The notes under the pieces: generated by a model
Seen by the model: only the letters and a program-made list of their open reading frames with translations
Database searches by the model: none
Told to the model about the DNA's origin: nothing
Assembly (NCBI GenBank): GCA_016214955.1
Contig: JACRMN010000012.1
Coordinates: 1-64,000, forward strand
DNA from: Deltaproteobacteria bacterium
Lineage (GTDB): Bacteria; Myxococcota; Myxococcia; Myxococcales; Anaeromyxobacteraceae
Direction of reading: 5' to 3'
DNA length: 64,000 bases
Position numbers and translations under genes: made by a program
Part shown: piece after piece, positions 1-64,000 of the stretch
Layout of the letters: each line of letters opens with the position of its first letter
Numbering within the stretch: the first letter of the stretch is position 1

Positions 1-1008
1 CTCTCCGAGACGGAGCTCCTGGCCTTCGTCGAGCCGCGCGCCGCGGCGCGGGCCGCCCCCGCAGCGGCCCCACAGGCCCCGGCCTCCGCGCCGGCCGCCG
101 CGCCCCCCGCGGCCGCGCCGCCTGCTCCGGCGTCCGCAGCTGTCTCCCGGCCGCCGCCGGCCTCCGCTCCGAAGCCGGGCGCAGCCGCGCCCGGGAACCC
201 GGCCGCTTCCGCAGCCGCCAGGGCCGCGGCGCCCGCCGGGAAGCCTGCCGCCCCTGCCGCCAGGCCGGCGACCCCAGCGGCCAGGCCCGCCGCCGTCGCC
301 AAGCCCACCGCCGCGGTGGCGCGCGCGCCCTCCGGCCCGCCCACCGACCTGGCCTCGCTGCGAGCCGCCAAGGAGCGGCTGGCCCAGGTCGACCACTTCG
401 CCGCCCTGGGCGTGACGCCCAAGTCCAACGGCCCGCAGATCAAGGCCGCCTACTTCGCCCTGGCCAAGGCCTACCACCCCGACGCCGCCGCGCCCGGCGA
501 TCCGCCCGAGGCGCGCCAGCTCCGCGCCGACCTCTTCGCCCGGGTGAGCGAGGCCTGGGCGGTGCTGGGGGACGAGGCCGCGCGGAAGAAGTACGCCGAC
601 GACCTGGCCACCGGCGCCGCCGCGGTGGACGTGGCGGCCATCCTGGAGGCCGAGAACGCCTTCAGCCGGGCCACGGTGCTGGTCAAGACCCGCCAGTACC
701 CGCAGGCGCTGGAGGAGCTCGCGAAGGCCATCGCCCTCAACAAGGACGAGCCCGAGTTCCACGCCTGGCGCGCCTGGGTGCTGTTCCTCACCGCGCCCGA
801 CCAGAAGAAGCAGCACGCGGCCTCGGCCGCCGACATCGAGGCGGCGCTGAAGAAGCTACCGCGGTGCATGCCCGGCTACCTGTTCCTGGGCCTGATGGCC
901 AAGGTCCTCGGCGACGTCGCCGGGGCCGAGCGGCACTGGAAGCGGGGCCTGCAGGTGGATCCCGCCGACCCCGAGCTCCTGAAGGAGCTCAAGTACCTGA
1001 GGAAGTGA
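1..1008 (+). CDS. J-domain protein with C-terminal TPR region (5' end outside window)
   Basis: The frame is open from base 1, so the true start lies upstream. The visible 335 residues begin with a short segment (LSETELLAFVEP), then about 90 residues of Ala/Pro-rich linker, then a J-domain at about residues 130-200 with its HPD tripeptide encoded at 475-483. Two TPR-like helical repeats follow (a lone pair around residues 215-260 and another near 285-330). J-domains stimulate Hsp70 ATPase, and fusions with TPRs usually act as substrate or partner adaptors. The N-terminal domain cannot be identified from the part seen. The stop overlaps the next ATG (TGATG), so it is translationally coupled to yhbY. 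Confidence 0.85.
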   Translation, partial: LSETELLAFVEPRAAARAAPAAAPQAPASAPAAAPPAAAPPAPASAAVSRPPPASAPKPGAAAPGNPAASAAARAAAPAGKPAAPAARPATPAARPAAVAKPTAAVARAPSGPPTDLASLRAAKERLAQVDHFAALGVTPKSNGPQIKAAYFALAKAYHPDAAAPGDPPEARQLRADLFARVSEAWAVLGDEAARKKYADDLATGAAAVDVAAILEAENAFSRATVLVKTRQYPQALEELAKAIALNKDEPEFHAWRAWVLFLTAPDQKKQHAASAADIEAALKKLPRCMPGYLFLGLMAKVLGDVAGAERHWKRGLQVDPADPELLKELKYLRK

Positions 1009-1397
1009 TGCCCGCTCCGGTGAACCCCAGGAAGAAGATGCTCATGCCGTCCTCCCCGCTGCGCCGTAAGCTGCGGGCCGCCGGCCACCACCTCTCGCCG
1101 GTGGTCCAGGTGGGCAAGGAGGGCGTGACCGAGGCGGTGCGCGCCCAGCTCGACCGGGCGCTCCTCGACCACGAGCTGGTGAAGGTGAAGGTCGGGACCG
1201 AGAGCCCGGAGGACCGCTTCGAGGCCGCCGCGGCCCTGGGGGAGGGGACCGGAGCGGCGGTGGCGCAGGTGCTGGGCCGGACGGTGCTGGTCTACCGCAA
1301 GCACCCGGAGAAGCCGCGCTTCGAGCCCGGGCCGGCGCTCCCGGTGGCCTCGTCTCCGAAGGCCGGCCGAGCGCGCCGCAGCAGGGATCGGGAGTAG
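1008..1397 (+). CDS. yhbY: YhbY-type RNA-binding protein (CRM domain)
   Basis: 129 residues. The core from about residue 17 (SPLRRKLRAAGHHLSPVVQV, then GKEGVTE) matches the CRS1-YhbY (CRM) fold, including the GKEG loop that stands in for a GxxG RNA-binding loop, and the later VLVYRKHP strand. The family associates with pre-50S ribosomal subunits. The ATG overlaps the stop of the upstream J-domain gene. The last about 25 residues are a basic Arg/Ala/Pro tail not present in the short E. coli protein. Function is inferred from the family; no catalytic residues are expected. Confidence 0.9.
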   Translation: MPAPVNPRKKMLMPSSPLRRKLRAAGHHLSPVVQVGKEGVTEAVRAQLDRALLDHELVKVKVGTESPEDRFEAAAALGEGTGAAVAQVLGRTVLVYRKHPEKPRFEPGPALPVASSPKAGRARRSRDRE

Positions 1398-1409
1398 CGG
1401 CGGGCGCCG

Positions 1410-1712
1410 CTAGTGCACGGTGCGCGAGCCGCGCGGCTGGGGTTCGGGCCGCTCGCTCTCGGGGGCGTCGTGCAGCCCCTCCAGCTCGCCCTCGCTGGCG
1501 ATGCCCTTCTCGAGGAGCAGGTGGCTGGCGGCCTCGGCCCGCCCCGCGGCCCGCTCGGCGGCTCGCTCCGCCTCCTGGAGCCGCTGGGCAAGGGCCGCCA
1601 CCTGCCTGCGCAGCACCTCGGCCTCCTGGGCCGACTCCCGGCGGGCCACCACCGAGGCCAGCGCGGCGGCCAGGGAGAGGAGGGAGGCGAGGACGGCGAG
1701 CGCCAGGATCAC
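1410..1712 (-). CDS. Small membrane-anchored coiled-coil protein
   Basis: 100 residues. One N-terminal hydrophobic helix (residues 1-22, LALAVLASLLSLAAALASVV) is followed by a long Ala/Glu/Arg-rich helix with heptad spacing (about 25-75) and a polar tail. No family is recognised. The architecture, a single membrane anchor plus short coiled coil, is plausible for an inner-membrane accessory protein. It is convergent with yhbY, whose stop is 12 bases away. The small size and high GC leave some chance that it is not expressed. Confidence 0.55.
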   Translation of the reverse strand: MILALAVLASLLSLAAALASVVARRESAQEAEVLRRQVAALAQRLQEAERAAERAAGRAEAASHLLLEKGIASEGELEGLHDAPESERPEPQPRGSRTVH

Positions 1713-1819
1713 CCGGTCATCCTAGTGGTCCCTCCCGGGGCCGGCAAGGCGCCCCTTTTCGCAGCCGCGCCGCGCGCCGAGCCTTGTTTCCGCCCGGGCT
1801 CCGGTCCATCCTCGGCGCG

Positions 1820-2368
1820 ATGGCGCAGCGACCCACCGTCACGAAGGCCGTGCGCCGGCTCATCCGCGACGTGGCGCGCCGCGTGCCGGAGCTGCGCCAC
1901 GTCCGCGCCTCCCGGGTGCTGGTGGTGGCGGGCGAGGCGCGCCGGGCCTCGCGGGCCAGCATCCGCGGGCTGGTCCCCGGGCCGCGCCGGCCCGCCGTCA
2001 GCGTCCGCGGCCGCCGAATCTCCTACGTCATCACCCTGCGCCCGCTCTGGTTCCGGGACTCGACCCCCGAGGAGCGGGTGGCCACCGTCCTCCACGAGCT
2101 CTACCACGCCAGCACCCGCTTCGACGGCTCGCTGCACCGCGGCCGCCGCCACGCCGAGCTGGGGAGCCGCGCCTACGGCCGGCGCGTCGGGGCCATGCTC
2201 GCCCGCTACCTGGCGTCGGCACCGGAGGCGGTGCTCGAGCCCTTCACCGCGGTGGGGCCGACGCGGGCGCGGATGTGGCTGGAGCGGCCCACGGCCCGGG
2301 TGCAGAAGGGGGGGCGCATGCTCTACACCGAGAAGCAGCTCTTCATCGGGCTGGTGGTGATGCGCTAG
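1820..2368 (+). CDS. Putative zinc metallopeptidase-like protein (HELYH)
   Basis: 182 residues from the ATG at 1820; an in-frame ATG at 1784 would add 12 residues and neither has a clear Shine-Dalgarno. The central sequence VLHELYHAS is a classic HExxH zinc site, and a nearby HRGRRHAE provides further possible ligands. It resembles the short putative metallopeptidases found in phages and many bacterial chromosomes. The N-terminal part is basic (tandem RR/RH), suggesting nucleic-acid or ribosome proximity. No signal peptide is visible, so a cytoplasmic location is likely. Substrate unknown. Confidence 0.7.
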   Translation: MAQRPTVTKAVRRLIRDVARRVPELRHVRASRVLVVAGEARRASRASIRGLVPGPRRPAVSVRGRRISYVITLRPLWFRDSTPEERVATVLHELYHASTRFDGSLHRGRRHAELGSRAYGRRVGAMLARYLASAPEAVLEPFTAVGPTRARMWLERPTARVQKGGRMLYTEKQLFIGLVVMR

Positions 2369-2372
2369 CGCC

Positions 2373-3305
2373 GTGCGACGCTCCCTGACACTGCCGCCCG
2401 ACGCCGGCGGCCGCCTCGATCGCGCCCTGGCCGACGCCCTGGGCGTGGGGCGTGCGGCGGTGAAGGAGGCCTTCGCCGCCGGACGGGTGCGGGTGGACGG
2501 GCGGCGCGCCCGCGGCAGCGACCCGGCGGCGCCCGGCGCGGCGGTGGAGATCGAGCTCGCCGGGCCGGCCGGCGCCCCGGCGCCCGAGCCGGGCACCCCG
2601 CTCTCGGTGCTGCGCCTCTCGCCCCGCTGGCTGGTGGTGGACAAGCCGCCCGGGGTCGCCACCCATCCGCTGCGGTCGGGCGAGGCCGGCGCGCTGGCCG
2701 CGGCGGTGCTGGGACGCCACCCCGAGTGCGCCGGTGCCTCGGACGACCCGCGCGAGGGCGGGGCCGTGCACCGGCTCGATCGCGACACCAGCGGCTGCGT
2801 GCTCTTCGCCCGGGACCCCGAGGCCTGGCGCATCCTGCGCGGGCAGTTCGCCGCCCGCACCGTCGAGAAGGTCTACCAGGCGGTGGTGCTGGGGCGGCTC
2901 GACGCCGGCGGGGTCTGCTCGGTGCCGCTGGCGCAGCGGGGCAACCGCTCGGTGCCGGTGCCCGACGCCGGGGCGGAGGAGCGGCTGCGGGAGAAGGGGC
3001 TGCCGGCGCCGCGGCCCGCCGAGACGCACTACGAGGTGGTGCGCCGGCTCGCGGCCCACACGCTGGTGGAGGTGCGGATCGTCACCGGGGCCATGCACCA
3101 GATCCGCGCCCACCTGGCCTGGCTCGGCTACCCGGTGGCCGGCGACCTGCTCTACGGCGGCGAGTGGGCGCGGCTCACCGGCCTGGAGCGCCACGCCCTC
3201 CACGCCTCCCGGCTCGGCTTCGACCCGCCAGAAGGCGGCGAGCGGGTGCGGGTGGAGAGCCCGCTCCCGCCCGACCTGGCCGCGCTCCTGGCGCGGCTGT
3301 CGTAG
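2373..3305 (+). CDS. RluA-family 23S rRNA pseudouridine synthase
   Basis: 310 residues from a GTG four bases after the previous stop. An N-terminal S4 RNA-binding domain (about residues 8-60) precedes the RluA catalytic domain. The catalytic motif HRLDRDTSG is clear, with Asp136 as the nucleophile, and the later RTVEKVYQA and MHQIRAHLAWLGYPVAGD blocks are typical. The enzyme isomerises specific uridines in 23S rRNA to pseudouridine; whether it is RluC- or RluD-type cannot be told here. It may be cotranscribed with the metallopeptidase-like gene. Its TAG abuts the stop of the convergent CAP gene with no spacer. Confidence 0.93.
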   Translation: MRRSLTLPPDAGGRLDRALADALGVGRAAVKEAFAAGRVRVDGRRARGSDPAAPGAAVEIELAGPAGAPAPEPGTPLSVLRLSPRWLVVDKPPGVATHPLRSGEAGALAAAVLGRHPECAGASDDPREGGAVHRLDRDTSGCVLFARDPEAWRILRGQFAARTVEKVYQAVVLGRLDAGGVCSVPLAQRGNRSVPVPDAGAEERLREKGLPAPRPAETHYEVVRRLAAHTLVEVRIVTGAMHQIRAHLAWLGYPVAGDLLYGGEWARLTGLERHALHASRLGFDPPEGGERVRVESPLPPDLAALLARLS

Positions 3306-5000
3306 CTACTTCTTCTTGCCCTTCCGGGGAGCCGCCGGCGCGTCCTCCTTGCCGGCGCTCCGCTCCTGGCCCACCGCGATCACCGCGTAGACCGCGTTGC
3401 GCCCCAGCTTCTCGTTCATGCCCAGGGCCACGCCAACGCCGAACAGCTTGCCGGGAGCCGTGACCTCCGGCTCCTCGGCGAAGTCGAGGGGCTCGGGCCG
3501 GGCGCCGAAGGTGAGGCTCACCGCCTTGAAGCGCTTGTCGAGGGTCTTGGTGAGCTCTGCCTGGCGTGCCTTGGGCAGGTTGCCGGCTGCCGCGGCCAGC
3601 TCCCTGGCGAAGGTCTGGGCGAACTCGTCGAGCCCGGTGTCCTGGGCCGCGGGCGGATAGCGCCCGTCCTTGCGCTTCTGGACGACGGCGACACGGAGCT
3701 TCTCGGCGGTGGCGACGGGATCGAGGGGAGGGAGCTCCTTGATGAAGACCTGGTCCACGAAGACCACCGCCCTGCCCTCGGGCCCCTTGCCGCCGACGAT
3801 CCCGATGCCGACGTTGGTGACGGACGGGTCCATGAACGAGGCCCGGTGGCCCGGGCTCTCCGAGAGCTGCTCCATGACCTCGCGGGCGCCCGAGCCCAGG
3901 GCCGGGCTCTGCAGGATGACCTGCGAGGAGATGCCCTCGCGCTTCAGGCGGGCCACGAGGTCCGCGGGGACCTCGAAGGCGCCGCGCTCCGAGGAGGTCT
4001 TGAGGGACGCCGCCACTCCGCGCGCCACGCCGGCGAGGGCATCGTCCCAGGCGAGCGGCCGGTGGCCGACCGCGGTCCGCTCGGCGTTGATGAACTCGGC
4101 CATCCGGCGGGCCTGGGCGGACTCGTCGCCGCTCCAGTCGGCGGGCCGGGCCATCGCCACCGAGTCGTCGAGCGGCCGGCCGCAGGCGATGGGGAACTGG
4201 GTCACCACCATCGGCGACCCGCCCAGCTCGGCCCGGATCTCCACCCGGATGGTGCCGGGCCTGTCGCCACAGGCCACCTGCGCCTCGAACCGGGAGCCGC
4301 TGCCCTCGGCAACCGTCAGCTTGCCGGGCACGTCGGCCACGAGGACCTTGGGCTTCTCCAGGTCCCCGAGCAGCTTGCCGGCGATGCGCCCCGCCTGGCC
4401 AGCGGCGAGCTGGCGCGGTGCCTCCAGCTCCACGGGTGACTGGTCGAGGGTGGCGATGACCACCTTGAAGGTGCCGCGGCGAACGCGATTCAGCAGCAGG
4501 CCGTAGCGCGGCAGCTTGGCGCCCCTGGCCAGGGCGGTGATCGGCTCGACCAGCTTCTCGGCGATCTCCTTGGGCTCCTCGCGGTTGTCGGTGGTGACCT
4601 GCAGGGTCACGACGCGGGCGAAGGAGCCGAGGAGCCCGAAGTGCTGGGTCACCCAGGCGGCGAGGGGCGCCGGGGGGCCGTCCTTGCCTTCCCAGGACAG
4701 GAAGGACTCGGCGACGGCGCAGAGCCGGTCGTCGGCCTGGGGCATCGGCCCGCCGCCCCCGCGGAAGGCGACGGCCAGCTCCTCCGCCAGGTACAGCGGC
4801 GCTCCGCGGGCCGGGCACACGTAGGGCGACTCGCCGCCGAAGGCGGCGACCGCCGGGCGTCCCGGAGCGTAGCGCCCGTCGGCCAGGGTTCCGGACTTGC
4901 GGTCGGCCCGCGTCAGATCGACGGGCGCCGCCCAGGTGCCGGCCGCTGGCAGCAGGGCGGCGGCGAGCGTGGCGAAGAGGAAGAGCCGAGCGACCCTCAT
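3306..5000 (-). CDS. Secreted CAP-domain (SCP/PR-1) protein
   Basis: 564 residues. The start at 5000 is chosen because GGAGG sits 8 bases upstream and the next residues form a signal peptide (MRVARLFLFATLAAALLPAA) with an Ala-x-Ala-like cleavage site; an upstream in-frame codon at 5030 lacks both. A CAP domain lies in the middle (MAEFINAERTAVGHRPLAWD, then SPGHRASFMDPSVTNVGIGIV), with the characteristic NxxR and HR...NVGIG blocks. The flanking regions of about 290 and 130 residues are unassigned. It follows the second exbD by 58 bases and may be the last gene of the tonB operon. Role outside the cytoplasm unknown. Confidence 0.85.
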   Translation of the reverse strand: MRVARLFLFATLAAALLPAAGTWAAPVDLTRADRKSGTLADGRYAPGRPAVAAFGGESPYVCPARGAPLYLAEELAVAFRGGGGPMPQADDRLCAVAESFLSWEGKDGPPAPLAAWVTQHFGLLGSFARVVTLQVTTDNREEPKEIAEKLVEPITALARGAKLPRYGLLLNRVRRGTFKVVIATLDQSPVELEAPRQLAAGQAGRIAGKLLGDLEKPKVLVADVPGKLTVAEGSGSRFEAQVACGDRPGTIRVEIRAELGGSPMVVTQFPIACGRPLDDSVAMARPADWSGDESAQARRMAEFINAERTAVGHRPLAWDDALAGVARGVAASLKTSSERGAFEVPADLVARLKREGISSQVILQSPALGSGAREVMEQLSESPGHRASFMDPSVTNVGIGIVGGKGPEGRAVVFVDQVFIKELPPLDPVATAEKLRVAVVQKRKDGRYPPAAQDTGLDEFAQTFARELAAAAGNLPKARQAELTKTLDKRFKAVSLTFGARPEPLDFAEEPEVTAPGKLFGVGVALGMNEKLGRNAVYAVIAVGQERSAGKEDAPAAPRKGKKK

Positions 5001-5058
5001 GAGACACCCTCCAGGCTGGGAAGACCCCATCGCGCGGGCGGCAGCGCGCCCGCCTTCG

Positions 5059-5538
5059 TTACTGCGGCGGCGCGGGTGCAGCGCCGGCTGCGGCTGCTGC
5101 CGCCGCGGCCGCCATGGGCTCGGTGGTCATGGTCATGATCTCGGCGCCGGCCTGGCGGGCCCCGTCCAGCGCCACCACCAGGCGCGGGTACTTGGCGGCG
5201 TCGTCGGCGGTGAAGAACACCAGCCGGTCGCCGGGGGAGCGGGCCGCCAGGAAGCGCTTCAGCTTCTCCGGGAACTCGGCGTCGGCCACCTTCTCGCTGT
5301 TGATGGCGATCTGCCCCTGCGAGTCGAGGCTCACCACCAGCTGGGCGGCGGGCGGCACCTCCTGCTGCTCGCTCTGCTCGGCGTCGGGGACGCGGACGCG
5401 AAGCATCTTCTCCAGCAGCGGCGTCACCACCATGAAGATGATGAGCAGCACCAGCACCACGTCGACCAGCGGCGTGACGTTGATGTCCGAGTTCGGCCGC
5501 CCCTGGGGCTTCACCGAGAACTTCCGCATCTTGTGCAT
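5059..5538 (-). CDS. exbD: ExbD/TolR proton-channel subunit (second copy)
   Basis: 159 residues. A short basic N-terminus, then the ExbD signature SDINVTPLVDVVLVLLIIFM, carrying the membrane Asp (LVD) that conducts protons, and a periplasmic ExbD domain of about 100 residues. The tail is an alanine run ending in APAPPQ. ExbD forms the energising complex with ExbB and TonB. The gene is 21 bases downstream of another exbD, sharing a nearly identical 68-base segment over the transmembrane coding region. It could serve the same TonB or pair as an ExbD heterodimer. Confidence 0.93.
   Translation of the reverse strand: MHKMRKFSVKPQGRPNSDINVTPLVDVVLVLLIIFMVVTPLLEKMLRVRVPDAEQSEQQEVPPAAQLVVSLDSQGQIAINSEKVADAEFPEKLKRFLAARSPGDRLVFFTADDAAKYPRLVVALDGARQAGAEIMTMTTEPMAAAAAAAAAGAAPAPPQ
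5420..5487. repeat. 68-bp near-perfect repeat inside exbD (copy 1)
   Basis: Matches 5885-5952 at 67 of 68 bases by eye; the only difference is a C/G change near the centre. It encodes the SDINVTPLVDVVLVLLII transmembrane region. The rest of the two genes is far less similar. Confidence 0.9.
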
Positions 5539-5559
5539 GTCGGTCTCCGGCCGAGGAGG

Positions 5560-5991
5560 CTACTCCTCGGCCTGGCCCTCGGTCTTGATCTGGTCCACGG
5601 CCAGCTGCACGCCGCGGACGCCGGCCTTGCGGGCGATGGCCATCACCTTGCGGGCGTCGCCCACGGTGATGGCCTGGTCGCCCTTGAGGAGCACCGGGCG
5701 GTAGGCGTTGGCGATGATCTCGTCCTTGAGCCGCTGCTCGAGCCCGGCCTCGTCGTACTTGTCCTTGTCCACCCACACCAGCTTGTCGGAGGTGATGGAC
5801 ACGATGAGCGGGTCGCCGCCCTTGCGGTCCTTGTCGACCGAGTGGGCGCGGGGGAGCACCACGCTCTTGCCGCGCTGGAGCATGGGCGTCACCACCATGA
5901 AGATGATGAGCAGCACCAGCACCACGTCGACGAGCGGCGTGACGTTGATGTCGCTCTTCACCCCGCCCTTGCCGCCCGCTGTCATTCCCAT
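5560..5991 (-). CDS. exbD: ExbD/TolR proton-channel subunit (first copy)
   Basis: 143 residues. Starts MGMTAGGKGGVKSDINVTPL; the transmembrane helix with the conserved Asp is residues about 19-38, followed by the periplasmic domain ending VQLAVDQIKTEGQAEE. It lies 36 bases after exbB and 21 before the second exbD, in the order tonB-exbB-exbD-exbD. Paired ExbD proteins with one ExbB are known from other Gram-negative TonB loci. The two paralogs diverge strongly outside the membrane helix, which suggests distinct periplasmic roles. Confidence 0.94.
   Translation of the reverse strand: MGMTAGGKGGVKSDINVTPLVDVVLVLLIIFMVVTPMLQRGKSVVLPRAHSVDKDRKGGDPLIVSITSDKLVWVDKDKYDEAGLEQRLKDEIIANAYRPVLLKGDQAITVGDARKVMAIARKAGVRGVQLAVDQIKTEGQAEE
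5885..5952. repeat. 68-bp near-perfect repeat inside exbD (copy 2)
   Basis: Partner of 5420-5487, in the same orientation relative to its gene, with one mismatch. Confidence 0.9.
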
Positions 5992-6027
5992 GGCCGTCTG
6001 CCTCTCTGCCCCGGGGGGAGGTGCGGG

Positions 6028-6747
6028 CTAGCCGGCCTTGGGGGCCGCGGCCTTGGCGACGGCCGCAGGGCTCTGGGCGCCGCCCAGGCGGCGGGCCACC
6101 ACGTCGAGGAGCTCGTTGGAGGACTCGGACATGTCGACCTGCGTCCCGTCCACCCAGCCCTGCATGTAGTTGAAGGCCATCACGGCGGGGATGGCGACCA
6201 GCAGGCCGAAGGCGGTGGTCACGAGCGCCTCGGCGATGCCGGCCGACACGGTGCCCAGGCCGCCGGAGCCGCTGGCCGCCATCGACTGGAAGGCGTTGAT
6301 GATGCCCACCACGGTGCCGAGGAGGCCGACGAACGGGGCGGTGGAGCCGACGGTGGCCAGCAGGTTGAGGCCGCGCTTGAGGTTGTCGACCTCGCGCAGC
6401 GCCTGGCGCTCCAGGGCCCGGGCGGTGGACTCCACCACCAGGTCGCTGGAGGTCTGGGCGGTCATGGTCATGCGGAAGGCGGTCAGGCCGGCGCTGAGCA
6501 CGCGGCCGAGGTGGCCGACGTTCTTCTCCACCTTCTGGCGCGAGGCCTCGTCGACGCCACCCTTCTCCAGGCTCCCGGCGAGGGCGCCGGCGAACCGGGT
6601 CGAGTCGCGGCTCGACTTCCAGAAGAACAGGAGGCGCTCCGCCATGACGATGAGGGACGCCGCCGCCATGATGGCCAGGGCGTACACCACCAGGCGGGCG
6701 AACAGGCCCATGTGCGACCAGAGCTCGGTGAGAGTGAACTGCTGCAT
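6028..6747 (-). CDS. exbB: ExbB/TolQ/MotA-type proton-channel protein
   Basis: 239 residues with three membrane segments at about 15-36, 128-152 and 175-195. The signature LLATVGSTAPFVGLLGTVVG precedes helix 2, and TTAFGLLVAIPAVMAFN marks helix 3. AGAGGA-like Shine-Dalgarno (AGAGGA) sits just before the ATG. ExbB pentamers surround ExbD and couple proton flow to TonB. Located between tonB (66 bases) and the two exbD genes, so it belongs to the same operon. A TolQ role is less likely because no tolA, tolB or pal is nearby. Confidence 0.94.
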   Translation of the reverse strand: MQQFTLTELWSHMGLFARLVVYALAIMAAASLIVMAERLLFFWKSSRDSTRFAGALAGSLEKGGVDEASRQKVEKNVGHLGRVLSAGLTAFRMTMTAQTSSDLVVESTARALERQALREVDNLKRGLNLLATVGSTAPFVGLLGTVVGIINAFQSMAASGSGGLGTVSAGIAEALVTTAFGLLVAIPAVMAFNYMQGWVDGTQVDMSESSNELLDVVARRLGGAQSPAAVAKAAAPKAG

Positions 6748-6813
6748 GGATTTTCCTCTGCTTGTTGTGCGCCCGTGGGCGCGTCCTGTGGGATACGGAG
6801 GCCCCCGAGGCGG

Positions 6814-7542
6814 CTAGTCCGGGAGACGCAGCGTGAGCTTCACGACGTAGTCGACCTCGATGGGCTTGCCGCCCTGGGTCGCGGGCGAGAACCGGGCCTT
6901 CTCGAGCGCGTCGATGGCGGCCCGGTCCATGAAGGGGAGCGACTTGATCACGCGGCAATCGTGGACCTTGCCGTCGAGGCCGATGACGCACTTCACGAGC
7001 ATGACGCCCTGGACTTCCTTCTCCAGGGCCTTCTCGGTGTACTGGACGTTGGGCCGGACCATGGGCACCGGCTCCTTCATGGTCTTGGCGTCGAACTCCA
7101 CCGGCCTCGAGGGCGCGACGTCGGCCGCGTCCACCACGCCGCCGACGATGCCGCCGGGGACGCCGCCCACCTCGCCGCCGGCGACGCCGTCCCCGCCCAC
7201 CGCGTGCTGCATGTCGGCGGGGTCCTTCTCGGGCGGCTTCTCCTCGGGGATGACGGTCGGGGCGACGATGGCCTGCTGCAGCACCGTCACCGGCTTGTTG
7301 GGCTGGGGCTTGGGCTTGGGCCGGTTCTCCTTGGCCGCGGCCGGCGGAGGCGGCGGCGGGGGCGGAGGCGGCGGAGGCTTCACGAAGGTGACGGTGGGAT
7401 CCTCGCGCGACGCGGCTGCCTGCCGAGCGGAGGCCCAGGCCGCCACCGCGATCAGGGCAGCGTAGAGCGGGATGGCGATCCCCGCGCCCGAGAGGAACCG
7501 GCGCTTGGGGAGCTGGTCGCGCTTCAGAACGGAATCGAACAT
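6814..7542 (-). CDS. tonB: TonB energy-transducing protein
   Basis: 242 residues. Short cytoplasmic segment, membrane helix at about 20-38, a run of 12 prolines at residues 56-67, further Pro/Lys-rich stretch, then a TonB C-terminal domain (about 150-242) with the VQGVMLVKCVIGLDGKVHDC and ALEKARFSPATQGGKP blocks of the family. TonB spans the periplasm and transmits ExbB/ExbD energy to outer-membrane receptors. First gene of the tonB-exbB-exbD-exbD operon, 181 bases downstream of the receptor gene on the same strand, with a strong hairpin between them. Confidence 0.93.
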   Translation of the reverse strand: MFDSVLKRDQLPKRRFLSGAGIAIPLYAALIAVAAWASARQAAASREDPTVTFVKPPPPPPPPPPPPAAAKENRPKPKPQPNKPVTVLQQAIVAPTVIPEEKPPEKDPADMQHAVGGDGVAGGEVGGVPGGIVGGVVDAADVAPSRPVEFDAKTMKEPVPMVRPNVQYTEKALEKEVQGVMLVKCVIGLDGKVHDCRVIKSLPFMDRAAIDALEKARFSPATQGGKPIEVDYVVKLTLRLPD

Positions 7543-7669
7543 TCGCGCCTTCTTCTTGGCTCTGGCCAGAAACCGCCAAGGACCGGCGGTGCTTTACCAC
7601 GCTCCGAGGAAACGGGGACCTACCCGACTGGGATACAGCCCGCCGCAGGCCCGGTGACCCCGAAAGTGA

Positions 7670-7698
7670 GGCGGACGGGCCTGTGGCACCCGTCCGCC
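7670..7698 (-). terminator. Intrinsic terminator after the TonB-dependent receptor
   Basis: Perfect 10-bp stem (GGCGGACGGG with CCCGTCCGCC) and a 9-base loop, followed on the minus strand by TCACTTTC. It separates the receptor transcript from tonB. Confidence 0.75.
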
Positions 7699-7723
7699 CC
7701 GGATCACTGGTGCTGTGTACGAC

Positions 7724-10609
7724 CTAGTAGGTGTGGCTCACCCGGGCGAAGAAGAAGCGGCCCATGACCGGGTAGGTGGTCAGATCGGTCGTGTAGTTGC
7801 CCGTGGAGTAGATGCGGGGCGGAGCGGCGTCCGCCACGTTCTGGATTCCGACGGTGAGGCCGGTGGCGCCGAGGCTGGACCGGAACAGGTACCCGCCGCT
7901 GAGGTCGACGGTGGTGAAAGAGGCCACCTTGCGGGAGTTGGTCTTGTCCACGCTGCAGGAGGTGCTCTCGCACTCGGTCATGCCGCCGATGTAGCGGGCG
8001 AAGGCGCCGACGTTGGCGCCGCCGCGGCTCCAGCGGGCGCCCAGGTTGTACTTGACCGAGGGCAGGTTGCCGAGGTCCTGGCCGTAGTAGCCCTTGCCGG
8101 AGAGCTTGGTGCCGTCCGGGTTGGTCTGCTTGTAGGAGCCCAGGAAGGTGGCGTCGAGGCCGAAGTCGAAGGTTCCGACGCCACCGATGGGCAGGTTGTA
8201 CTTGGCTGCCACGTCGATGCCGTCGGTGCTGTTCGACTGGGCGTTCGAGAGCTTGTCGTCGATGGCGCTGATCACGCCGTCGGCGTCGCGGTGGATCTTC
8301 TGGCAGTAGGCGTTCGAACCGCCGGAGTAGCAGCCCTCCAGGATCACGGGCGCGGAGAGGAAGGTGACGGCGTTGTCGAGGTCGATCTTGTAGTAGTCGG
8401 CGGTGAGCGACAGGCCGCGCACCCACTGCTGCGGCTCGAAGACCACGCCGACGGTGAAGATCTTGGCCTTCTCGGCGCTGAGGTCCGCGTTGGCGCCCCG
8501 CAGGGTGCGGAACTGGTCGGCGGTGTCGCCGCTGCCGGCGCTGCCGACCGGGAGACCGGTGGCCTCGCAGCGGGTGCGCAGCGTGGACGGGCCGGCGGGA
8601 ACGTTCTGGCAGGGGTCACCGTTGGGCGTGAAGTCGAAGCTCTCGGCGACGCCGGAGGCGTACAGCTCGCCCACGTTGGGAGCGCGGAAGGCGGTGCCGT
8701 AGGTGCCGCGGAGGGTGACCTCGCGGATCGGGCTGAAGCGGGCGCCGATCTTGTAGGTGTTGTTGGTGCCGAAGGTGGAGTAGTCCACCCGGCGGGCGGC
8801 CAGCGAGAGCTCGAGCTCGCGGATGAAGGGCATGTCGCCGGCGAGCGGGATGGCGAGCTCGCCGTAGAACTCCTTCACCGTGTACTTGCCGGAGGTGGGG
8901 TCCTGGTTGTTGCCGGAGCTCATGCCGGCGGCGGCGATGGGGTCGGGGATGAACTGGCCGCTGTCGCGGCGCCACTCGGCGCCCACCGCCAGCGAGACCG
9001 GGCGGGTGGACCAGAGGCGGACGATCTCGCCGCCGACGTTGACGGCCCACTGCTCGGACTGGTCGAGGCCCTTGCTGATGCCGCGGTAGCCACCGAACTT
9101 GTACTGCTCGGGGGTGAGGTTGGCGCCGAGGACGTTCATGGGCACGCAGCCCGGGATCGACTGGTCGACGCAGACGAGCTGGCCGGTGGTGGGATCGATC
9201 TCGGTGGCGCCGAGCATCTTGCCCACGTTGTACATGTTGAGCTGGCCGCTATCGAAGACCTGGCCGGTGGTGCGGCCGAAGTTGTAGTAGACCTCCCAGC
9301 TCCAGCCGCGCAGCGGGCCGGCCCAGTCGCCCAGCGAGCCGTCCACACCCATGACGGTGCGGAAGGTGTCGACGTTCTCGAACCAGTCGCGGTTGCCGAA
9401 CTGGGCGGTGCGGATGCGCCAGGAGGAGATGTCGACGCCGAAGGGGTTGTAGGCGTTGTCGCGGGAGATGACCACGCCGGTGGAGCCGGAGCTGACCGGC
9501 ATCGGCGCCAGGTTGCGGGAGCTGGCGCGGTTCACGTAGGAGACCTCGGTGAAGCCGCGGGCGAAGTTGCCAAGGTTGGTGTCGGCCGTGAAGTAGACCT
9601 GGGCGCGCTGGCCGGGGGTGTGGAGGTAGTTGGTGGGGTAAGAGTTGTAGCCGCTGCCGTCCCAGATCTGGTAGCCGCCCGAGCCGTTGGGCACGAACTG
9701 GTTGCGGTTCGGGTTGGTCGGGTTGTTGTTGTAGAGGTCGCAGAGGGACTGCAGGGCCGCGTTCCGGGTCCCGGCGTAACCGGCGTCGCAGGTGCCGGTG
9801 TTGGTGGCGTTGTGCGCCGAGGGGATGGAGAAGCGCGGGATCGGGGTGGTCGGAGAGCTGGTGGTCACCTCCGGCTGCCCGGTCTCGTAGTTGAAGAGGT
9901 ACGGCTCCTTGGCGTAGGAGCGGTCGCCGGCCAGCACCTTCTCGTTCTTCTGGAAGCCGACCGAGAGGACGAACGAGCCGCGGTCGTTGGAGCCGCCGGT
10001 GGAGGCCGAGAGGTCGTACTGACGGCCGTCGCTGCGGGAGGACTGGCCGATGTAGGTGGACACCTCGAACTTGTCGAGGTGGCGCTTGGTGATGATGTTC
10101 ACCACGCCCGCGATGGCGTCCGAGCCGTAGATGGCCGAGGCGCCGTCCTTGAGGATCTCGATCCGCTCGACGGCGGCGGCCGGGATGGAGTTGAGGTCAA
10201 CACCCGAGTCGGCGCCGGTGCCACCGGCGACGAACCGGCGGCCGTTCACCAGCACCAGGGTGCGGTTCGAGCCGAGGCTGCGCAGGTTCACGCGCACGGA
10301 GCCGTCGTTGCCGTTGTTCACCTGGGCGTTGACGGTGTTGCCCTGCTCGGGAAGGGTCTGCAGGAAGTCGCCGAGCGACACCTTGCCAGACGAGAGGATC
10401 TGCTCGCGGCTCAGGACGGCGACGGGTGCCGGGGTGGTGAGGTCCTTCCGCTTCACGCGAGTACCGGTGACGGTGATCTCCTCGACGACCGCCTTCTTCT
10501 CCTCCGCGGAGGCGTCGGTTGCCACCTGGGCAACGGCGGCGTCGATGAGGCCGAGCTGGGTTACCAACGCTGCGGCGGTCAGGCTAAGCAACCTGGGTCG
10601 ATACGACAT
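7724..10609 (-). CDS. TonB-dependent outer-membrane receptor
   Basis: 961 residues. The ATG at 10609 has AGGAG six bases upstream and opens a signal peptide ending at AAVAQ. A TonB-box-like EEITVTG follows, then a plug domain (about 45-170: SREQILSSGKVSLGDFLQTL, later NGRRFVAGGTG and YGSDAIAGVVNIITKR) and a long beta-barrel rich in Asn/Gly/Ser. The protein ends FARVSHTY with the terminal aromatic residue used by the BAM machinery. Such long receptors often import siderophores, oligosaccharides or peptides; the substrate is not identifiable here. The adjacent tonB/exb genes are its probable energisers. A sigma70-like promoter lies about 95 bases upstream. Confidence 0.93.
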   Translation of the reverse strand: MSYRPRLLSLTAAALVTQLGLIDAAVAQVATDASAEEKKAVVEEITVTGTRVKRKDLTTPAPVAVLSREQILSSGKVSLGDFLQTLPEQGNTVNAQVNNGNDGSVRVNLRSLGSNRTLVLVNGRRFVAGGTGADSGVDLNSIPAAAVERIEILKDGASAIYGSDAIAGVVNIITKRHLDKFEVSTYIGQSSRSDGRQYDLSASTGGSNDRGSFVLSVGFQKNEKVLAGDRSYAKEPYLFNYETGQPEVTTSSPTTPIPRFSIPSAHNATNTGTCDAGYAGTRNAALQSLCDLYNNNPTNPNRNQFVPNGSGGYQIWDGSGYNSYPTNYLHTPGQRAQVYFTADTNLGNFARGFTEVSYVNRASSRNLAPMPVSSGSTGVVISRDNAYNPFGVDISSWRIRTAQFGNRDWFENVDTFRTVMGVDGSLGDWAGPLRGWSWEVYYNFGRTTGQVFDSGQLNMYNVGKMLGATEIDPTTGQLVCVDQSIPGCVPMNVLGANLTPEQYKFGGYRGISKGLDQSEQWAVNVGGEIVRLWSTRPVSLAVGAEWRRDSGQFIPDPIAAAGMSSGNNQDPTSGKYTVKEFYGELAIPLAGDMPFIRELELSLAARRVDYSTFGTNNTYKIGARFSPIREVTLRGTYGTAFRAPNVGELYASGVAESFDFTPNGDPCQNVPAGPSTLRTRCEATGLPVGSAGSGDTADQFRTLRGANADLSAEKAKIFTVGVVFEPQQWVRGLSLTADYYKIDLDNAVTFLSAPVILEGCYSGGSNAYCQKIHRDADGVISAIDDKLSNAQSNSTDGIDVAAKYNLPIGGVGTFDFGLDATFLGSYKQTNPDGTKLSGKGYYGQDLGNLPSVKYNLGARWSRGGANVGAFARYIGGMTECESTSCSVDKTNSRKVASFTTVDLSGGYLFRSSLGATGLTVGIQNVADAAPPRIYSTGNYTTDLTTYPVMGRFFFARVSHTY

Positions 10610-10702
10610 GCGCAACTCCTCTGGTTGGTGGCTACTCCTGCTCCTGGTACACGACGGCGCCCTGGGACTGCTGTGCGACGAACGTGGAGCGTTTCGCGCG
10701 GG

Positions 10703-10731
10703 AGTCTGCCCGGCGGTTGAGGGACCGTCAA
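10703..10731 (-). promoter_or_regulatory. Candidate sigma70 promoter for the TonB-dependent receptor
   Basis: On the minus strand TTGACG (10726-10731), exactly 17 bases, then CAGACT (10703-10708). The -35 matches 5 of 6 consensus bases, the -10 only 3 of 6. It would give a leader of about 85-90 bases before the ATG at 10609. Confidence 0.45.
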
Positions 10732-11042
10732 GTGGTGTGGGAGGCCTCACCCGGTTTGGATACTCGCCTCCGTCCCAGGAAGGTATCTACCCGTACTCAT
10801 GTGGGTTTCTGGGACCCGCCTCCGGGCGAGCCGGGGCGCCGAAGGGGGAGGGAGCCCGGCCCCGGGGCGCTCCGGAGAGGCCCCGGGCGATTCCAGAGTC
10901 AGCCGGGGTGCGCAACCGGCCCGGCCGGCCGTGACAGACCGGTGATGCCGGGAGACGCACCACGGGTGCGCATCGGCCCAGTGGCCGGGCTGCGCGGAAG
11001 TGCACAGGGAGTGACGGGGGGCCCGCTGCGATCGGCGGGAGG

Positions 11043-11076
11043 GCGCGGGCCGGACCGGCGTCCGGGCGGCCCGCGC
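11043..11076 (-). terminator. Stem-loop downstream of tsf
   Basis: GCGCGGGCC and GGCCCGCGC form a perfect 9-bp stem, with a smaller nested GGAC/GTCC pairing. Located 12 bases past the tsf stop. No T-tract follows, so termination efficiency is uncertain. Confidence 0.5.
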
Positions 11077-11087
11077 TCCGGGTGCGC

Positions 11088-11747
<660 letters not shown>

Positions 11748-11776
11748 GGTTCGTTCCTTTCGTCTCGTCGGTTCGG

Positions 11777-11813
11777 AAAAAGCGCCGGGGCGGGCCGCAA
11801 CCGGGCCCGCCCC
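11777..11813 (-). terminator. Intercistronic terminator/attenuator between rpsB and tsf
   Basis: Minus strand: a perfect 10-bp stem (GGGGCGGGCC with GGCCCGCCCC, loop of 7), then GGCGCTTTTTCC containing five T. This is the best T-tract terminator in the window and sits inside the rpsB-tsf operon, as the partial terminator does in E. coli. Confidence 0.75.
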
Positions 11814-11840
11814 GCGGAAAGAGGGTCCCCCGGGGCGGCG

Positions 11841-12842
<1,002 letters not shown>

Positions 12843-13029
12843 GGTCGGTCTCCGGTTCTGTCCTCCACCCGCCGAGGCAACCAGCGCCTTTCTCCCTCCG
12901 GATGCGTGGGAGGTACCTTCCTCCGCACGTCCGCGGGCACCGGGGCGCCGCTCGCAGGTGTGTGATTTGTGAAGCCCCTCGCTCCTCGCGAGGCCCTCTC
13001 CGGCGGGGCGCGCCCGGGAAGGGGACAGG

Positions 13030-13058
13030 CATCTAGCACAGGTCGCCCGCTCCCGCAA
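13030..13058 (-). promoter_or_regulatory. Candidate sigma70 promoter for rpsB-tsf
   Basis: Minus strand: TTGCGG (13053-13058), 17-base spacer, TAGATG (13030-13035), with TGTGC directly before the -10 giving an extended -10 look. Located in the rpsB/peroxiredoxin divergent region; nothing else in 12843-13160 looks genic. Confidence 0.5.
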
Positions 13059-13087
13059 GCAGAACCGAGATCCAAGCGCCCGGAATC

Positions 13088-13093
13088 TATGAT
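13088..13093 (+). promoter_or_regulatory. -10-like element for the peroxiredoxin gene
   Basis: TATGAT matches 5 of 6 consensus -10 bases, 67 bases before the ATG at 13161. No good -35 is visible at 16-18 bases, so an activator-dependent or other promoter is possible. Confidence 0.35.
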
Positions 13094-13160
13094 GCTTCCC
13101 GGGGCCCCGGCCGTTAGGCAGAGGGATCGCCGCGGCCCGGGGGCCGCGAGGAGGCCTGGC

Positions 13161-13616
13161 ATGGGACTCGAGGTGGGAAAGAAGGCGCCCGACTTCGCCC
13201 TTCCCGACGAGGAGGGGAAGACGGTGCGGCTCAAGGACTTCCTGGGGCGGAGGGTGGTGGTCTTCTTCTACCCCAAGGCCGCCACCAGCGGCTGAACGCA
13301 GGAGGCCTGCGACTTCCGTGACGAAGTCGCCGCGTTCACGAGGAAGAGGGTGGCCGTGATCGGCATCTCCAGGGACCTGCCCGCCGCCCAGAAGAAGTGG
13401 AAGGAGAAGCACGGGCTGCCCTTCCCGCTCCTCTCCGACGCCGACACCCAGGTGCAGCAGGCATGGGGGGTCTGGCAGGAGAAGAACATGTACGGGAAGA
13501 AGGTCATGGGCACGGTGCGCACCACGGTGCTCGTCGGCGCCGACGGGAAGGTGGAGAAGGTCTTCCCCAAGGTGAAGGTCGACGGCCACGTGCAGAACGT
13601 CCTGGAGCTGCTCTAG
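13161..13616 (+). CDS. Selenocysteine-containing peroxiredoxin (Bcp/PrxQ family)
   Basis: 151 residues if the in-frame TGA at 13293-13295 is read as selenocysteine (Sec45). A GAGGAGG Shine-Dalgarno lies 6 bases before the ATG. The sequence around the [11 protein letters not shown]-Sec-TQEAC, aligns exactly with the PxxxTxxC motif of Bcp/PrxQ enzymes: the Sec replaces the peroxidatic Cys, Cys50 sits at the resolving position five residues later, and Arg120 (VRTT) is the conserved active-site Arg. Sequence on both sides is intact. These enzymes reduce peroxides using thioredoxin. A strong hairpin follows the TGA at SECIS distance. No selAB genes are in the window. Alternative: a pseudogene with a nonsense mutation, which I consider unlikely. 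Confidence 0.88.
13293..13330 (+). promoter_or_regulatory. TGA selenocysteine codon plus bacterial SECIS-like hairpin
   Basis: TGA at 13293-13295. GCGACTTC (13309-13316) pairs perfectly with GAAGTCGC (13323-13330) around the six-base loop CGTGAC. The loop begins 21 bases after the TGA and has G as its second base. Bacterial SECIS elements are expected with an apical loop roughly 16-37 bases past UGA and a G near the loop start, so the geometry fits SelB recruitment. Confidence 0.75.
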
Positions 13617-13673
13617 CGATCACCGGGCAGGCCGCGGTAGCCCAGACCGCCTTCGCCGCGGTAAGCAGTCGAG

Positions 13674-15038
13674 ATGCGCAAGATCTCCCGCCCACCCAAC
13701 CGCGGCGCCCGCCTCCACGCCGACCGGGCGGGCAGCGCCGAGCGGCCGCTGCGCCACGACCTGGTGGACGCGGCGGTGCTGGAGGCCTGCGGCCTGGCCC
13801 TCTCGCAGGGCTGGCTGGCCGACCGCGCGCTGGAGCGGGTGCTGCGGCGCGAGCGCAAGCTGTGGGCCTCGGAGCGGCGCGCCGCCTCCGAGGCGACCTA
13901 CGGGATCATCCGCTGGCGCGGGCAGCTCGAGTGGCTGCTGGGCGCGGGCCGGCCGGCGGAGATGCCGCTGCTCTACGCGCTCTGGCTGGTGCGCTCCACC
14001 GGCCTCGCGGCCGAGGAGGCCGGGCGGCGGCTCGGCATCCCGCCGAAGGCGCTGCAGGCGGTGGCCGGTGCCGAGGGGCGCATCGCCGCCATCGCCGACC
14101 CGGTGGAGCGGCTCTCGGTGGAGGAGTCGCTGCCCCGCTGGATCGCCGAGCGCTTCGCCGCCGAGATGGGGCTCGCCGAGGCCCGGGTGCTGGCGCGGGC
14201 CATGAACACCCGCGCCCCGCTGGCGGTGCGGGTCAACCTGCTGCGGGCCACCCGCGACGAGCTGGCGAGGCGGCTCGCCGGCGAGGGGGTGGGGGCGGCC
14301 GCCACGGCGCACTCGCCCTGGGGCCTGGTGCTCGACGGCCACCAGAACGCCTTCCAGCTCGCCTCCTTCAAGGAGGGCTGGTTCGAGATCCAGGACGAGG
14401 GCAGCCAGCTCCTGGCGCTGGCAGTGGGCGCCAGGCCCGGCAAGCGGGTGGTGGACGCCTGCGCCGGTGCCGGCGGCAAGACCCTGGCCCTCGCCATGGA
14501 GATGCGGAGCAAGGGGGAGCTGCAGGCCCTCGACAGCGACGCCGACAGGCTCTCCGAGGCCAAGCGGCGGGCGCGCCGGGCCGGCGTCTCCAACCTGCGC
14601 ATCCGCGCCATCCCGGCCGGCGCCGGGGCCGAGGAGGCGCTGGCCGACCTCTGCGGCACCGCCGACCGGGTGCTGGTGGACGCGCCCTGCTCCGGCCTGG
14701 GGACGCTGCGGCGCAAGCCCGACGCCCGCTGGCGGCTGCAGCCCGGCGAGCCGGAGCGCTTCGCGGCGCTGCAGCGCGAGCTGGCGGCCCGCTTCGCGCG
14801 GCTGCTCAAGCCGGGGGCGCGGATGCTCTACGCCACCTGCGCCATCGGCCGGACCGAGAACGAGGAGGTGGCCCGCTTCGTCGAGGAGGAGCTGGGGCTC
14901 CGGCCGGCGCCGCTCGCCGAGCCGCTGGGCGCGGAGCGAGCGGCGGCGCTCGGGATCACCGGCCACCAGATGAAGCTCCTTCCCCACCTCCACTTCACCG
15001 ACGGCTTCTTCGGCGCGCTGTTCGAGAAGGCGAAGTAG
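13674..15038 (+). CDS. RsmB/NOL1-NOP2-Sun family RNA m5C methyltransferase
   Basis: 454 residues. N-terminal NusB-like helical region (about 25-150), then a Rossmann methyltransferase domain: SAM-binding VVDACAGAGGKTLALA, motif IV DAPCSGLGTLRRKPD with the release Cys, and motif VI YATCAIGRTENE with the catalytic Cys. It methylates C5 of a cytosine, by family most likely in 16S rRNA (C967 in E. coli RsmB). It lies 57 bases after the peroxiredoxin and 23 before mutM on the same strand. Exact target is inferred only from the family. Confidence 0.92.
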   Translation: MRKISRPPNRGARLHADRAGSAERPLRHDLVDAAVLEACGLALSQGWLADRALERVLRRERKLWASERRAASEATYGIIRWRGQLEWLLGAGRPAEMPLLYALWLVRSTGLAAEEAGRRLGIPPKALQAVAGAEGRIAAIADPVERLSVEESLPRWIAERFAAEMGLAEARVLARAMNTRAPLAVRVNLLRATRDELARRLAGEGVGAAATAHSPWGLVLDGHQNAFQLASFKEGWFEIQDEGSQLLALAVGARPGKRVVDACAGAGGKTLALAMEMRSKGELQALDSDADRLSEAKRRARRAGVSNLRIRAIPAGAGAEEALADLCGTADRVLVDAPCSGLGTLRRKPDARWRLQPGEPERFAALQRELAARFARLLKPGARMLYATCAIGRTENEEVARFVEEELGLRPAPLAEPLGAERAAALGITGHQMKLLPHLHFTDGFFGALFEKAK

Positions 15039-15061
15039 GTCGAGGTCGAGGAGGAGACCGC

Positions 15062-15883
15062 GTGCCGGAGCTGCCGGAAGTCGAGCACGCCGCCCGCTGC
15101 CTCCGCGAGTGGGTCGCGGGCCGCACCATCGTCGCGGTCGAGACCGAGCCGCGCGCGCTGCGCATCTTCCGTCCTCACTCGCGGGCCGCGCTGGCGCGCG
15201 CGCTCCGCGGCCGGCAGGTGGCCTCGGTCCGGCGCGTGGGCAAGCACCTCCTCCTGGCGCTCGGCCCCGAGCCGCTGGGCCTGCTCTCCCACCTGGGCAT
15301 GACCGGCAAGTGGCTGCGGCGCGCGCCCGGCGAGCCCGCCCCCTCCCACTCGCGCGCCCGGCTCCTGCTCGACGACGGCGCCGTGCTCCACTACCGCGAC
15401 CCGCGCCTCTTCGGCCGCCTGCGGCTCGTGCCGGGCGCCCGCTTCGACGAGGTGACGGAGCTTCGGGCCCTGGGGCCGGACCCGCTCGCCGAGGGGATCG
15501 ACCCGCGCCGGCTGGGGCAGCTCCTGGCCCGCACCCGGCGGGCCGTGAAGGTCGCGCTCCTCGACCAGCGCATCCTGCCGGGCGTGGGCAACATCCACGC
15601 CTCCGAGGCCTGCTTCCGGGCGCGCCTCGACCCGCGCCGCCGCGGCTCGTCGCTCGCCGCCGCCGAGGTGAGGGCCCTGGCCGCCGGCGTGCGCGCCTCG
15701 CTGCGCGCCGCGGTGGACGCGCTCCAGGGGCCGGAGATCGTCTACGTGGAGGAGGGGGGCGAGAACCCCTTCCTGGTCTACGCCCGCGAGGGCGAGCGCT
15801 GCCCGCGCTGCCGGAAGGCGCCCCTGCGCCGCATCGTCCAGGCGCAGCGCAGCACCTTCTTCTGTCCCCGCTGCCAGGAGTAG
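15062..15883 (+). CDS. mutM: Formamidopyrimidine-DNA glycosylase (Fpg)
   Basis: 273 residues from a GTG at 15062 with GAGGAGGA upstream. The start is fixed by chemistry: after Met removal Pro1 is the nucleophile and the PELPEVE N-terminus is the family hallmark, Glu2 being the general acid. A lysine in GKHLLL contacts DNA phosphate. The C-terminus carries the zinc finger CPRC...CPRC. It excises 8-oxoguanine and formamidopyrimidines and cleaves the abasic strand. Proximity to a peroxiredoxin gives an oxidative-damage theme, though the genes may only be chance neighbours. Confidence 0.96.
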   Translation: MPELPEVEHAARCLREWVAGRTIVAVETEPRALRIFRPHSRAALARALRGRQVASVRRVGKHLLLALGPEPLGLLSHLGMTGKWLRRAPGEPAPSHSRARLLLDDGAVLHYRDPRLFGRLRLVPGARFDEVTELRALGPDPLAEGIDPRRLGQLLARTRRAVKVALLDQRILPGVGNIHASEACFRARLDPRRRGSSLAAAEVRALAAGVRASLRAAVDALQGPEIVYVEEGGENPFLVYAREGERCPRCRKAPLRRIVQAQRSTFFCPRCQE

Positions 15884-15919
15884 GCGGGTCGAGGGGCGAC
15901 CGGACCTCCCGGCCGCCGC

Positions 15920-17137
15920 TCACTCCGACAGCCGCCGCAGCCTGCGCAGCGCCGGCATGCGCCAGGCGACCAGCCCCACCGTCACCAGCGTCATGCAGCC
16001 GCCGAAGATCACCGACGGCACCACGCCCAGGAGCTTCGCCGCCACGCCGCTCTCGAAGGCGCCCAGCTCGTTGGAGGAGCCGATGAAGAAGCTGTTCACC
16101 GCCGCCACCCGGCCCATCTTCTCCTGCGGCGTGCGGAGCTGGGCCAGGGTCCCGCGCAGCACCACCGAGATGCTGTCGAGCCCGCCGCCCAGCGCCAGGA
16201 GGAAGAGGGAGAAGGTGTAGGAGCGGGAGAGGGCGAAGGCGATCCAGGTGGCGCCGAAGCCGGCCACCGCCCAGAGCAGCACCGGCCCGGCCCGGCCCAC
16301 GCTGCCCAGGCGCGCCAGCGCCAGCGACCCCAGCACCGAGCCCACCGCCGGCGCCGCGCGAAGGAAGCCGAACCCCACCTCGCTCACCAGCAGCACGTCC
16401 CGGGCGAAGACCGGCAGCAGGGCCAGGGCGCCGCCGAAGAGCACGGCGAAGAGGTCGAGGCTCATGGCTCCGAGGAGCACCGGCTCCCGGAAGACGAAGC
16501 GCACGCCGTCGGCGAGCTGCGAGAACATCGAGCCCGACGGCGTGGCCTGCCGCGGCCGAGGCTCCAGGGCCCAGAGGGCGGCGAGCCCGCCGAGGAGCAG
16601 GGCCACCACCACCGCGTAGGCCAGGCGCGGGCCGCCCAGGGCGATGAGGCCTCCGCCCAGCGCCGGGCCGACGACGATGGCCACGTGGAAGAGGGAGGAG
16701 CGCCAGGTGGTGGCGTTCTGGTAGTGCTCGCGCGGCACCAGCTCCGAGCCCAGGGCGGCGCTGGCCGGGCGCGAGAAGGCCCGGCCCAGCCCGGCCACCG
16801 CCTGCGCCGCGTAGAAGGGGAGGGGCGAGGTGGGCGTGCCCAGCGAGACCAGCAGCAGGGAGAGGCCGGAGAGGGCCACCACCGCCGTGCTCCAGAGCGC
16901 GAGCCTGCGCCGGTCCATGCGGTCGGCGGCCCAGCCGCCCACCAGCGTGAGGCAGAGGAAGGGCAGCGCCTCGGCCAGGCCCACCAGCCCCAGCGCCAGC
17001 GGGTCGCGGGTGAGCTCGTACACCTGCCAGCCCAGCGCCGCGCTCTGCATCTGGGTGGCCACCGCCACCGCGGTGGTCAGGCCCAGGAAGGAGCGGTAGG
17101 CGGGGAAGCGGAGGGCCGCGTAGGGGTCGTGCGCCAC
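15920..17137 (-). CDS. MFS transporter, EntS-like exporter
   Basis: 405 residues from a GTG at 17137; no Met exists before the first helix and the N-terminus AHDPYAALRFPAYRSF is typical of this clade. Twelve membrane segments are predicted from the hydrophobicity. The loop GGWAADRMDRRRLALW is the MFS motif A between helices 2 and 3. The ALGSELVPREHYQNATTW region resembles enterobactin exporter EntS-like proteins. Substrate unknown; efflux is more likely than uptake. It follows the M29 aminopeptidase by 35 bases and is probably cotranscribed. Confidence 0.85.
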   Translation of the reverse strand: MAHDPYAALRFPAYRSFLGLTTAVAVATQMQSAALGWQVYELTRDPLALGLVGLAEALPFLCLTLVGGWAADRMDRRRLALWSTAVVALSGLSLLLVSLGTPTSPLPFYAAQAVAGLGRAFSRPASAALGSELVPREHYQNATTWRSSLFHVAIVVGPALGGGLIALGGPRLAYAVVVALLLGGLAALWALEPRPRQATPSGSMFSQLADGVRFVFREPVLLGAMSLDLFAVLFGGALALLPVFARDVLLVSEVGFGFLRAAPAVGSVLGSLALARLGSVGRAGPVLLWAVAGFGATWIAFALSRSYTFSLFLLALGGGLDSISVVLRGTLAQLRTPQEKMGRVAAVNSFFIGSSNELGAFESGVAAKLLGVVPSVIFGGCMTLVTVGLVAWRMPALRRLRRLSE

Positions 17138-17172
17138 GGGCGGCGGATGGTAGTGCCGGAGCCCCCGCGTCG

Positions 17173-18291
17173 CTAGGCGAAGTCCGCGTCGAGCGGCGCC
17201 AGCTCCGGCAGCACGAACTTGCCGTCCTTGCGGACCAGCCGGTCGTCGAACCAGATCTCGCCGCCGCCGTGCTCGGGCCGCTGGATGAGCACCAGGTCCC
17301 AGTGGACGCTGGACTTGTTGCCGTTGTCGCAGTCGTCGTACGAGTTGCCGGGCGTGAGGTGGATCGAGCCCTTGATCTTCTCGTCGAAGAGGGTGTCGTT
17401 CATGGGCTCGAGCACGAACGGGTTCACGCCGATGGCGAACTCGCCGAAGAAGCGGGCGCCGGCGTCGGTGTCGAGGATGCGCTCCAGGGCCGCCTGGTTC
17501 TCGGGCGCCCGGGCCGAGACGATCTTGCCCGCCTTCACCTCCAGCCGGAGGTCGCGGAAGGGCTCGCCCAGGTAGACGCTGCTGGTGTTGTAGGTGATGA
17601 CGCCGTTCATCGAGTCCCTGACCGGCGCGGTGAAGACCTCGCCGTCGGGGATGTTGACGGCGCCGTCGCACTTGATGACCGGCAGCCCGCGGATGGAGAA
17701 GGCGATGTCGGTGCCCGGGCCCACGAGCCGCACCCTGTCGGTGCGCTTCATGAGCTCCACCAGGGGGTCCATGGCCCGGGACATCCGCGCGTAGTCGAGG
17801 TTGCAGACCCGGAAGTAGAAGTCCTCGAAGGCGGCCTGGCCCTGCTTGGCCAGCACCGCCATGGCGGCGTTGGGCCAGCGCAGCACGCACCAGCGCTTCT
17901 TGAGGCGGGTGCGCATGTGCACCTCCTCCATGTAGAAGCGCTGCCGGTTGCGCTTCTGCTCGGCCGGCAGGTCGCCCATCTCGAAGGGGTTGGCGGGGCC
18001 GCGCACGCCCACGTAGGCGTCCACCCGCTCCATGATGGCCTTGTGGAAGGCGGCGAAGGCCTGGTGCTGCGCCTCGCTGGCGGCCTGGAAGAAGGGCTTG
18101 GAGAGCGAGTCGTCGAAGGCGTGCCAGTAGGGAATGGCGCCGCGCTCGGTGGCCAGCCGGACGAGCTCGCGGCCCAGCGGGTGGGTGTCGGCGCCGACGA
18201 GATCGATGTACACCACCTCGCCGGGCTTCACCTTGAGGCTGTAGCCGAGCAGGTTCTGGGCCAGCTGGGTGACGCGGGCATCGACGTGCAT
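17173..18291 (-). CDS. M29-family aminopeptidase (thermophilic aminopeptidase T type)
   Basis: 372 residues; GAGGAG precedes the ATG at 18291. Features of the family: N-terminal VKPGEVVYIDLVG, central PGTDIAFSIRGLPV, and the C-terminal metal site with GVNP...MNDTLFDEKIKGSIH and GNSYDDCDNGNKSSVHWDLV, where Glu, His and Asp bind two metal ions. M29 enzymes remove N-terminal residues from peptides in the cytoplasm. No signal peptide is seen. Probably in operon with the downstream MFS transporter; a functional link is not evident. Confidence 0.9.
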   Translation of the reverse strand: MHVDARVTQLAQNLLGYSLKVKPGEVVYIDLVGADTHPLGRELVRLATERGAIPYWHAFDDSLSKPFFQAASEAQHQAFAAFHKAIMERVDAYVGVRGPANPFEMGDLPAEQKRNRQRFYMEEVHMRTRLKKRWCVLRWPNAAMAVLAKQGQAAFEDFYFRVCNLDYARMSRAMDPLVELMKRTDRVRLVGPGTDIAFSIRGLPVIKCDGAVNIPDGEVFTAPVRDSMNGVITYNTSSVYLGEPFRDLRLEVKAGKIVSARAPENQAALERILDTDAGARFFGEFAIGVNPFVLEPMNDTLFDEKIKGSIHLTPGNSYDDCDNGNKSSVHWDLVLIQRPEHGGGEIWFDDRLVRKDGKFVLPELAPLDADFA

Positions 18292-18472
18292 CGGAGCGCT
18301 CCTCGGGACGCGGGGGTGGCGACGCCGGAGCGTACCCGGAGAAGGGGCGGGCGGGGCGAACTTCGGGATGGGGCGGAGCGGCGCGGGCTCCCCTTCGCCC
18401 GGGGGACGGCGGGCCGCGAGCGGATCCACACCTTGCGTGACAGGTACGGGCGGCCCGTGCTTCCATGCCCGC

Positions 18473-19018
18473 ATGGCCCCCGGCCGCCTGCGGCGCTTCC
18501 TGCGGCTCGAGTCGCCCGCCCCGGCGGGCAACCCGGGGCCGCCGGTGCGCTCGGAGAATAGAGCCTGGCGCTTCTGGAGCATCCGCCGCCCCCGCAGCCC
18601 GTGGAGGCGCTCGGCCACGGGCGCCAGCCCGGAGCGCTTCGGGCCGGAGCACGTGCCCCCGGCCGAGGTGATCGGCAACGACGGGAGCCTGCCCGCGGTC
18701 GTTCGCTGTCGGCGCTGCGGCCGCGAGTCCGGCGTCCTCGAGCCGCGCTGCCGAGGCTGCGACGCCGACCTCGACAGCGCGGAGCAGCAGGCGTTCAACG
18801 AAGCCTGGTGGCGCGAGCGCCAGGCCGATGCCGACCGGCGGTCCGCGATGGAGCGGGAGCGGCGCGTGCTCCAGGCGCGCTCCTGGCGAGAGGCGGCGCA
18901 GGGGGGCGCGTCGAGCGCCGCACCTCGCAGGCGGGCGGGCCCGGGCCGCTGGGTGGCGGTGGCGGCCGCGGCGGCCGCGCTGCTCTGGCTCCTGGTGCGC
19001 GGGCGGGGCGGGAGGTAG
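18473..19018 (+). CDS. Zinc-ribbon membrane protein, paralog of the protein at 32730-33509
   Basis: 181 residues from the ATG at 18473. N-terminal GRLRRFLRLESPAP, then Cys79-x2-Cys82-x10-Cys93-x2-Cys96, then AEQQAFNEAWWRERQADADR and one C-terminal membrane helix (about 158-175) ending in Arg residues. The RFRRF-like start, the cysteine spacing (CxxC-x10-CxxC) and the AQ-A-NE-W-R motif after the ribbon are shared with the protein encoded at 32730-33509, which sits in an AAA-ATPase operon. No known family recognised. Divergent from the M29 gene. Function unknown. Confidence 0.7.
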   Translation: MAPGRLRRFLRLESPAPAGNPGPPVRSENRAWRFWSIRRPRSPWRRSATGASPERFGPEHVPPAEVIGNDGSLPAVVRCRRCGRESGVLEPRCRGCDADLDSAEQQAFNEAWWRERQADADRRSAMERERRVLQARSWREAAQGGASSAAPRRRAGPGRWVAVAAAAAALLWLLVRGRGGR

Positions 19019-19165
19019 CGAGGCCGCGCAGCCGGAGGTGGCCCCAACCTGCTTCGGAGCGAGCATCCGTCGCTCGCCCGAGAGCCGCGCGAGGACCAGC
19101 GGCGCAGGCGGGTGGAGTCGATGGCCGCCGGGCAGGCTAGGGTGAGTCGATCGCCCGCCGGCCCC

Positions 19166-19372
19166 TCACCCCCGCAGCGCCCGCGGCCCGCCGAGCAGCC
19201 GCGCCGGCAGCGTGAAGATGGCGCGCAGGAGCCCGAGCACGCCGTCGACGGCGATGCCCAGGATGCGGAAGGGCAGCAGCAGGAGCCAGACCAGCGGGTA
19301 GAGGAGCAGCGCCAGCAGCGCCAGTGGCCAGCAGAGCACGAACAGCAAGAGCCACAAGAGGAAGGTCATCAT
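19166..19372 (-). CDS. Small hydrophobic membrane protein
   Basis: 68 residues with two long hydrophobic stretches (about 3-24 and 25-48, rich in Leu/Trp) and a positively charged C-terminus. AAGGAGGAG lies 6 bases before the ATG, a strong ribosome site that supports translation. No family recognised. It is 45 bases downstream of the lipoprotein gene on the same strand. Confidence 0.7.
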   Translation of the reverse strand: MMTFLLWLLLFVLCWPLALLALLLYPLVWLLLLPFRILGIAVDGVLGLLRAIFTLPARLLGGPRALRG

Positions 19373-19417
19373 CGCTGCTCCTCCTTACGCGCGAGCCGGG
19401 GGGCGCATTTCGCACCT

Positions 19418-20023
19418 TCACGGCCGCTCGACCTGCACCTCTTCCACGTAGACGTTCTCGCAGGCGCCGGAGCCCACGTCGTCGCGGGTCAGGCTGGTGC
19501 GCATGGCTGCCACCTCGCGGCCGGCGGCGTCGGAGATGGCCACGTCCACCAGCCTGCCCGAGAGGGTGACGAGGTCGCCGATGCGGATGCCGTCGAGGGC
19601 CCGGCCCACCTCCTCGTCGGCGGGGATGAGGTGGTTGTTGGAGATGTGGCTCGCCAGCACCGGCGCCGGGGCGCCGGGGATGGCCCCCTGGTAGCGGTAG
19701 CTGACGTAGCGGCCCGAGAGGTGGAACTCGAGCCGCCGGAGCACCTCCGGGTCGGCCACCGGCCCCCAGACCAGCGCCAGGTCCATGGGCATGGCGAAGT
19801 CCCACTCGTCGAGCAGCCTGCGGCTCGTCTCCACCGCGTAGCCGGTGATGCGGTAGGTGGCGCGCGGCGTGAGGCGGACCTGGTGCCCCTTCCTCTCCTG
19901 CACGATGGGCTCGCCCCCGGCTGCCACCTGCTCCGGCTCGGCATCGGCCCGCGACGGCTCGACCCGCCCGCGCCAGTCGCGGCAGGCGGAGAGGAGCAGC
20001 AGCGCGAGGAGGAGCGGGCGCAC
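19418..20023 (-). CDS. Conserved lipoprotein of unknown function
   Basis: 201 residues from a GTG at 20023. MRPLLLALLLLSAC is a lipoprotein signal with the lipidated Cys at 14. The mature part contains LTPRATYRITGYAV, MDLALVWGPVADPEVL, SHISNNHLIPADEEV and TSLTRDDVGSGACENVYVEE, blocks I recall from a widespread family of uncharacterised proteins, but I cannot name a function. Probably anchored in the periplasmic face of a membrane. It heads a two-gene unit with the small membrane protein downstream. Confidence 0.8.
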   Translation of the reverse strand: MRPLLLALLLLSACRDWRGRVEPSRADAEPEQVAAGGEPIVQERKGHQVRLTPRATYRITGYAVETSRRLLDEWDFAMPMDLALVWGPVADPEVLRRLEFHLSGRYVSYRYQGAIPGAPAPVLASHISNNHLIPADEEVGRALDGIRIGDLVTLSGRLVDVAISDAAGREVAAMRTSLTRDDVGSGACENVYVEEVQVERP

Positions 20024-20055
20024 GGGCCGAGCATAGCGGAGAGGGGGCGCGGAGA

Positions 20056-20104
20056 GGTCGGGGTCGCAGTTGCGGTCGGGGTCGGGGTCGCGGTCGGGGT
20101 CGGG
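20056..20104. repeat. Short GGTCGG/GGTCGC hexamer repeat
   Basis: Intergenic run of imperfect hexamers (GGTCGG, GGTCGC) in eight or so copies between the lipoprotein gene and rnhB. Similar GTCGAC/GGTCGAG runs occur at 15039-15052 and 27513-27542. Low-complexity sequence, possibly slippage-prone. Confidence 0.7.
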
Positions 20105-20119
20105 TAGTATTCCTCCCCC

Positions 20120-20929
20120 GTGGACCTCTCTTCCCTCTCCCTCGCCGCCCTCCGCCGCCGCTTCGTGGACGGGGGCCAGTCCCTCTCGGCCGAGGAGGAG
20201 GCGGCGCTGGAGGCCGAGCCGCGCGCCGGCGCCCGCGCGGTGCTGGCGGCGGTGCGCCGGCGGCGCCAGGAGAACCGGGCCGAGGGGCAGCGGCTGCGCC
20301 ACCTCCTGCGCTTCGAGACCGACCTCTGGGAGCGGGGCGTGGTCCACGTGGCCGGGGTCGACGAGGCCGGCATGGGCACGCTGGCCGGCCCGGTGGTGGC
20401 CGCGGCCGCCATCCTTCCCCACGACTTCCGCCCCCGCGGCCTCGACGACTCCAAGAAGCTCGACGAGAAGGAGCGCGACCGGCTGGCGGCCGAGGTGAAG
20501 GCCGGCGCGGTGGCCTGGGCGCTGGGCAGCGCCAGCCCCGGGGAGATCGACAAGCTCAACATCTACCGGGCCGGCCTGCTGGCCATGCGCCGCGCCGTCG
20601 AGGCGCTCTCCTGCCGCCCCGAGCAGCTCCTGGTGGACGCGCGCCGCATCCCCGAGCTGCGCATCCCGCAGCAGGGCATCGTCAAGGGGGACGCGAAGAG
20701 CCTCTCCATCGCCGCCGCCAGCGTCCTCGCCAAGACGGCGCGCGATGCGCTCATGGTGGAGATGGACGCCGCCCACCCCGGCTACGGCTTCGCGAAGCAC
20801 AAGGGCTACTCGGCGCCGGAGCACGTCGAGGCGCTGCGCCGCCTCGGCCCATGCCCCACCCACCGCCGCACCTTCGCGCCGGTGCGCGAGGCCCTGGCCG
20901 GCGGGCCGGCCCAGCGGACGCTCTGGTGA
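20120..20929 (+). CDS. rnhB: Ribonuclease HII
   Basis: 269 residues from a GTG at 20120. An N-terminal extension of about 70 residues precedes the catalytic core starting [20 protein letters not shown], where the Asp-Glu pair is catalytic; most family members have DEAGRGP here, so MGT is a variant. The later [20 protein letters not shown] and the [13 protein letters not shown] blocks are standard. The enzyme removes ribonucleotides from DNA-RNA hybrids. TAGTAT lies 9 bases before the GTG with no Shine-Dalgarno, suggesting a leaderless transcript. Followed 118 bases later by pcnB with its own promoter. Confidence 0.94.
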
Positions 20930-20930
20930 A

Positions 20931-20959
20931 TTGACGGCGCCGGGGCCGATCGGTACAAG
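20931..20959 (+). promoter_or_regulatory. Candidate sigma70 promoter for pcnB
   Basis: TTGACG (20931-20936), 17-base spacer, TACAAG (20954-20959), starting directly after the rnhB stop. -35 matches 5 of 6 and -10 matches 4 of 6 consensus bases, among the best in the window. Confidence 0.6.
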
Positions 20960-21047
20960 GGGTCCCGAGGAAGAGCCCGACGGCGTCGGTGCGACCCGCG
21001 CGGCGGAATGTCCCGCCCCCCGGTCCGCCCCCCGGTCCGGCGAACGG

Positions 21048-22574
21048 ATGACCCACCGACATCGCAACGACGAGCACACGGCCGACCGCGGCCACCCCCA
21101 CCAGCACCGCGACGCGACGCCCGCCTCCGAACGGAGGCGCGACACGCCGGTCCTCGACCCGGACCTGCCGCAGCCGTCGCACGAGCCGGAGATCCCGCTC
21201 GAGCGGCTGGACTCCGACGCGGTGAAGACCGTCTCGCGCCTGCGCCACATGGGCCACCAGGCCTACCTGGTGGGCGGCTGCGTGCGCGACCTCCTGCTGG
21301 GCCGCACCCCCAAGGACTTCGACATCGCCACCAGCGCCCACCCGGGCGAGGTGCGGGCCGTCTTCCGCAACTGCCGGCTCATCGGCCGGCGCTTCCGGCT
21401 GGCCCACGTGTACTTCCGCGGCGGCAAGGTGATGGAGGTGGCCACCTTCCGCAAGAACCCCACCGACGTGGGCGAGGACGTGCCGCAGGACGGCGACCTG
21501 CTCATCACCCGCGACAACGTCTTCGGCACCGCCGAGGAGGACGCGGTCCGGCGCGACTTCACCGTCAACGGCCTCTTCTACGACGTCTTCTCCGGCGAGG
21601 TCATCGACTACGTCGGCGGGCGCTCCGACCTGGAGGCGAACCGCATCGCCACCATCGGCGACCCCGAGATCCGCATGCGCGAGGACCCGGTGCGGGCCCT
21701 GCGCGCGGTGCGCTTCGCGGCGCGGCTGGGCTTCACCATCGAGCCCGAGTGCTTCGCCGCCATGCGCCGCCACGCCGGCGAGCTGGCGCGCTGCGCGCCG
21801 CCGCGGGTGCTGGAGGAGATCTTCAAGATCCTGCGCTGCGGCGGCTCGGCCCGGGCCTTCGAGCTCCTGCGGGCCTGCGGGGCGCTGCCGGTGGTGCTGC
21901 CGGCCATGGCCCAGCACCTCGAGGTGCACGGCGACGAGGCCCGCCGCAAGGTGCAGGCCCACCTGGCCGCGCTCGACGAGCTGGTGCGCGGCGGGGCCGA
22001 TCCCTCCGAGGCGGTGCTGCTGGGCGCGCTGCTCGGCCACCTGCCCCGCGGCGCGGACGGCTCCACCCGGGCCGCCGAGGAGCTGCTGGCGCAGCTCGTC
22101 GCCACCGCCCGGCTGCCGCGGCGCGTGGCCGAGCGCACCCGGCTGGCGCTGGGGACGCAGAAGGCGCTGCGCGGCCCGCCCCGGCGGCGCCGCCGCGGCA
22201 TCTCCGGCCAGGCCTACTTCGACGATGCGCTCCTGCTGCTGGAGCTCTCGGTCCGCGCCACCGGCGAGGGGGCCGAGGAGCTGGCCCGCTGGAAGGCCTC
22301 GGGGCGCCACGCGCCGCGCGGCGAGGGGCGCGAGGACGAGGTCCGCGAGGAGGAGAGGCGCGGCCCGCGGCGCGGCGAGGAGGCCGACGAGGCGCCCGAG
22401 GCCGAGGAGGCTGCGCCGGCCGACGCCGCCGCCCGCGAACCGGCCGGCGAGGCCGAGGGGCGCAAGCGCCGCCGGCGCCGCGGGGGCCGGCGCCGGCGCC
22501 GCCGCGGCGGTGGAGGGGGGGGCGGAGGCGGCAGCGAGCCGCGGACCCCGAGCGTCACCGTCCCGGCCTCCTGA
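21048..22574 (+). CDS. pcnB: Poly(A) polymerase / nucleotidyltransferase with Arg-Gly tail
   Basis: 508 residues from the ATG at 21048. His-rich N-terminus, then a class II nucleotidyltransferase head: [20 protein letters not shown] with the Gly-Gly and Asp-x-Asp metal ligands, followed by [27 protein letters not shown] and [16 protein letters not shown]. These fit PcnB rather than a CCA enzyme, but the two are hard to separate by eye. The last about 110 residues are highly charged, ending in an Arg-rich then Gly-rich tail (nine Gly in a row), likely an RNA-binding appendage. Has its own promoter. Confidence 0.88.
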
Positions 22575-22612
22575 GGCCGTCCTGGCGGGCCCGCGGGCGC
22601 CCAGGGCTCGCC

Positions 22613-22641
22613 TTGACCACCCCGCGCCCGAGGCGATAGAA
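22613..22641 (+). promoter_or_regulatory. Candidate promoter for pyrH, very close to the ATG
   Basis: TTGACC (22613-22618), 17-base spacer, ATAGAA (22636-22641; GATAGA one base earlier). Transcription would begin near 22648, at most a few bases before the ATG at 22651, and no Shine-Dalgarno is present. Confidence 0.5.
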
Positions 22642-22650
22642 GCGCCCACC

Positions 22651-23400
22651 ATGGCGAGCGAGAAGGCCGAGAAGCCGAAGCCCCGCTACAAGCGCATCCT
22701 CCTCAAGCTCAGCGGGGAGGCGCTGATGGGCGACGGGAAGTACGGCATCTCGCCCAAGACGCTGGCCACCATCGCACAGGACGTGAAGGACGTTGCCGAG
22801 CTGGGGGTGGAGGTGGCCCTCACCATCGGCGGCGGCAACATCTTCCGCGGCGTCAGCGGCGCCACCGAGGGCATGGACCGCTCCTCGGCCGACTACATGG
22901 GCATGCTGGCCACGGTCATCAACTCCATGGCCCTGCAGGACGCCTTCGAGAAGATCGGCGTCCAGACCCGCATCCAGTCGGCCATCGAGATGCACCAGGT
23001 GGCCGAGCCCTACATCCGCCGCCGCGCCATCCGCCACCTGGAGAAGGGCCGGGTGGTGATCTTCGCCGCCGGCACCGGCAACCCCTACTTCACCACCGAC
23101 ACGGCGGCCAGCCTCCGGGCCATGGAGATCCACGCCGACGTGCTGCTCAAGGCCACCAAGGTGGACGGCGTCTACACCGACGACCCCAAGAAGAACCCCA
23201 GCGCCACCAAGTTCAAGACCCTGAGCTACATCGACGTCCTCAAGAAGAACCTCAAGGTGATGGACTCGACCGCCATCAGCCTGTGCATGGACAACGAGCT
23301 CCCCATCGTGGTCTTCGACCTCACCGGCCGCGGCAACATCCGGCGGGCGGTGATGGGCGAGGAGATCGGGACCACGGTGGGCAAGAGCACCCACCGCTGA
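22651..23400 (+). CDS. pyrH: Uridylate kinase
   Basis: 249 residues. Amino-acid kinase fold: [20 protein letters not shown] (phosphate-binding Lys and Gly), GGGNIFRG, the UMP-binding [36 protein letters not shown], and [13 protein letters not shown] for ATP. It converts UMP to UDP in pyrimidine synthesis. It is 12 bases before frr in the usual pyrH-frr order, although rpsB-tsf, its common neighbours, are 10 kb away. The start appears to be leaderless. Confidence 0.97.
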
Positions 23401-23412
23401 CCGGGAGGCGCC

Positions 23413-23976
23413 ATGGGCTTCGCCGACGACGTCATCAAGGATCTGCACGGCCGCATCCAGAAGACCCTGGAGCACTTCCGCGCCGAGCTGCAGGGGGTCC
23501 GCACCGGCCGCGCCAGCCTGCACCTGCTCGACGCCGTGCGGGTGGACTACTACGGCACGCCCACGCCCCTCAACCAGGTGGCCACGCTGGCGGTGGCCGA
23601 CGCCCGGCTCATCACCGTGAAGCCCTGGGAGAAGAACCTCATCCCGGCGATCGACAAGGCCATCCGCGACGCCAACCTGGGCCTCAACCCCCAGTCGGAC
23701 AAGGACCTGGTGCGCGTGCCCATCCCCGCCCTCACCGAGGAGCGGCGCCGGGAGATCGTGAAGCAGGTGAAGCACAAGGGCGAGGAGCAGAAGCTGGCCA
23801 TCCGCAACGAGCGGCGCGACGCCAAGGAGATGGTGGAGGCCGGCGAGAAGGACGGCGACATCTCGGCCGACGACGCCAAGAAGACCCTCGACAAGGTGCA
23901 GAAGGAGACCGACGAGGGCGTGAAGAAGATCGACGAGCTGGTGGCCGCCAAGGAGAAGGAAGTGATGACCGTCTGA
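23413..23976 (+). CDS. frr: Ribosome recycling factor
   Basis: 187 residues. The typical RRF ends are present: N-terminal three-helix bundle segment (VIKDLHGRIQKTLEHFRAEL, RTGRASLHLLD), domain II YGTPTPLNQVATLAVAD...LITVKPWEKN, and the C-terminal ERRREIVKQVKHKGEEQKLA helix with the Arg/Lys residues that bind 50S. It splits post-termination ribosomes with EF-G. The start is 12 bases after pyrH, with GGGAGGCGCC as a plausible ribosome site. Confidence 0.97.
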   Translation: MGFADDVIKDLHGRIQKTLEHFRAELQGVRTGRASLHLLDAVRVDYYGTPTPLNQVATLAVADARLITVKPWEKNLIPAIDKAIRDANLGLNPQSDKDLVRVPIPALTEERRREIVKQVKHKGEEQKLAIRNERRDAKEMVEAGEKDGDISADDAKKTLDKVQKETDEGVKKIDELVAAKEKEVMTV

Positions 23977-23987
23977 CGGTCGCTCCC

Positions 23988-24191
23988 TTGCGCATCACCT
24001 CGCTCTCGCAGCTCCTCTCGCTCGTCCTCCCGCTGGCGGCCCTGGCCTTCGTGGCCGGCGCCCTCCGGGCGCTGGGCCTGCGCCAGCCCGACCCGCGCCG
24101 CGCCCGCCTCCTCCAGGTGCTCTGGATCGTGCTCCTGCTGGCCGGCACCCCCGCCTGGCTGCTGCTGGCGGCGGCGCTCGGCCTGGTGTGA
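23988..24191 (+). CDS. Small two-helix membrane protein (TTG start)
   Basis: 67 residues starting at a TTG. Two hydrophobic helices (about 10-30 and 42-63) with an intervening basic loop LRQPDPRRARL. No family recognised. The TGA stop overlaps the GTG of the methyltransferase gene by four bases (GTGA), an arrangement typical of real, translationally coupled genes. No strong Shine-Dalgarno is seen in the 11 bases after frr. Confidence 0.55.
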   Translation: MRITSLSQLLSLVLPLAALAFVAGALRALGLRQPDPRRARLLQVLWIVLLLAGTPAWLLLAAALGLV

Positions 24192-24952
24192 CGGCCCCGG
24201 CCGACCCCTTCCGCTTCACCACCCTGGCGCACGCCGGCCGGGCCATCCTCGGGCCGCTCTCGCCCGGCGCCCTGGGCGAGCTGCTGGGCGGCCTCTCGCT
24301 CCCGGCGCCGCCGGCGGTGCTCGACGTCGGCTGCGGCAAGGGGGAGCTGCTGCTCCAGGCGCTGGAGCTGCTCGGCGGCACCGGCGTGGGCGTCGATCCC
24401 AACCCCGCCTTCCTGGCCGAGGCGGCGGCGCGGGCCCGCGGGCGCGTGCCGGAGGGCGCGGTCACCTGGGTCCAGGCTCGGCTCGACGAGGCCCGGCTCC
24501 CCGAGGGCGCCTTCTCGCTCCTCCTGTGCGTGGGCGCCACGCACGCCTTCGGCGGCACCGCGGAGGCGCTCGCCGGCGCGCACCGCTGGCTCGGGCCCGG
24601 CGGCCGCGCGCTCCTGGGCGTGGGCTACGCCCGCCGCCCGCCCGACCCGGCCTACCTCGCCTTCCTGGGCGCCGGGCCCGGCGCGCTGCCGCCGCTCCCG
24701 GACCTCGTGGCCCAGGCCCGCAACGCCGGCTGGCGGGTGGAGGCGGTGCGCGAGAGCAGCCTGGCCGAGTGGGACGACTACGAGGAGGGGTACGCCGCCG
24801 CGGTGGAGCGCTGGCTCGCGGCCTCGCCCGGCGACCCCGAGGCGCCGGCCTTCGCGGCCCGCATCGCCGCCTGGCGCGACGCCCACCGGCGCTGGGGGCG
24901 CGAGACGCTGGGGTTCGCGCTGGTGCTGATGGGGATCCCTGAGGATCCCTGA
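24188..24952 (+). CDS. SAM-dependent methyltransferase, class I
   Basis: 254 residues from a GTG at 24188. Motif I (VLDVGCGKGELLLQAL) is at about residues 44-57 and the acidic residue VGVDPNPAF at the second strand; LLLCVGATHAFGG and the GGRALLGVGY block finish the Rossmann core. Small-molecule methyltransferases of type 11 share this layout. Substrate unknown. Last gene of the pyrH-frr cluster by spacing. Confidence 0.82.
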   Translation: MTAPADPFRFTTLAHAGRAILGPLSPGALGELLGGLSLPAPPAVLDVGCGKGELLLQALELLGGTGVGVDPNPAFLAEAAARARGRVPEGAVTWVQARLDEARLPEGAFSLLLCVGATHAFGGTAEALAGAHRWLGPGGRALLGVGYARRPPDPAYLAFLGAGPGALPPLPDLVAQARNAGWRVEAVRESSLAEWDDYEEGYAAAVERWLAASPGDPEAPAFAARIAAWRDAHRRWGRETLGFALVLMGIPEDP

Positions 24953-25161
24953 CCGGGAGTTCCGCCATTCGTCCGCCCGTCCGCGCCGCGGGCGCTGCCT
25001 GCCGCGCAAGCCCGCGGCGAGACAGATGTGGCGAGGTGGTGGCGCTCGACTACGGCCCACGCGGGCACCTAGTGGGCGAGCACGAGGTGGGGGATGAGGG
25101 CGCAGCGGGAAGGATCTACCGAAGGGTGAAGGCCCCAGAGCCGGGCGGTCGCCGCGCGGTA

Positions 25162-25197
25162 CTCTCGGACGGGTCCGCCCTCTCGGACGGGTCCGCG
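25162..25197. repeat. 18-bp tandem repeat with internal palindrome
   Basis: Two copies of CTCTCGGACGGGTCCG at period 18 (25162-25179 and 25180-25197). Each holds CGGAC-GG-GTCCG, a 5-bp hairpin, and a third CGGAC occurs just downstream. It lies in the 338-base gap between convergent genes (24953-25290), which holds no gene. Confidence 0.8.
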
Positions 25198-25227
25198 CGC
25201 GGACGGGCCCAGGCCGCGAAACGAAGT

Positions 25228-25263
25228 GGCCCGCCCACCCGGCGCAGTGCGGGCGAGCGGGCC
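25228..25263 (-). terminator. Possible terminator after the secreted YceI gene
   Basis: GGCCCGC (25228-25234) pairs with GCGGGCC (25257-25263) across a 22-base loop that is itself GC-rich; on the minus strand it is followed by ACTTCGTTTCG. Weak T-tract. Confidence 0.35.
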
Positions 25264-25290
25264 TGGCACCGGCCCTGGGACCGGGTGCAG

Positions 25291-25890
25291 CTACCGGGAA
25301 GCGGCCTTGGGCTGCTCCTTCACCGCCTCGAGCTCGAAGGAGAGGGTCACCTCGTCGCCGAGGGCCGGGCCGGCCTCGATGAGCTTGTTCCAGGTGAGGC
25401 CGAAGTCCTTGCGGCTGATCTTGCCGGTGGCGGTGAAGCCGCGGCGGGTCTCGCCGTAGAGCCCCTTCACCTCGGGGGTGAGGGAGACGTCGAGGGTGAC
25501 GGGCCGGGTGACGCCGTGCAGGGTCAGGTTGCCGGTGACCGCCAGCCTGTCGGCGCCGCGCTTCTCCACCTGGGTGGAGGCGAAGGTGATCGTCGGGTAC
25601 TTCGCCACGTCGAAGAAGTCGGGGGAGCGCAGGTGGCCGTCGCGGTCGGCGTTGCGGGTGTCGACGCTGGCGGCCTCGATGCTGGCCTCCACCCGGGAGC
25701 GGGAGACGTCGGCCTCGTCGAGGGTGACGGTGCCGGTGTAGCGCGAGAACTCGCCGCGGGCCTGGGAGATGACCAGGTGCTTCACCGAGAAGCCCACGGT
25801 GGAGTGGGAGGGGTCGAGCTTCCAGGCGGTGGCGGGGGCGGAAAGGGCCAGGGTGGGGACGAGGGCGAGCAGCGAGAGCAGGGTCTTCAT
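25291..25890 (-). CDS. Secreted YceI-family lipid-binding protein
   Basis: 199 residues. Signal peptide MKTLLSLLALVPTLALSAPATA, then a YceI lipocalin-like beta barrel: WKLDPSHSTVGFSVKHLVIS, EASIEAASVDTRNADRDGHL, NLTLHGVTRPVTLDV, and RKDFGLTWNK. YceI proteins bind isoprenoid or quinone-like lipids in the periplasm. It is 50 bases downstream of a second, cytoplasmic YceI gene, forming a two-gene operon divergent from a LysR regulator. Confidence 0.9.
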   Translation of the reverse strand: MKTLLSLLALVPTLALSAPATAWKLDPSHSTVGFSVKHLVISQARGEFSRYTGTVTLDEADVSRSRVEASIEAASVDTRNADRDGHLRSPDFFDVAKYPTITFASTQVEKRGADRLAVTGNLTLHGVTRPVTLDVSLTPEVKGLYGETRRGFTATGKISRKDFGLTWNKLIEAGPALGDEVTLSFELEAVKEQPKAASR

Positions 25891-25940
25891 GGTGGTGGTG
25901 CTCCTTCGGGTGTGGGGTCGGGGGTCAGGGGTCCGGGGGA

Positions 25941-26492
25941 TCAGGCGGCCGCGGTCTTCTGGGCCACGCGCTTCACGGCCTCGAGCTCGATGGAGATCTC
26001 CACCTTCTCGCCGACCAGCACGCCGCCGGCCTCCAGCGCGGCGTTCCAGGTGAGGCCGAACTCGCGGCGGTCGAGGGCCACCTTGGCCGAGAAGCCGGCC
26101 CGTTCGTTGCCCCAGGGATCCTTGCCGGTGCCGGCGTACTCGGCCTCGAGCACCGCCTCGCGGGTCACGCCGTGGATGGTGAGGTCGCCGGCGACGCGGT
26201 AGCCGGCCCCGGCCTTCTCCACCCGGCGCGAGCGGAAGGTGATCTCGGGGAACCTCTCCACGTCGAGGAAGTCGGCGGAGCGCAGGTGGTTGTCGCGGTC
26301 GGCCACCTGGGTGTCGATGGAGGCGGCCTCGATGCGGACCTCGACCGACGAGGCCGGCAGGTCCTGCGGGTCGAGCTGCACCGCGCCGCTCCAGCGGGCG
26401 AAGCGGCCGTGCACCTTCGAGATGATCATGTGGCGGACCCAGAAGTGGATGGCCGAGTGGCCGACGTCGATGTCCCAGGGATTGGCTGCCAT
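25941..26492 (-). CDS. YceI-family protein without signal peptide
   Basis: 183 residues; GGAGC sits before the ATG. It has the same barrel blocks as its neighbour (WDIDVGHSAIHFWVRHMIIS, EVRIEAASIDTQVADRDNHL, DLTIHGVTREAVLEAEYAGT, RREFGLTWNAAL) but begins directly with MAANPWDIDVG, so it is presumably cytoplasmic. Such proteins may bind polyprenyl or quinone-type lipids. First gene of the pair and transcribed away from the LysR gene, whose product may control it. Confidence 0.88.
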   Translation of the reverse strand: MAANPWDIDVGHSAIHFWVRHMIISKVHGRFARWSGAVQLDPQDLPASSVEVRIEAASIDTQVADRDNHLRSADFLDVERFPEITFRSRRVEKAGAGYRVAGDLTIHGVTREAVLEAEYAGTGKDPWGNERAGFSAKVALDRREFGLTWNAALEAGGVLVGEKVEISIELEAVKRVAQKTAAA

Positions 26493-26537
26493 GTCGTGCT
26501 CCGTTCTGCGCGGGTTGGTCTTCGCTTGCGCTGACGG

Positions 26538-26584
26538 GGGGAACTTGCTCTCGTTCCCCAGATGGCGCAATGCTGTCGACAGCA
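26538..26584. promoter_or_regulatory. Two inverted repeats between yceI and lysR genes
   Basis: GGGGAAC (26538-26544) and GTTCCCC (26553-26559), 8-base spacer, then a perfect 14-bp palindrome TGCTGTCGACAGCA (26571-26584). They lie in the 116-base divergent region and are candidate operator sites for the LysR-type regulator. Confidence 0.45.
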
Positions 26585-26608
26585 CAGCTGTGTTCCACAG
26601 GAGGAATG

Positions 26609-27502
26609 ATGGATCTCAACCTGCTCGCCACCTTCGAGGCCGTGGCCCGCACCGCCAGCTTCTCGGCCGCGGCCCAGGAGCTGGGCATGCCCAAGTCGTC
26701 GGTGAGCCGCGCCATCGCGCGGCTCGAGGCGGAGCTGGGCGTGCCGCTCCTCTTCCGCACCACCCGCAAGGTGTCGCCGAGCCCCGCCGGCCTGGCGCTC
26801 CACGACCGGCTGGCGCCGCTCCTGCGCTCGGTGCAGGCGGCGCTGGGCGAGATGCCGGAGCGGGAGGAGGAGCCCTCCGGCAGGCTGCGGGTCACCGCGC
26901 CGGTGGATCTCGGCATCCTCTTCCTGGCCGAGGTGGTGAGCCGCTACACCGCCCGCTACCCGGCGGTGAACGTCGAGCTCCACCTCACCGGCCGGGTGGT
27001 GGACCTGGTGGGCGAGGGGTTCGACGTGGCGCTGCGCGCCGGCTCCCGGCTCGCCGACTCCTCGCTGGTGGCCCGCAAGGTCGCGCCCATCGTCATGCAG
27101 GTGTACGGCTCGCCGATCTACCTGGCCCGGCGCGGGGTGCCGCGCAGCGAGGCCGACCTCGCGGCGCACGACTGGGTGGTCTACCGCCGCGGGCCGCAGG
27201 GGCTGCGGGTGCCCGACCGCGGCCCGAGGATGGCCGGTGGGCCGCCGGCGCGCGTGGTCTGCGACGAGCTGCTCTTCGCCCGCGACGCGGTGCGGGCCGG
27301 CGCCGGCCTGGGGCTCCTGCCCTCGGTGCTGGCGGCGCCCGAGGTGATCGCCGGGACGATGGTGCGGGTGCTGCCGCGCTACGAGCGCGAGGCGGGCTGG
27401 GTGCACCTGGTGACCCCGGCCGTGAAGAAGGCGCCGCCCAAGGTGGCCGCCTTCCGCGACCTGGTGGTGGAGCTGATGGGGGGAGGGAAGAAGAGAAGCT
27501 GA
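26609..27502 (+). CDS. LysR-family transcriptional regulator
   Basis: 297 residues from the ATG at 26609, 4 bases after AGGAGG; an adjacent ATG at 26606 is too close. N-terminal winged helix-turn-helix (LLATFEAVARTASFSAAAQE...KSSVSRAIARLEAELGVPL) and a LysR substrate domain (about 90-297), a member of the group ending with GWVHLVTPA. It is divergent from the yceI pair, the usual arrangement for a target promoter. The effector is unknown. Confidence 0.93.
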   Translation: MDLNLLATFEAVARTASFSAAAQELGMPKSSVSRAIARLEAELGVPLLFRTTRKVSPSPAGLALHDRLAPLLRSVQAALGEMPEREEEPSGRLRVTAPVDLGILFLAEVVSRYTARYPAVNVELHLTGRVVDLVGEGFDVALRAGSRLADSSLVARKVAPIVMQVYGSPIYLARRGVPRSEADLAAHDWVVYRRGPQGLRVPDRGPRMAGGPPARVVCDELLFARDAVRAGAGLGLLPSVLAAPEVIAGTMVRVLPRYEREAGWVHLVTPAVKKAPPKVAAFRDLVVELMGGGKKRS

Positions 27503-27512
27503 GGAGAGGATG

Positions 27513-27542
27513 TCGACCCCGGCCTCGACCCCGACCTCGACC
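27513..27542. repeat. Short TCGACC hexamer repeat
   Basis: Three to four imperfect TCGACC-N6 units just after the LysR stop and abutting the nadE stop. Same kind of run as at 20056. Confidence 0.6.
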
Positions 27543-27543
27543 G

Positions 27544-29247
27544 CTACTCCCTCCAGCCGTGCGCGATGGGGATGCGCCGCCCCTCGCCGAAGGCCTTGCC
27601 GGTGACCTTGAGCACCGGCGCCGCCTGGCGCCGCTTGTACTCGCTCCCCACCACCATGCGCAGCACCCGCCTCACCGTCTCGGGATCGTGGCCGCGGGCG
27701 ACGATCTCCGCGGCCGCCATCCGCTCCTCGATGTAGGCGGCCAGGATGTCGTCGAGGACGTCGTAGGGGGGCAGCGAGTCCTGGTCGGTCTGGTCGGGCT
27801 TCAGCTCGGCGGACGGGGGCTTCACGAAGGTGCGCTCGGGGATGAGCTGGGCCCCGGCGCGCCGGTTGGCCTGGCGCGACACCCGGTAGACGAGGGTCTT
27901 GGGCAGGTCGCCGATCACCGCCAGGCCCCCGGCCATGTCGCCGTACAGGGTGCAGTAGCCCACCGCCAGCTCGCTCTTGTTCCCGGTGGAGAGGCAGAGC
28001 AGCCCGTGGTGGTTGGAGAGGGCCATCAGGATCTGGCCGCGGATGCGGGCCTGGACGTTCTGGGCGGCCAGGTCGGAGAGCGGCTCGCCCATGGAGCCCT
28101 CCAGCTGCGCCTGGAAGGCGGCGTGCATCGGCTCGATGGGGATCTCGTGGAAGCGGATGCCCAGGGCGCGGGCCAGGAGCGCCGCGTCCTCCCGCGAGTG
28201 GCCGGAGCTGTAGCGCGAGGGCATGGCCACGCCCAGCACGTTCTCGCGCCCCAGCGCCTCGGCGGCCAGGCAGGCGGTGAGGGCGCTGTCGATGCCGCCG
28301 GAGAGGCCGATGACCGCGCCCCGGAAGCCGCACTTGCGGGCGTAGTCCCGCAGCCCCAGCACCAGCCCCCGCAGCACCTCGTCGGCCTCCGCCTCCCCGG
28401 CCGAGGTGGCGGGGCCGGGCACCGGGACGCCCGGCGCCGTCCACAGGTCGGGCGCCGAGCCGTCGAGGTTCACGGTGAGCAGCGCGTCCTGGAAGAGCGG
28501 CATCCGCGCCAGCACCGCGCCGTCGGCTCCCAGCAGCATCGAGCCGCCGTCGAAGAGCAGGGAGTCGTTGCCGCCCACCTGGTTGCAGTAGGCCACCACG
28601 GCGCCGTGGCCGCGGGCGGTGGCGGAGAGCATCCGCTCGCGCAGCGCCGGCTTCCCCATGGCGTAGGGCGAGGCCGAGACGTTCACCACCAGCGGCGCGC
28701 CCGCGCCGGTGAGCTCGGCGATGGGGTCCCGGGCGTAGCGCGGCGACACCCAGAAGCGCTTGTCGTTCCAGATGTCCTCGCAGACCGAGAGGCCGAGCAT
28801 GAGCCCGAGCCCCTCGGCAGGCGCCGCGGTGCTGCTGTCGGCCGGGAGGAAGTAGCGGGTCTCGTCGAAGACGTCGTAGGTGGGGAGCAGCGACTTGCGG
28901 CCCACGGCCACGACCCGGCCGCCCTCCACCAGCGCCACCGCGTTGTAGAGGCCGGGGGGCGGGGCGCCGGGTGCCGCCTCGGGGAAGCCGACGGCGAAGG
29001 CGATACCGCGGGACCAGTCGGCCGGCTGCGCCAGGTCGCGGAGCGTCTCCGCGGCCCGCGACACGAAGGAGGCCTGGTCGAGGAAGTCGCGGGGTGGATA
29101 CCCGCACAGGGCCAGCTCCGGGAAGAGGACCAGTGTCGCGCCCCCCTGCCGGGCCCTCTGCACCCGATCGCGAACCAGGGCAGCGTTTCCGGCGAAGTCA
29201 CCGACAGTGGAGTCGATCTGGGCGAGTGCGATCCGGCCGGGAGCCAC
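27544..29247 (-). CDS. nadE: Glutamine-dependent NAD+ synthetase
   Basis: 567 residues from a GTG at 29247. N-terminal nitrilase-type amidase with Glu44 (FPELALCGYPP), Lys in GRKSLLPTYDVFDE and Cys in SVCEDIW; C-terminal NAD synthase with the ATP P-loop GLSGGIDSALTACLA and STGNKSELAVGYCTLYGDM. It amidates deamido-NAD using glutamine nitrogen, the last step of NAD synthesis. No clear Shine-Dalgarno. The upstream 404 bases are shared with the divergent HTH gene. Confidence 0.95.
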   Translation of the reverse strand: MAPGRIALAQIDSTVGDFAGNAALVRDRVQRARQGGATLVLFPELALCGYPPRDFLDQASFVSRAAETLRDLAQPADWSRGIAFAVGFPEAAPGAPPPGLYNAVALVEGGRVVAVGRKSLLPTYDVFDETRYFLPADSSTAAPAEGLGLMLGLSVCEDIWNDKRFWVSPRYARDPIAELTGAGAPLVVNVSASPYAMGKPALRERMLSATARGHGAVVAYCNQVGGNDSLLFDGGSMLLGADGAVLARMPLFQDALLTVNLDGSAPDLWTAPGVPVPGPATSAGEAEADEVLRGLVLGLRDYARKCGFRGAVIGLSGGIDSALTACLAAEALGRENVLGVAMPSRYSSGHSREDAALLARALGIRFHEIPIEPMHAAFQAQLEGSMGEPLSDLAAQNVQARIRGQILMALSNHHGLLCLSTGNKSELAVGYCTLYGDMAGGLAVIGDLPKTLVYRVSRQANRRAGAQLIPERTFVKPPSAELKPDQTDQDSLPPYDVLDDILAAYIEERMAAAEIVARGHDPETVRRVLRMVVGSEYKRRQAAPVLKVTGKAFGEGRRIPIAHGWRE

Positions 29248-29651
29248 GAGGCGGCCATGCTACCACCGCGAGGGCTGGGTGCACGGCTCGGCACCCCGAT
29301 GCGGGCCGCGCGCACACAAGAGGTCGTTTGCCGCGCAGTCTTTGCCCGCGCCGTACCGCACGGGGGACTGAATCGCGCACGAAGTGCGGGACGACCCGGT
29401 GGAGCCTCTGTATAGCGCGCCTATAAACATACCGTTCGTAAAGATCCGTTGACGACCTTGCTCAAACGACACAAAAAGGATGTTGTACCGGGGGGTTGTG
29501 TGCAGGAGTGGGAAGGGGGTTGGCAACCGGAAGGGGCGTTGTCATCCTCGCAGTGCCGGTGAAACGGGGGTAGACGACCCGGGAAACCACCCGCGAGCGT
29601 CTTCGGGAGCCGGCGAACGTGGCCCGATCGGGCCCCATCGGAAGGAATGAC
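29248..29651. other. Divergent intergenic region upstream of nadE and the HTH gene
   Basis: No gene seen. Around 29405-29560 the DNA is markedly richer in A/T than its surroundings, with an inverted repeat TATAG-CGCGC-CTATA (29411-29425), a TTGACG at 29449-29454 followed by an A-run at 29473-29477, and a tract of TTG/GTT words. It probably holds promoters for both genes; no single one is clear. Confidence 0.5.
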
Positions 29652-29987
29652 ATGCCTCAGATCGACATCGAGATCCTGACGCCGTTCGCTGCCAAGTTCC
29701 TCGAGGGCTCCTCGCTCACCCCTGCCGAGCGGGCCGAGGTCCTCCGGATCGCCCAGGGCTTCGCGTGCAAGGACTCGGCGGCCGCCGCCGGCGTCTCCCC
29801 CGAGACCATCCGGGCCCGCCGCAAGCGCATCTACCGGAAGCTCGACGTCCCCGGCTCGGGCGAGCTGCTCGCCAGCCTGCTGGCCCTCTCCCTCAAGATG
29901 CTGTCGCGCGGCGAGAAGCTGGAGCCGCGCCCGGTGGTGCCCGCCCAGACGATGCAGCCGGCGGCCAGCATCCCGGCGATGCGCTAG
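29652..29987 (+). CDS. Stand-alone LuxR-type helix-turn-helix protein
   Basis: 111 residues from the ATG at 29652, with GGAAGGAA upstream. The centre is a GerE-like HTH: LTPAERAEVLRIAQGFACKD then SAAAAGVSPETIRARRKRIYRKLDV, the recognition helix being ETIRARRKRIY. There is no receiver or autoinducer domain, only a short C-terminal tail (PRPVVPAQTMQPAAS). Such small regulators are often partners of sensory proteins encoded elsewhere. Followed by a strong terminator. Confidence 0.78.
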   Translation: MPQIDIEILTPFAAKFLEGSSLTPAERAEVLRIAQGFACKDSAAAAGVSPETIRARRKRIYRKLDVPGSGELLASLLALSLKMLSRGEKLEPRPVVPAQTMQPAASIPAMR

Positions 29988-30009
29988 ACGATCCGTTCTC
30001 GACCGCTGC

Positions 30010-30041
30010 ACGACGGGCCCTGCCACCGCGGGGCCCGTCGT
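30010..30041. terminator. Bidirectional intrinsic terminator
   Basis: ACGACGGGCCC and GGGCCCGTCGT form a perfect 11-bp stem with a 10-base loop, followed by TCTTC. It lies between the convergent HTH and transketolase genes. Confidence 0.75.
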
Positions 30042-30059
30042 CTTCGATCCCGCCCCGCC

Positions 30060-32054
<1,995 letters not shown>

Positions 32055-32145
32055 GGGGGCGCTCCGCTGTCGTGGAGCGCGGAAGATCGCGCACCGAGCC
32101 GGGGCGAATCAAGGGAAAGGGCGGGGTGCCCGCGCCGGAGGCGGC

Positions 32146-32346
32146 TCAGCCGCGCTTGACCTTGCCGGCCGCGGTCTGGGCCTGCTGGTAGTACTCGCCC
32201 GTCTTCTCGCGCCGGACCACCTTGCCGAGGGCCTTCTCCAGCCCGGTGGTCTCGGCCAGGCAGGCCTGCCCCTTGAGGCCGTGGGTCTCGAAGGACACGT
32301 TGCCGTCGGGGCCGATGACCACCTCGATCTCCAGCTTCTCGGCCAT
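32146..32346 (-). CDS. DUF2997-family small protein
   Basis: 66 residues. IEVVIGPDGNVSFETHGLKG, then QACLAETTGLEKALGKVVRR and EYYQQAQTA match the DUF2997 pattern: a beta-hairpin, a Cys-containing turn and a helix. The family has no known function, and is often found beside DUF1257 and an AAA ATPase in cyanobacteria and other bacteria (family recollection). Last gene of a four-gene operon; it starts two bases after the DUF1257 stop. Confidence 0.85.
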   Translation of the reverse strand: MAEKLEIEVVIGPDGNVSFETHGLKGQACLAETTGLEKALGKVVRREKTGEYYQQAQTAAGKVKRG

Positions 32347-32348
32347 GG

Positions 32349-32726
32349 CTACCTCCAGCGCTGGAAGACCAGCTTCACCGAGCCGTCGCGCTGCTTCTCC
32401 TCGCGCGCCACCTGGTACCCCTTCTGCTTCAGCTCCTGCAGCACCCGCGAGTAGGCGTAGCGCTGGACCACCCGCCCGGCCAGCGCCTGCCCCGGCCCCG
32501 CCTGGCAGTCCCGGGGGACGAGCACCACCTGCTTCGAGCGGGGGTCCACCTTCACGCCCACCTCGGCACCGCCCTGGCGCAGCACCGCGTCCACCTCGTG
32601 GCTCTGGCCGTCGGTGGTGCGCAGCCGCTGCCGCTCCTCCACCACCTCGGCGCCGGCCTCGACGGCCGCCCGGAGCAGCTCGGCCAGGCTCTCGACCACC
32701 ACCGCCACGTCTGCGCCCTGGGACAT
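32349..32726 (-). CDS. DUF1257-family protein (Ycf35-like)
   Basis: 125 residues. Alpha-beta protein with GQSHEVDAVLRQGGAEVGVKVD, KQVVLVPRDCQAGPG, and a C-terminal RYAYSRVLQELKQKGYQVAR. The pattern, and position between DUF2997 and an AAA ATPase, fits DUF1257, the family of algal plastid Ycf35. Function unknown. It starts three bases after the zinc-ribbon gene's stop. I rely on pattern and context rather than a search. Confidence 0.82.
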   Translation of the reverse strand: MSQGADVAVVVESLAELLRAAVEAGAEVVEERQRLRTTDGQSHEVDAVLRQGGAEVGVKVDPRSKQVVLVPRDCQAGPGQALAGRVVQRYAYSRVLQELKQKGYQVAREEKQRDGSVKLVFQRWR

Positions 32727-32729
32727 GGG

Positions 32730-33505
32730 TCACCACCAGAGCCGGCGCCGGTAGCGCCGGCGCGGGGAGAAGAGCCCGATGAGCACGAAGAGCACGACCA
32801 TGAAGAGCGGAGGGAAGCGGCGGGCGAACACCAGCCCCAGCACCACCGCCAGCACCAGCCCGCCGATGGCCACCAGCCGCCAGGCCGGGCTCCTGATGGC
32901 CCGCAGGATGCGGACGCCCACCGGAGTGGGGTCGCGGGGGCCGTAGGGGTCGCCGGGGTCGTAGGGCCCCCGGCCCCAGCCGTTGCCGCCGCCCCAGGGG
33001 TCGCCCTGCTCCAGCCGCCAGCGCTCCCGCTCGCCCACCTGGCGCGCCATCTCGGCGGCGGCCTGGCGCCGCGCCTCGGCAACCTCCAGCTCGGCGCGGG
33101 CCGCGGCCTCGCGGCGGCCGGCGTTCTCGCGCTCCAGGTCGTCGCGCTCCTTCACCCGGGCGGCCCAGAGCTTCTCGTTGTAGGCGCGCTGGGCCTCGGT
33201 GTGCAGCTCCTCGCCGCAGGTGGAGCAGGTGCGGGCGTAGCGCGAGCTGTCGGTCTCGCAGCGCATGCAGCGCAGGAAGGGCTGCTCCTCCGCGTCGCGC
33301 TGCTCCAGCTCGGGGGGCCGGGGCGGCGGCGGGGCGAAGCGGTCGCCGGCGCCGGTGGTGGCGGGGGCGCCAGGGGCGGGCGGCGGCGGGGCCGTCCCCA
33401 GCCCCTCGAAGCGCTCGCCGGTGCCGGGCCGTTCGGCGCAGTCGTCGGCTCCCTCCTGGCGGGGCCGCTCGAGCCGCTCGAAGCGGCGGAAGCGATCGCG
33501 CAGGC

Positions 33506-33509
<4 letters not shown>
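32730..33509 (-). CDS. Zinc-ribbon protein with two C-terminal membrane helices
   Basis: 259 residues. Opens MSLRDRFRRFERLERP, then a Pro-rich linker, a zinc ribbon Cys81-x2-Cys84-x10-Cys95-x2-Cys98, a charged coiled-coil helix (about 110-165), a Gly/Pro-rich stretch, and two hydrophobic helices (about 205-225 and 230-247) ending in RRRYRRRLWW. Its ATG overlaps the AAA ATPase stop (ATGA), so it is translationally coupled. A smaller paralog is at 18473-19018. No family known; likely the membrane anchor of the AAA complex (inference). Confidence 0.8.
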
Positions 33510-35098
<1,589 letters not shown>

Positions 35099-35104
35099 CC
35101 CGCG

Positions 35105-35110
35105 AGTATA
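35105..35110 (-). promoter_or_regulatory. -10-like TATACT just before the AAA ATPase ATG
   Basis: TATACT (5 of 6 consensus) is 6 bases before the ATG at 35098. Transcription would start at or next to the A of ATG, implying a leaderless mRNA for the whole operon. No clean -35 is visible. Confidence 0.5.
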
Positions 35111-35157
35111 GGACCTCCGGACCAGGGGAGAAGTCCCCGGCCGCCGGGGCGTCGCCG

Positions 35158-35622
35158 CTAGTCCTCCCGGGGCGGCCGCCTGAGCCAGGCGAGCTTCGGG
35201 CCGTCGGGGTGGAGCTCCACGGCGGCGATGGTCCCGGGCTTCACCTCCTCGGTGTGCCCGGCGGCGATGGCGATGGCCTCGGCCACGTCGGGGTTGTGGC
35301 CCACCACCGCGGTGCCGTCGCCGGCGCCGCGCGCCAGCCGCAGGAGCTCGCGGCCGGTGGAGCGGCCCGGGGCCAGCTCCTCCACCTCCTCCACCGGCGC
35401 GTGCACGGCGGCGGCCAGGAGATCGGCCGTCTGCCGGGTGCGGGCGAAGGGGCTGGTGAGGATGCGGAGCACCTTGAGGGAAGGTCCGGCCTCGGCCAGC
35501 AGCTTCTGGAAGCGGGCCCGCCCGTCGGGCGAGAGCCGCCGGGCGGCGTCGCCGTGGGCGTGCTCGCGCTCGGCCTTGCCGTGGCGGATGAGGTAGACGC
35601 GGGGCGGGCGGACGGTGGCCAT
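35158..35622 (-). CDS. sixA: SixA-like phosphohistidine phosphatase (histidine phosphatase superfamily)
   Basis: 154 residues. The catalytic RHG is RVYLIRHGKAEREH; the second His is in VVGHNPDVAEA, and the SPFARTRQTADLLAAA helix is characteristic of SixA. SixA removes phosphate from histidine in phosphotransferase proteins. No PTS gene lies nearby, so the substrate is uncertain. Starts two bases after the malQ stop, so it is in operon with malQ. Confidence 0.87.
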   Translation of the reverse strand: MATVRPPRVYLIRHGKAEREHAHGDAARRLSPDGRARFQKLLAEAGPSLKVLRILTSPFARTRQTADLLAAAVHAPVEEVEELAPGRSTGRELLRLARGAGDGTAVVGHNPDVAEAIAIAAGHTEEVKPGTIAAVELHPDGPKLAWLRRPPRED

Positions 35623-35624
35623 GG

Positions 35625-37166
35625 TCAGCCTGCCAGCCGGCGGGAGCGCTCGGCCAGCGCGCGCAGCCGCGCCGCGGCCGGGTCCTTCGCGAGCTCGGCC
35701 ACCGGCGCCGGCACCCGGTAGCTCCAGTTCTGGTCGTTGACGGTGCCCGGCGTGTTGGTGCGCTCGCGCGAGCCCACCGCGTCCTGGAAGGGCACCAGGC
35801 AGAACTCCGAGCCGGAGGCGTAGACCAGCTCGAGGATGGCGTCGCGCACCCCGTCGTCGAAGGTTGCCGGTCCGCGGGCCTTGAGCGCCGCCAGGCCGGG
35901 GATCTCCAGGAAGGCCTTGCGCTCCTTCTCGTCGAGCTGGTCGTACCAGTCGGCGCTCGACTCGGTGTCGTGGGTGCCGGTGGTGGCCACCGAGACGGCG
36001 GGCCAGGCGGCCGGGTCGCGGAAGACGGTGTCGTCCTTCTCCCAGCGCAGCACCCGGTAGCCGGGGATGCCGAGGGAGGCCAGGGAGCGGCGCACGAAGC
36101 CGGGCACCACGCCCAGGTCCTCGGCGATGACCTGCGCGCCCTTGGAGAAGATGCGCATCATGGTCTCGCCGTTGCGGATCTGGGCGGGCTCCTCGGCGGG
36201 GGTGAAGGCGGCCGGCCCGCCGTCGTCGGGCCGGTAGTAGGTGCGGTAGAGCCCGACCACGTGGTCCACCCGGTAGGCGCCGTAGAGCTCGGCGGAGCGG
36301 CGGGCGCGCTCGACCATCCAGGCGAAACCGCCCTTCTCCATCACGTCCCAGCGGAAGACCGGGAGTCCCCAGTCCTGGCCGGTGGCGCTGAAGGCGTCGG
36401 GCGGCACGCCCACGCGGGCGTCGAGCCGGAACTCCCCCACCCGCGCCCAGACGTCGGCGGAGTCGGGGGCCACCATGAAGGGCAGGTCGCCCCAGAGCTC
36501 GACGCCGAGCCTGAGGGTGGCGGAGCGGGCCGCGCGCCACTGGACGTCGAGCTGCCACTGCAGCCAGGAGTAGTAGAGGATGCGCTCGGAGAGCTCCTCC
36601 CGCGCCTGGTCGAGGGCGGCCGGGTCGCGGTCGCGCAGCGGCGCCGGCCAGGTGGTCCAGGGGCGGCCGGCGAAGACGTCGTCGTGCAGCCCCACGAAGA
36701 GGGCGTAGTCGTCGAGCCAGGGCGCGACCTCCTCGCAGAAGGCCGCCAGCTCCGCGGCTCTCGGCGTGCGCGGCTGCCACTCCTTCTCCAGGAAGGAGCG
36801 GAAGGCGAGGTCGAGGGCCCGGTCCTTCACCGCCCGCACCCGGGGCCAGGCGATGGCCCGCGCCTCGTCGAGCCGGGCGATCTCCTCCCGGTCGGACGGC
36901 TCGAGCGCGGCCAGTCCGCCGGCGGCGGCGAAGTCGGGCATGGCGGCCAGCGAGGCGTAGGCCGGGTCGATGGCGAAGGCCGACAGGGCGCCGTAGGGGC
37001 TGTTCTGGCCGCGCGAGACCTCGTTCACCGGGAGTACCTGCACCGCCGAGAAGCCGGCGGCGCGGGCGTAGGAGGCGAGCGGCACGAGATCGGGGATCTC
37101 GCCCACGCCCCAGGAGCCGGGGGCGCGCGCGGAGAAGAGCGGGAGGAGGAGTCCGGCCTGGCGCAT
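35625..37166 (-). CDS. malQ: 4-alpha-glucanotransferase (amylomaltase)
   Basis: 513 residues. GH77 fold: N-terminal SWGVGEIPDLVPLASYARAA and PYGALSAFAIDPAYASL; catalytic blocks YRVDHVVGLYRTYY (nucleophile Asp), VIAEDLGVVPGFVRR (acid/base Glu), and GTHDTESSADW with the conserved Asp. The enzyme transfers maltosyl units and breaks down malto-oligosaccharides and glycogen. A near-perfect palindrome at 37183-37200 lies 16 bases upstream of its ATG, possibly an operator. Confidence 0.95.
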   Translation of the reverse strand: MRQAGLLLPLFSARAPGSWGVGEIPDLVPLASYARAAGFSAVQVLPVNEVSRGQNSPYGALSAFAIDPAYASLAAMPDFAAAGGLAALEPSDREEIARLDEARAIAWPRVRAVKDRALDLAFRSFLEKEWQPRTPRAAELAAFCEEVAPWLDDYALFVGLHDDVFAGRPWTTWPAPLRDRDPAALDQAREELSERILYYSWLQWQLDVQWRAARSATLRLGVELWGDLPFMVAPDSADVWARVGEFRLDARVGVPPDAFSATGQDWGLPVFRWDVMEKGGFAWMVERARRSAELYGAYRVDHVVGLYRTYYRPDDGGPAAFTPAEEPAQIRNGETMMRIFSKGAQVIAEDLGVVPGFVRRSLASLGIPGYRVLRWEKDDTVFRDPAAWPAVSVATTGTHDTESSADWYDQLDEKERKAFLEIPGLAALKARGPATFDDGVRDAILELVYASGSEFCLVPFQDAVGSRERTNTPGTVNDQNWSYRVPAPVAELAKDPAAARLRALAERSRRLAG

Positions 37167-37182
37167 CGACGCTCCGGAAAAT

Positions 37183-37200
37183 GGGGCCAGAACTGGCCCC
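37183..37200. promoter_or_regulatory. Perfect 18-bp palindrome between malQ and gluQ
   Basis: GGGGCCAGAACTGGCCCC, arms of 8 and a 2-base centre. It lies in the 75-base divergent region and is the best operator candidate there. Confidence 0.5.
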
Positions 37201-37241
37201 TGGCAAGTCTTTTCCCGGGCGCGTGGTACGCTCCGGCCTCC

Positions 37242-38210
37242 TTGGATCGACCCCGCGGCCGCTTCGCTCCCACCCCCACCGGCCCGCTCCACCTCGGCAA
37301 CGCCCGCACCGCGCTCCTGGCCTGGCTCTCGGCGCGCGCCGCCGGCGGCGCGGTGGTGATGCGGGTCGAGGACGCCGACCTCCTGCGTACCCGGCCGGGC
37401 ATGGAGGACCGCATCCTCGACGAGCTCGCCTGGCTCGGGCTCGACTGGGACGAGGGGCCCGACCGCGGCGGACCCCACGGCCCCTACCGGCAGTCGGAGC
37501 GCGCGCCGCGCTACCAGGCGGCCCTGGACCGGCTGCGGGAGGCGGGCCTCGCCTACCCCTGCTTCTGCTCCCGCGCCGAGATCGCCGCCGCCTCCCAGGC
37601 GCCCCACGCCGGCGACGACGGGCCCCGCTACCCCGGCAGCTGCCGCGACCTCTCCGCCGCCGAGGTCCGGGAGCGCGAGGTGCGCCGCCGTCCGGCCTGG
37701 CGGCTGCGCGTCGAGCCGGGTCCGGTGCCCTTTGCCGACGCGGTCCACGGCCCCAGCGCCCACGACGTGGCCGCCGAGGTCGGCGACTTCGTGGTGCTGC
37801 GCGCCGACGGCGTGCCCGCCTACCAGCTGGCGGTGGTTGTCGACGACGTCGAGATGGGCATCACCGAGGTGGTGCGCGGCGACGACCTCTTGCCGTCCAC
37901 CTCGCGCCAGCTCCTCCTCTACCGTGCCCTCGGCGCCCCGCCGCCGCGCTTCGCCCACGTGCCGCTGGTGGTCGGGCCCGACGGCGAGCGGCTGGCAAAG
38001 CGCCATGCCGCGCTCTCCCTGGGCCAGCTCCGCGAGGGTGGCGCCGACCCGCGGGCGGTGGTGGGGCTGCTGGCGGCCCTCTCCGGCCTGGCGCCCGAGG
38101 GGGTGGACCGCAGCCCGGCGGAGCTGCTCCCCGGCTTCCGGCTCGACCGGCTGCCGCGCGCGCCGGCGGTGCTCCGGCCCGGGGCGGTGGAGCGGCTGCT
38201 CTCCCCCTGA
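37242..38210 (+). CDS. gluQ: Glutamyl-Q tRNA(Asp) synthetase
   Basis: 322 residues from a TTG at 37242. Glutamyl-tRNA synthetase-like catalytic core without an anticodon domain: RFAPTPTGPLHLGNARTALL with an HxGN HIGH-equivalent, then DWDEGPDRGG, CFCSRAEI and a Cys for zinc (YPGSCRDL), and RLAKRHAALSLG as the KMSK-equivalent. It charges glutamate onto queuosine in tRNA-Asp. The genome has queuosine synthesis, as queF is at 57249. TACGCT is 9 bases upstream and no Shine-Dalgarno is seen. Confidence 0.93.
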   Translation: MDRPRGRFAPTPTGPLHLGNARTALLAWLSARAAGGAVVMRVEDADLLRTRPGMEDRILDELAWLGLDWDEGPDRGGPHGPYRQSERAPRYQAALDRLREAGLAYPCFCSRAEIAAASQAPHAGDDGPRYPGSCRDLSAAEVREREVRRRPAWRLRVEPGPVPFADAVHGPSAHDVAAEVGDFVVLRADGVPAYQLAVVVDDVEMGITEVVRGDDLLPSTSRQLLLYRALGAPPPRFAHVPLVVGPDGERLAKRHAALSLGQLREGGADPRAVVGLLAALSGLAPEGVDRSPAELLPGFRLDRLPRAPAVLRPGAVERLLSP

Positions 38211-38249
38211 GCCGCTCCCGGGCGGGCGCCCCTCGGCTATGCTGCCGCC

Positions 38250-38819
38250 GTGTCCATCCTCCGCTCCCGCACCGACCCGCGCTGGGTCGAGGCCGCGCTC
38301 TCCGACCTCGACCGCACCCTGGGCGACCACGTTCACTGCGAGAAGAAGGCGTCGGCCACGGCGCTGAAGCTCATCGCCGACCACCCGGAGCGGACGGCGC
38401 AGGTGCGGGCGCTGGCGAAGCTGGCCCAGGAGGAGAGCCAGCACTTCCTGGCGGTGCTGGTGGAGCTCCAGCGGCGCGGCGCGCCCCTGCCGCCCGACGA
38501 GGGCGACCCCTACGCCCAGCAGCTCATGAAGCTGGTGCGCAACGGGCCCGAGCGGATGCTCGACCGGCTGCTGGTGGGGGCGCTCATCGAGGCGCGGAGC
38601 TGCGAGCGGCTGGTGATGCTCGGGCCGGCGCTGCCCGACGAGCGGCTGCGCGAGCTCTTCGCGCGCCTCGCCCAGTCGGAGGAGGGGCACGAGCGGCTCT
38701 TCGTCGAGCTGGCGGCCGCCGCCTTCGGCGACGAGCGGACCCAGGCGCGCCTGGCCGAGCTGGCCGAGGAGGAGGCGCGCGTCGTGGCCGCGCTGCCGCT
38801 CCTGCCGCGGATACACTGA
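38250..38819 (+). CDS. miaE: tRNA-(2-methylthio-N6-isopentenyladenosine) hydroxylase MiaE
   Basis: 189 residues from a GTG at 38250. Ferritin-like four-helix bundle: LGDHVHCEKKASATALKLI, AQEESQHFLAVL, GALIEARSCERLVML, QSEEGHERLFVE, supplying four Glu and two His for a diiron site. MiaE hydroxylates the isopentenyl side chain of tRNA A37 using O2. In other bacteria it acts after MiaA and MiaB. It is 39 bases after gluQ, another tRNA-modification gene. A TATGCT sits 6 bases before the GTG. Confidence 0.88.
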   Translation: MSILRSRTDPRWVEAALSDLDRTLGDHVHCEKKASATALKLIADHPERTAQVRALAKLAQEESQHFLAVLVELQRRGAPLPPDEGDPYAQQLMKLVRNGPERMLDRLLVGALIEARSCERLVMLGPALPDERLRELFARLAQSEEGHERLFVELAAAAFGDERTQARLAELAEEEARVVAALPLLPRIH

Positions 38820-39052
38820 CGGGAAACCCGGCGGCGGCCGGGCCTGCGCCCGCCTGCCGCACCAGCCGTCTGACCCGTCCAGCTTTCCCTCCCCCTCCGT
38901 CGGGTGATCCCGACAGCCCCCCGCGCAAGCTGCTGGAATCGCGAGGCTCGGAGCTGGCCTGCCGGCTGCAAATCCCTCCCTCGGGTGGCGACGGAGCGAA
39001 GGCCACCGAGCGAAGCGCAGCCCACACCGCAGCCAGAGAAAGAGGAGACGCC

Positions 39053-39352
39053 ATGAACCGCAAGACCCCCACCCTGATCGGCGCCGGCGTCGGACTCGCA
39101 GTCTTCCTGGCCATCGGCCTCCTCCCCGCGCTGCTCTACGGGGGCTACGCGGGCGTGCTCCTGGCCGGCGGCTTCGTGGGCACGCCGGTGCAGCCGACGC
39201 TCTTCGTGCGGGCCCTCATCGTCTTCGGGATGGCCCTGGGCGTGGTGGGGGTGGGCGCCCTGTTTGCGGTGGCCGGCGCGGCGGCTGGCGCGGCCGTGTC
39301 CATCCTGACCGCCCGCGGCGAGAAGCCGGTGGCGAGCGAGACCAAGGCGTAG
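39053..39352 (+). CDS. Small membrane protein, tandem copy 1
   Basis: 99 residues. AGAGGAG ribosome site before the ATG. Two membrane helices (about 8-30 and 53-85), with FLAIGLLPALLYGGYAGVLL and VVGVGALFAVAGAAAGAAV. It is similar along the whole length to the protein encoded 39 bases downstream, which indicates a tandem duplication. No family recognised. The C-terminus is short and polar. Confidence 0.75.
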   Translation: MNRKTPTLIGAGVGLAVFLAIGLLPALLYGGYAGVLLAGGFVGTPVQPTLFVRALIVFGMALGVVGVGALFAVAGAAAGAAVSILTARGEKPVASETKA

Positions 39353-39391
39353 CGGAAGCACCAGCGCACCAGGCAGGATCTGGAGGGCGTC

Positions 39392-39694
39392 ATGAAGAAG
39401 CGGACCTTCCCCATCGTCGGCGCGGGTTTCGGCATCGCGGCCTTCCTGGCCATCGGGCTCCTGCCCTCCCTGGTCTACGGCGGCTACGCCGGCATCGTCC
39501 TGGCGGGCGCGCTCTTCGGCACCCCGGTGGCATCCACGCTGGCCGTTCGCATCCTGGCCATCGTCGGCATGGTGATGGGCGTGGTGGGGGTGGGCGCCCT
39601 GTTCGCGGTGGGCGGAGCGGCCCTGGGCGCGGGCGTCGAGGTCCTGGTGGGCGCCGGTGGCCGCGAGCCCAGCGCCGACAGCCGCAAGCTCTAG
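39392..39694 (+). CDS. Small membrane protein, tandem copy 2
   Basis: 100 residues. Shares with the upstream copy FLAIGLLPSLVYGGYAGIVL, GTPV..TL.VR and GVVGVGALFAV.GAA. The DNA over the second helix is nearly identical (about 35 bases at 39239 and 39579). AGGATCTGGAGG precedes the ATG. Same two-helix plan. Function unknown. Followed by a strong terminator. Confidence 0.75.
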   Translation: MKKRTFPIVGAGFGIAAFLAIGLLPSLVYGGYAGIVLAGALFGTPVASTLAVRILAIVGMVMGVVGVGALFAVGGAALGAGVEVLVGAGGREPSADSRKL

Positions 39695-39716
39695 CCGCGG
39701 CCGGCTCGCGCGGGAG

Positions 39717-39744
39717 GCGGCCCGAGGGGTGACCCTCGGGCCGC
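39717..39744. terminator. Bidirectional intrinsic terminator
   Basis: GCGGCCCGAGGG with CCCTCGGGCCGC, a perfect 12-bp stem and a GTGA loop, followed by TCGCGTTTCC. Lies between the tandem small genes and the convergent arginase-family gene. Confidence 0.75.
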
Positions 39745-39753
39745 TCGCGTTTC

Positions 39754-40875
39754 CTACACCGGGCTGCCGAGGATGGCGGCCAGCGTCTCCCGCAGGTAGG
39801 CGGCGGCGGTGCGCAGCGTGGGCGCCGCGCCCTCGGGCCCGCGCCCCAGCGCCGGCGCCACCTCCACCAGGTCGGCGCCGACGAGCGGCATGCCCCCGAG
39901 CTCGCGCCCGGCACGCCGGATGAGCTCCAGCACGAAGCCGGGGAGGAGGCCGCCCGGCTCGGGCGTGCCGCAGGCATCGGCGAAGGCCACGTCCGTGCCG
40001 TCGATGTCGTTGGAGAGGTAGAGGGCCCGGGCGCCGCACTGCCGCAGCGCCGCCAGGATCTGCTCCTGGGCGCGCCCCGGATCGCGCAGCACATCCTCGG
40101 CCCAGAGCTGCCGCACCCCGGTGCGCCCCTCCCAGTGGCCCCGGTCGTGGCGGGTGGCGCGGATGCCCACCTGCACCGTGCGGCCGCCACGCCCCACCAG
40201 CTCGTTGGCGTGGAAGGCCCAGGTGGCGAAGCAGTGCCGGACGCCGAGCCGCTCCTCCAGCAGGTCGGTGTGGGCGTCGAGGTGGAGGATGGCCAGGTCG
40301 GGGTGGTGGGCCGCCAGCACCTTCACCACCGGCCAGGCCACCGAGTGGTCGCCGCCCAGCACCACCGGCACCGCGCCCGGCGCCTGGGCCAGCAGGAGGG
40401 AGAGGGCCCGCTCGGCGGCGGAGAGCGGCGAGACCGGCAGCGCCGCCCGCTCGGCTTCGGGCAGGGAGGGATAGAGGCTGCGGCGGGTGGCCGCGAGCTG
40501 GCCGGCCGAGAGCATCTCGTCCTCGAGGAGCTGGGGCACCACGAACACGTCGCCGACGTCCACGATGCCCCTGGCGGCGGCGCGCCGGAAGAACTCCGGA
40601 TCCTCCTCGACCAGCTGGTTGCGGATGCCCTGGGGCCCCTCGCTCGCGCCCCGGCGGTAGCCGGCGCCCACGTCGGAGGGGATGCCCAGGAGCAGCACCC
40701 GGGCGGAGGCCGCCTCCTGGAGCGCCTGCCGCCAGCGGGCGGAGACCTCGTTCTCGCCGCGCGCGCCGTAGATCCGCTCCTGCACCGCGAGCTGCTCCGC
40801 CTTGCCGGTGGAGACCACGTACAGGCCGCCGGCGGCGGGGCGCAGCAGCAGCTCGAGCTCGGCGATGAGACGCAT
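39754..40875 (-). CDS. Arginase/agmatinase-family ureohydrolase
   Basis: 373 residues. A short N-terminal extension, then the ureohydrolase domain (about 60-370): VVLGGDHSVAWP, LAILHLDAHTDLLEE, and the metal-binding SNDIDGTDVAFA, giving His and Asp ligands for a Mn2 cluster. The family hydrolyses guanidino groups (arginine, agmatine, guanidinobutyrate, formiminoglutamate); the substrate cannot be told from the sequence. A cell-envelope signal is absent. Convergent with the tandem membrane proteins. Confidence 0.85.
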   Translation of the reverse strand: MRLIAELELLLRPAAGGLYVVSTGKAEQLAVQERIYGARGENEVSARWRQALQEAASARVLLLGIPSDVGAGYRRGASEGPQGIRNQLVEEDPEFFRRAAARGIVDVGDVFVVPQLLEDEMLSAGQLAATRRSLYPSLPEAERAALPVSPLSAAERALSLLLAQAPGAVPVVLGGDHSVAWPVVKVLAAHHPDLAILHLDAHTDLLEERLGVRHCFATWAFHANELVGRGGRTVQVGIRATRHDRGHWEGRTGVRQLWAEDVLRDPGRAQEQILAALRQCGARALYLSNDIDGTDVAFADACGTPEPGGLLPGFVLELIRRAGRELGGMPLVGADLVEVAPALGRGPEGAAPTLRTAAAYLRETLAAILGSPV

Positions 40876-41252
40876 GGTGCGCCCAGCCTAGAGCGGCCGG
40901 CGGCCCGGCGGCAAATTGCCCTGGGCTGCATGACGGAGAGTCATACCGATCGGGTCTCCCCCGGACCAAAATCGAGCCCCGGCGTCCACTTTCTCGCTCA
41001 TGCGCCATCGGCCGGAGCGGCCCCGTGCGCCGGGTACGCACAACTGCGCGGCGACATTCCGCCTCATCGGCGTGAGGAAGGAGGCCACTTCCGCACAGGC
41101 GGCCCCGTCCCCAGTCTCCGCCAGCGGTGGTCGTCGGAGGGCACCGACATCCACCACCAGGCAGACATGCGGCGGACTGTCGCAAGGGACTCCGGGGCGG
41201 GGTGCTCCGGGTCCAGGACGACGCGTGAACCAGAAGGAGAGAGGGCAACGAC
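40876..41252. other. Promoter region of the five-heme cytochrome
   Basis: No gene. It contains an inverted repeat ATGAC-GGAGA-GTCAT (40930-40944), possibly an operator, and GAAGGAGAGAGGG (41233-41245) as the ribosome site before the ATG at 41253. The remainder is GC-rich with no clear promoter hexamers. Confidence 0.5.
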
Positions 41253-44200
41253 ATGATGAAGCAGATCGCGAGAGCAGCGAGAGGCGCGGCGGCGGCAGTG
41301 GTCGCCGTCGCTGCCCTGGCTGCGGGGCAGGCACAGGCGGCCCCGAACGGCCTGGGCACCAGCTACATCCCGGGGCGCGTCGGCGTGCGCGGCACGGTGC
41401 CGAACCCCGGCACGCAGCAGCAGGAGCTGGCGAACATCACCTTCCCGGCCCCCTACAACGTCTTCGAGTTCACCGTCACCTGCGCCGGCTGCCACGGCGG
41501 CGCCGTCGACCAGCAGGTGGCGCACTTCGGCGTGCAGAGCGGCACCGCCATGGCCTCCTCGGCGCGCGACCCGGTGTTCCGCGCCAACCAGATCGCGGTC
41601 AACAACATCCTGCGCGCCCTGACCGGCGAGGACGGCGCGGGCAACATGTGCTTCCGCTGCCACAGCCCCAACGGCTGGTACTCGGGCCGCTTCGACCCGA
41701 CGCTCGGCGGCGACCCCGAGGGCCGGACGATGATGCACAGCATCGTCCTCTCCACCGACGACGAGGGCATCAGCTGCGAGCAGTGCCACCGCGTCGCCGG
41801 CGCCGTCACCTTCCAGAAGCCCGGCCTGCCCGCCACCACCCAGGCCTTCAACCTGCTCGCCGGCATCGGCGGCTACCCGGCCGATCCGGGCTGGCCCCAC
41901 GACGGCGGCCCCTTCGTCGACCAGGCCGGCACCCCGACCGTCCACGCGGGCGCTCCCTTCGGCGACACCAGCCTCCAGTACAACGAGGGCATGAGCTACA
42001 ACGGCCCCTACTCGGGCATGGTCTCCTCGACCCACAGTGACGTCCCGCCGGCTGCCTGGGGCGCCACCGACTACACCGGCCAGATCTTCGCCGTGCACCC
42101 CGCCACCGGCCTGCCGGTCGTCAACGTCGACGGCTCGGTCGCCCCCACCTACGAGAGCCCCATCGGCGCCCCCATCACCGACTGCGTGCGCGACCCGGCC
42201 AACCCGGCCGCCTGCAAGATGCCCTTCGAGCCGGTGTACGACTACCAGGCGCAGTCGCTCTCGATCGAGCACCCCACCTACGCCAACGGCTTCCTCACCA
42301 AGTCGGAGTTCTGCGGCTCCTGCCACGACCTGACCGTGCCGGTGCTCAACCACGGCATGCCCGAGCAGCGCACCTACACCGAGTGGAAGTTCTCCGCCTA
42401 CTCGCAGCCCGGAGCCTCCACCACCCTCGGCATCCCGGTGGCCACCAAGCGCACCCAGGCCGGTGAAGTCCGCTGCCAGGACTGCCACATGCCGCAGGTG
42501 AAGCACGAGTTCGCCGACGACGCGCCGTCGGGCCTCAACGCCGACCCCCTCCTCGCCGGCTGGTTCCCCTACGCCAAGGACCGCAACCTGGACGGCGGCA
42601 CCTCGAGCCACAAGCACGCCGGCGCCAACCGCGACCTGGGCGCCATGATGAAGGTGCTCTACCCCGAGCCCGACATGGAGGTGCTCGGCGTCTCCACCGG
42701 CAACGATCCGCGGATCTTCCCGGGCATGAACTCCACCCGCGACGCCGCCTACGTCCGCAACGTCCGCAACACCGAGATCAGCATGGCCGACGCGGTCAAG
42801 CTGACCATCGTCTCCGGCCCGACCGAGACCGCCGCGGGCTCGGGCGTGTACCAGCTCCAGGTCCGCGTCGACAACAGGACCGGCCACCGCGTTCCCACCG
42901 GCTACCCCGACGGCCGCCGCATGTGGATCAGCCTGGGCGTGACCGACGCCGCCGGCGCCACCGTCTACCAGTCCGGCCTGTACGACGCCGCCGAGTCCCG
43001 CCTCTACACCGACGCCTCCGGGACCTTCGCCCGCGCCCAGTCGAACGTCATCGACGCCACCGTGGCCAACGCGGTCATGGTCTACGAGCGCGTCACCTGC
43101 CGCGACGGCCTGGTGCCCGGCGCCCCGCTCTTCGACGGCGCCAGGGACGGCATCTGCGAGGACCCGGGCTCGCCGTTCCTCCCCAACAACACCATCATGT
43201 TCGACAACCGGATCCCGCCGGCGGGCTTCACCTACGCCGACTACCGCACCGGCGGCATCAAGTTCTGGAACTACACCCTGGCCCCGAACCCGAACGCCGG
43301 CGGCGCCCTGCGGCCCGTTCCCTGCGAGGACGCCCCCGGCTTCCCGGCGGCCATCGGCGGCTCCTGCGCCGCGGCCACCGCCCCCCGGTACGCCGACGGC
43401 CAGGGCTACGACCTCGTCACCTACCGGTTCGCCGCCGCCCCGGGCCAGGCCCTGGTGGCCCGCGCCCAGATCCAGTGGCAGACCCACACCCGCGAGTTCA
43501 TGGAGACCCTGCGCGACCAGCAGGAGAGCCTGGGCCTCGTGGACGGCGTCCGCCCCGAGGGGCCGATCAACCCGACCATGCTGGGCTACCCGCTGGCCCC
43601 GGCCTACCTCTCCGACGTGATCAACCTGGCCTCGATCCAGGACCCGTACCCGAGCGCGCTCTCCAGCGGCACCAGCCTGCGTGACAACTGGGGCGGCATC
43701 GCCTACGCCGCCTGGCTGCTCACCGGCAAGGGCGCTCCCGCCACCGTGGCCGTCGCCGACTCGTCGGTGACCGCCGCTCCGCCCGCCCCGGCCGACGTGG
43801 CCGCCGCCGCCACTCCCGGCGTTCCCTACGAGGCCACCATCTCCTGGTCGGCCGTCGCCGGCGCCGACGGGTACCTGGTGTCGATCCTCTACGGCTGCCC
43901 CACCCGCGCCCAGAACCCCGACGGCAGCTTCGTCACCACCCACTGCTACGACGCCACGCTCGACGCCGGCCTGCCCGAGGTCTCGACCGTGGGCGTGACC
44001 ACCACCTGGGACCGCCTGGCCGTCGTGCCGGCGAGCGCCTGCGACGCGACCACCGGCGTGTGCGAGATCGTCAACACCGCCATGAACGTCAACAAGAGCT
44101 ACGGGTTCAAGGTGCAGGCCTTCAACGCCGCCGGCCACTCCGCCGACTCGGCCACCATCACCTACAAGAGCCCGTGGGACATCCCGCTCCCCGCCGAGCT

Positions 44201-45467
44201 GCTGCGCCTGGTCTCGCTGACCACCACCAGCGCCACGCTGGCCTGGACCGACACCGCCGACAACGAGACCATCTTCGTGGTCCAGCTCGTGCCGGTGGCC
44301 GCCCCGCAGCCGCCCCTGTCGGCGGCGCTGACCCCGACCCCCGACGGCCTCGGCGTCGTCCCGACGCCTGCGCCCGAGGTGCTCACCGTGTTCGCCACCC
44401 AGACCCCGGGCGCCACCGGCTTCGGCGGCAACCAGCAGACCGTGGCCGGCCTCCTGCCCGACACGGCCTACAACGTCCAGGTCCAGGCCTGCAACGCCAC
44501 CGCCTGCTCCGGCATGAACCTGAACGGCCCGATCCAGTTCCGCACCTCCGTGGCCCTGGCCGCCCCGATCCTCAACACGCCGGCCATCGTGCGCGGCGGC
44601 ACCCTCTCGGTCGACCTCGCCTGGAACGTCGTGGCCGGAGCCACCAGCTACGTCGTCGAGCGCTCGCTCGACGGCGGCGCCACCTGGAGCCTGCTCGTCA
44701 ACGTCGCCGCCACCAGCTACTCGGACGCCAGCGTCGCCTACTCGACCACCTACTCGTACCGGGTGAGCGCGACCAACGGGGCCAACACCTCGTCGGCCTC
44801 CAACGTCCGGACGGTGCTGACGCCGCCCGTCGTGGGCGCGCCGACCATCGGCACGGTGAGCGGCCCCACCAGCACCCGCAACGTCACCGTCCGCTGGTCC
44901 TACGCCAACCAGGGCCAGACCGGCTTCTCCATCCAGCGCGCCCTCGTGACCGGCGGCGCTCCCGGCGCCTTCGCCGAGGTCGCCACCGCGGGCGCGGCCG
45001 CCCGCAGCGTCGTGAACCAGCTCCCGGCCCTCCCGGCCGACGACGGCACCGCCAACGTGTACGTCTACCAGGTGCTGGCCTACGTCGACACCGCCGAGGG
45101 CCGGATCTTCTCCGACCCGAGCGCGGCCTCGCGGCTGGTGACGCTGGCCCCGCCCGCCCCCACCTCGCCGAACTGGACCAACGGCGGCGTCGTCCGCACC
45201 GCCGGGCAGGCGGGCTCGCTGACGGTCACCTTCAACGACCGCTCGCAGAACGAGCTCCGCTTCACCCTCGAGCGCCAGCTCCGCAGCGCCAACGGCACCT
45301 GGGGCCAGACGACCCAGATCGCCGTGCCGGCGGCCGCCGGCATCGGGCCCCGCACCCACGTCAGCTCGGGTCTCTTGTCGAACCGCACCTACCGGTTCCG
45401 GGTCCGGGCCAGCAACGACGGCGGGAACTCCAGCTGGAGCAGCTACCAGTCGGCCAGCACCAACTAG
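41253..45467 (+). CDS. Secreted five-heme c-type cytochrome with Fn3-like repeats
   Basis: 1404 residues. Signal peptide MMKQIARAARGAAAAVVAVA, cleaved near GQAQA. Five CxxCH heme sites lie in the N-terminal third: CAGCH (Cys77), CFRCH, CEQCH, CGSCH and CQDCH. A non-heme domain follows, and about residues 840-1404 are five Fn3-like repeats (for example YEATISWSAVAGADGYLVSI and VDLAWNVVAGATSYVVERSL). Multiheme proteins of this kind carry electrons to extracellular acceptors; the Fn3 region may bind surfaces or polymers (inference). Heme attachment would need the resB-ccsA genes at 50 kb. Confidence 0.9.
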   Translation: MMKQIARAARGAAAAVVAVAALAAGQAQAAPNGLGTSYIPGRVGVRGTVPNPGTQQQELANITFPAPYNVFEFTVTCAGCHGGAVDQQVAHFGVQSGTAMASSARDPVFRANQIAVNNILRALTGEDGAGNMCFRCHSPNGWYSGRFDPTLGGDPEGRTMMHSIVLSTDDEGISCEQCHRVAGAVTFQKPGLPATTQAFNLLAGIGGYPADPGWPHDGGPFVDQAGTPTVHAGAPFGDTSLQYNEGMSYNGPYSGMVSSTHSDVPPAAWGATDYTGQIFAVHPATGLPVVNVDGSVAPTYESPIGAPITDCVRDPANPAACKMPFEPVYDYQAQSLSIEHPTYANGFLTKSEFCGSCHDLTVPVLNHGMPEQRTYTEWKFSAYSQPGASTTLGIPVATKRTQAGEVRCQDCHMPQVKHEFADDAPSGLNADPLLAGWFPYAKDRNLDGGTSSHKHAGANRDLGAMMKVLYPEPDMEVLGVSTGNDPRIFPGMNSTRDAAYVRNVRNTEISMADAVKLTIVSGPTETAAGSGVYQLQVRVDNRTGHRVPTGYPDGRRMWISLGVTDAAGATVYQSGLYDAAESRLYTDASGTFARAQSNVIDATVANAVMVYERVTCRDGLVPGAPLFDGARDGICEDPGSPFLPNNTIMFDNRIPPAGFTYADYRTGGIKFWNYTLAPNPNAGGALRPVPCEDAPGFPAAIGGSCAAATAPRYADGQGYDLVTYRFAAAPGQALVARAQIQWQTHTREFMETLRDQQESLGLVDGVRPEGPINPTMLGYPLAPAYLSDVINLASIQDPYPSALSSGTSLRDNWGGIAYAAWLLTGKGAPATVAVADSSVTAAPPAPADVAAAATPGVPYEATISWSAVAGADGYLVSILYGCPTRAQNPDGSFVTTHCYDATLDAGLPEVSTVGVTTTWDRLAVVPASACDATTGVCEIVNTAMNVNKSYGFKVQAFNAAGHSADSATITYKSPWDIPLPAELLRLVSLTTTSATLAWTDTADNETIFVVQLVPVAAPQPPLSAALTPTPDGLGVVPTPAPEVLTVFATQTPGATGFGGNQQTVAGLLPDTAYNVQVQACNATACSGMNLNGPIQFRTSVALAAPILNTPAIVRGGTLSVDLAWNVVAGATSYVVERSLDGGATWSLLVNVAATSYSDASVAYSTTYSYRVSATNGANTSSASNVRTVLTPPVVGAPTIGTVSGPTSTRNVTVRWSYANQGQTGFSIQRALVTGGAPGAFAEVATAGAAARSVVNQLPALPADDGTANVYVYQVLAYVDTAEGRIFSDPSAASRLVTLAPPAPTSPNWTNGGVVRTAGQAGSLTVTFNDRSQNELRFTLERQLRSANGTWGQTTQIAVPAAAGIGPRTHVSSGLLSNRTYRFRVRASNDGGNSSWSSYQSASTN

Positions 45468-45533
45468 CGGCACCGCCGGGCCGGGGACTCCGCTCCCCGG
45501 CTCCGGCAAGAGCGCAGTGAACGAGCAGCACCT

Positions 45534-45576
45534 GGCGGGTCGCCAGCCTTCGGGCTGGCGGCCCGCCTCTGCTTTC
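45534..45576 (+). terminator. Strong intrinsic terminator after the cytochrome gene
   Basis: A 15-bp stem (one T-G wobble) built from GGCGGGTCGCCAGCC, a TTCG tetraloop and GGCTGGCGGCCCGCC, then TCTGCTTTC. The stem-UUCG structure is very stable. Confidence 0.85.
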
Positions 45577-45623
45577 TGCAGGTCGAGGAGAGGTCGCGGG
45601 CTTCGGTCCCGCAGGCCCGCGCC

Positions 45624-46409
45624 TCAGGGCTTCAGCTGAAACCGCATCCGGAAGCGGGCCTGGCCCTGCGAGGGCACGGCCAGCCGCGCCCCCCGCAGGA
45701 CGGCCTGGGCGCACGAGAGCGTGGCGTCGCTGGCGCCGCCGCGGATCTCGACGGGGGCGTCGAGCACCTGCATGACCTGGCCGTCGCTCTCCACCTCGAG
45801 CAGCAGCATGGCGGGGCCGGAGGGCGGGGTCGCCGGCGGGGAGCCCGGGGCCCGGCTGAAGGCGGCGCCGAGCCGGGCGTAGCGGGCCTGGCTCTCGCGC
45901 CCGAAGCAGGCGGACAGCTCCGGGCGGAGGCGGCCCAGCTCCCGGGTGACCGCCGGTGCCGGCGTGCCGGCGCCGAACGGGGAGACCACCGGCACCTGGG
46001 CCCAGGCGGCGGGATCCGGGGCCGGGGGCATCTCCGGGCGCGGAGGCTCGGGCGTCGCCGGGCCCGCCGCGGCGACGGGTGTGGCGGTGGCCTGCGGGAG
46101 GCGGCGGGCGGCCGTTGCCCGGAGCCGCTGGCGGTCGGCCGGCGCGGCGGCAGGCCCGGGGTCGAGCGGCACGGCGCCGGGGACGAGGACTCCCGGGGCG
46201 GTGGCGGAGGGCGCGCCGGGCCCGGGAGGCGCCGACAGGCTGGCGGCCGGCGAGCCGCCGGTCTGCGCGCCGTTCGACGGGGCGGGCGAAAGGACCGCCG
46301 GCGGGCCGCCGGTGGCGACGGGCTCGGGATCGAGGCGGGAGATGAGCAGGATGCTCCCGGCCCCCAGGAGCAGGATTCCGCCTCCGGCCGCCAGCACCGC
46401 GGATCGCAT
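45624..46409 (-). CDS. Membrane-anchored Pro-rich protein with AgmX-like C-terminus
   Basis: 261 residues. N-terminal membrane helix (about 5-24), a Pro/Ala/Gly-rich linker of about 110 residues, and a C-terminal domain (about 155-261) with ELSACFGRESQARYARL, MLLLEVESDGQVMQVLDAPV and a Cys in ATLSCAQAVLRGARLAVP. The spacing of C-x and the G-x-V-x-x-V strand resembles AgmX/PglI C-terminal domains of myxobacterial gliding and envelope proteins, a TonB-like fold. A similar protein is encoded at 49169-49939. Confidence 0.65.
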   Translation of the reverse strand: MRSAVLAAGGGILLLGAGSILLISRLDPEPVATGGPPAVLSPAPSNGAQTGGSPAASLSAPPGPGAPSATAPGVLVPGAVPLDPGPAAAPADRQRLRATAARRLPQATATPVAAAGPATPEPPRPEMPPAPDPAAWAQVPVVSPFGAGTPAPAVTRELGRLRPELSACFGRESQARYARLGAAFSRAPGSPPATPPSGPAMLLLEVESDGQVMQVLDAPVEIRGGASDATLSCAQAVLRGARLAVPSQGQARFRMRFQLKP

Positions 46410-46434
46410 CGGTCGTGACCTTCCCGGGCCGGCG

Positions 46435-47217
46435 CTACTGCTTGCCGCCTGCCTTCTCGGCCCTGGCCTTCTCCATCGCCTGCTGGAGCTCCAGCTTCTG
46501 CTCCGGCGTGAGCTTCTGCTCCTGCTGCCGCATGTGGTCGTAGGCCTCGACCGGCAGCCCCTTCCCGGCGGGCGGCGCCGCCTGCTTGTATCCCCTGGGC
46601 ACGCGGAAGGCAGCCTCCGGCACCTTCTCGCGGCGCACCCGGGTCACCTCCATGGAGACGGCCGAGGCGGCGCCCGTGGCCTTGTGCACCCAGCGCAGCG
46701 GGTAGCCCCGGAGCCCGGCGTCGCCCAGCGCCCGCACCAGGCCGCCGCCGATGCCGGCGCCGCCCTGCTGGATGTGCTTCACCCAGGGGGCGTCCCCGCC
46801 CACCTCGGCCGAGAGGCACACCTCCGCCTTGTCGCCGCGCGCCGAGGTGAGCTCCGCCTTCTCGCAGGCGAGGCCGGCCACCTCGGCGGTCCCGCCCCGC
46901 TTCACCGTCCAGCCCTGGGCGGCCTGCCCCTCGGTGACGACCTCCTGGACGCGGTAGGTCTTGCGCTCGGCGTCGAGGACCAGCATCCGGCCCGGCTCGT
47001 CGCTGCGGTAGATGGTCACCACCCGCACCGTGCCCAGGCCCGACTTCCTGGCGGCCGGCGAGACCATGCCCACCTCGGCCCGCAGGCCGGCCGGAGAGAC
47101 GTAGGCGCGGGTGTTCCCGCTGGCGTGGGGCCCCTCCATCTTGCCCTCGAGGACGCCCTCGAAGGGCGCGGCCGAGCCGGCGAGGGGGAGGAGGGCTGCG
47201 AGGAGGGCGAGGCGCAT
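46435..47217 (-). CDS. Secreted DUF4412-like protein
   Basis: 260 residues. Signal peptide MRLALLAALLPLAGSAA, then FEGVLEGKMEGPHASGNTRA, LRAEVGM and VTIYRSDEPGRMLVLDAERK, which resemble the DUF4412 beta-rich pattern. The tail is Lys/Gln/Glu-rich. Function unknown. It is 62 bases after the propeller gene, and 25 bases upstream of the AgmX-like gene in transcription order, so these may form an operon. Confidence 0.65.
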   Translation of the reverse strand: MRLALLAALLPLAGSAAPFEGVLEGKMEGPHASGNTRAYVSPAGLRAEVGMVSPAARKSGLGTVRVVTIYRSDEPGRMLVLDAERKTYRVQEVVTEGQAAQGWTVKRGGTAEVAGLACEKAELTSARGDKAEVCLSAEVGGDAPWVKHIQQGGAGIGGGLVRALGDAGLRGYPLRWVHKATGAASAVSMEVTRVRREKVPEAAFRVPRGYKQAAPPAGKGLPVEAYDHMRQQEQKLTPEQKLELQQAMEKARAEKAGGKQ

Positions 47218-47279
47218 CGTGGTGTTCTCCGCTGGTGGGTGAGAAAGATGAGCAAGGGGGGCGCCGGCCGTCGAGGGGC

Positions 47280-48341
47280 TCAGCGCGGCGAAAGGGCCGC
47301 AGGCTCCCGGCCCACGGTGCGGTGGCTGCGGGTGGTGGCGTCCCACTCGTGGACGGCCACCTCGCCGCCGGGCGCGGGGGTGGCGTAGCGCACGGCGAGG
47401 GCGTCGTAGTCGTCGTTGCGGGCGGGAAGCAGCGGACCCGTGCCCTCGGGCAGCCCGAGGTCGGTGGCCTCGCCGGTGCGCGGGTCGAGCAGGGCCAGCC
47501 GGCCGCGCTCCCCCTCGCGCAGGCGCGCCACCGCGAAGCGGCGCAGGGCCACCACCTCCTCGAGGAGCACGCCGGGCCGGTGCGGGACCACCTCCACCCA
47601 GCGGCCCGGCCGCGGGTCGCCCGTCGGCGCCGCCACCAGCCGGAAGCCGGGCCCCCGGTCGTCGAGCCGCAGGAGGAAGAACTCGTTGCGGTGCTCCACG
47701 GCCGCGCGGCGCCCGGCCTGCCGCTCGATCACCACGAACGGCTCCTGGCGCGGGTGAGAGGCCGGGATGGCGCGAACCTCGTCGGCGTCCTTGCCCGACA
47801 CGGCCAGCAGCACGAAGGCGCCGCTGCGGGTGCGCCGCACCGCCAGGTCGAAGGCGGCATCCTGCTCGGCGTACACCGCCGCGGCGCGCGCCGGGTCGTC
47901 GCCGAGCCGGTGGCGCCACAGCCGGTGGCCGCGGCCCGCGCCGTCGAGGGTCACGAAGAAGAGGGTCTGGCCGTCGGCCGCCCAGGCGAAGGAGCCGACG
48001 TTGGCGACCACGTCGGGCAGATCCTCGCCCCTCGCCAGGTCGCGGACCCGGAGCTCCACCGGCCCGCCGGCCGGGAGCCGCGCCAGGTAGGCCAGCCGCC
48101 GCCCGTCGTCGCTGGGCTGCCAGGCCACCACCGAGAAGCGCCCGCCCGGCTCGAGGAGCCGCTCCTCCGGGGCGCCGGCTGCGGGGCGGCGCCGGCAGAT
48201 GGCAGGCTCCGTTTCCCCCGGGCCAGCCCGGAGGTAGTAGAGCCATCCGCGCCTCGGCGCCGGCACGCTGGTGGCGACGCCCTCCGGCGCGGCCGGGCCG
48301 GCGGCGAGCAGCAGGACGGCGAGTGCGGCGGCCCGGAACAT
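47280..48341 (-). CDS. Propeller-only relative of prolyl oligopeptidase (catalytic domain absent)
   Basis: 353 residues with signal peptide MFRAAALAVLLLAAGPAA. The body reads as the beta-propeller of S9A oligopeptidases: YYLRAGPGETEPAICRRRPA, LAYLARLPAGGPVELRVRDL, SFAWAADGQTLFFVTLDGAG, YRLWRHRLG-like RLWRHRLGDDPARAAAVYAE, and EVRAIPASHPRQEPFVVIER. It stops at HRTVGREPAALSPR where the alpha/beta hydrolase domain with GxSxGG should begin, and no such motif follows. Either a truncated pseudogene or a secreted propeller with a new role. Confidence 0.75.
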   Translation of the reverse strand: MFRAAALAVLLLAAGPAAPEGVATSVPAPRRGWLYYLRAGPGETEPAICRRRPAAGAPEERLLEPGGRFSVVAWQPSDDGRRLAYLARLPAGGPVELRVRDLARGEDLPDVVANVGSFAWAADGQTLFFVTLDGAGRGHRLWRHRLGDDPARAAAVYAEQDAAFDLAVRRTRSGAFVLLAVSGKDADEVRAIPASHPRQEPFVVIERQAGRRAAVEHRNEFFLLRLDDRGPGFRLVAAPTGDPRPGRWVEVVPHRPGVLLEEVVALRRFAVARLREGERGRLALLDPRTGEATDLGLPEGTGPLLPARNDDYDALAVRYATPAPGGEVAVHEWDATTRSHRTVGREPAALSPR

Positions 48342-48522
48342 GGGCCCTTTCTCTACCGCACCCCCAGGCCGGGCGGCATGCCCCGCGCTCGGCACAGCGC
48401 GAGGGGATTGCGGCAACCTGCCGCATCCCACGCGCCGCGGGAGGCGGCCTGGAGGGCTTCCGTCCGAGGATGGCCGTGGCCAGATTGGCCGCCCGCCGGC
48501 GGGACGGCGAAGGAGGACGGAG

Positions 48523-49092
48523 ATGCGAAGGACGGCCACGAGCGCGATCTGCGCGGCGCTGCTCCTCGGCGCAGGCGCCGCAGGCGCAGCCGAGGCGGGC
48601 GCAGGACCGAAGGCCCCGGCGCGGCCGCGCAGCCAGCAGGTCGGCTGGAGCCTGGGCAAGCTGGAGGTGGTGGTGCCGGCCGAGGCCCGGGAGCAGCCGG
48701 AGGGCAGGCTCGCCGAGGGCTACACGCTCCGTGCACAGGCCCAGGCCGTGGGCGACGCGCCGGTGAAGAAGGGCAGCTTCCTCATGACCATCAGCTCCTT
48801 CTTCCCGGCCAGGGACCTGCCGCGGCAGCCCCGGGGGCTCCACTACGTCTCCGGGAAGTGGCGCCTGGTGAAGGAGGGCGTGCAGGTGACCAGCGAGACG
48901 GCGCGCGGCCCCGGCATCATCCAGGGCACGCTGGTGGGCGCGCTCTCGGAGGATCCCACCACCGGCAAGGGGAGCTGGACGCTCCGTGCCCGGCTCACTC
49001 CCTCGCAGGCCGCGGGAGCGTGGAAGCGCGGCGAGGGGATGCTGGTGGTGGACGACAAGCTCGTCGGACAGCTCGCGCTCACGCTCGACTAG
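48523..49092 (+). CDS. Secreted protein of unknown function
   Basis: 189 residues from the ATG at 48523 with AGGAGG before it. Signal peptide MRRTATSAICAALLLGAGAA, then a mature domain with two Gly/Leu/Val stretches: GWSLGKLEVVVPAEARE, FLMTISSFFPARDL, GIIQGTLVGALSEDP and GMLVVDDKLVGQLALTLD. The pattern suggests a beta-rich periplasmic protein. No family recognised. It is divergent from the propeller gene. Confidence 0.7.
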   Translation: MRRTATSAICAALLLGAGAAGAAEAGAGPKAPARPRSQQVGWSLGKLEVVVPAEAREQPEGRLAEGYTLRAQAQAVGDAPVKKGSFLMTISSFFPARDLPRQPRGLHYVSGKWRLVKEGVQVTSETARGPGIIQGTLVGALSEDPTTGKGSWTLRARLTPSQAAGAWKRGEGMLVVDDKLVGQLALTLD

Positions 49093-49168
49093 ACGAGCCC
49101 TGGGTGCGGTCGAGGCACCGCCGGCGATCTCGAATCGCGAGCCCGGGTCCAGATCTCGCCGGCGCGGA

Positions 49169-49939
49169 TCAGGGAGCGGGCGGCAGCTCCAGGTGGAGCG
49201 GCATCGGGAATCCGTCCCCGGGCTGCGCCGGCGGCGCCGGGTAGGTCGTGTCGCGGAGCGCCTCCGCCACGCAGGCGGTGCGGGCGTCGCCCGGCGCGGG
49301 GCCGAGCTCCGGGACGGGGTTGGCGAGCCGGAACTCGCCGAGCAGCGGCTCGACCTGGGCCCGCAGCCGCACCGCGCCGGACACGCCCACGCCGCCGGGC
49401 TGCGAGGCGCAGGGGGCCGAGCGGCGGCGCATCTCGGGCATGGCGGCCAGGATGTGGGAGCGCAGGAGGTACATGGCCCGCACCTGGTCGCGGTTCGGGG
49501 CGCTGGGGAGGCTCGGGGGAATCCGCGACGGCGGGCCCGGCGAGGGCTGCGGGGCAGCCGCCTGCACCGGCGCCGACGCGATGGCCTGCGCCGGGCTGCG
49601 GGAGGGTGCAGCCGAGGGCCTCGGCAGCGCGGACCGCTCGCGGCGCGGCAGGGTTCCCCCGGGGGTCTGCGGCCGGCCGAGGTTCGGGGCGGGCGGAGGG
49701 GGCGGCGGCTGCGCGGCCAGGGGCGCGGGTGCCGGGGCCGCCGGAGGGGGAGCGGCGACAGGGGCCGGCGGCTCGGCCTGGCTGATCGGCGGCGCGGGCT
49801 CGGAGGCGGGGGGCGGCTCGGGACGGCGAACGGGGGCGGGGGAAGAAGAGAGGGCCCCCCGGAGGTTCCCGGCCAGCGACCCCACCGCGAAGGCGGCGGC
49901 GAGGACCGCCAGGTACTGGGCCCAAACGGGAACGCGCAT
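49169..49939 (-). CDS. Membrane-anchored Pro-rich protein with AgmX/TonB-like C-terminus
   Basis: 256 residues. Membrane helix at about 7-27, a long Pro/Ala/Ser-rich linker (about 30-140), and a C-terminal domain beginning NRDQVRAMYLLRSHILAAMP with ACVAEALRDTTYPAPPAQPG and GFPMPLHLEL, close to the Cys-x-xx-L...FPxP pattern of AgmX/PglI domains. It has the same architecture as the protein at 45624-46409. Likely an inner-membrane protein spanning the periplasm; its partner is unknown. Confidence 0.65.
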   Translation of the reverse strand: MRVPVWAQYLAVLAAAFAVGSLAGNLRGALSSSPAPVRRPEPPPASEPAPPISQAEPPAPVAAPPPAAPAPAPLAAQPPPPPPAPNLGRPQTPGGTLPRRERSALPRPSAAPSRSPAQAIASAPVQAAAPQPSPGPPSRIPPSLPSAPNRDQVRAMYLLRSHILAAMPEMRRRSAPCASQPGGVGVSGAVRLRAQVEPLLGEFRLANPVPELGPAPGDARTACVAEALRDTTYPAPPAQPGDGFPMPLHLELPPAP

Positions 49940-50107
49940 GACCGAAGCAGGCAATAACCGCCCGACATGTGGCCCGTCAACGCACCGTTTTCGCTCGCGG
50001 CACATCGGGTTGAAGGGGGCCCGGGGCGCGAGTAAGTTCACCCCCTCAGGGGGCTGTCGCTGCAGGCCCGACCGCCGCTCCCGCACCGCCTCCGCACCGG
50101 AGAATCC

Positions 50108-50731
50108 TTGCCCAGAACGACGACCCTGCGATCCGCACCCGCCGGCGCCACCCTCGGCGCCCCGCTCCTCCTCGCCGCCGCCCTGCTGGCCGGCTGCAGC
50201 AAGGAAGAGGTGTCACACTACAAGGTCCCGCGCGAGCAGCCCGCCCCCTCGGCCGCCGCCGCCCCGGCGCCCCCGCCGGGCATGGCCGGCGACGTGGCCG
50301 CCCCGCCGCGCCCCGACCACGGCCTGCGCTGGAAGCTGCCCAAGGGCTGGACCGAGGCGCCTGCCGGCAGCATGCGCTACGCCACGCTGAAGCCGCCGGT
50401 GAAGGGGAAGATCGACGTCTCGGTGACGGTGCTGCCCGGCCCGGCCGGCGGCGAGCTCGCCAACGTCAACCGCTGGCGCAACCAGATCGGGCTCGGGCCC
50501 CTCGACGAGGCGGCGCTGGCCAAGGCCCGCAAGGTGGTGAAGTCGGCGGCGGGCGCGGTCTCGCTCTACGACTTCTCCGGCTCGGGCGACAAGGGCTCGC
50601 GGATGATCGCCGGCCTGCTCCTGGCCTCGGACGGCAACAGCTGGTTCCTCAAGATGGTCGGCGACGACGCCCCCGCGGCGGCGGCCCGGGCCGACTTCCT
50701 CGCGATGCTGGAGAGCCTCCGCCTTGAATAG
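50108..50731 (+). CDS. Lipoprotein preceding the ResB gene
   Basis: 207 residues from a TTG at 50108, with GGAG upstream. A 29-residue signal with lipobox LLAGC (Cys30). The mature domain has a Pro/Ala linker and then LRWKLPKGWTEAPAGSMRYA, FSGSGDKGSRMIAGLLLASD and SWFLKMVGDDAPAAAARADF. I know of similar lipoproteins next to cytochrome c assembly genes, but the function is not established. Its stop overlaps the resB start, showing tight coupling. Confidence 0.78.
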   Translation: MPRTTTLRSAPAGATLGAPLLLAAALLAGCSKEEVSHYKVPREQPAPSAAAAPAPPPGMAGDVAAPPRPDHGLRWKLPKGWTEAPAGSMRYATLKPPVKGKIDVSVTVLPGPAGGELANVNRWRNQIGLGPLDEAALAKARKVVKSAAGAVSLYDFSGSGDKGSRMIAGLLLASDGNSWFLKMVGDDAPAAAARADFLAMLESLRLE

Positions 50732-51929
50732 CCTCGACCCGAAGAAGTGGGCCCACCAGCTCCTCGACGTGCTCACCTCGCTGAAGCTGACCATCCTCTG
50801 CCTGGCCATGCTCATCGTGCTGGTGGTCGCCTGCACGCTGGCCCAGGTGCAGCTCGGCACCTGGGGCGCGGTCGAGATCTACATGCGCAGCTGGCTGGTG
50901 TGGGTGGACCTGCCGGGCGGCGAGCGCCACGTCCCGGTGATGCCCGGCGGAGCGCTGGTGGGCCTGGTGCTGGCGGCCAACCTGCTGGTGGCCCAGCTGC
51001 GGCGGCTGGAGCTCTCCTGGAAGAAGGTGGGGCTCTGGATCACCCACGCCGGCCTCATCCTGCTGGTGGCCGGCGAGTTCGTCTCGGCCGCCTTCCAGGT
51101 GGAGCACCAGCTGGTGTTCGAGGAGGGGCAGACGGTCGGCTACGTCGAGCACCGCCAGCAGCAGGAGCTGGCCATCGTCGACGCCAGCGACCCGGCGGTG
51201 GACGATGTCCACGCCATCCCGCAGGGAGTGCTGGGGCGCCGCTCCGAGATCCCGCTCGCGGGCACGCCCATCACGCTCCGGGTGCACGGCTACTTCCGCA
51301 ACGCCCAGCTCCGCAACCGCGGCCCCGCCGACCCGCCGGCCCCGGCCACCGCCGGCATCGGCCCCATGGTGACGGCCCTCGAGCTGCCGGTGGAGTCGCG
51401 CGACGACCGGATGAACACCGTGGCCGCATGGGTCGAGCCGGTGGCCGCGGGCCGGAGCCTCGGGGTCTGGATGGTCTCCAACGCGCTGTCGGCGCCCCAG
51501 GCCTTCACCTGGGAGGGGCGCAGCTACCAGCTCCTGATGCGTCCGGCGCGCGAGTACCTCGGCTACTCCATGACGCTGAAGAAGTTCAGCCACGACCGCT
51601 ACCCGGGGACCGAGATCCCCAAGAACTTCTCCAGCCTGGTGCGGCTGCAGGACAAGGGGCGTGGCGAGGACCGCGACGTCCTCATCTACATGAACCAGCC
51701 GCTCCGCTACCGGGGCAAGACCTTCTACCAGGCCAGCTTCGGCAAGGGAGACACGCTCTCCATCCTCCAGGTGGTGGAGAACCCCGGCTGGCTCATGCCC
51801 TACGCCTCCACGGTGCTGGTCACCGTGGGGCTCCTGGTGCACTTCGCCATCAGCCTGCGCCGCTCGATGAAGCGTCGCGACGCGGGTGCAGCCGCGACCC
51901 CCAAGCAGCCGCAGACCCAGGGAGCCTGA
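50724..51929 (+). CDS. resB: ResB-like cytochrome c biogenesis protein
   Basis: 401 residues from a TTG that overlaps the lipoprotein stop. Membrane helices at about 18-40, 70-95, 105-125 and 365-385, with a large periplasmic loop containing RVHGYFRNAQL, WLVWVDLPGGERHVPV, YLGYSMTLKKFSHDRYPGTE and NQPLRYRGKTFYQASFG. It matches the ResB/CcsB component of System II, which guides heme and reduced apocytochrome. It is directly followed by ccsA. Confidence 0.9.
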   Translation: MNSLDPKKWAHQLLDVLTSLKLTILCLAMLIVLVVACTLAQVQLGTWGAVEIYMRSWLVWVDLPGGERHVPVMPGGALVGLVLAANLLVAQLRRLELSWKKVGLWITHAGLILLVAGEFVSAAFQVEHQLVFEEGQTVGYVEHRQQQELAIVDASDPAVDDVHAIPQGVLGRRSEIPLAGTPITLRVHGYFRNAQLRNRGPADPPAPATAGIGPMVTALELPVESRDDRMNTVAAWVEPVAAGRSLGVWMVSNALSAPQAFTWEGRSYQLLMRPAREYLGYSMTLKKFSHDRYPGTEIPKNFSSLVRLQDKGRGEDRDVLIYMNQPLRYRGKTFYQASFGKGDTLSILQVVENPGWLMPYASTVLVTVGLLVHFAISLRRSMKRRDAGAAATPKQPQTQGA

Positions 51930-51930
51930 C

Positions 51931-53709
51931 ATGAAGCTCGAGAAGTGGTTGCCGGCAGCGGCCGGCGCGGTGGCCATCCTGGCCGTGCTCTACGCCGTCA
52001 AGGCGCCCCCCAAGGTGCGCGGTCTCGACCTCGACGCCTTCGGCCACCTGCCGGTCCTGGAGGGCGGTCGGGTCAAGCCCATCGACAGCCTGGCGCGCAA
52101 CACGCTGCTGGTGATCCGCAGCCAGCAGAGCTTCGCCTTCCAGGGCAGGACCGTGAAGGCCGACGAGTGGCTGCTCGACACGCTCTTCCGGCCCCAGGTG
52201 GCCGACGAGCAGCCCATCTTCGTCATCGACGATCCGGAGGTGCTGGCGCTCTTCGGGCTGCAGCAGAGCCGCAACCGCTACTACTCCTTCAAGGAGCTCC
52301 GGCCCCGCATCGAGGAGCTGGAGAAGCAGGCCCAGGCCGCCGGGCGCCTCGACGCCAAGCAGCGGACCCGCTTCCAGGCGGCGGCGGTGAACCTCTCCGA
52401 GCGCGTCTACCTCTACTGGCGCCTGCAGAACACCGTCCAGGTCGTGGGCAGCCCCGGGCTCATGGCGGAGCTGGCCACGGCCGGCAGCCCCGAGTCGGCG
52501 GAGCGGGCCCGCTACCTCTCGCAGATGGCCCACTTCCGTCCGCTGCCGCCGCTCTCGGGCCAGCCGGTCGAGGCCTGGAAGAGCGTGGGGGAGGCCCTTT
52601 CCCAGAAGGAGCCGCACCCCGGGCTCACCACCCTGGCTCGCCTGGCCAACGCCTACACCTTCAGCGACGCCCAGGGCTTCAACCAGGCCGTGGGCGAGCT
52701 GCGGAAGCTCGGGGCGGCCTGGCCCGACCTGGCGAGCAAGGCCAGCCAGGAGCTCTACTTCAACCGCATCCAGCCCTTCCTGGCGGGCATCGTCATCTAC
52801 GTGATGGCGCTGCTCCTGGTCTTCGTCTCCTGGATCTGGAAGCCGCAGATCCTCCAGCCCACCTCCTTCGCCCTGCTCTCGGCGGGAGCGCTGGTGCACA
52901 CCCTCGGGCTCGCCTACCGCATCATCCTGCAGGGCCGGCCCCCGGTGACCAACCTCTACTCCTCGGCGGTGTTCGTGGGCTGGGGCGCGGTGGTCCTGGG
53001 CGTCATCCTGGAGTGGGTCTACCGCAAGGGCTTCGGCACCGCGGTGGCCGCGGCCACCGGCATCGGCTCGCTCATCGTGGCCCACAACCTGGCCAACGAC
53101 GGCGACACCATGGAGATGATGCGGGCGGTGCTCGACTCCAACTTCTGGCTGGGCACCCACGTCATCACCATCACCATCGGCTACAGCGGCACCTACCTGG
53201 CCGGCGCCATCGCCATCGCCTGGGCGCTGCGCCGCCACATCGTCAAGGACCCGGACCCGGCCACCAGCAAGGCCCTCTACGGCGCCACCTACGGCATCAT
53301 CTGCTTCTCGGTGTTCTTCAGCTTCCTGGGCACGGTGCTCGGCGGCATCTGGGCCGACCAGAGCTGGGGCCGCTTCTGGGGCTGGGATCCCAAGGAGAAC
53401 GGGGCGCTGCTCATCGTCCTCTGGAACGCCATCATCCTGCACGCCCGCTGGGGCGGCTTCGCCCGCGAGCGCGGGATCATGACCATGGCCATCTTCGGCA
53501 ACGTCATCACCAGCCTGTCCTGGTTCGGCGTCAACATGCTGGGCGTGGGGCTCCACTCCTACGGCTTCATGGACAAGGCCTTCTGGGCGCTGGCGGGCTT
53601 CTCCGCATCGCAGATCGCGCTCATGGGCGTGGCGCTCCTGCCGCCGCGCTTCTGGCAGCCGGGCGCCTTCGCCGCCGAGCAGCAGAAGGCCGGCGCCGGG
53701 ACGCGGTAG
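51931..53709 (+). CDS. ccsA: Cytochrome c assembly protein CcsA (System II heme handling)
   Basis: 592 residues. About 250 N-terminal residues form a periplasmic domain after one helix; the C-terminal half is the CcsA core with several helices, and the tryptophan-rich WWD-type motif WGRFWGWDPKENGALLIVLW that binds heme, and His residues (ALVHTLGLAYR, LIVAHNLAN). It delivers and ligates heme to apocytochromes with ResB. Two bases separate it from resB. Needed for the multiheme cytochrome at 41 kb and others in the genome. Confidence 0.93.
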   Translation: MKLEKWLPAAAGAVAILAVLYAVKAPPKVRGLDLDAFGHLPVLEGGRVKPIDSLARNTLLVIRSQQSFAFQGRTVKADEWLLDTLFRPQVADEQPIFVIDDPEVLALFGLQQSRNRYYSFKELRPRIEELEKQAQAAGRLDAKQRTRFQAAAVNLSERVYLYWRLQNTVQVVGSPGLMAELATAGSPESAERARYLSQMAHFRPLPPLSGQPVEAWKSVGEALSQKEPHPGLTTLARLANAYTFSDAQGFNQAVGELRKLGAAWPDLASKASQELYFNRIQPFLAGIVIYVMALLLVFVSWIWKPQILQPTSFALLSAGALVHTLGLAYRIILQGRPPVTNLYSSAVFVGWGAVVLGVILEWVYRKGFGTAVAAATGIGSLIVAHNLANDGDTMEMMRAVLDSNFWLGTHVITITIGYSGTYLAGAIAIAWALRRHIVKDPDPATSKALYGATYGIICFSVFFSFLGTVLGGIWADQSWGRFWGWDPKENGALLIVLWNAIILHARWGGFARERGIMTMAIFGNVITSLSWFGVNMLGVGLHSYGFMDKAFWALAGFSASQIALMGVALLPPRFWQPGAFAAEQQKAGAGTR

Positions 53710-53731
53710 GCGCCCGCAGCTTCTCCTCGCC

Positions 53732-53758
53732 CCGGGCGGTGCCGCGCGCGCCGCCCGG
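53732..53758. terminator. Possible terminator after ccsA
   Basis: CCGGGCGG and CCGCCCGG pair over an 11-base loop, 22 bases past the ccsA stop and 11 before the convergent pepA stop. Short stem and no T-tract. Confidence 0.45.
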
Positions 53759-53769
53759 CGGCGGGCCGC

Positions 53770-55275
53770 TCAGGCCTTCCAGCCGCGGACCAGCTCCACC
53801 AGCGTGCGCACCGGCACGCCGGTGCCGCCCTTCGACCAGTAGCCGCGCTCCTTCCCGGTGTGGGAGGGGCCGGCGATGTCGAGGTGGGCCCAGGGCACGC
53901 CCCCCGTGAACTCCTGCAGGAAGAGGCCGGCGGAGAGGGCGCTGCCCCAGCGCTCGCCGCTGTTCTTCATGTCGGCCACGTCCGACTTCAGGTTGTCGCG
54001 CACCGACTCGTGGAGCGGCAGCCGCCAGAGCTCCTCGCCGGAGCGGCGGGCCGCGGCCAGCACCCCGTCGATGACAGGGCCGTCGGGCCCCATGGCGCCG
54101 ACGATGCCGTTTCCCAGCGCCACCACGCAGGCGCCGGTGAGCGTGGCCACGTCGACCATGCCGGCCGGGGCCAGGGTGTCGGCGGCCCAGGCGAGGACGT
54201 CGCCCAGCACCAGCCGCCCCTCGGCGTCGGTGTTGGTGACCTGCACCGTCTTGCCGTTGTAGGCGCGGAGCACGTCGGAGGGCTTGTAGGCCCGGCCCCC
54301 GGGCATGTTCTCGCAGGCGCCGAAGACGGCGTGGACCGGGAAGGCGGGCTCGAGCCGGGCCACCACCTTCATGGTGGCCATCACCGCGGCCGAGCCGGCC
54401 ATGTCGCTGTTCATGGTCACCATGCTCTCGGTGGGCTTGAGCGACAGGCCGCCGGAGTCGAAGGTGATGGCCTTGCCCACCAGCACCAGCGGCGCCTTCT
54501 TGCCGGCCGCGCCCCGGGGCAGCCAGGAGAGCTTCACCAGGCGCGGCTCCTCGGCCGAGCCGCGGGTCACGCCCTGGAACATCCCCATGCGCAGCGCCGC
54601 GATCTCGCGCGGCCCGCGGACCTCCACCTTGAGCCCGGTCTCCTTGGCCACCTCCTGGGCGGCGCGGGCCAGGTGCGAGGGGGTGCAGACCATGGGCGGC
54701 TCGTTCACCAGGTCGCGCGCCCAGGCCACCGCCTGGGCCACCGCGGCGCCCAGCCCGGCCTCCTCGCGGGCGGCGGCGGTGCGCTCCTGGCCGCGCGGCA
54801 CCACCACCCAGAGCTTCTCGGGCCGCGCCGGCTTCTTCGCCGAGAGGTAGCGGTCGAAGCGGTAGGCGCCGAGGAGCGCCCCCTCGGTGGCGGCCCGCAC
54901 CGCCGGCCCCAGCTCCAGCGCCGGCGGGACGACGATGGCGAGCAGCTTCGCCCCGGCGCGTGCGCCGGCCCGCGCCGCAACGCCCGCGGCCACCCGCAGC
55001 GCCTCGGCGCTGCCCAGGCGGCCGGAGGAGCCGAGCCCCACCAGCAGCACCCGGCCCGCGGGCAGCTTGCCCAGGGTGGGGAGCGTGAGGGTGGTCTCGG
55101 CCTTGCCGGCGAACGCCTCGGCGCGGATGGCCGCCAGCAGGTGGCCGCCGAGGCGCGCGTCGAGCTCGCCCAGCGCGCCGCCTCCCGCCTTCACCTCCTC
55201 CTCGAAGAGGGGCAGGGCCAGGACATCGGCCGCCACCGAGGCCGGGGATGCACCGCGAACGTCCACGTGAGCCAT
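53770..55275 (-). CDS. pepA: Leucyl aminopeptidase (M17)
   Basis: 501 residues. N-terminal regulatory domain and a C-terminal two-metal catalytic domain with VGKAITFDSGGLSLKPTESM (metal Lys and Asp), SDMAGSAAVMATMK, and NTDAEGRLVLGDVLAWA with the conserved Asp, Glu and Arg. It removes N-terminal residues from peptides, and family members can also bind DNA. Convergent with ccsA. No signal peptide, so cytoplasmic. Confidence 0.95.
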   Translation of the reverse strand: MAHVDVRGASPASVAADVLALPLFEEEVKAGGGALGELDARLGGHLLAAIRAEAFAGKAETTLTLPTLGKLPAGRVLLVGLGSSGRLGSAEALRVAAGVAARAGARAGAKLLAIVVPPALELGPAVRAATEGALLGAYRFDRYLSAKKPARPEKLWVVVPRGQERTAAAREEAGLGAAVAQAVAWARDLVNEPPMVCTPSHLARAAQEVAKETGLKVEVRGPREIAALRMGMFQGVTRGSAEEPRLVKLSWLPRGAAGKKAPLVLVGKAITFDSGGLSLKPTESMVTMNSDMAGSAAVMATMKVVARLEPAFPVHAVFGACENMPGGRAYKPSDVLRAYNGKTVQVTNTDAEGRLVLGDVLAWAADTLAPAGMVDVATLTGACVVALGNGIVGAMGPDGPVIDGVLAAARRSGEELWRLPLHESVRDNLKSDVADMKNSGERWGSALSAGLFLQEFTGGVPWAHLDIAGPSHTGKERGYWSKGGTGVPVRTLVELVRGWKA

Positions 55276-55354
55276 GTCGCCTCCTGCAGGGTGAGCCGCG
55301 CGCGGTGTAGCACGCGGCCGCGCCGCCGGGGAAGCGCTCGGGGGGGGCTCGCCG

Positions 55355-57175
<1,821 letters not shown>

Positions 57176-57183
57176 CGCGGTCG

Positions 57184-57189
57184 ATTCTA
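57184..57189 (-). promoter_or_regulatory. -10-like TAGAAT just before the kinase GTG
   Basis: TAGAAT (5 of 6 consensus) is 8 bases before the GTG at 57175; transcription would start at or close to the start codon. No clear -35. Confidence 0.4.
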
Positions 57190-57248
57190 CCCGAAGGGAG
57201 TCAGCGATCATTTCGCGCCGATCAGGGACCTCGGCTCCGGCCCTCCGG

Positions 57249-57611
57249 TCACGCCGGGCGCCGGCCGTGGCGGGCGGTCACCACGGTGGTGATGCCGCCG
57301 CGCACCGAGAAGTCGCCCACCACCTCGAGCCAGCGGGGGCGGAGCGCCTTCACCAGGTCGTCGCAGATCTTGTTGGTGACCGCCTCGTGGAAGGCCCCCT
57401 CGCTGCGGTAGCTCCAGAGGTAGAGCTTGAGGCTCTTCAGCTCCACGCAGCGGGCCGCCGGGACGTAGCGCAGCCGGATGGTGGCGAAGTCGGGCTGCCC
57501 GGTCATGGGACACAGGCAGGTGAACTCCGGGCACTCCATCGCGATCTCGTAGGGGCGGCCCGGGCGCGGGTTGGGAAAGGTCTCCAGCTTCTTGGAGGGT
57601 GCGGTCGGCAT
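57249..57611 (-). CDS. queF: NADPH-dependent 7-cyano-7-deazaguanine reductase QueF
   Basis: 120 residues. The active site is [20 protein letters not shown], with nucleophile Cys34 before PMTGQPD and Asp41, plus the NADPH motif [13 protein letters not shown], followed by His-Glu (AFHEAVT). Short, single-domain form. The enzyme reduces preQ0 to preQ1 in queuosine synthesis and pairs logically with gluQ, which acts on queuosine in tRNA. Start at 57611 fits the usual family N-terminus length. Confidence 0.94.
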
Positions 57612-57831
57612 GGGGCACCTTCTAGCACTCCGCGGACCGGCGTGCCCCGGGGGGCCGAGGGAAAAGCACCCGGATGAGCCGTGCCGCAACACCCACCACG
57701 GGGAGGCTGGAAAAGCGACAGCCTCCGGCCCTCCGGCCCGCGCAAGCCCCCGGGATCTGGCTCCCTGTCGTGGGCGTGCCGCTTGCTAGGGAGGAGGGGA
57801 ACGTCCGAGGACGGGAAAGGCAGGCGACCTC

Positions 57832-58005
57832 ATGAAGCGCACCAGGACCGGCAAGCGAATCGCCACCACGGTGGGTGAGCTGCTCTCGGCGGTGTGGGAG
57901 GCGGCGCCGGGCCTCGGCCTGGCGCGGGCAGAGCGCGCCGCGGTGCTCATCGCCGTCTCGCCGCTCACCCGCCGCGCCTCGCGCACCATCCAGTTCGTGC
58001 GCTAG
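57832..58005 (+). CDS. Small basic protein, 57 residues
   Basis: Begins MKRTRTGKRIATTVGELLSA, ends RRASRTIQFVR. Positive at both ends with a hydrophobic middle (about 13-43: LLSAVWEAAPGLGL, AVLIAVSP). GGAAAGGCAGG lies before the ATG. No family recognised. Supported only by start context, composition and a lack of any competing gene; the 220 bases upstream hold no gene. Confidence 0.4.
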   Translation: MKRTRTGKRIATTVGELLSAVWEAAPGLGLARAERAAVLIAVSPLTRRASRTIQFVR

Positions 58006-58020
58006 CCGCGCGGCGGATCG

Positions 58021-58350
58021 CTAGACGAACGACACCCCGCAGGCGGGGCAGCGCCGCTCGCGCTCGACCCGGACCTCGCGCGGCCTCGCGGCCGTGCCGG
58101 GCCGGTCTCCGCGGACGAAGAGGCCGGCGCCGCAGGCCGGGCAGCGCGGCTGCGTCGTGGCGCGGAGGATGAGCCAGAGGAGCGCACCCGGCACCAGCAT
58201 GGTGAGCCCCGCCGACGGGCTCCGCCCCGCCAGCGCCACCAGCAGCCCGGCGGCCAGGCTGGTGCCCAGGAGCCAGGGGCCGGCCCGCCCCGCCGCCCGC
58301 CCGCGCGAGAGCTCCTTCTTCACGTCGTCCCATCGCGGCTGCCGCTCCAT
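58021..58350 (-). CDS. Membrane zinc-ribbon protein
   Basis: 109 residues; AGGAGG three to four bases before the ATG. Two membrane helices (about 26-44 and 48-66) then CPACGAGLFVRGDR...CPACGVSFV, two CPAC pairs that would bind one zinc. The N-terminus is basic. No known family, but short membrane proteins with a zinc ribbon are common in this lineage. Divergent from the metallopeptidase gene. Confidence 0.75.
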   Translation of the reverse strand: MERQPRWDDVKKELSRGRAAGRAGPWLLGTSLAAGLLVALAGRSPSAGLTMLVPGALLWLILRATTQPRCPACGAGLFVRGDRPGTAARPREVRVERERRCPACGVSFV

Positions 58351-58454
58351 CCGCCTCCTGCTCCTTCCTCCGTTGGGTGCGCCGCAGTCTACCGCCCGCC
58401 GCCCCCGCGCCGGTCTGGTATCGTCCGCGCCGCCTGCAGGCAAGGGAGGAGCGC

Positions 58455-59903
58455 ATGCGCGACGAGGCGAGGCTGGCGGCGACGACGGCGACGGCCATCC
58501 TGGGCATCGACACCCTCTGGGGCGGCGACGTCATGAACCCCTCGGGCACCGGCCGCTTCATCGCCGACTCCTGGTTCTCCGACGAGAAGCTCCCCGCGGC
58601 CTACACCCACCCCACCGCGGCCAGGGTGCGGGAGAGCGGCGGCGTGGCCGCCAAGAGCCCCGACGCCGCGGCCATCGACGCCTACCTGGCGGCGGTGGAC
58701 GTGCCGGCGGCGCTGGGCGAGCTGCGCGCCCGCGGCGGGAAGATGGGCGGGCTGCGCGGCGCCTACCTGCTGGGCACCGCCGACAGCCTCGACGCCATGT
58801 GGGACCTGGCGCTGGAGATGCTGGGCCGCGGGCCCAAGGTGCCCTACGAGCGCTGCGTGCACGGGTCCTGCGGGAAGGAGCCCGAGCCCTCCGACCCCAC
58901 CGGGAAGCGGCGCCAGGTGGCGGAGCTGCTGGCGAAGGCCGGCTACCCCTCCTCGACGCCGGAGGAGCTCCTGGCGGCGGTGGACGCCTGGCGCGCGGCC
59001 CGCACCGTTCCGAAGAAGGCCATCAAGCAGCTCGCCGACGCCTGGATCGCCTACTTCGACGCCGGCGCGGTGCGCCACCTGGTGCCGCACCTGCCGCCGT
59101 CGCTGCGCAGGATCCCGCGGGCCAACATCCAGTTCCTGCCCATCGAGAACGCCTGGTTCTCGGGCTCCATGAACTACGTGGGACGGGCCCGCAACCGCGA
59201 CCGGAGCCCGCAGTACGAGGCCACCTACGAGATCAACGCCTCCCTCGACATCTCGGTGCCGGAGTTCGCCCAGCTCGTCTCCCACGAGGTGGTGCCGGGC
59301 CACGTCACCAACTTCGCCCTGGCGCAGGGGCTCCACGTGGGCGGCAAGCTCGGCTTCGAGGGCACGGTGCTCACCATGAACACCCGCGGCGCGGCGCTCT
59401 CCGAGGGCATCGCCAACAACGCCATCCTCATCGCCCACGGCGTCACCGAGATCGCCGACCTGCCCGACCCCGACCTGCAGATCGGCACGCTGCTGGCGCT
59501 GCTCCAGGACGACGCCAAGAACCAGTCGTCGTGGCTCACCTGGCGCGAGGGTCGGCCGCAGGCCGAGGTGGCCGCGGTGCTGCGCAATGAGTACCTGTGC
59601 TCCACCGAGCGGGCCGACAAGCTCTCCGGCGCCTGGGGGCGCCACCCGCTGCTGGGCCGCATGTACCTGCCCTGCTACCGGGCCGGCACCGAGAAGGTGG
59701 CGGACCTGCGCCGCCGGCACCGGCCGGAGGTGGTGCTGCCGGCCCTCTACTTCTGCAAGGGGCTGGTGGACGTGGTCACCATCGACCAGGTGCTGGCCAG
59801 GGACGGCGCCGGGCGGGCGCCGGAGTTGCGCAAGAAGGCGAGGCGCCCGGCCCCGGGCCGCAAGGCGAAGGGGATGGCGAAGGGCAAGGCGCGGCGCAGG
59901 TAG
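58455..59903 (+). CDS. DUF885-like putative metallopeptidase
   Basis: 482 residues from the ATG at 58455 with GGGAGGA before it. The centre reads SHEVVPGHVTNF, the HExxPGH zinc motif of DUF885-type proteins, and AALSEGIANNAIL about 40 residues later supplies a Glu (third ligand). The N-terminal region is mainly helical and the tail is basic (last about 25 residues rich in Lys/Arg). No signal peptide. Peptide hydrolysis is assumed from the motif. Confidence 0.7.
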   Translation: MRDEARLAATTATAILGIDTLWGGDVMNPSGTGRFIADSWFSDEKLPAAYTHPTAARVRESGGVAAKSPDAAAIDAYLAAVDVPAALGELRARGGKMGGLRGAYLLGTADSLDAMWDLALEMLGRGPKVPYERCVHGSCGKEPEPSDPTGKRRQVAELLAKAGYPSSTPEELLAAVDAWRAARTVPKKAIKQLADAWIAYFDAGAVRHLVPHLPPSLRRIPRANIQFLPIENAWFSGSMNYVGRARNRDRSPQYEATYEINASLDISVPEFAQLVSHEVVPGHVTNFALAQGLHVGGKLGFEGTVLTMNTRGAALSEGIANNAILIAHGVTEIADLPDPDLQIGTLLALLQDDAKNQSSWLTWREGRPQAEVAAVLRNEYLCSTERADKLSGAWGRHPLLGRMYLPCYRAGTEKVADLRRRHRPEVVLPALYFCKGLVDVVTIDQVLARDGAGRAPELRKKARRPAPGRKAKGMAKGKARRR

Positions 59904-59932
59904 CCGCGCGCCGTGCCAGGGGCCCGGGCCGG

Positions 59933-62014
59933 CTACGAGGCCACCCGCTCTCGCTTCCCCACCGCGTACACGAAGAGCGCGAGCAGCGCGAAGACCAGGA
60001 GCCCGTTCCAGTTGCCCCAGGAGGAGAGCCAGCCCCCCAGCCCGGCGACCTGGGTCAGGTCCGGCACCAGGTGCCAGGCGAAGGTGTCCTCCAGGAAGCG
60101 CAGCAGCGCCGCGAAGACGCCCACCAGCGCACCGCCGGCGATGAAGCCCGAGGCGACGAGCGTCCCCTTCTCGTGGCGCGCGGCGGCGAGGGCCCGATCC
60201 TTCGACGAGCGGCGCAGCAGCCAGGCCACCGCCGCGCCCACCACCAGCGGCGAGTTGAGGTCCATGGGCAGGTACATGCCCATGGCGAAGGCCAGGCCGG
60301 AGACGCCGCACATCTCCACGGCGATCGCCACCACCGCGCCGAGCACGTAGAGAAACCAGGGCGCGCCGGCCGGCCCCATCACCCCCCGGAGCACGGCGGC
60401 CATGGCGTTGGGCTGCGGCGCCGGCAGGGCGCCGGGGTGGGCGGCGTCGGCGGTGAAGCCGTAGACGCTGGCCATGAGGTAGATGACCGCCGTGGTGGCC
60501 GCCGAGGCCACGGCCGAGCCCAGGAGGTTGCCCACCTCGATGCGGCGCGGGGTGGAGCCCAGCCAGTAGCCGATCTTGTACTGGGTGACGAGCGAGCCGC
60601 TCATCGAGAGCGCGGTGCAGACCACGCCGCCGATGAGCAGCGTCTGCAGCATGCCGCTCTCGCCGGAGAGGCCCAGCGCCGAGAGCGCCACCGCGGTGAC
60701 GATGAGGGTGGTGAGCGTCATCCCCGAGACCGGGGTGATGGCGATGGTGGCGATGGCCCAGGCCGAGACGGCCGTGAAGAGGAAGGAGGTGCCGAGCGTC
60801 AGGGCCACGGCCGCCAGGGCCTTGCCGGTGGCGCCGGGCTCGCCGGCCAGCACCGAGAGGCGGAAGTAGAGGAAGGTGGCCACGGCGGTGGCGGCGATGC
60901 CGCCCAGGGTCACCGCCATGGGCAGCCCCCGGTCGGTGCGCTCGGCCGCGGCCAGGGTGCCGCCGCCGCGGGCCAGCCGGCCCACCTCGGTGACCGCCTG
61001 GCGCGCCGCCTGGCCGATGACCGGCGACATCTTGAGGATCGAGACCACGCCGGCGGCGAAGATGCCGCCGATGCCGATGGGCCGGACGTAGTCGTGGAAG
61101 AGCTGCTCCGCGGCCATGGAGGCGAGCGGCACCGTGGCTGGCGGCACCGCCCCGGCCACGTGGGGCGCCAGCCAGCCGATCATCGGCACCAGCACCAGGA
61201 AGGAGAGCAGCGAGCCGGCCAGGATGATGGCGGCGTAGTCGAGCCCCATGATGTAGCCGAGGCCGAAGACGGCGGCCGAGGTGTTGAGCGTGAAGATCGC
61301 CTTCCAGCGGGAGGTGAAGCCGGAGAGGGCGCCGATGGCGCCGGTGGAGAAGGTGTCGGACCAGCCCTTCATCGAGGGGCCGACGAAGTCGAAGGCCGCC
61401 GCCAGCGCCGCCGACCAGGTGAGGGTGATGGCGCTCTGGCCGCCGCGGTTGCCGGCCACCAGGATCTCGGTGGTGGCCCGGGCCTCGGGGAAGGGCAGCT
61501 TGCCGTGGAGCTCGGCCACGAAGTAGCGGCGGAACGGCGCCAGCAGGAAGACGCCCAGGAAGGCGCCAAGGAGCGGGACGAAGAAGATCTGCCAGAAGCT
61601 GGAGCGGCCCTGCAGCCCGAGGATGAAGATGGCCGGCATGGTGAAGACCGAGCCGCCGGCCACGATGCCCGAGGTGGCGCCCCAGGCCAGCACGTTCACG
61701 TTCTCGAGGAGGGTCGAGGCGCGGCGCGCCAGCGTGCGCACCAGCAGCGCCGAGAAGCCCACCGCCAGGATGGAGATGGGGATGGCCGACTCGATGCCCT
61801 GTCCCAGCTTGAGCGCCAGGTAGGTGGCGGCGGCCGAGAAGACCACCGACCAGACGACGCCCTGGACCACGGAGCGGAGCGTCACCTCGGGCGGCGCCTC
61901 GCCGGCGGGCACGAGCGGCGAGTAGCGCTCGCCGGGCCGCAGCTCGCGGAAGGCGTTCTCGGGGAGGCCGGCCGCGTCCGGGCCCGGGGCGCTGCCTCCT
62001 GCGGGCGCGCTCAC
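59933..62014 (-). CDS. OPT-family oligopeptide transporter
   Basis: 693 residues from a GTG at 62014 that overlaps the oxidoreductase stop (GTGA). At least 14 hydrophobic segments; typical OPT blocks include RSVVQGVVWSVVFSAAATYL, GATSGIVAGGSVFTMPAIFI, LPFPEARATTEILVAG and SMSGSLVTQYKIGYWLGSTP. OPT proteins import oligopeptides or iron-siderophore complexes using protons. Tightly coupled to the upstream quinone oxidoreductase; the link is not obvious. Confidence 0.9.
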   Translation of the reverse strand: MSAPAGGSAPGPDAAGLPENAFRELRPGERYSPLVPAGEAPPEVTLRSVVQGVVWSVVFSAAATYLALKLGQGIESAIPISILAVGFSALLVRTLARRASTLLENVNVLAWGATSGIVAGGSVFTMPAIFILGLQGRSSFWQIFFVPLLGAFLGVFLLAPFRRYFVAELHGKLPFPEARATTEILVAGNRGGQSAITLTWSAALAAAFDFVGPSMKGWSDTFSTGAIGALSGFTSRWKAIFTLNTSAAVFGLGYIMGLDYAAIILAGSLLSFLVLVPMIGWLAPHVAGAVPPATVPLASMAAEQLFHDYVRPIGIGGIFAAGVVSILKMSPVIGQAARQAVTEVGRLARGGGTLAAAERTDRGLPMAVTLGGIAATAVATFLYFRLSVLAGEPGATGKALAAVALTLGTSFLFTAVSAWAIATIAITPVSGMTLTTLIVTAVALSALGLSGESGMLQTLLIGGVVCTALSMSGSLVTQYKIGYWLGSTPRRIEVGNLLGSAVASAATTAVIYLMASVYGFTADAAHPGALPAPQPNAMAAVLRGVMGPAGAPWFLYVLGAVVAIAVEMCGVSGLAFAMGMYLPMDLNSPLVVGAAVAWLLRRSSKDRALAAARHEKGTLVASGFIAGGALVGVFAALLRFLEDTFAWHLVPDLTQVAGLGGWLSSWGNWNGLLVFALLALFVYAVGKRERVAS

Positions 62015-62997
62015 GGGCAGAGGAGCAGCTTGCCGAAGGTGTCGTTGCGATCCATCCGGTCGTGGGCCTCGCGGGCCCGGGCGAGCGGCAGGGCCGCGTC
62101 CACCACCGGCCGGAGCTTGCCGCCGGCGAAGAGCGGCAGCACGTCCCGGGCGAAGGCCTGGGTGGCGGCGATCTTGTCCTCGAGCGGCCGCGGGCGGAGC
62201 ACGGTGCCGATGATGCGGCCCCGCGCCCGCATGAGGAGCCCCAGGTCCACGGTGGCCCTGGGGCCGCCCATGGTGCCGATGACGACGACGGTGCCGCCCG
62301 GGGCCAGCGCCGCCAGGTTCTCGGCCGCGTAGGGCGCGCCCACGAAGTCGAGGATCACGGCCGCCCCCTTGCCGCCGGACTGCTTCTTCACGTCGTCGGC
62401 GAAGCGGGGCTCCTCCTTGCCCACCAGGATGCCGTGGTCGAGCCCCAGGGCCCGGGCCTTCTCCAGCTTGTCGGCGGTGCGCGAGGTGCCGATGGCGGTG
62501 GCGCCGGCCGCCTTCACCAGCTGGATGGCGGCGGTGGCGACGCCCGAGCCGGCGGCGTGGACCAGCACCGGCCAGCCCGGGCGCAGCCCGCCCAGGGTGA
62601 AGAGGGCGTCGTGGGCGGTCATGAAGGCCTCGGGGATGGCCCCGGCCTCCTCCCACGAGAGCCCCTCGGGCACCCGCAGCAGCAGCCGCTCGTGCACCAC
62701 CGCCAGCTCGGCCTGGGCCTCGCCGGCGGCGATGGCCATCACCCGGTCGCCCGGCTTCCAGGCGGTGACGCCCTCGCCCAGGGCCTCCACCTCGCCGCAC
62801 AGCTCCAGGCCGGGGATGTCCTCGCGGGTGCCGCGCGGCGGCGGGTAGAGGCCGCGCCGCTGCAGGAGGTCGGCGCGGTTCATGCCGGCGGCCTTCACGC
62901 GCACCAGCACCTCTCCGCGGCTGGGCCGCGGCGCCTCCACCTCGCGTACCTCGACGACCTCGAGCCCGCCCTTGCCGGTGAACACGACCGCCTTCAT
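62011..62997 (-). CDS. Zinc-independent quinone oxidoreductase (Qor/PIG3 type)
   Basis: 328 residues, GAGGAGG before the ATG. Medium-chain dehydrogenase fold with LELCGEVEALGEGV, VLVHAAGSGVATAAIQLVKA for NADPH binding and IGTSRTADKLEKARALG; no structural or catalytic zinc cysteines are present. Members reduce quinones with NADPH. Upstream of OPT in one operon. Confidence 0.88.
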   Translation of the reverse strand: MKAVVFTGKGGLEVVEVREVEAPRPSRGEVLVRVKAAGMNRADLLQRRGLYPPPRGTREDIPGLELCGEVEALGEGVTAWKPGDRVMAIAAGEAQAELAVVHERLLLRVPEGLSWEEAGAIPEAFMTAHDALFTLGGLRPGWPVLVHAAGSGVATAAIQLVKAAGATAIGTSRTADKLEKARALGLDHGILVGKEEPRFADDVKKQSGGKGAAVILDFVGAPYAAENLAALAPGGTVVVIGTMGGPRATVDLGLLMRARGRIIGTVLRPRPLEDKIAATQAFARDVLPLFAGGKLRPVVDAALPLARAREAHDRMDRNDTFGKLLLCP

Positions 62998-63069
62998 GCA
63001 GCCTCCTCGCGCCGGTTGAGGCGCAGAGGATAGCCGCAGCGCGCGGCCGGGGCGAGGACCGGCCGGATG

Positions 63070-63330
63070 CTACACGTGGGCCGGGTGCAGCCGCTCCGGG
63101 CGCCGCCCCGGCGCCGGCGCGCGGTCCGCAGCCGGGCTGCTCACGCCGTCGGCCATCACCGCCAGCCGCAGGCCCAGGGCCGCCAGCACCGCGCCCAGCA
63201 GCAGGCCCGGCACCGTGAGCCCGAGCGCCCTGCCGACGAGCGGCGCCGCGGTCATCGCGGCCACGACCACCACCGCCCAGCCCAGGGAGACGCCGCTTCC
63301 CTTCTCTGCAGTCTCGATCTTCATGCCCAT
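63070..63330 (-). CDS. Small membrane protein
   Basis: 86 residues. Two hydrophobic helices (about 15-33 and 38-60) and a polar Pro/Arg/Ala tail. No family recognised. The start is uncertain (ATG at 63330, or an in-frame ATG at 63324). Divergent from the LysR gene, which is a possible regulator. Confidence 0.55.
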   Translation of the reverse strand: MGMKIETAEKGSGVSLGWAVVVVAAMTAAPLVGRALGLTVPGLLLGAVLAALGLRLAVMADGVSSPAADRAPAPGRRPERLHPAHV

Positions 63331-63380
63331 GGGTTACCGCCGGCCTGGCCATGACGGAAGTGAAGTATTTCGATAGATTC

Positions 63381-63397
63381 CATTCCCTGAAGGAATG
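63381..63397. promoter_or_regulatory. Candidate LysR-type operator box
   Basis: CATTCC-CTGAA-GGAATG, a perfect 6-bp inverted repeat; the inner ATTCC-N5-GGAAT fits the T-N11-A layout of LysR boxes. It is 15 bases before the GTG and GATAGAT at 63372-63378 may be a -10. Confidence 0.5.
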
Positions 63398-63411
63398 CTT
63401 CGGAGGCGCCC

Positions 63412-64000
63412 GTGGACGTCCGCAACCTGACGTGCTTCGTGGAGGTGGTGCGGCGGGGCGGCTTCTCCCGCGCCGGCGAGGCGCTGCACCTCACCCAGCC
63501 GGCGGTGAGCAAGGCGGTGAAGGGGCTGGAGGAGGAGCTGGGCCAGCCGCTGCTGCTGCGGGCCGGCCGGCGGGTGACGCTCACCGACGCCGGCCGCGGC
63601 GTCTACGACAGGGCCCTGGCGGTGCTGGCCGGGCTGCGGGCCATCGCCGAGGAGGTGGCGGAGGTCGGTCAGGTGAAGCGCGGCACGGTGCGGGTGGGCG
63701 TGCCGCCGATGGTGGGCGCGGTCTTCTTCCCGCCGGTGCTCCACGACTTCCGCGGCCAGTACCCGGGCGTCACGCTGGAGATGCGCGAGGAGGGGGCGCG
63801 GCGCATCGAGGCGCTGCTGCTCGACGGGGAGCTGGACGCCGGCGCCACCGTGCTCCCGGCCGACGGCTCCGACTTCGAGCTCCTGCCGCTGCTGCGCGAC
63901 GTGCTCTGCGCCGTGCTGCCGCCGCGGAGCCCGCTGGCGCGCCAGCGGCGCGTGGCGCTGGGGGAGCTCCGCGAGGTGCCGCTGGTGCTCTACCGGGCCG
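63412..64000 (+). CDS. LysR-family transcriptional regulator (3' end outside window)
   Basis: 196 residues visible from a GTG at 63412 with GGAGG upstream. N-terminal helix-turn-helix (LTCFVEVVRRGGFSRAGEAL, HLTQPAVSKAVKGLEEEL) followed by the start of the substrate domain (GTVRVGVPPMVGAVFFPPVL). The continuation is beyond base 64000. The palindrome at 63381 may be its own or a neighbouring operator. The divergent small membrane gene is the likely nearest target. Confidence 0.9.
   Translation, partial: MDVRNLTCFVEVVRRGGFSRAGEALHLTQPAVSKAVKGLEEELGQPLLLRAGRRVTLTDAGRGVYDRALAVLAGLRAIAEEVAEVGQVKRGTVRVGVPPMVGAVFFPPVLHDFRGQYPGVTLEMREEGARRIEALLLDGELDAGATVLPADGSDFELLPLLRDVLCAVLPPRSPLARQRRVALGELREVPLVLYRA

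Follow-up and report, generated by a model that had tools for sequence, protein, structure and literature searches.

Ordinary gene calling cuts one locus of the window, the 64,000-nucleotide stretch of DNA from a member of the Anaeromyxobacteraceae that we analysed, into two pieces, 12969-13295 and 13350-13616. Are these the remains of a broken gene, two separately translated frames, or a single gene whose internal TGA codon is read as selenocysteine (Sec)? The initial annotation favoured the last reading and warned that standard pipelines would hide such a gene, as they indeed do. Translated with TGA as Sec, the forward strand from 13161 to 13616 forms one prxQ/bcp reading frame of 151 residues, with an ATG at 13161, a TAG stop at 13614-13616 and a single internal TGA, codon 45, exactly where that annotation had placed it (13293-13295, forward strand). 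The sequence GAGGAGG at 13148-13154 of the same strand, 6 nt 5' of the ATG, is a likely ribosome-binding site; a promoter scan found no sigma-70 site. The frame almost certainly belongs to a selenoprotein gene encoding a predicted thioredoxin-dependent peroxidase of the Bcp/PrxQ type, in which Sec45 would be the peroxidatic residue.

The assignment to the peroxiredoxins is supported by several lines of comparison. The protein matches the Pfam family AhpC-TSA (1.7e-41) and scores 158 bits against the cut-off of 140 in the NCBIfam model PRK09437 (thioredoxin-dependent thiol peroxidase). The active-site motif PxxxTxxC/U, reported as intact by the initial annotation, reads P38-K-A-A-T42-S-G-U45 and is accompanied by the conserved Arg120 (13518-13520, forward strand), which we take to be the active-site arginine expected of peroxiredoxins. 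Across 30 aligned sequences P10, T42, G44, residue 45, T46, A49 and R120 are invariant. The putative resolving cysteine, Cys50, is encoded by a TGC at 13308-13310 of the same strand and stands at the CP-x4-CR spacing. In the AlphaFold model of the protein (pLDDT 95.5), a single helix formed by residues 43-61 carries both Sec45 and Cys50, and the best matches of this model among solved structures, found with Foldseek, are Bcp/PrxQ entries, with TM scores up to 0.97. The protein thus shares fold, length and cysteine spacing with the E. coli-type Bcp/PrxQ enzymes covered by PRK09437, but has Sec where these have the peroxidatic Cys. A Sec in this position is also found in PrxU of Eubacterium acidaminophilum, a biochemically studied Sec peroxiredoxin (PMC13188914, citing Sohling 2001). 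The window protein nevertheless lies outside the PrxU subfamily, since it reaches only 58.8 bits in NF040737 (peroxi_PrxU), where the cut-off is 270. These comparisons support a Bcp/PrxQ-type peroxidase with Sec as its probable peroxidatic residue.

Two fragments from standard gene calling are also what a dead or misread gene would give, if a TGC had become TGA by mutation or by sequencing error. However, a survey of 147 genomes of the class found TGA at codon 45 in 22 of them, the window's own included: 19 belong to the same family and three to another family of the same order. The 21 relatives, 58-85% identical in protein sequence, span several genera and include single-contig genomes, so a sequencing error does not account for the codon. 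Anaeromyxobacter species are the named close relatives. The compared genes appear to be true orthologs, because their neighbourhood, with rpsB upstream on the other strand and rsmB and fpg downstream, is kept in most of the family. On either side of the TGA dN is lower than dS (for L026, dN 0.13 and dS 0.23 before it, dN 0.08 and dS 0.35 after it) and no further stop occurs; this agrees with the conservation noted initially and, as purifying selection with no second lesion 3' of the TGA, it speaks against a decaying gene. We therefore give practically no credence to a pseudogene or misread base. At the TGA position the residue is Cys in three close orthologs, where the codon is TGC, and in nearly all wider relatives; in all, the Sec codon aligns with the Cys of these three orthologs and of 67 further homologs, which is the alignment that the initial annotation had proposed as a check. 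One genome of the family (G016, 100% complete) yielded no close prxQ ortholog, its best match having an E value of 3e-23, and carries selA. A plasmid collection held relatives of the gene only below 60% identity.

The TGA is followed, after 21 nt, by the perfect 8-bp hairpin described in the initial annotation (13309-13330, forward strand). Eight Watson-Crick pairs join 13309-13316 with 13323-13330 around the loop CGUGAC (13317-13322), and the 5' end of the stem lies within the Cys50 codon. The 48 nt from 13293 to 13340 fold at -20.9 kcal/mol (z -2.5). The published model of bacterial SECIS elements specifies a loop of 3-9 nt, a stem of 4-16 bp, a spacing of 16-37 nt, a minimum free energy of -7.5 kcal/mol or lower and, at loop position 1 or 2, a G after which G or U often comes next (PMC13188914). 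With a loop of 6, a stem of 8, G at loop position 2, a spacing of 21 and the energy given above, the window hairpin fits this model throughout, and all 22 Sec orthologs follow the loop rule (G, then G or U). An Rfam scan of the gene gave no SECIS match, only chance matches far under the gathering scores; we do not count this against the element, because the variability of bacterial SECIS elements is more than a single family could cover.

Chance hairpins are not very rare in this GC-rich window. Among its 832 TGA triplets, 13 (about 1.6%) are followed by a stem of at least 8 pairs whose loop has G as its first or second base, and a single one shows the exact geometry of the prxQ hairpin. A lone hairpin is therefore weak evidence, and it is the conservation of the TGA together with that of synonymous bases across the 22 genomes that is decisive. 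Because of this chance rate we examined nucleotide constraint at the level of codons. The Arg53 codon supplies loop bases 1-3; in the Sec orthologs it is CGT in 14, CGG in 8 and CGC in none of 22, while the 113 Arg codons elsewhere in the same genes include no CGT and 42 CGC. Glu55 is GAA in 12 of 22 against 4 of 163 elsewhere, and Val56 is GTC in all 22 against 155 of 383. The Fisher tests on these codons ignore kinship, and the same pattern is seen in 13 representatives below 85% DNA identity. The codon choices at Arg53, Glu55 and Val56 are those that the loop rule and the pairing of the stem would call for, and at the sequence level the hairpin is under a constraint beyond what the protein explains. 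The stem shows almost no covariation, which is uninformative here, since six of the eight pairs never vary. The claim that the hairpin is a bacterial SECIS element is thus borne out by its fit to the model and by the constraint on its synonymous sites.

This constraint also bears on the possibility that UGA is a true stop, leaving a 44-residue peptide and a downstream part translated separately from GTG 13350. An open reading frame from that GTG does exist mechanically, but its product would be without the first strands, the active site and the greater part of the long helix. The stretch separating the TGA from the GTG, residues 46-62, is conserved, a stop would explain neither the Cys in the same column of the relatives nor the SECIS-specific constraint on the hairpin, and we regard termination at this codon as hardly conceivable.

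The open frame alone could equally be accounted for by general suppression or a changed code, with UGA read as an ordinary amino acid. The genome of the window (5.3 Mb, 96% complete) nevertheless encodes the complete Sec machinery that the initial annotation had asked to be searched for: selA (C12:63381, 513.7 bits, cut-off 268), selB (C12:52126, 286.6 bits, or 309.6 when its second piece is added, cut-off 242), selD (C22:121009, 390.8 bits) and a tRNA-Sec (C21:43796, 74.9 bits) with the anticodon TCA, confirmed by ARAGORN. Three Sec peroxiredoxins are found in this genome, the window gene, L015 and L016, and the TGA of each falls on the catalytic Cys column. With the tRNA-Sec(UCA) present and Cys as the alternative residue at the TGA position, decoding as an ordinary amino acid is very unlikely.

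L015 (G000:C10, about 39927-40226, minus strand) has the motif FTPGU (FFPKAFTPGU) and no Cys five residues past the Sec (USKHTAAF), and L016 (G000:C11, about 2929-3330, minus strand) encodes 166 residues with the motif FTPTU (FYPAAFTPTU). The selD gene (L009, G000:C22:121009-121932) also encodes a selenoprotein, its own in-frame TGA lying in LTTLSHGAGUACKI. A scan of the window for other TGA read-through gave four candidates resembling ordinary gene ends; the filter was crude and missed prxQ itself.

For the selenoprotein reading we propose that SelB and Sec-tRNA(UCA) would bind the hairpin just 3' of the UGA and insert Sec at residue 45. The Sec45 selenolate, held by Thr42 and Arg120, would attack the peroxide; Cys50, which sits on the same helix, would resolve the resulting selenenic acid to a selenylsulfide, whose reduction may then fall to thioredoxin or a comparable donor. 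Peroxide reduction is expected to be faster with Sec. Cys50, found intact as first described, is kept in 15 of the 22 Sec orthologs, the window protein included, and in all three Cys orthologs. It is replaced by Ser in five Sec orthologs and by Leu in two, and these seven proteins contain no cysteine at all. This suggests that a resolving Cys may be dispensable alongside Sec, as in a one-Sec mechanism. We treat the loss of Cys50 as a lead and not as a result, because independent losses are few and Cys-form relatives without Cys50 occur elsewhere (L087, L099, L101, L114).

The three orthologs with TGC at codon 45 (L033, L041, L042) all belong to genus g5 of the window's family, and their genomes still carry selA, selB and tRNA-Sec. 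In a tree of 95 sequences they are nested in the Sec clade; the 25-row clade has a support of 99/93, and the inner forks around the three Cys rows 94/90, 88/90 and 86/79. As these rows fall inside the Sec clade, a return from Sec to Cys in g5 would be the simpler reading, although not a firmly supported one. L033 and L042 have CGC for Arg53 and GTG for Val56, so that neither the loop rule nor the stem is preserved in them; L041 retains the stem. Taken as a whole, a scenario in which the Cys-free Sec orthologs are one-Sec peroxidases reduced by an external thiol or selenol, while one genus reverted to Cys, selection on its hairpin relaxed and the Sec machinery was kept, is tentative, and we give it somewhat less than even credence.

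The hidden selenoprotein of the initial annotation is almost certainly real; its novelty is low, since Sec Bcp-type peroxiredoxins (TxxU) are a known family. In a 2022 review, peroxiredoxin (Prx; COG1225 (Bcp), motif TxxU) is listed as a prokaryotic selenoprotein family with more than a prediction behind it (PMC9312934), and 43 Sec peroxiredoxins of the COG1225 (Bcp) type were described from the Sargasso Sea (PMC1088965). The window protein shares family, motif and peroxidatic Sec with these, and its gene the hairpin past the UGA with a G in the loop; we see no essential difference beyond a new sequence from another genome. A 2006 paper attributed three Sec peroxiredoxins to Anaeromyxobacter dehalogenans (PMC1794560), and Anaeromyxobacter appears in an alignment of Sec Prx families in a 2007 paper (PMC1914089). 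The peroxiredoxins of A. dehalogenans are close relatives, judged by gene content as well as sequence, and the genome of the window likewise has three of the Sec type; some Anaeromyxobacter orthologs lack Cys50, whereas the window protein has it. The gene is thus a new sequence of an already known kind of selenoprotein and no new class. Its interest lies in confirming a selenoprotein that ordinary gene calling cuts in two, and in the natural series that one bacterial family offers, Sec alongside Cys50, Sec in a Cys-free protein and Cys alongside Cys50, which could serve to test the catalytic reason for selenium and the decay of SECIS elements after a return to Cys.

Three PrxQ relatives from Acidobacteria (L109, L115, L129) also have TGA at codon 45, without Cys50, and form a separate group mixed with Cys forms. 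They carry a possible hairpin with a loop of about 15 nt, beyond the published SECIS model.
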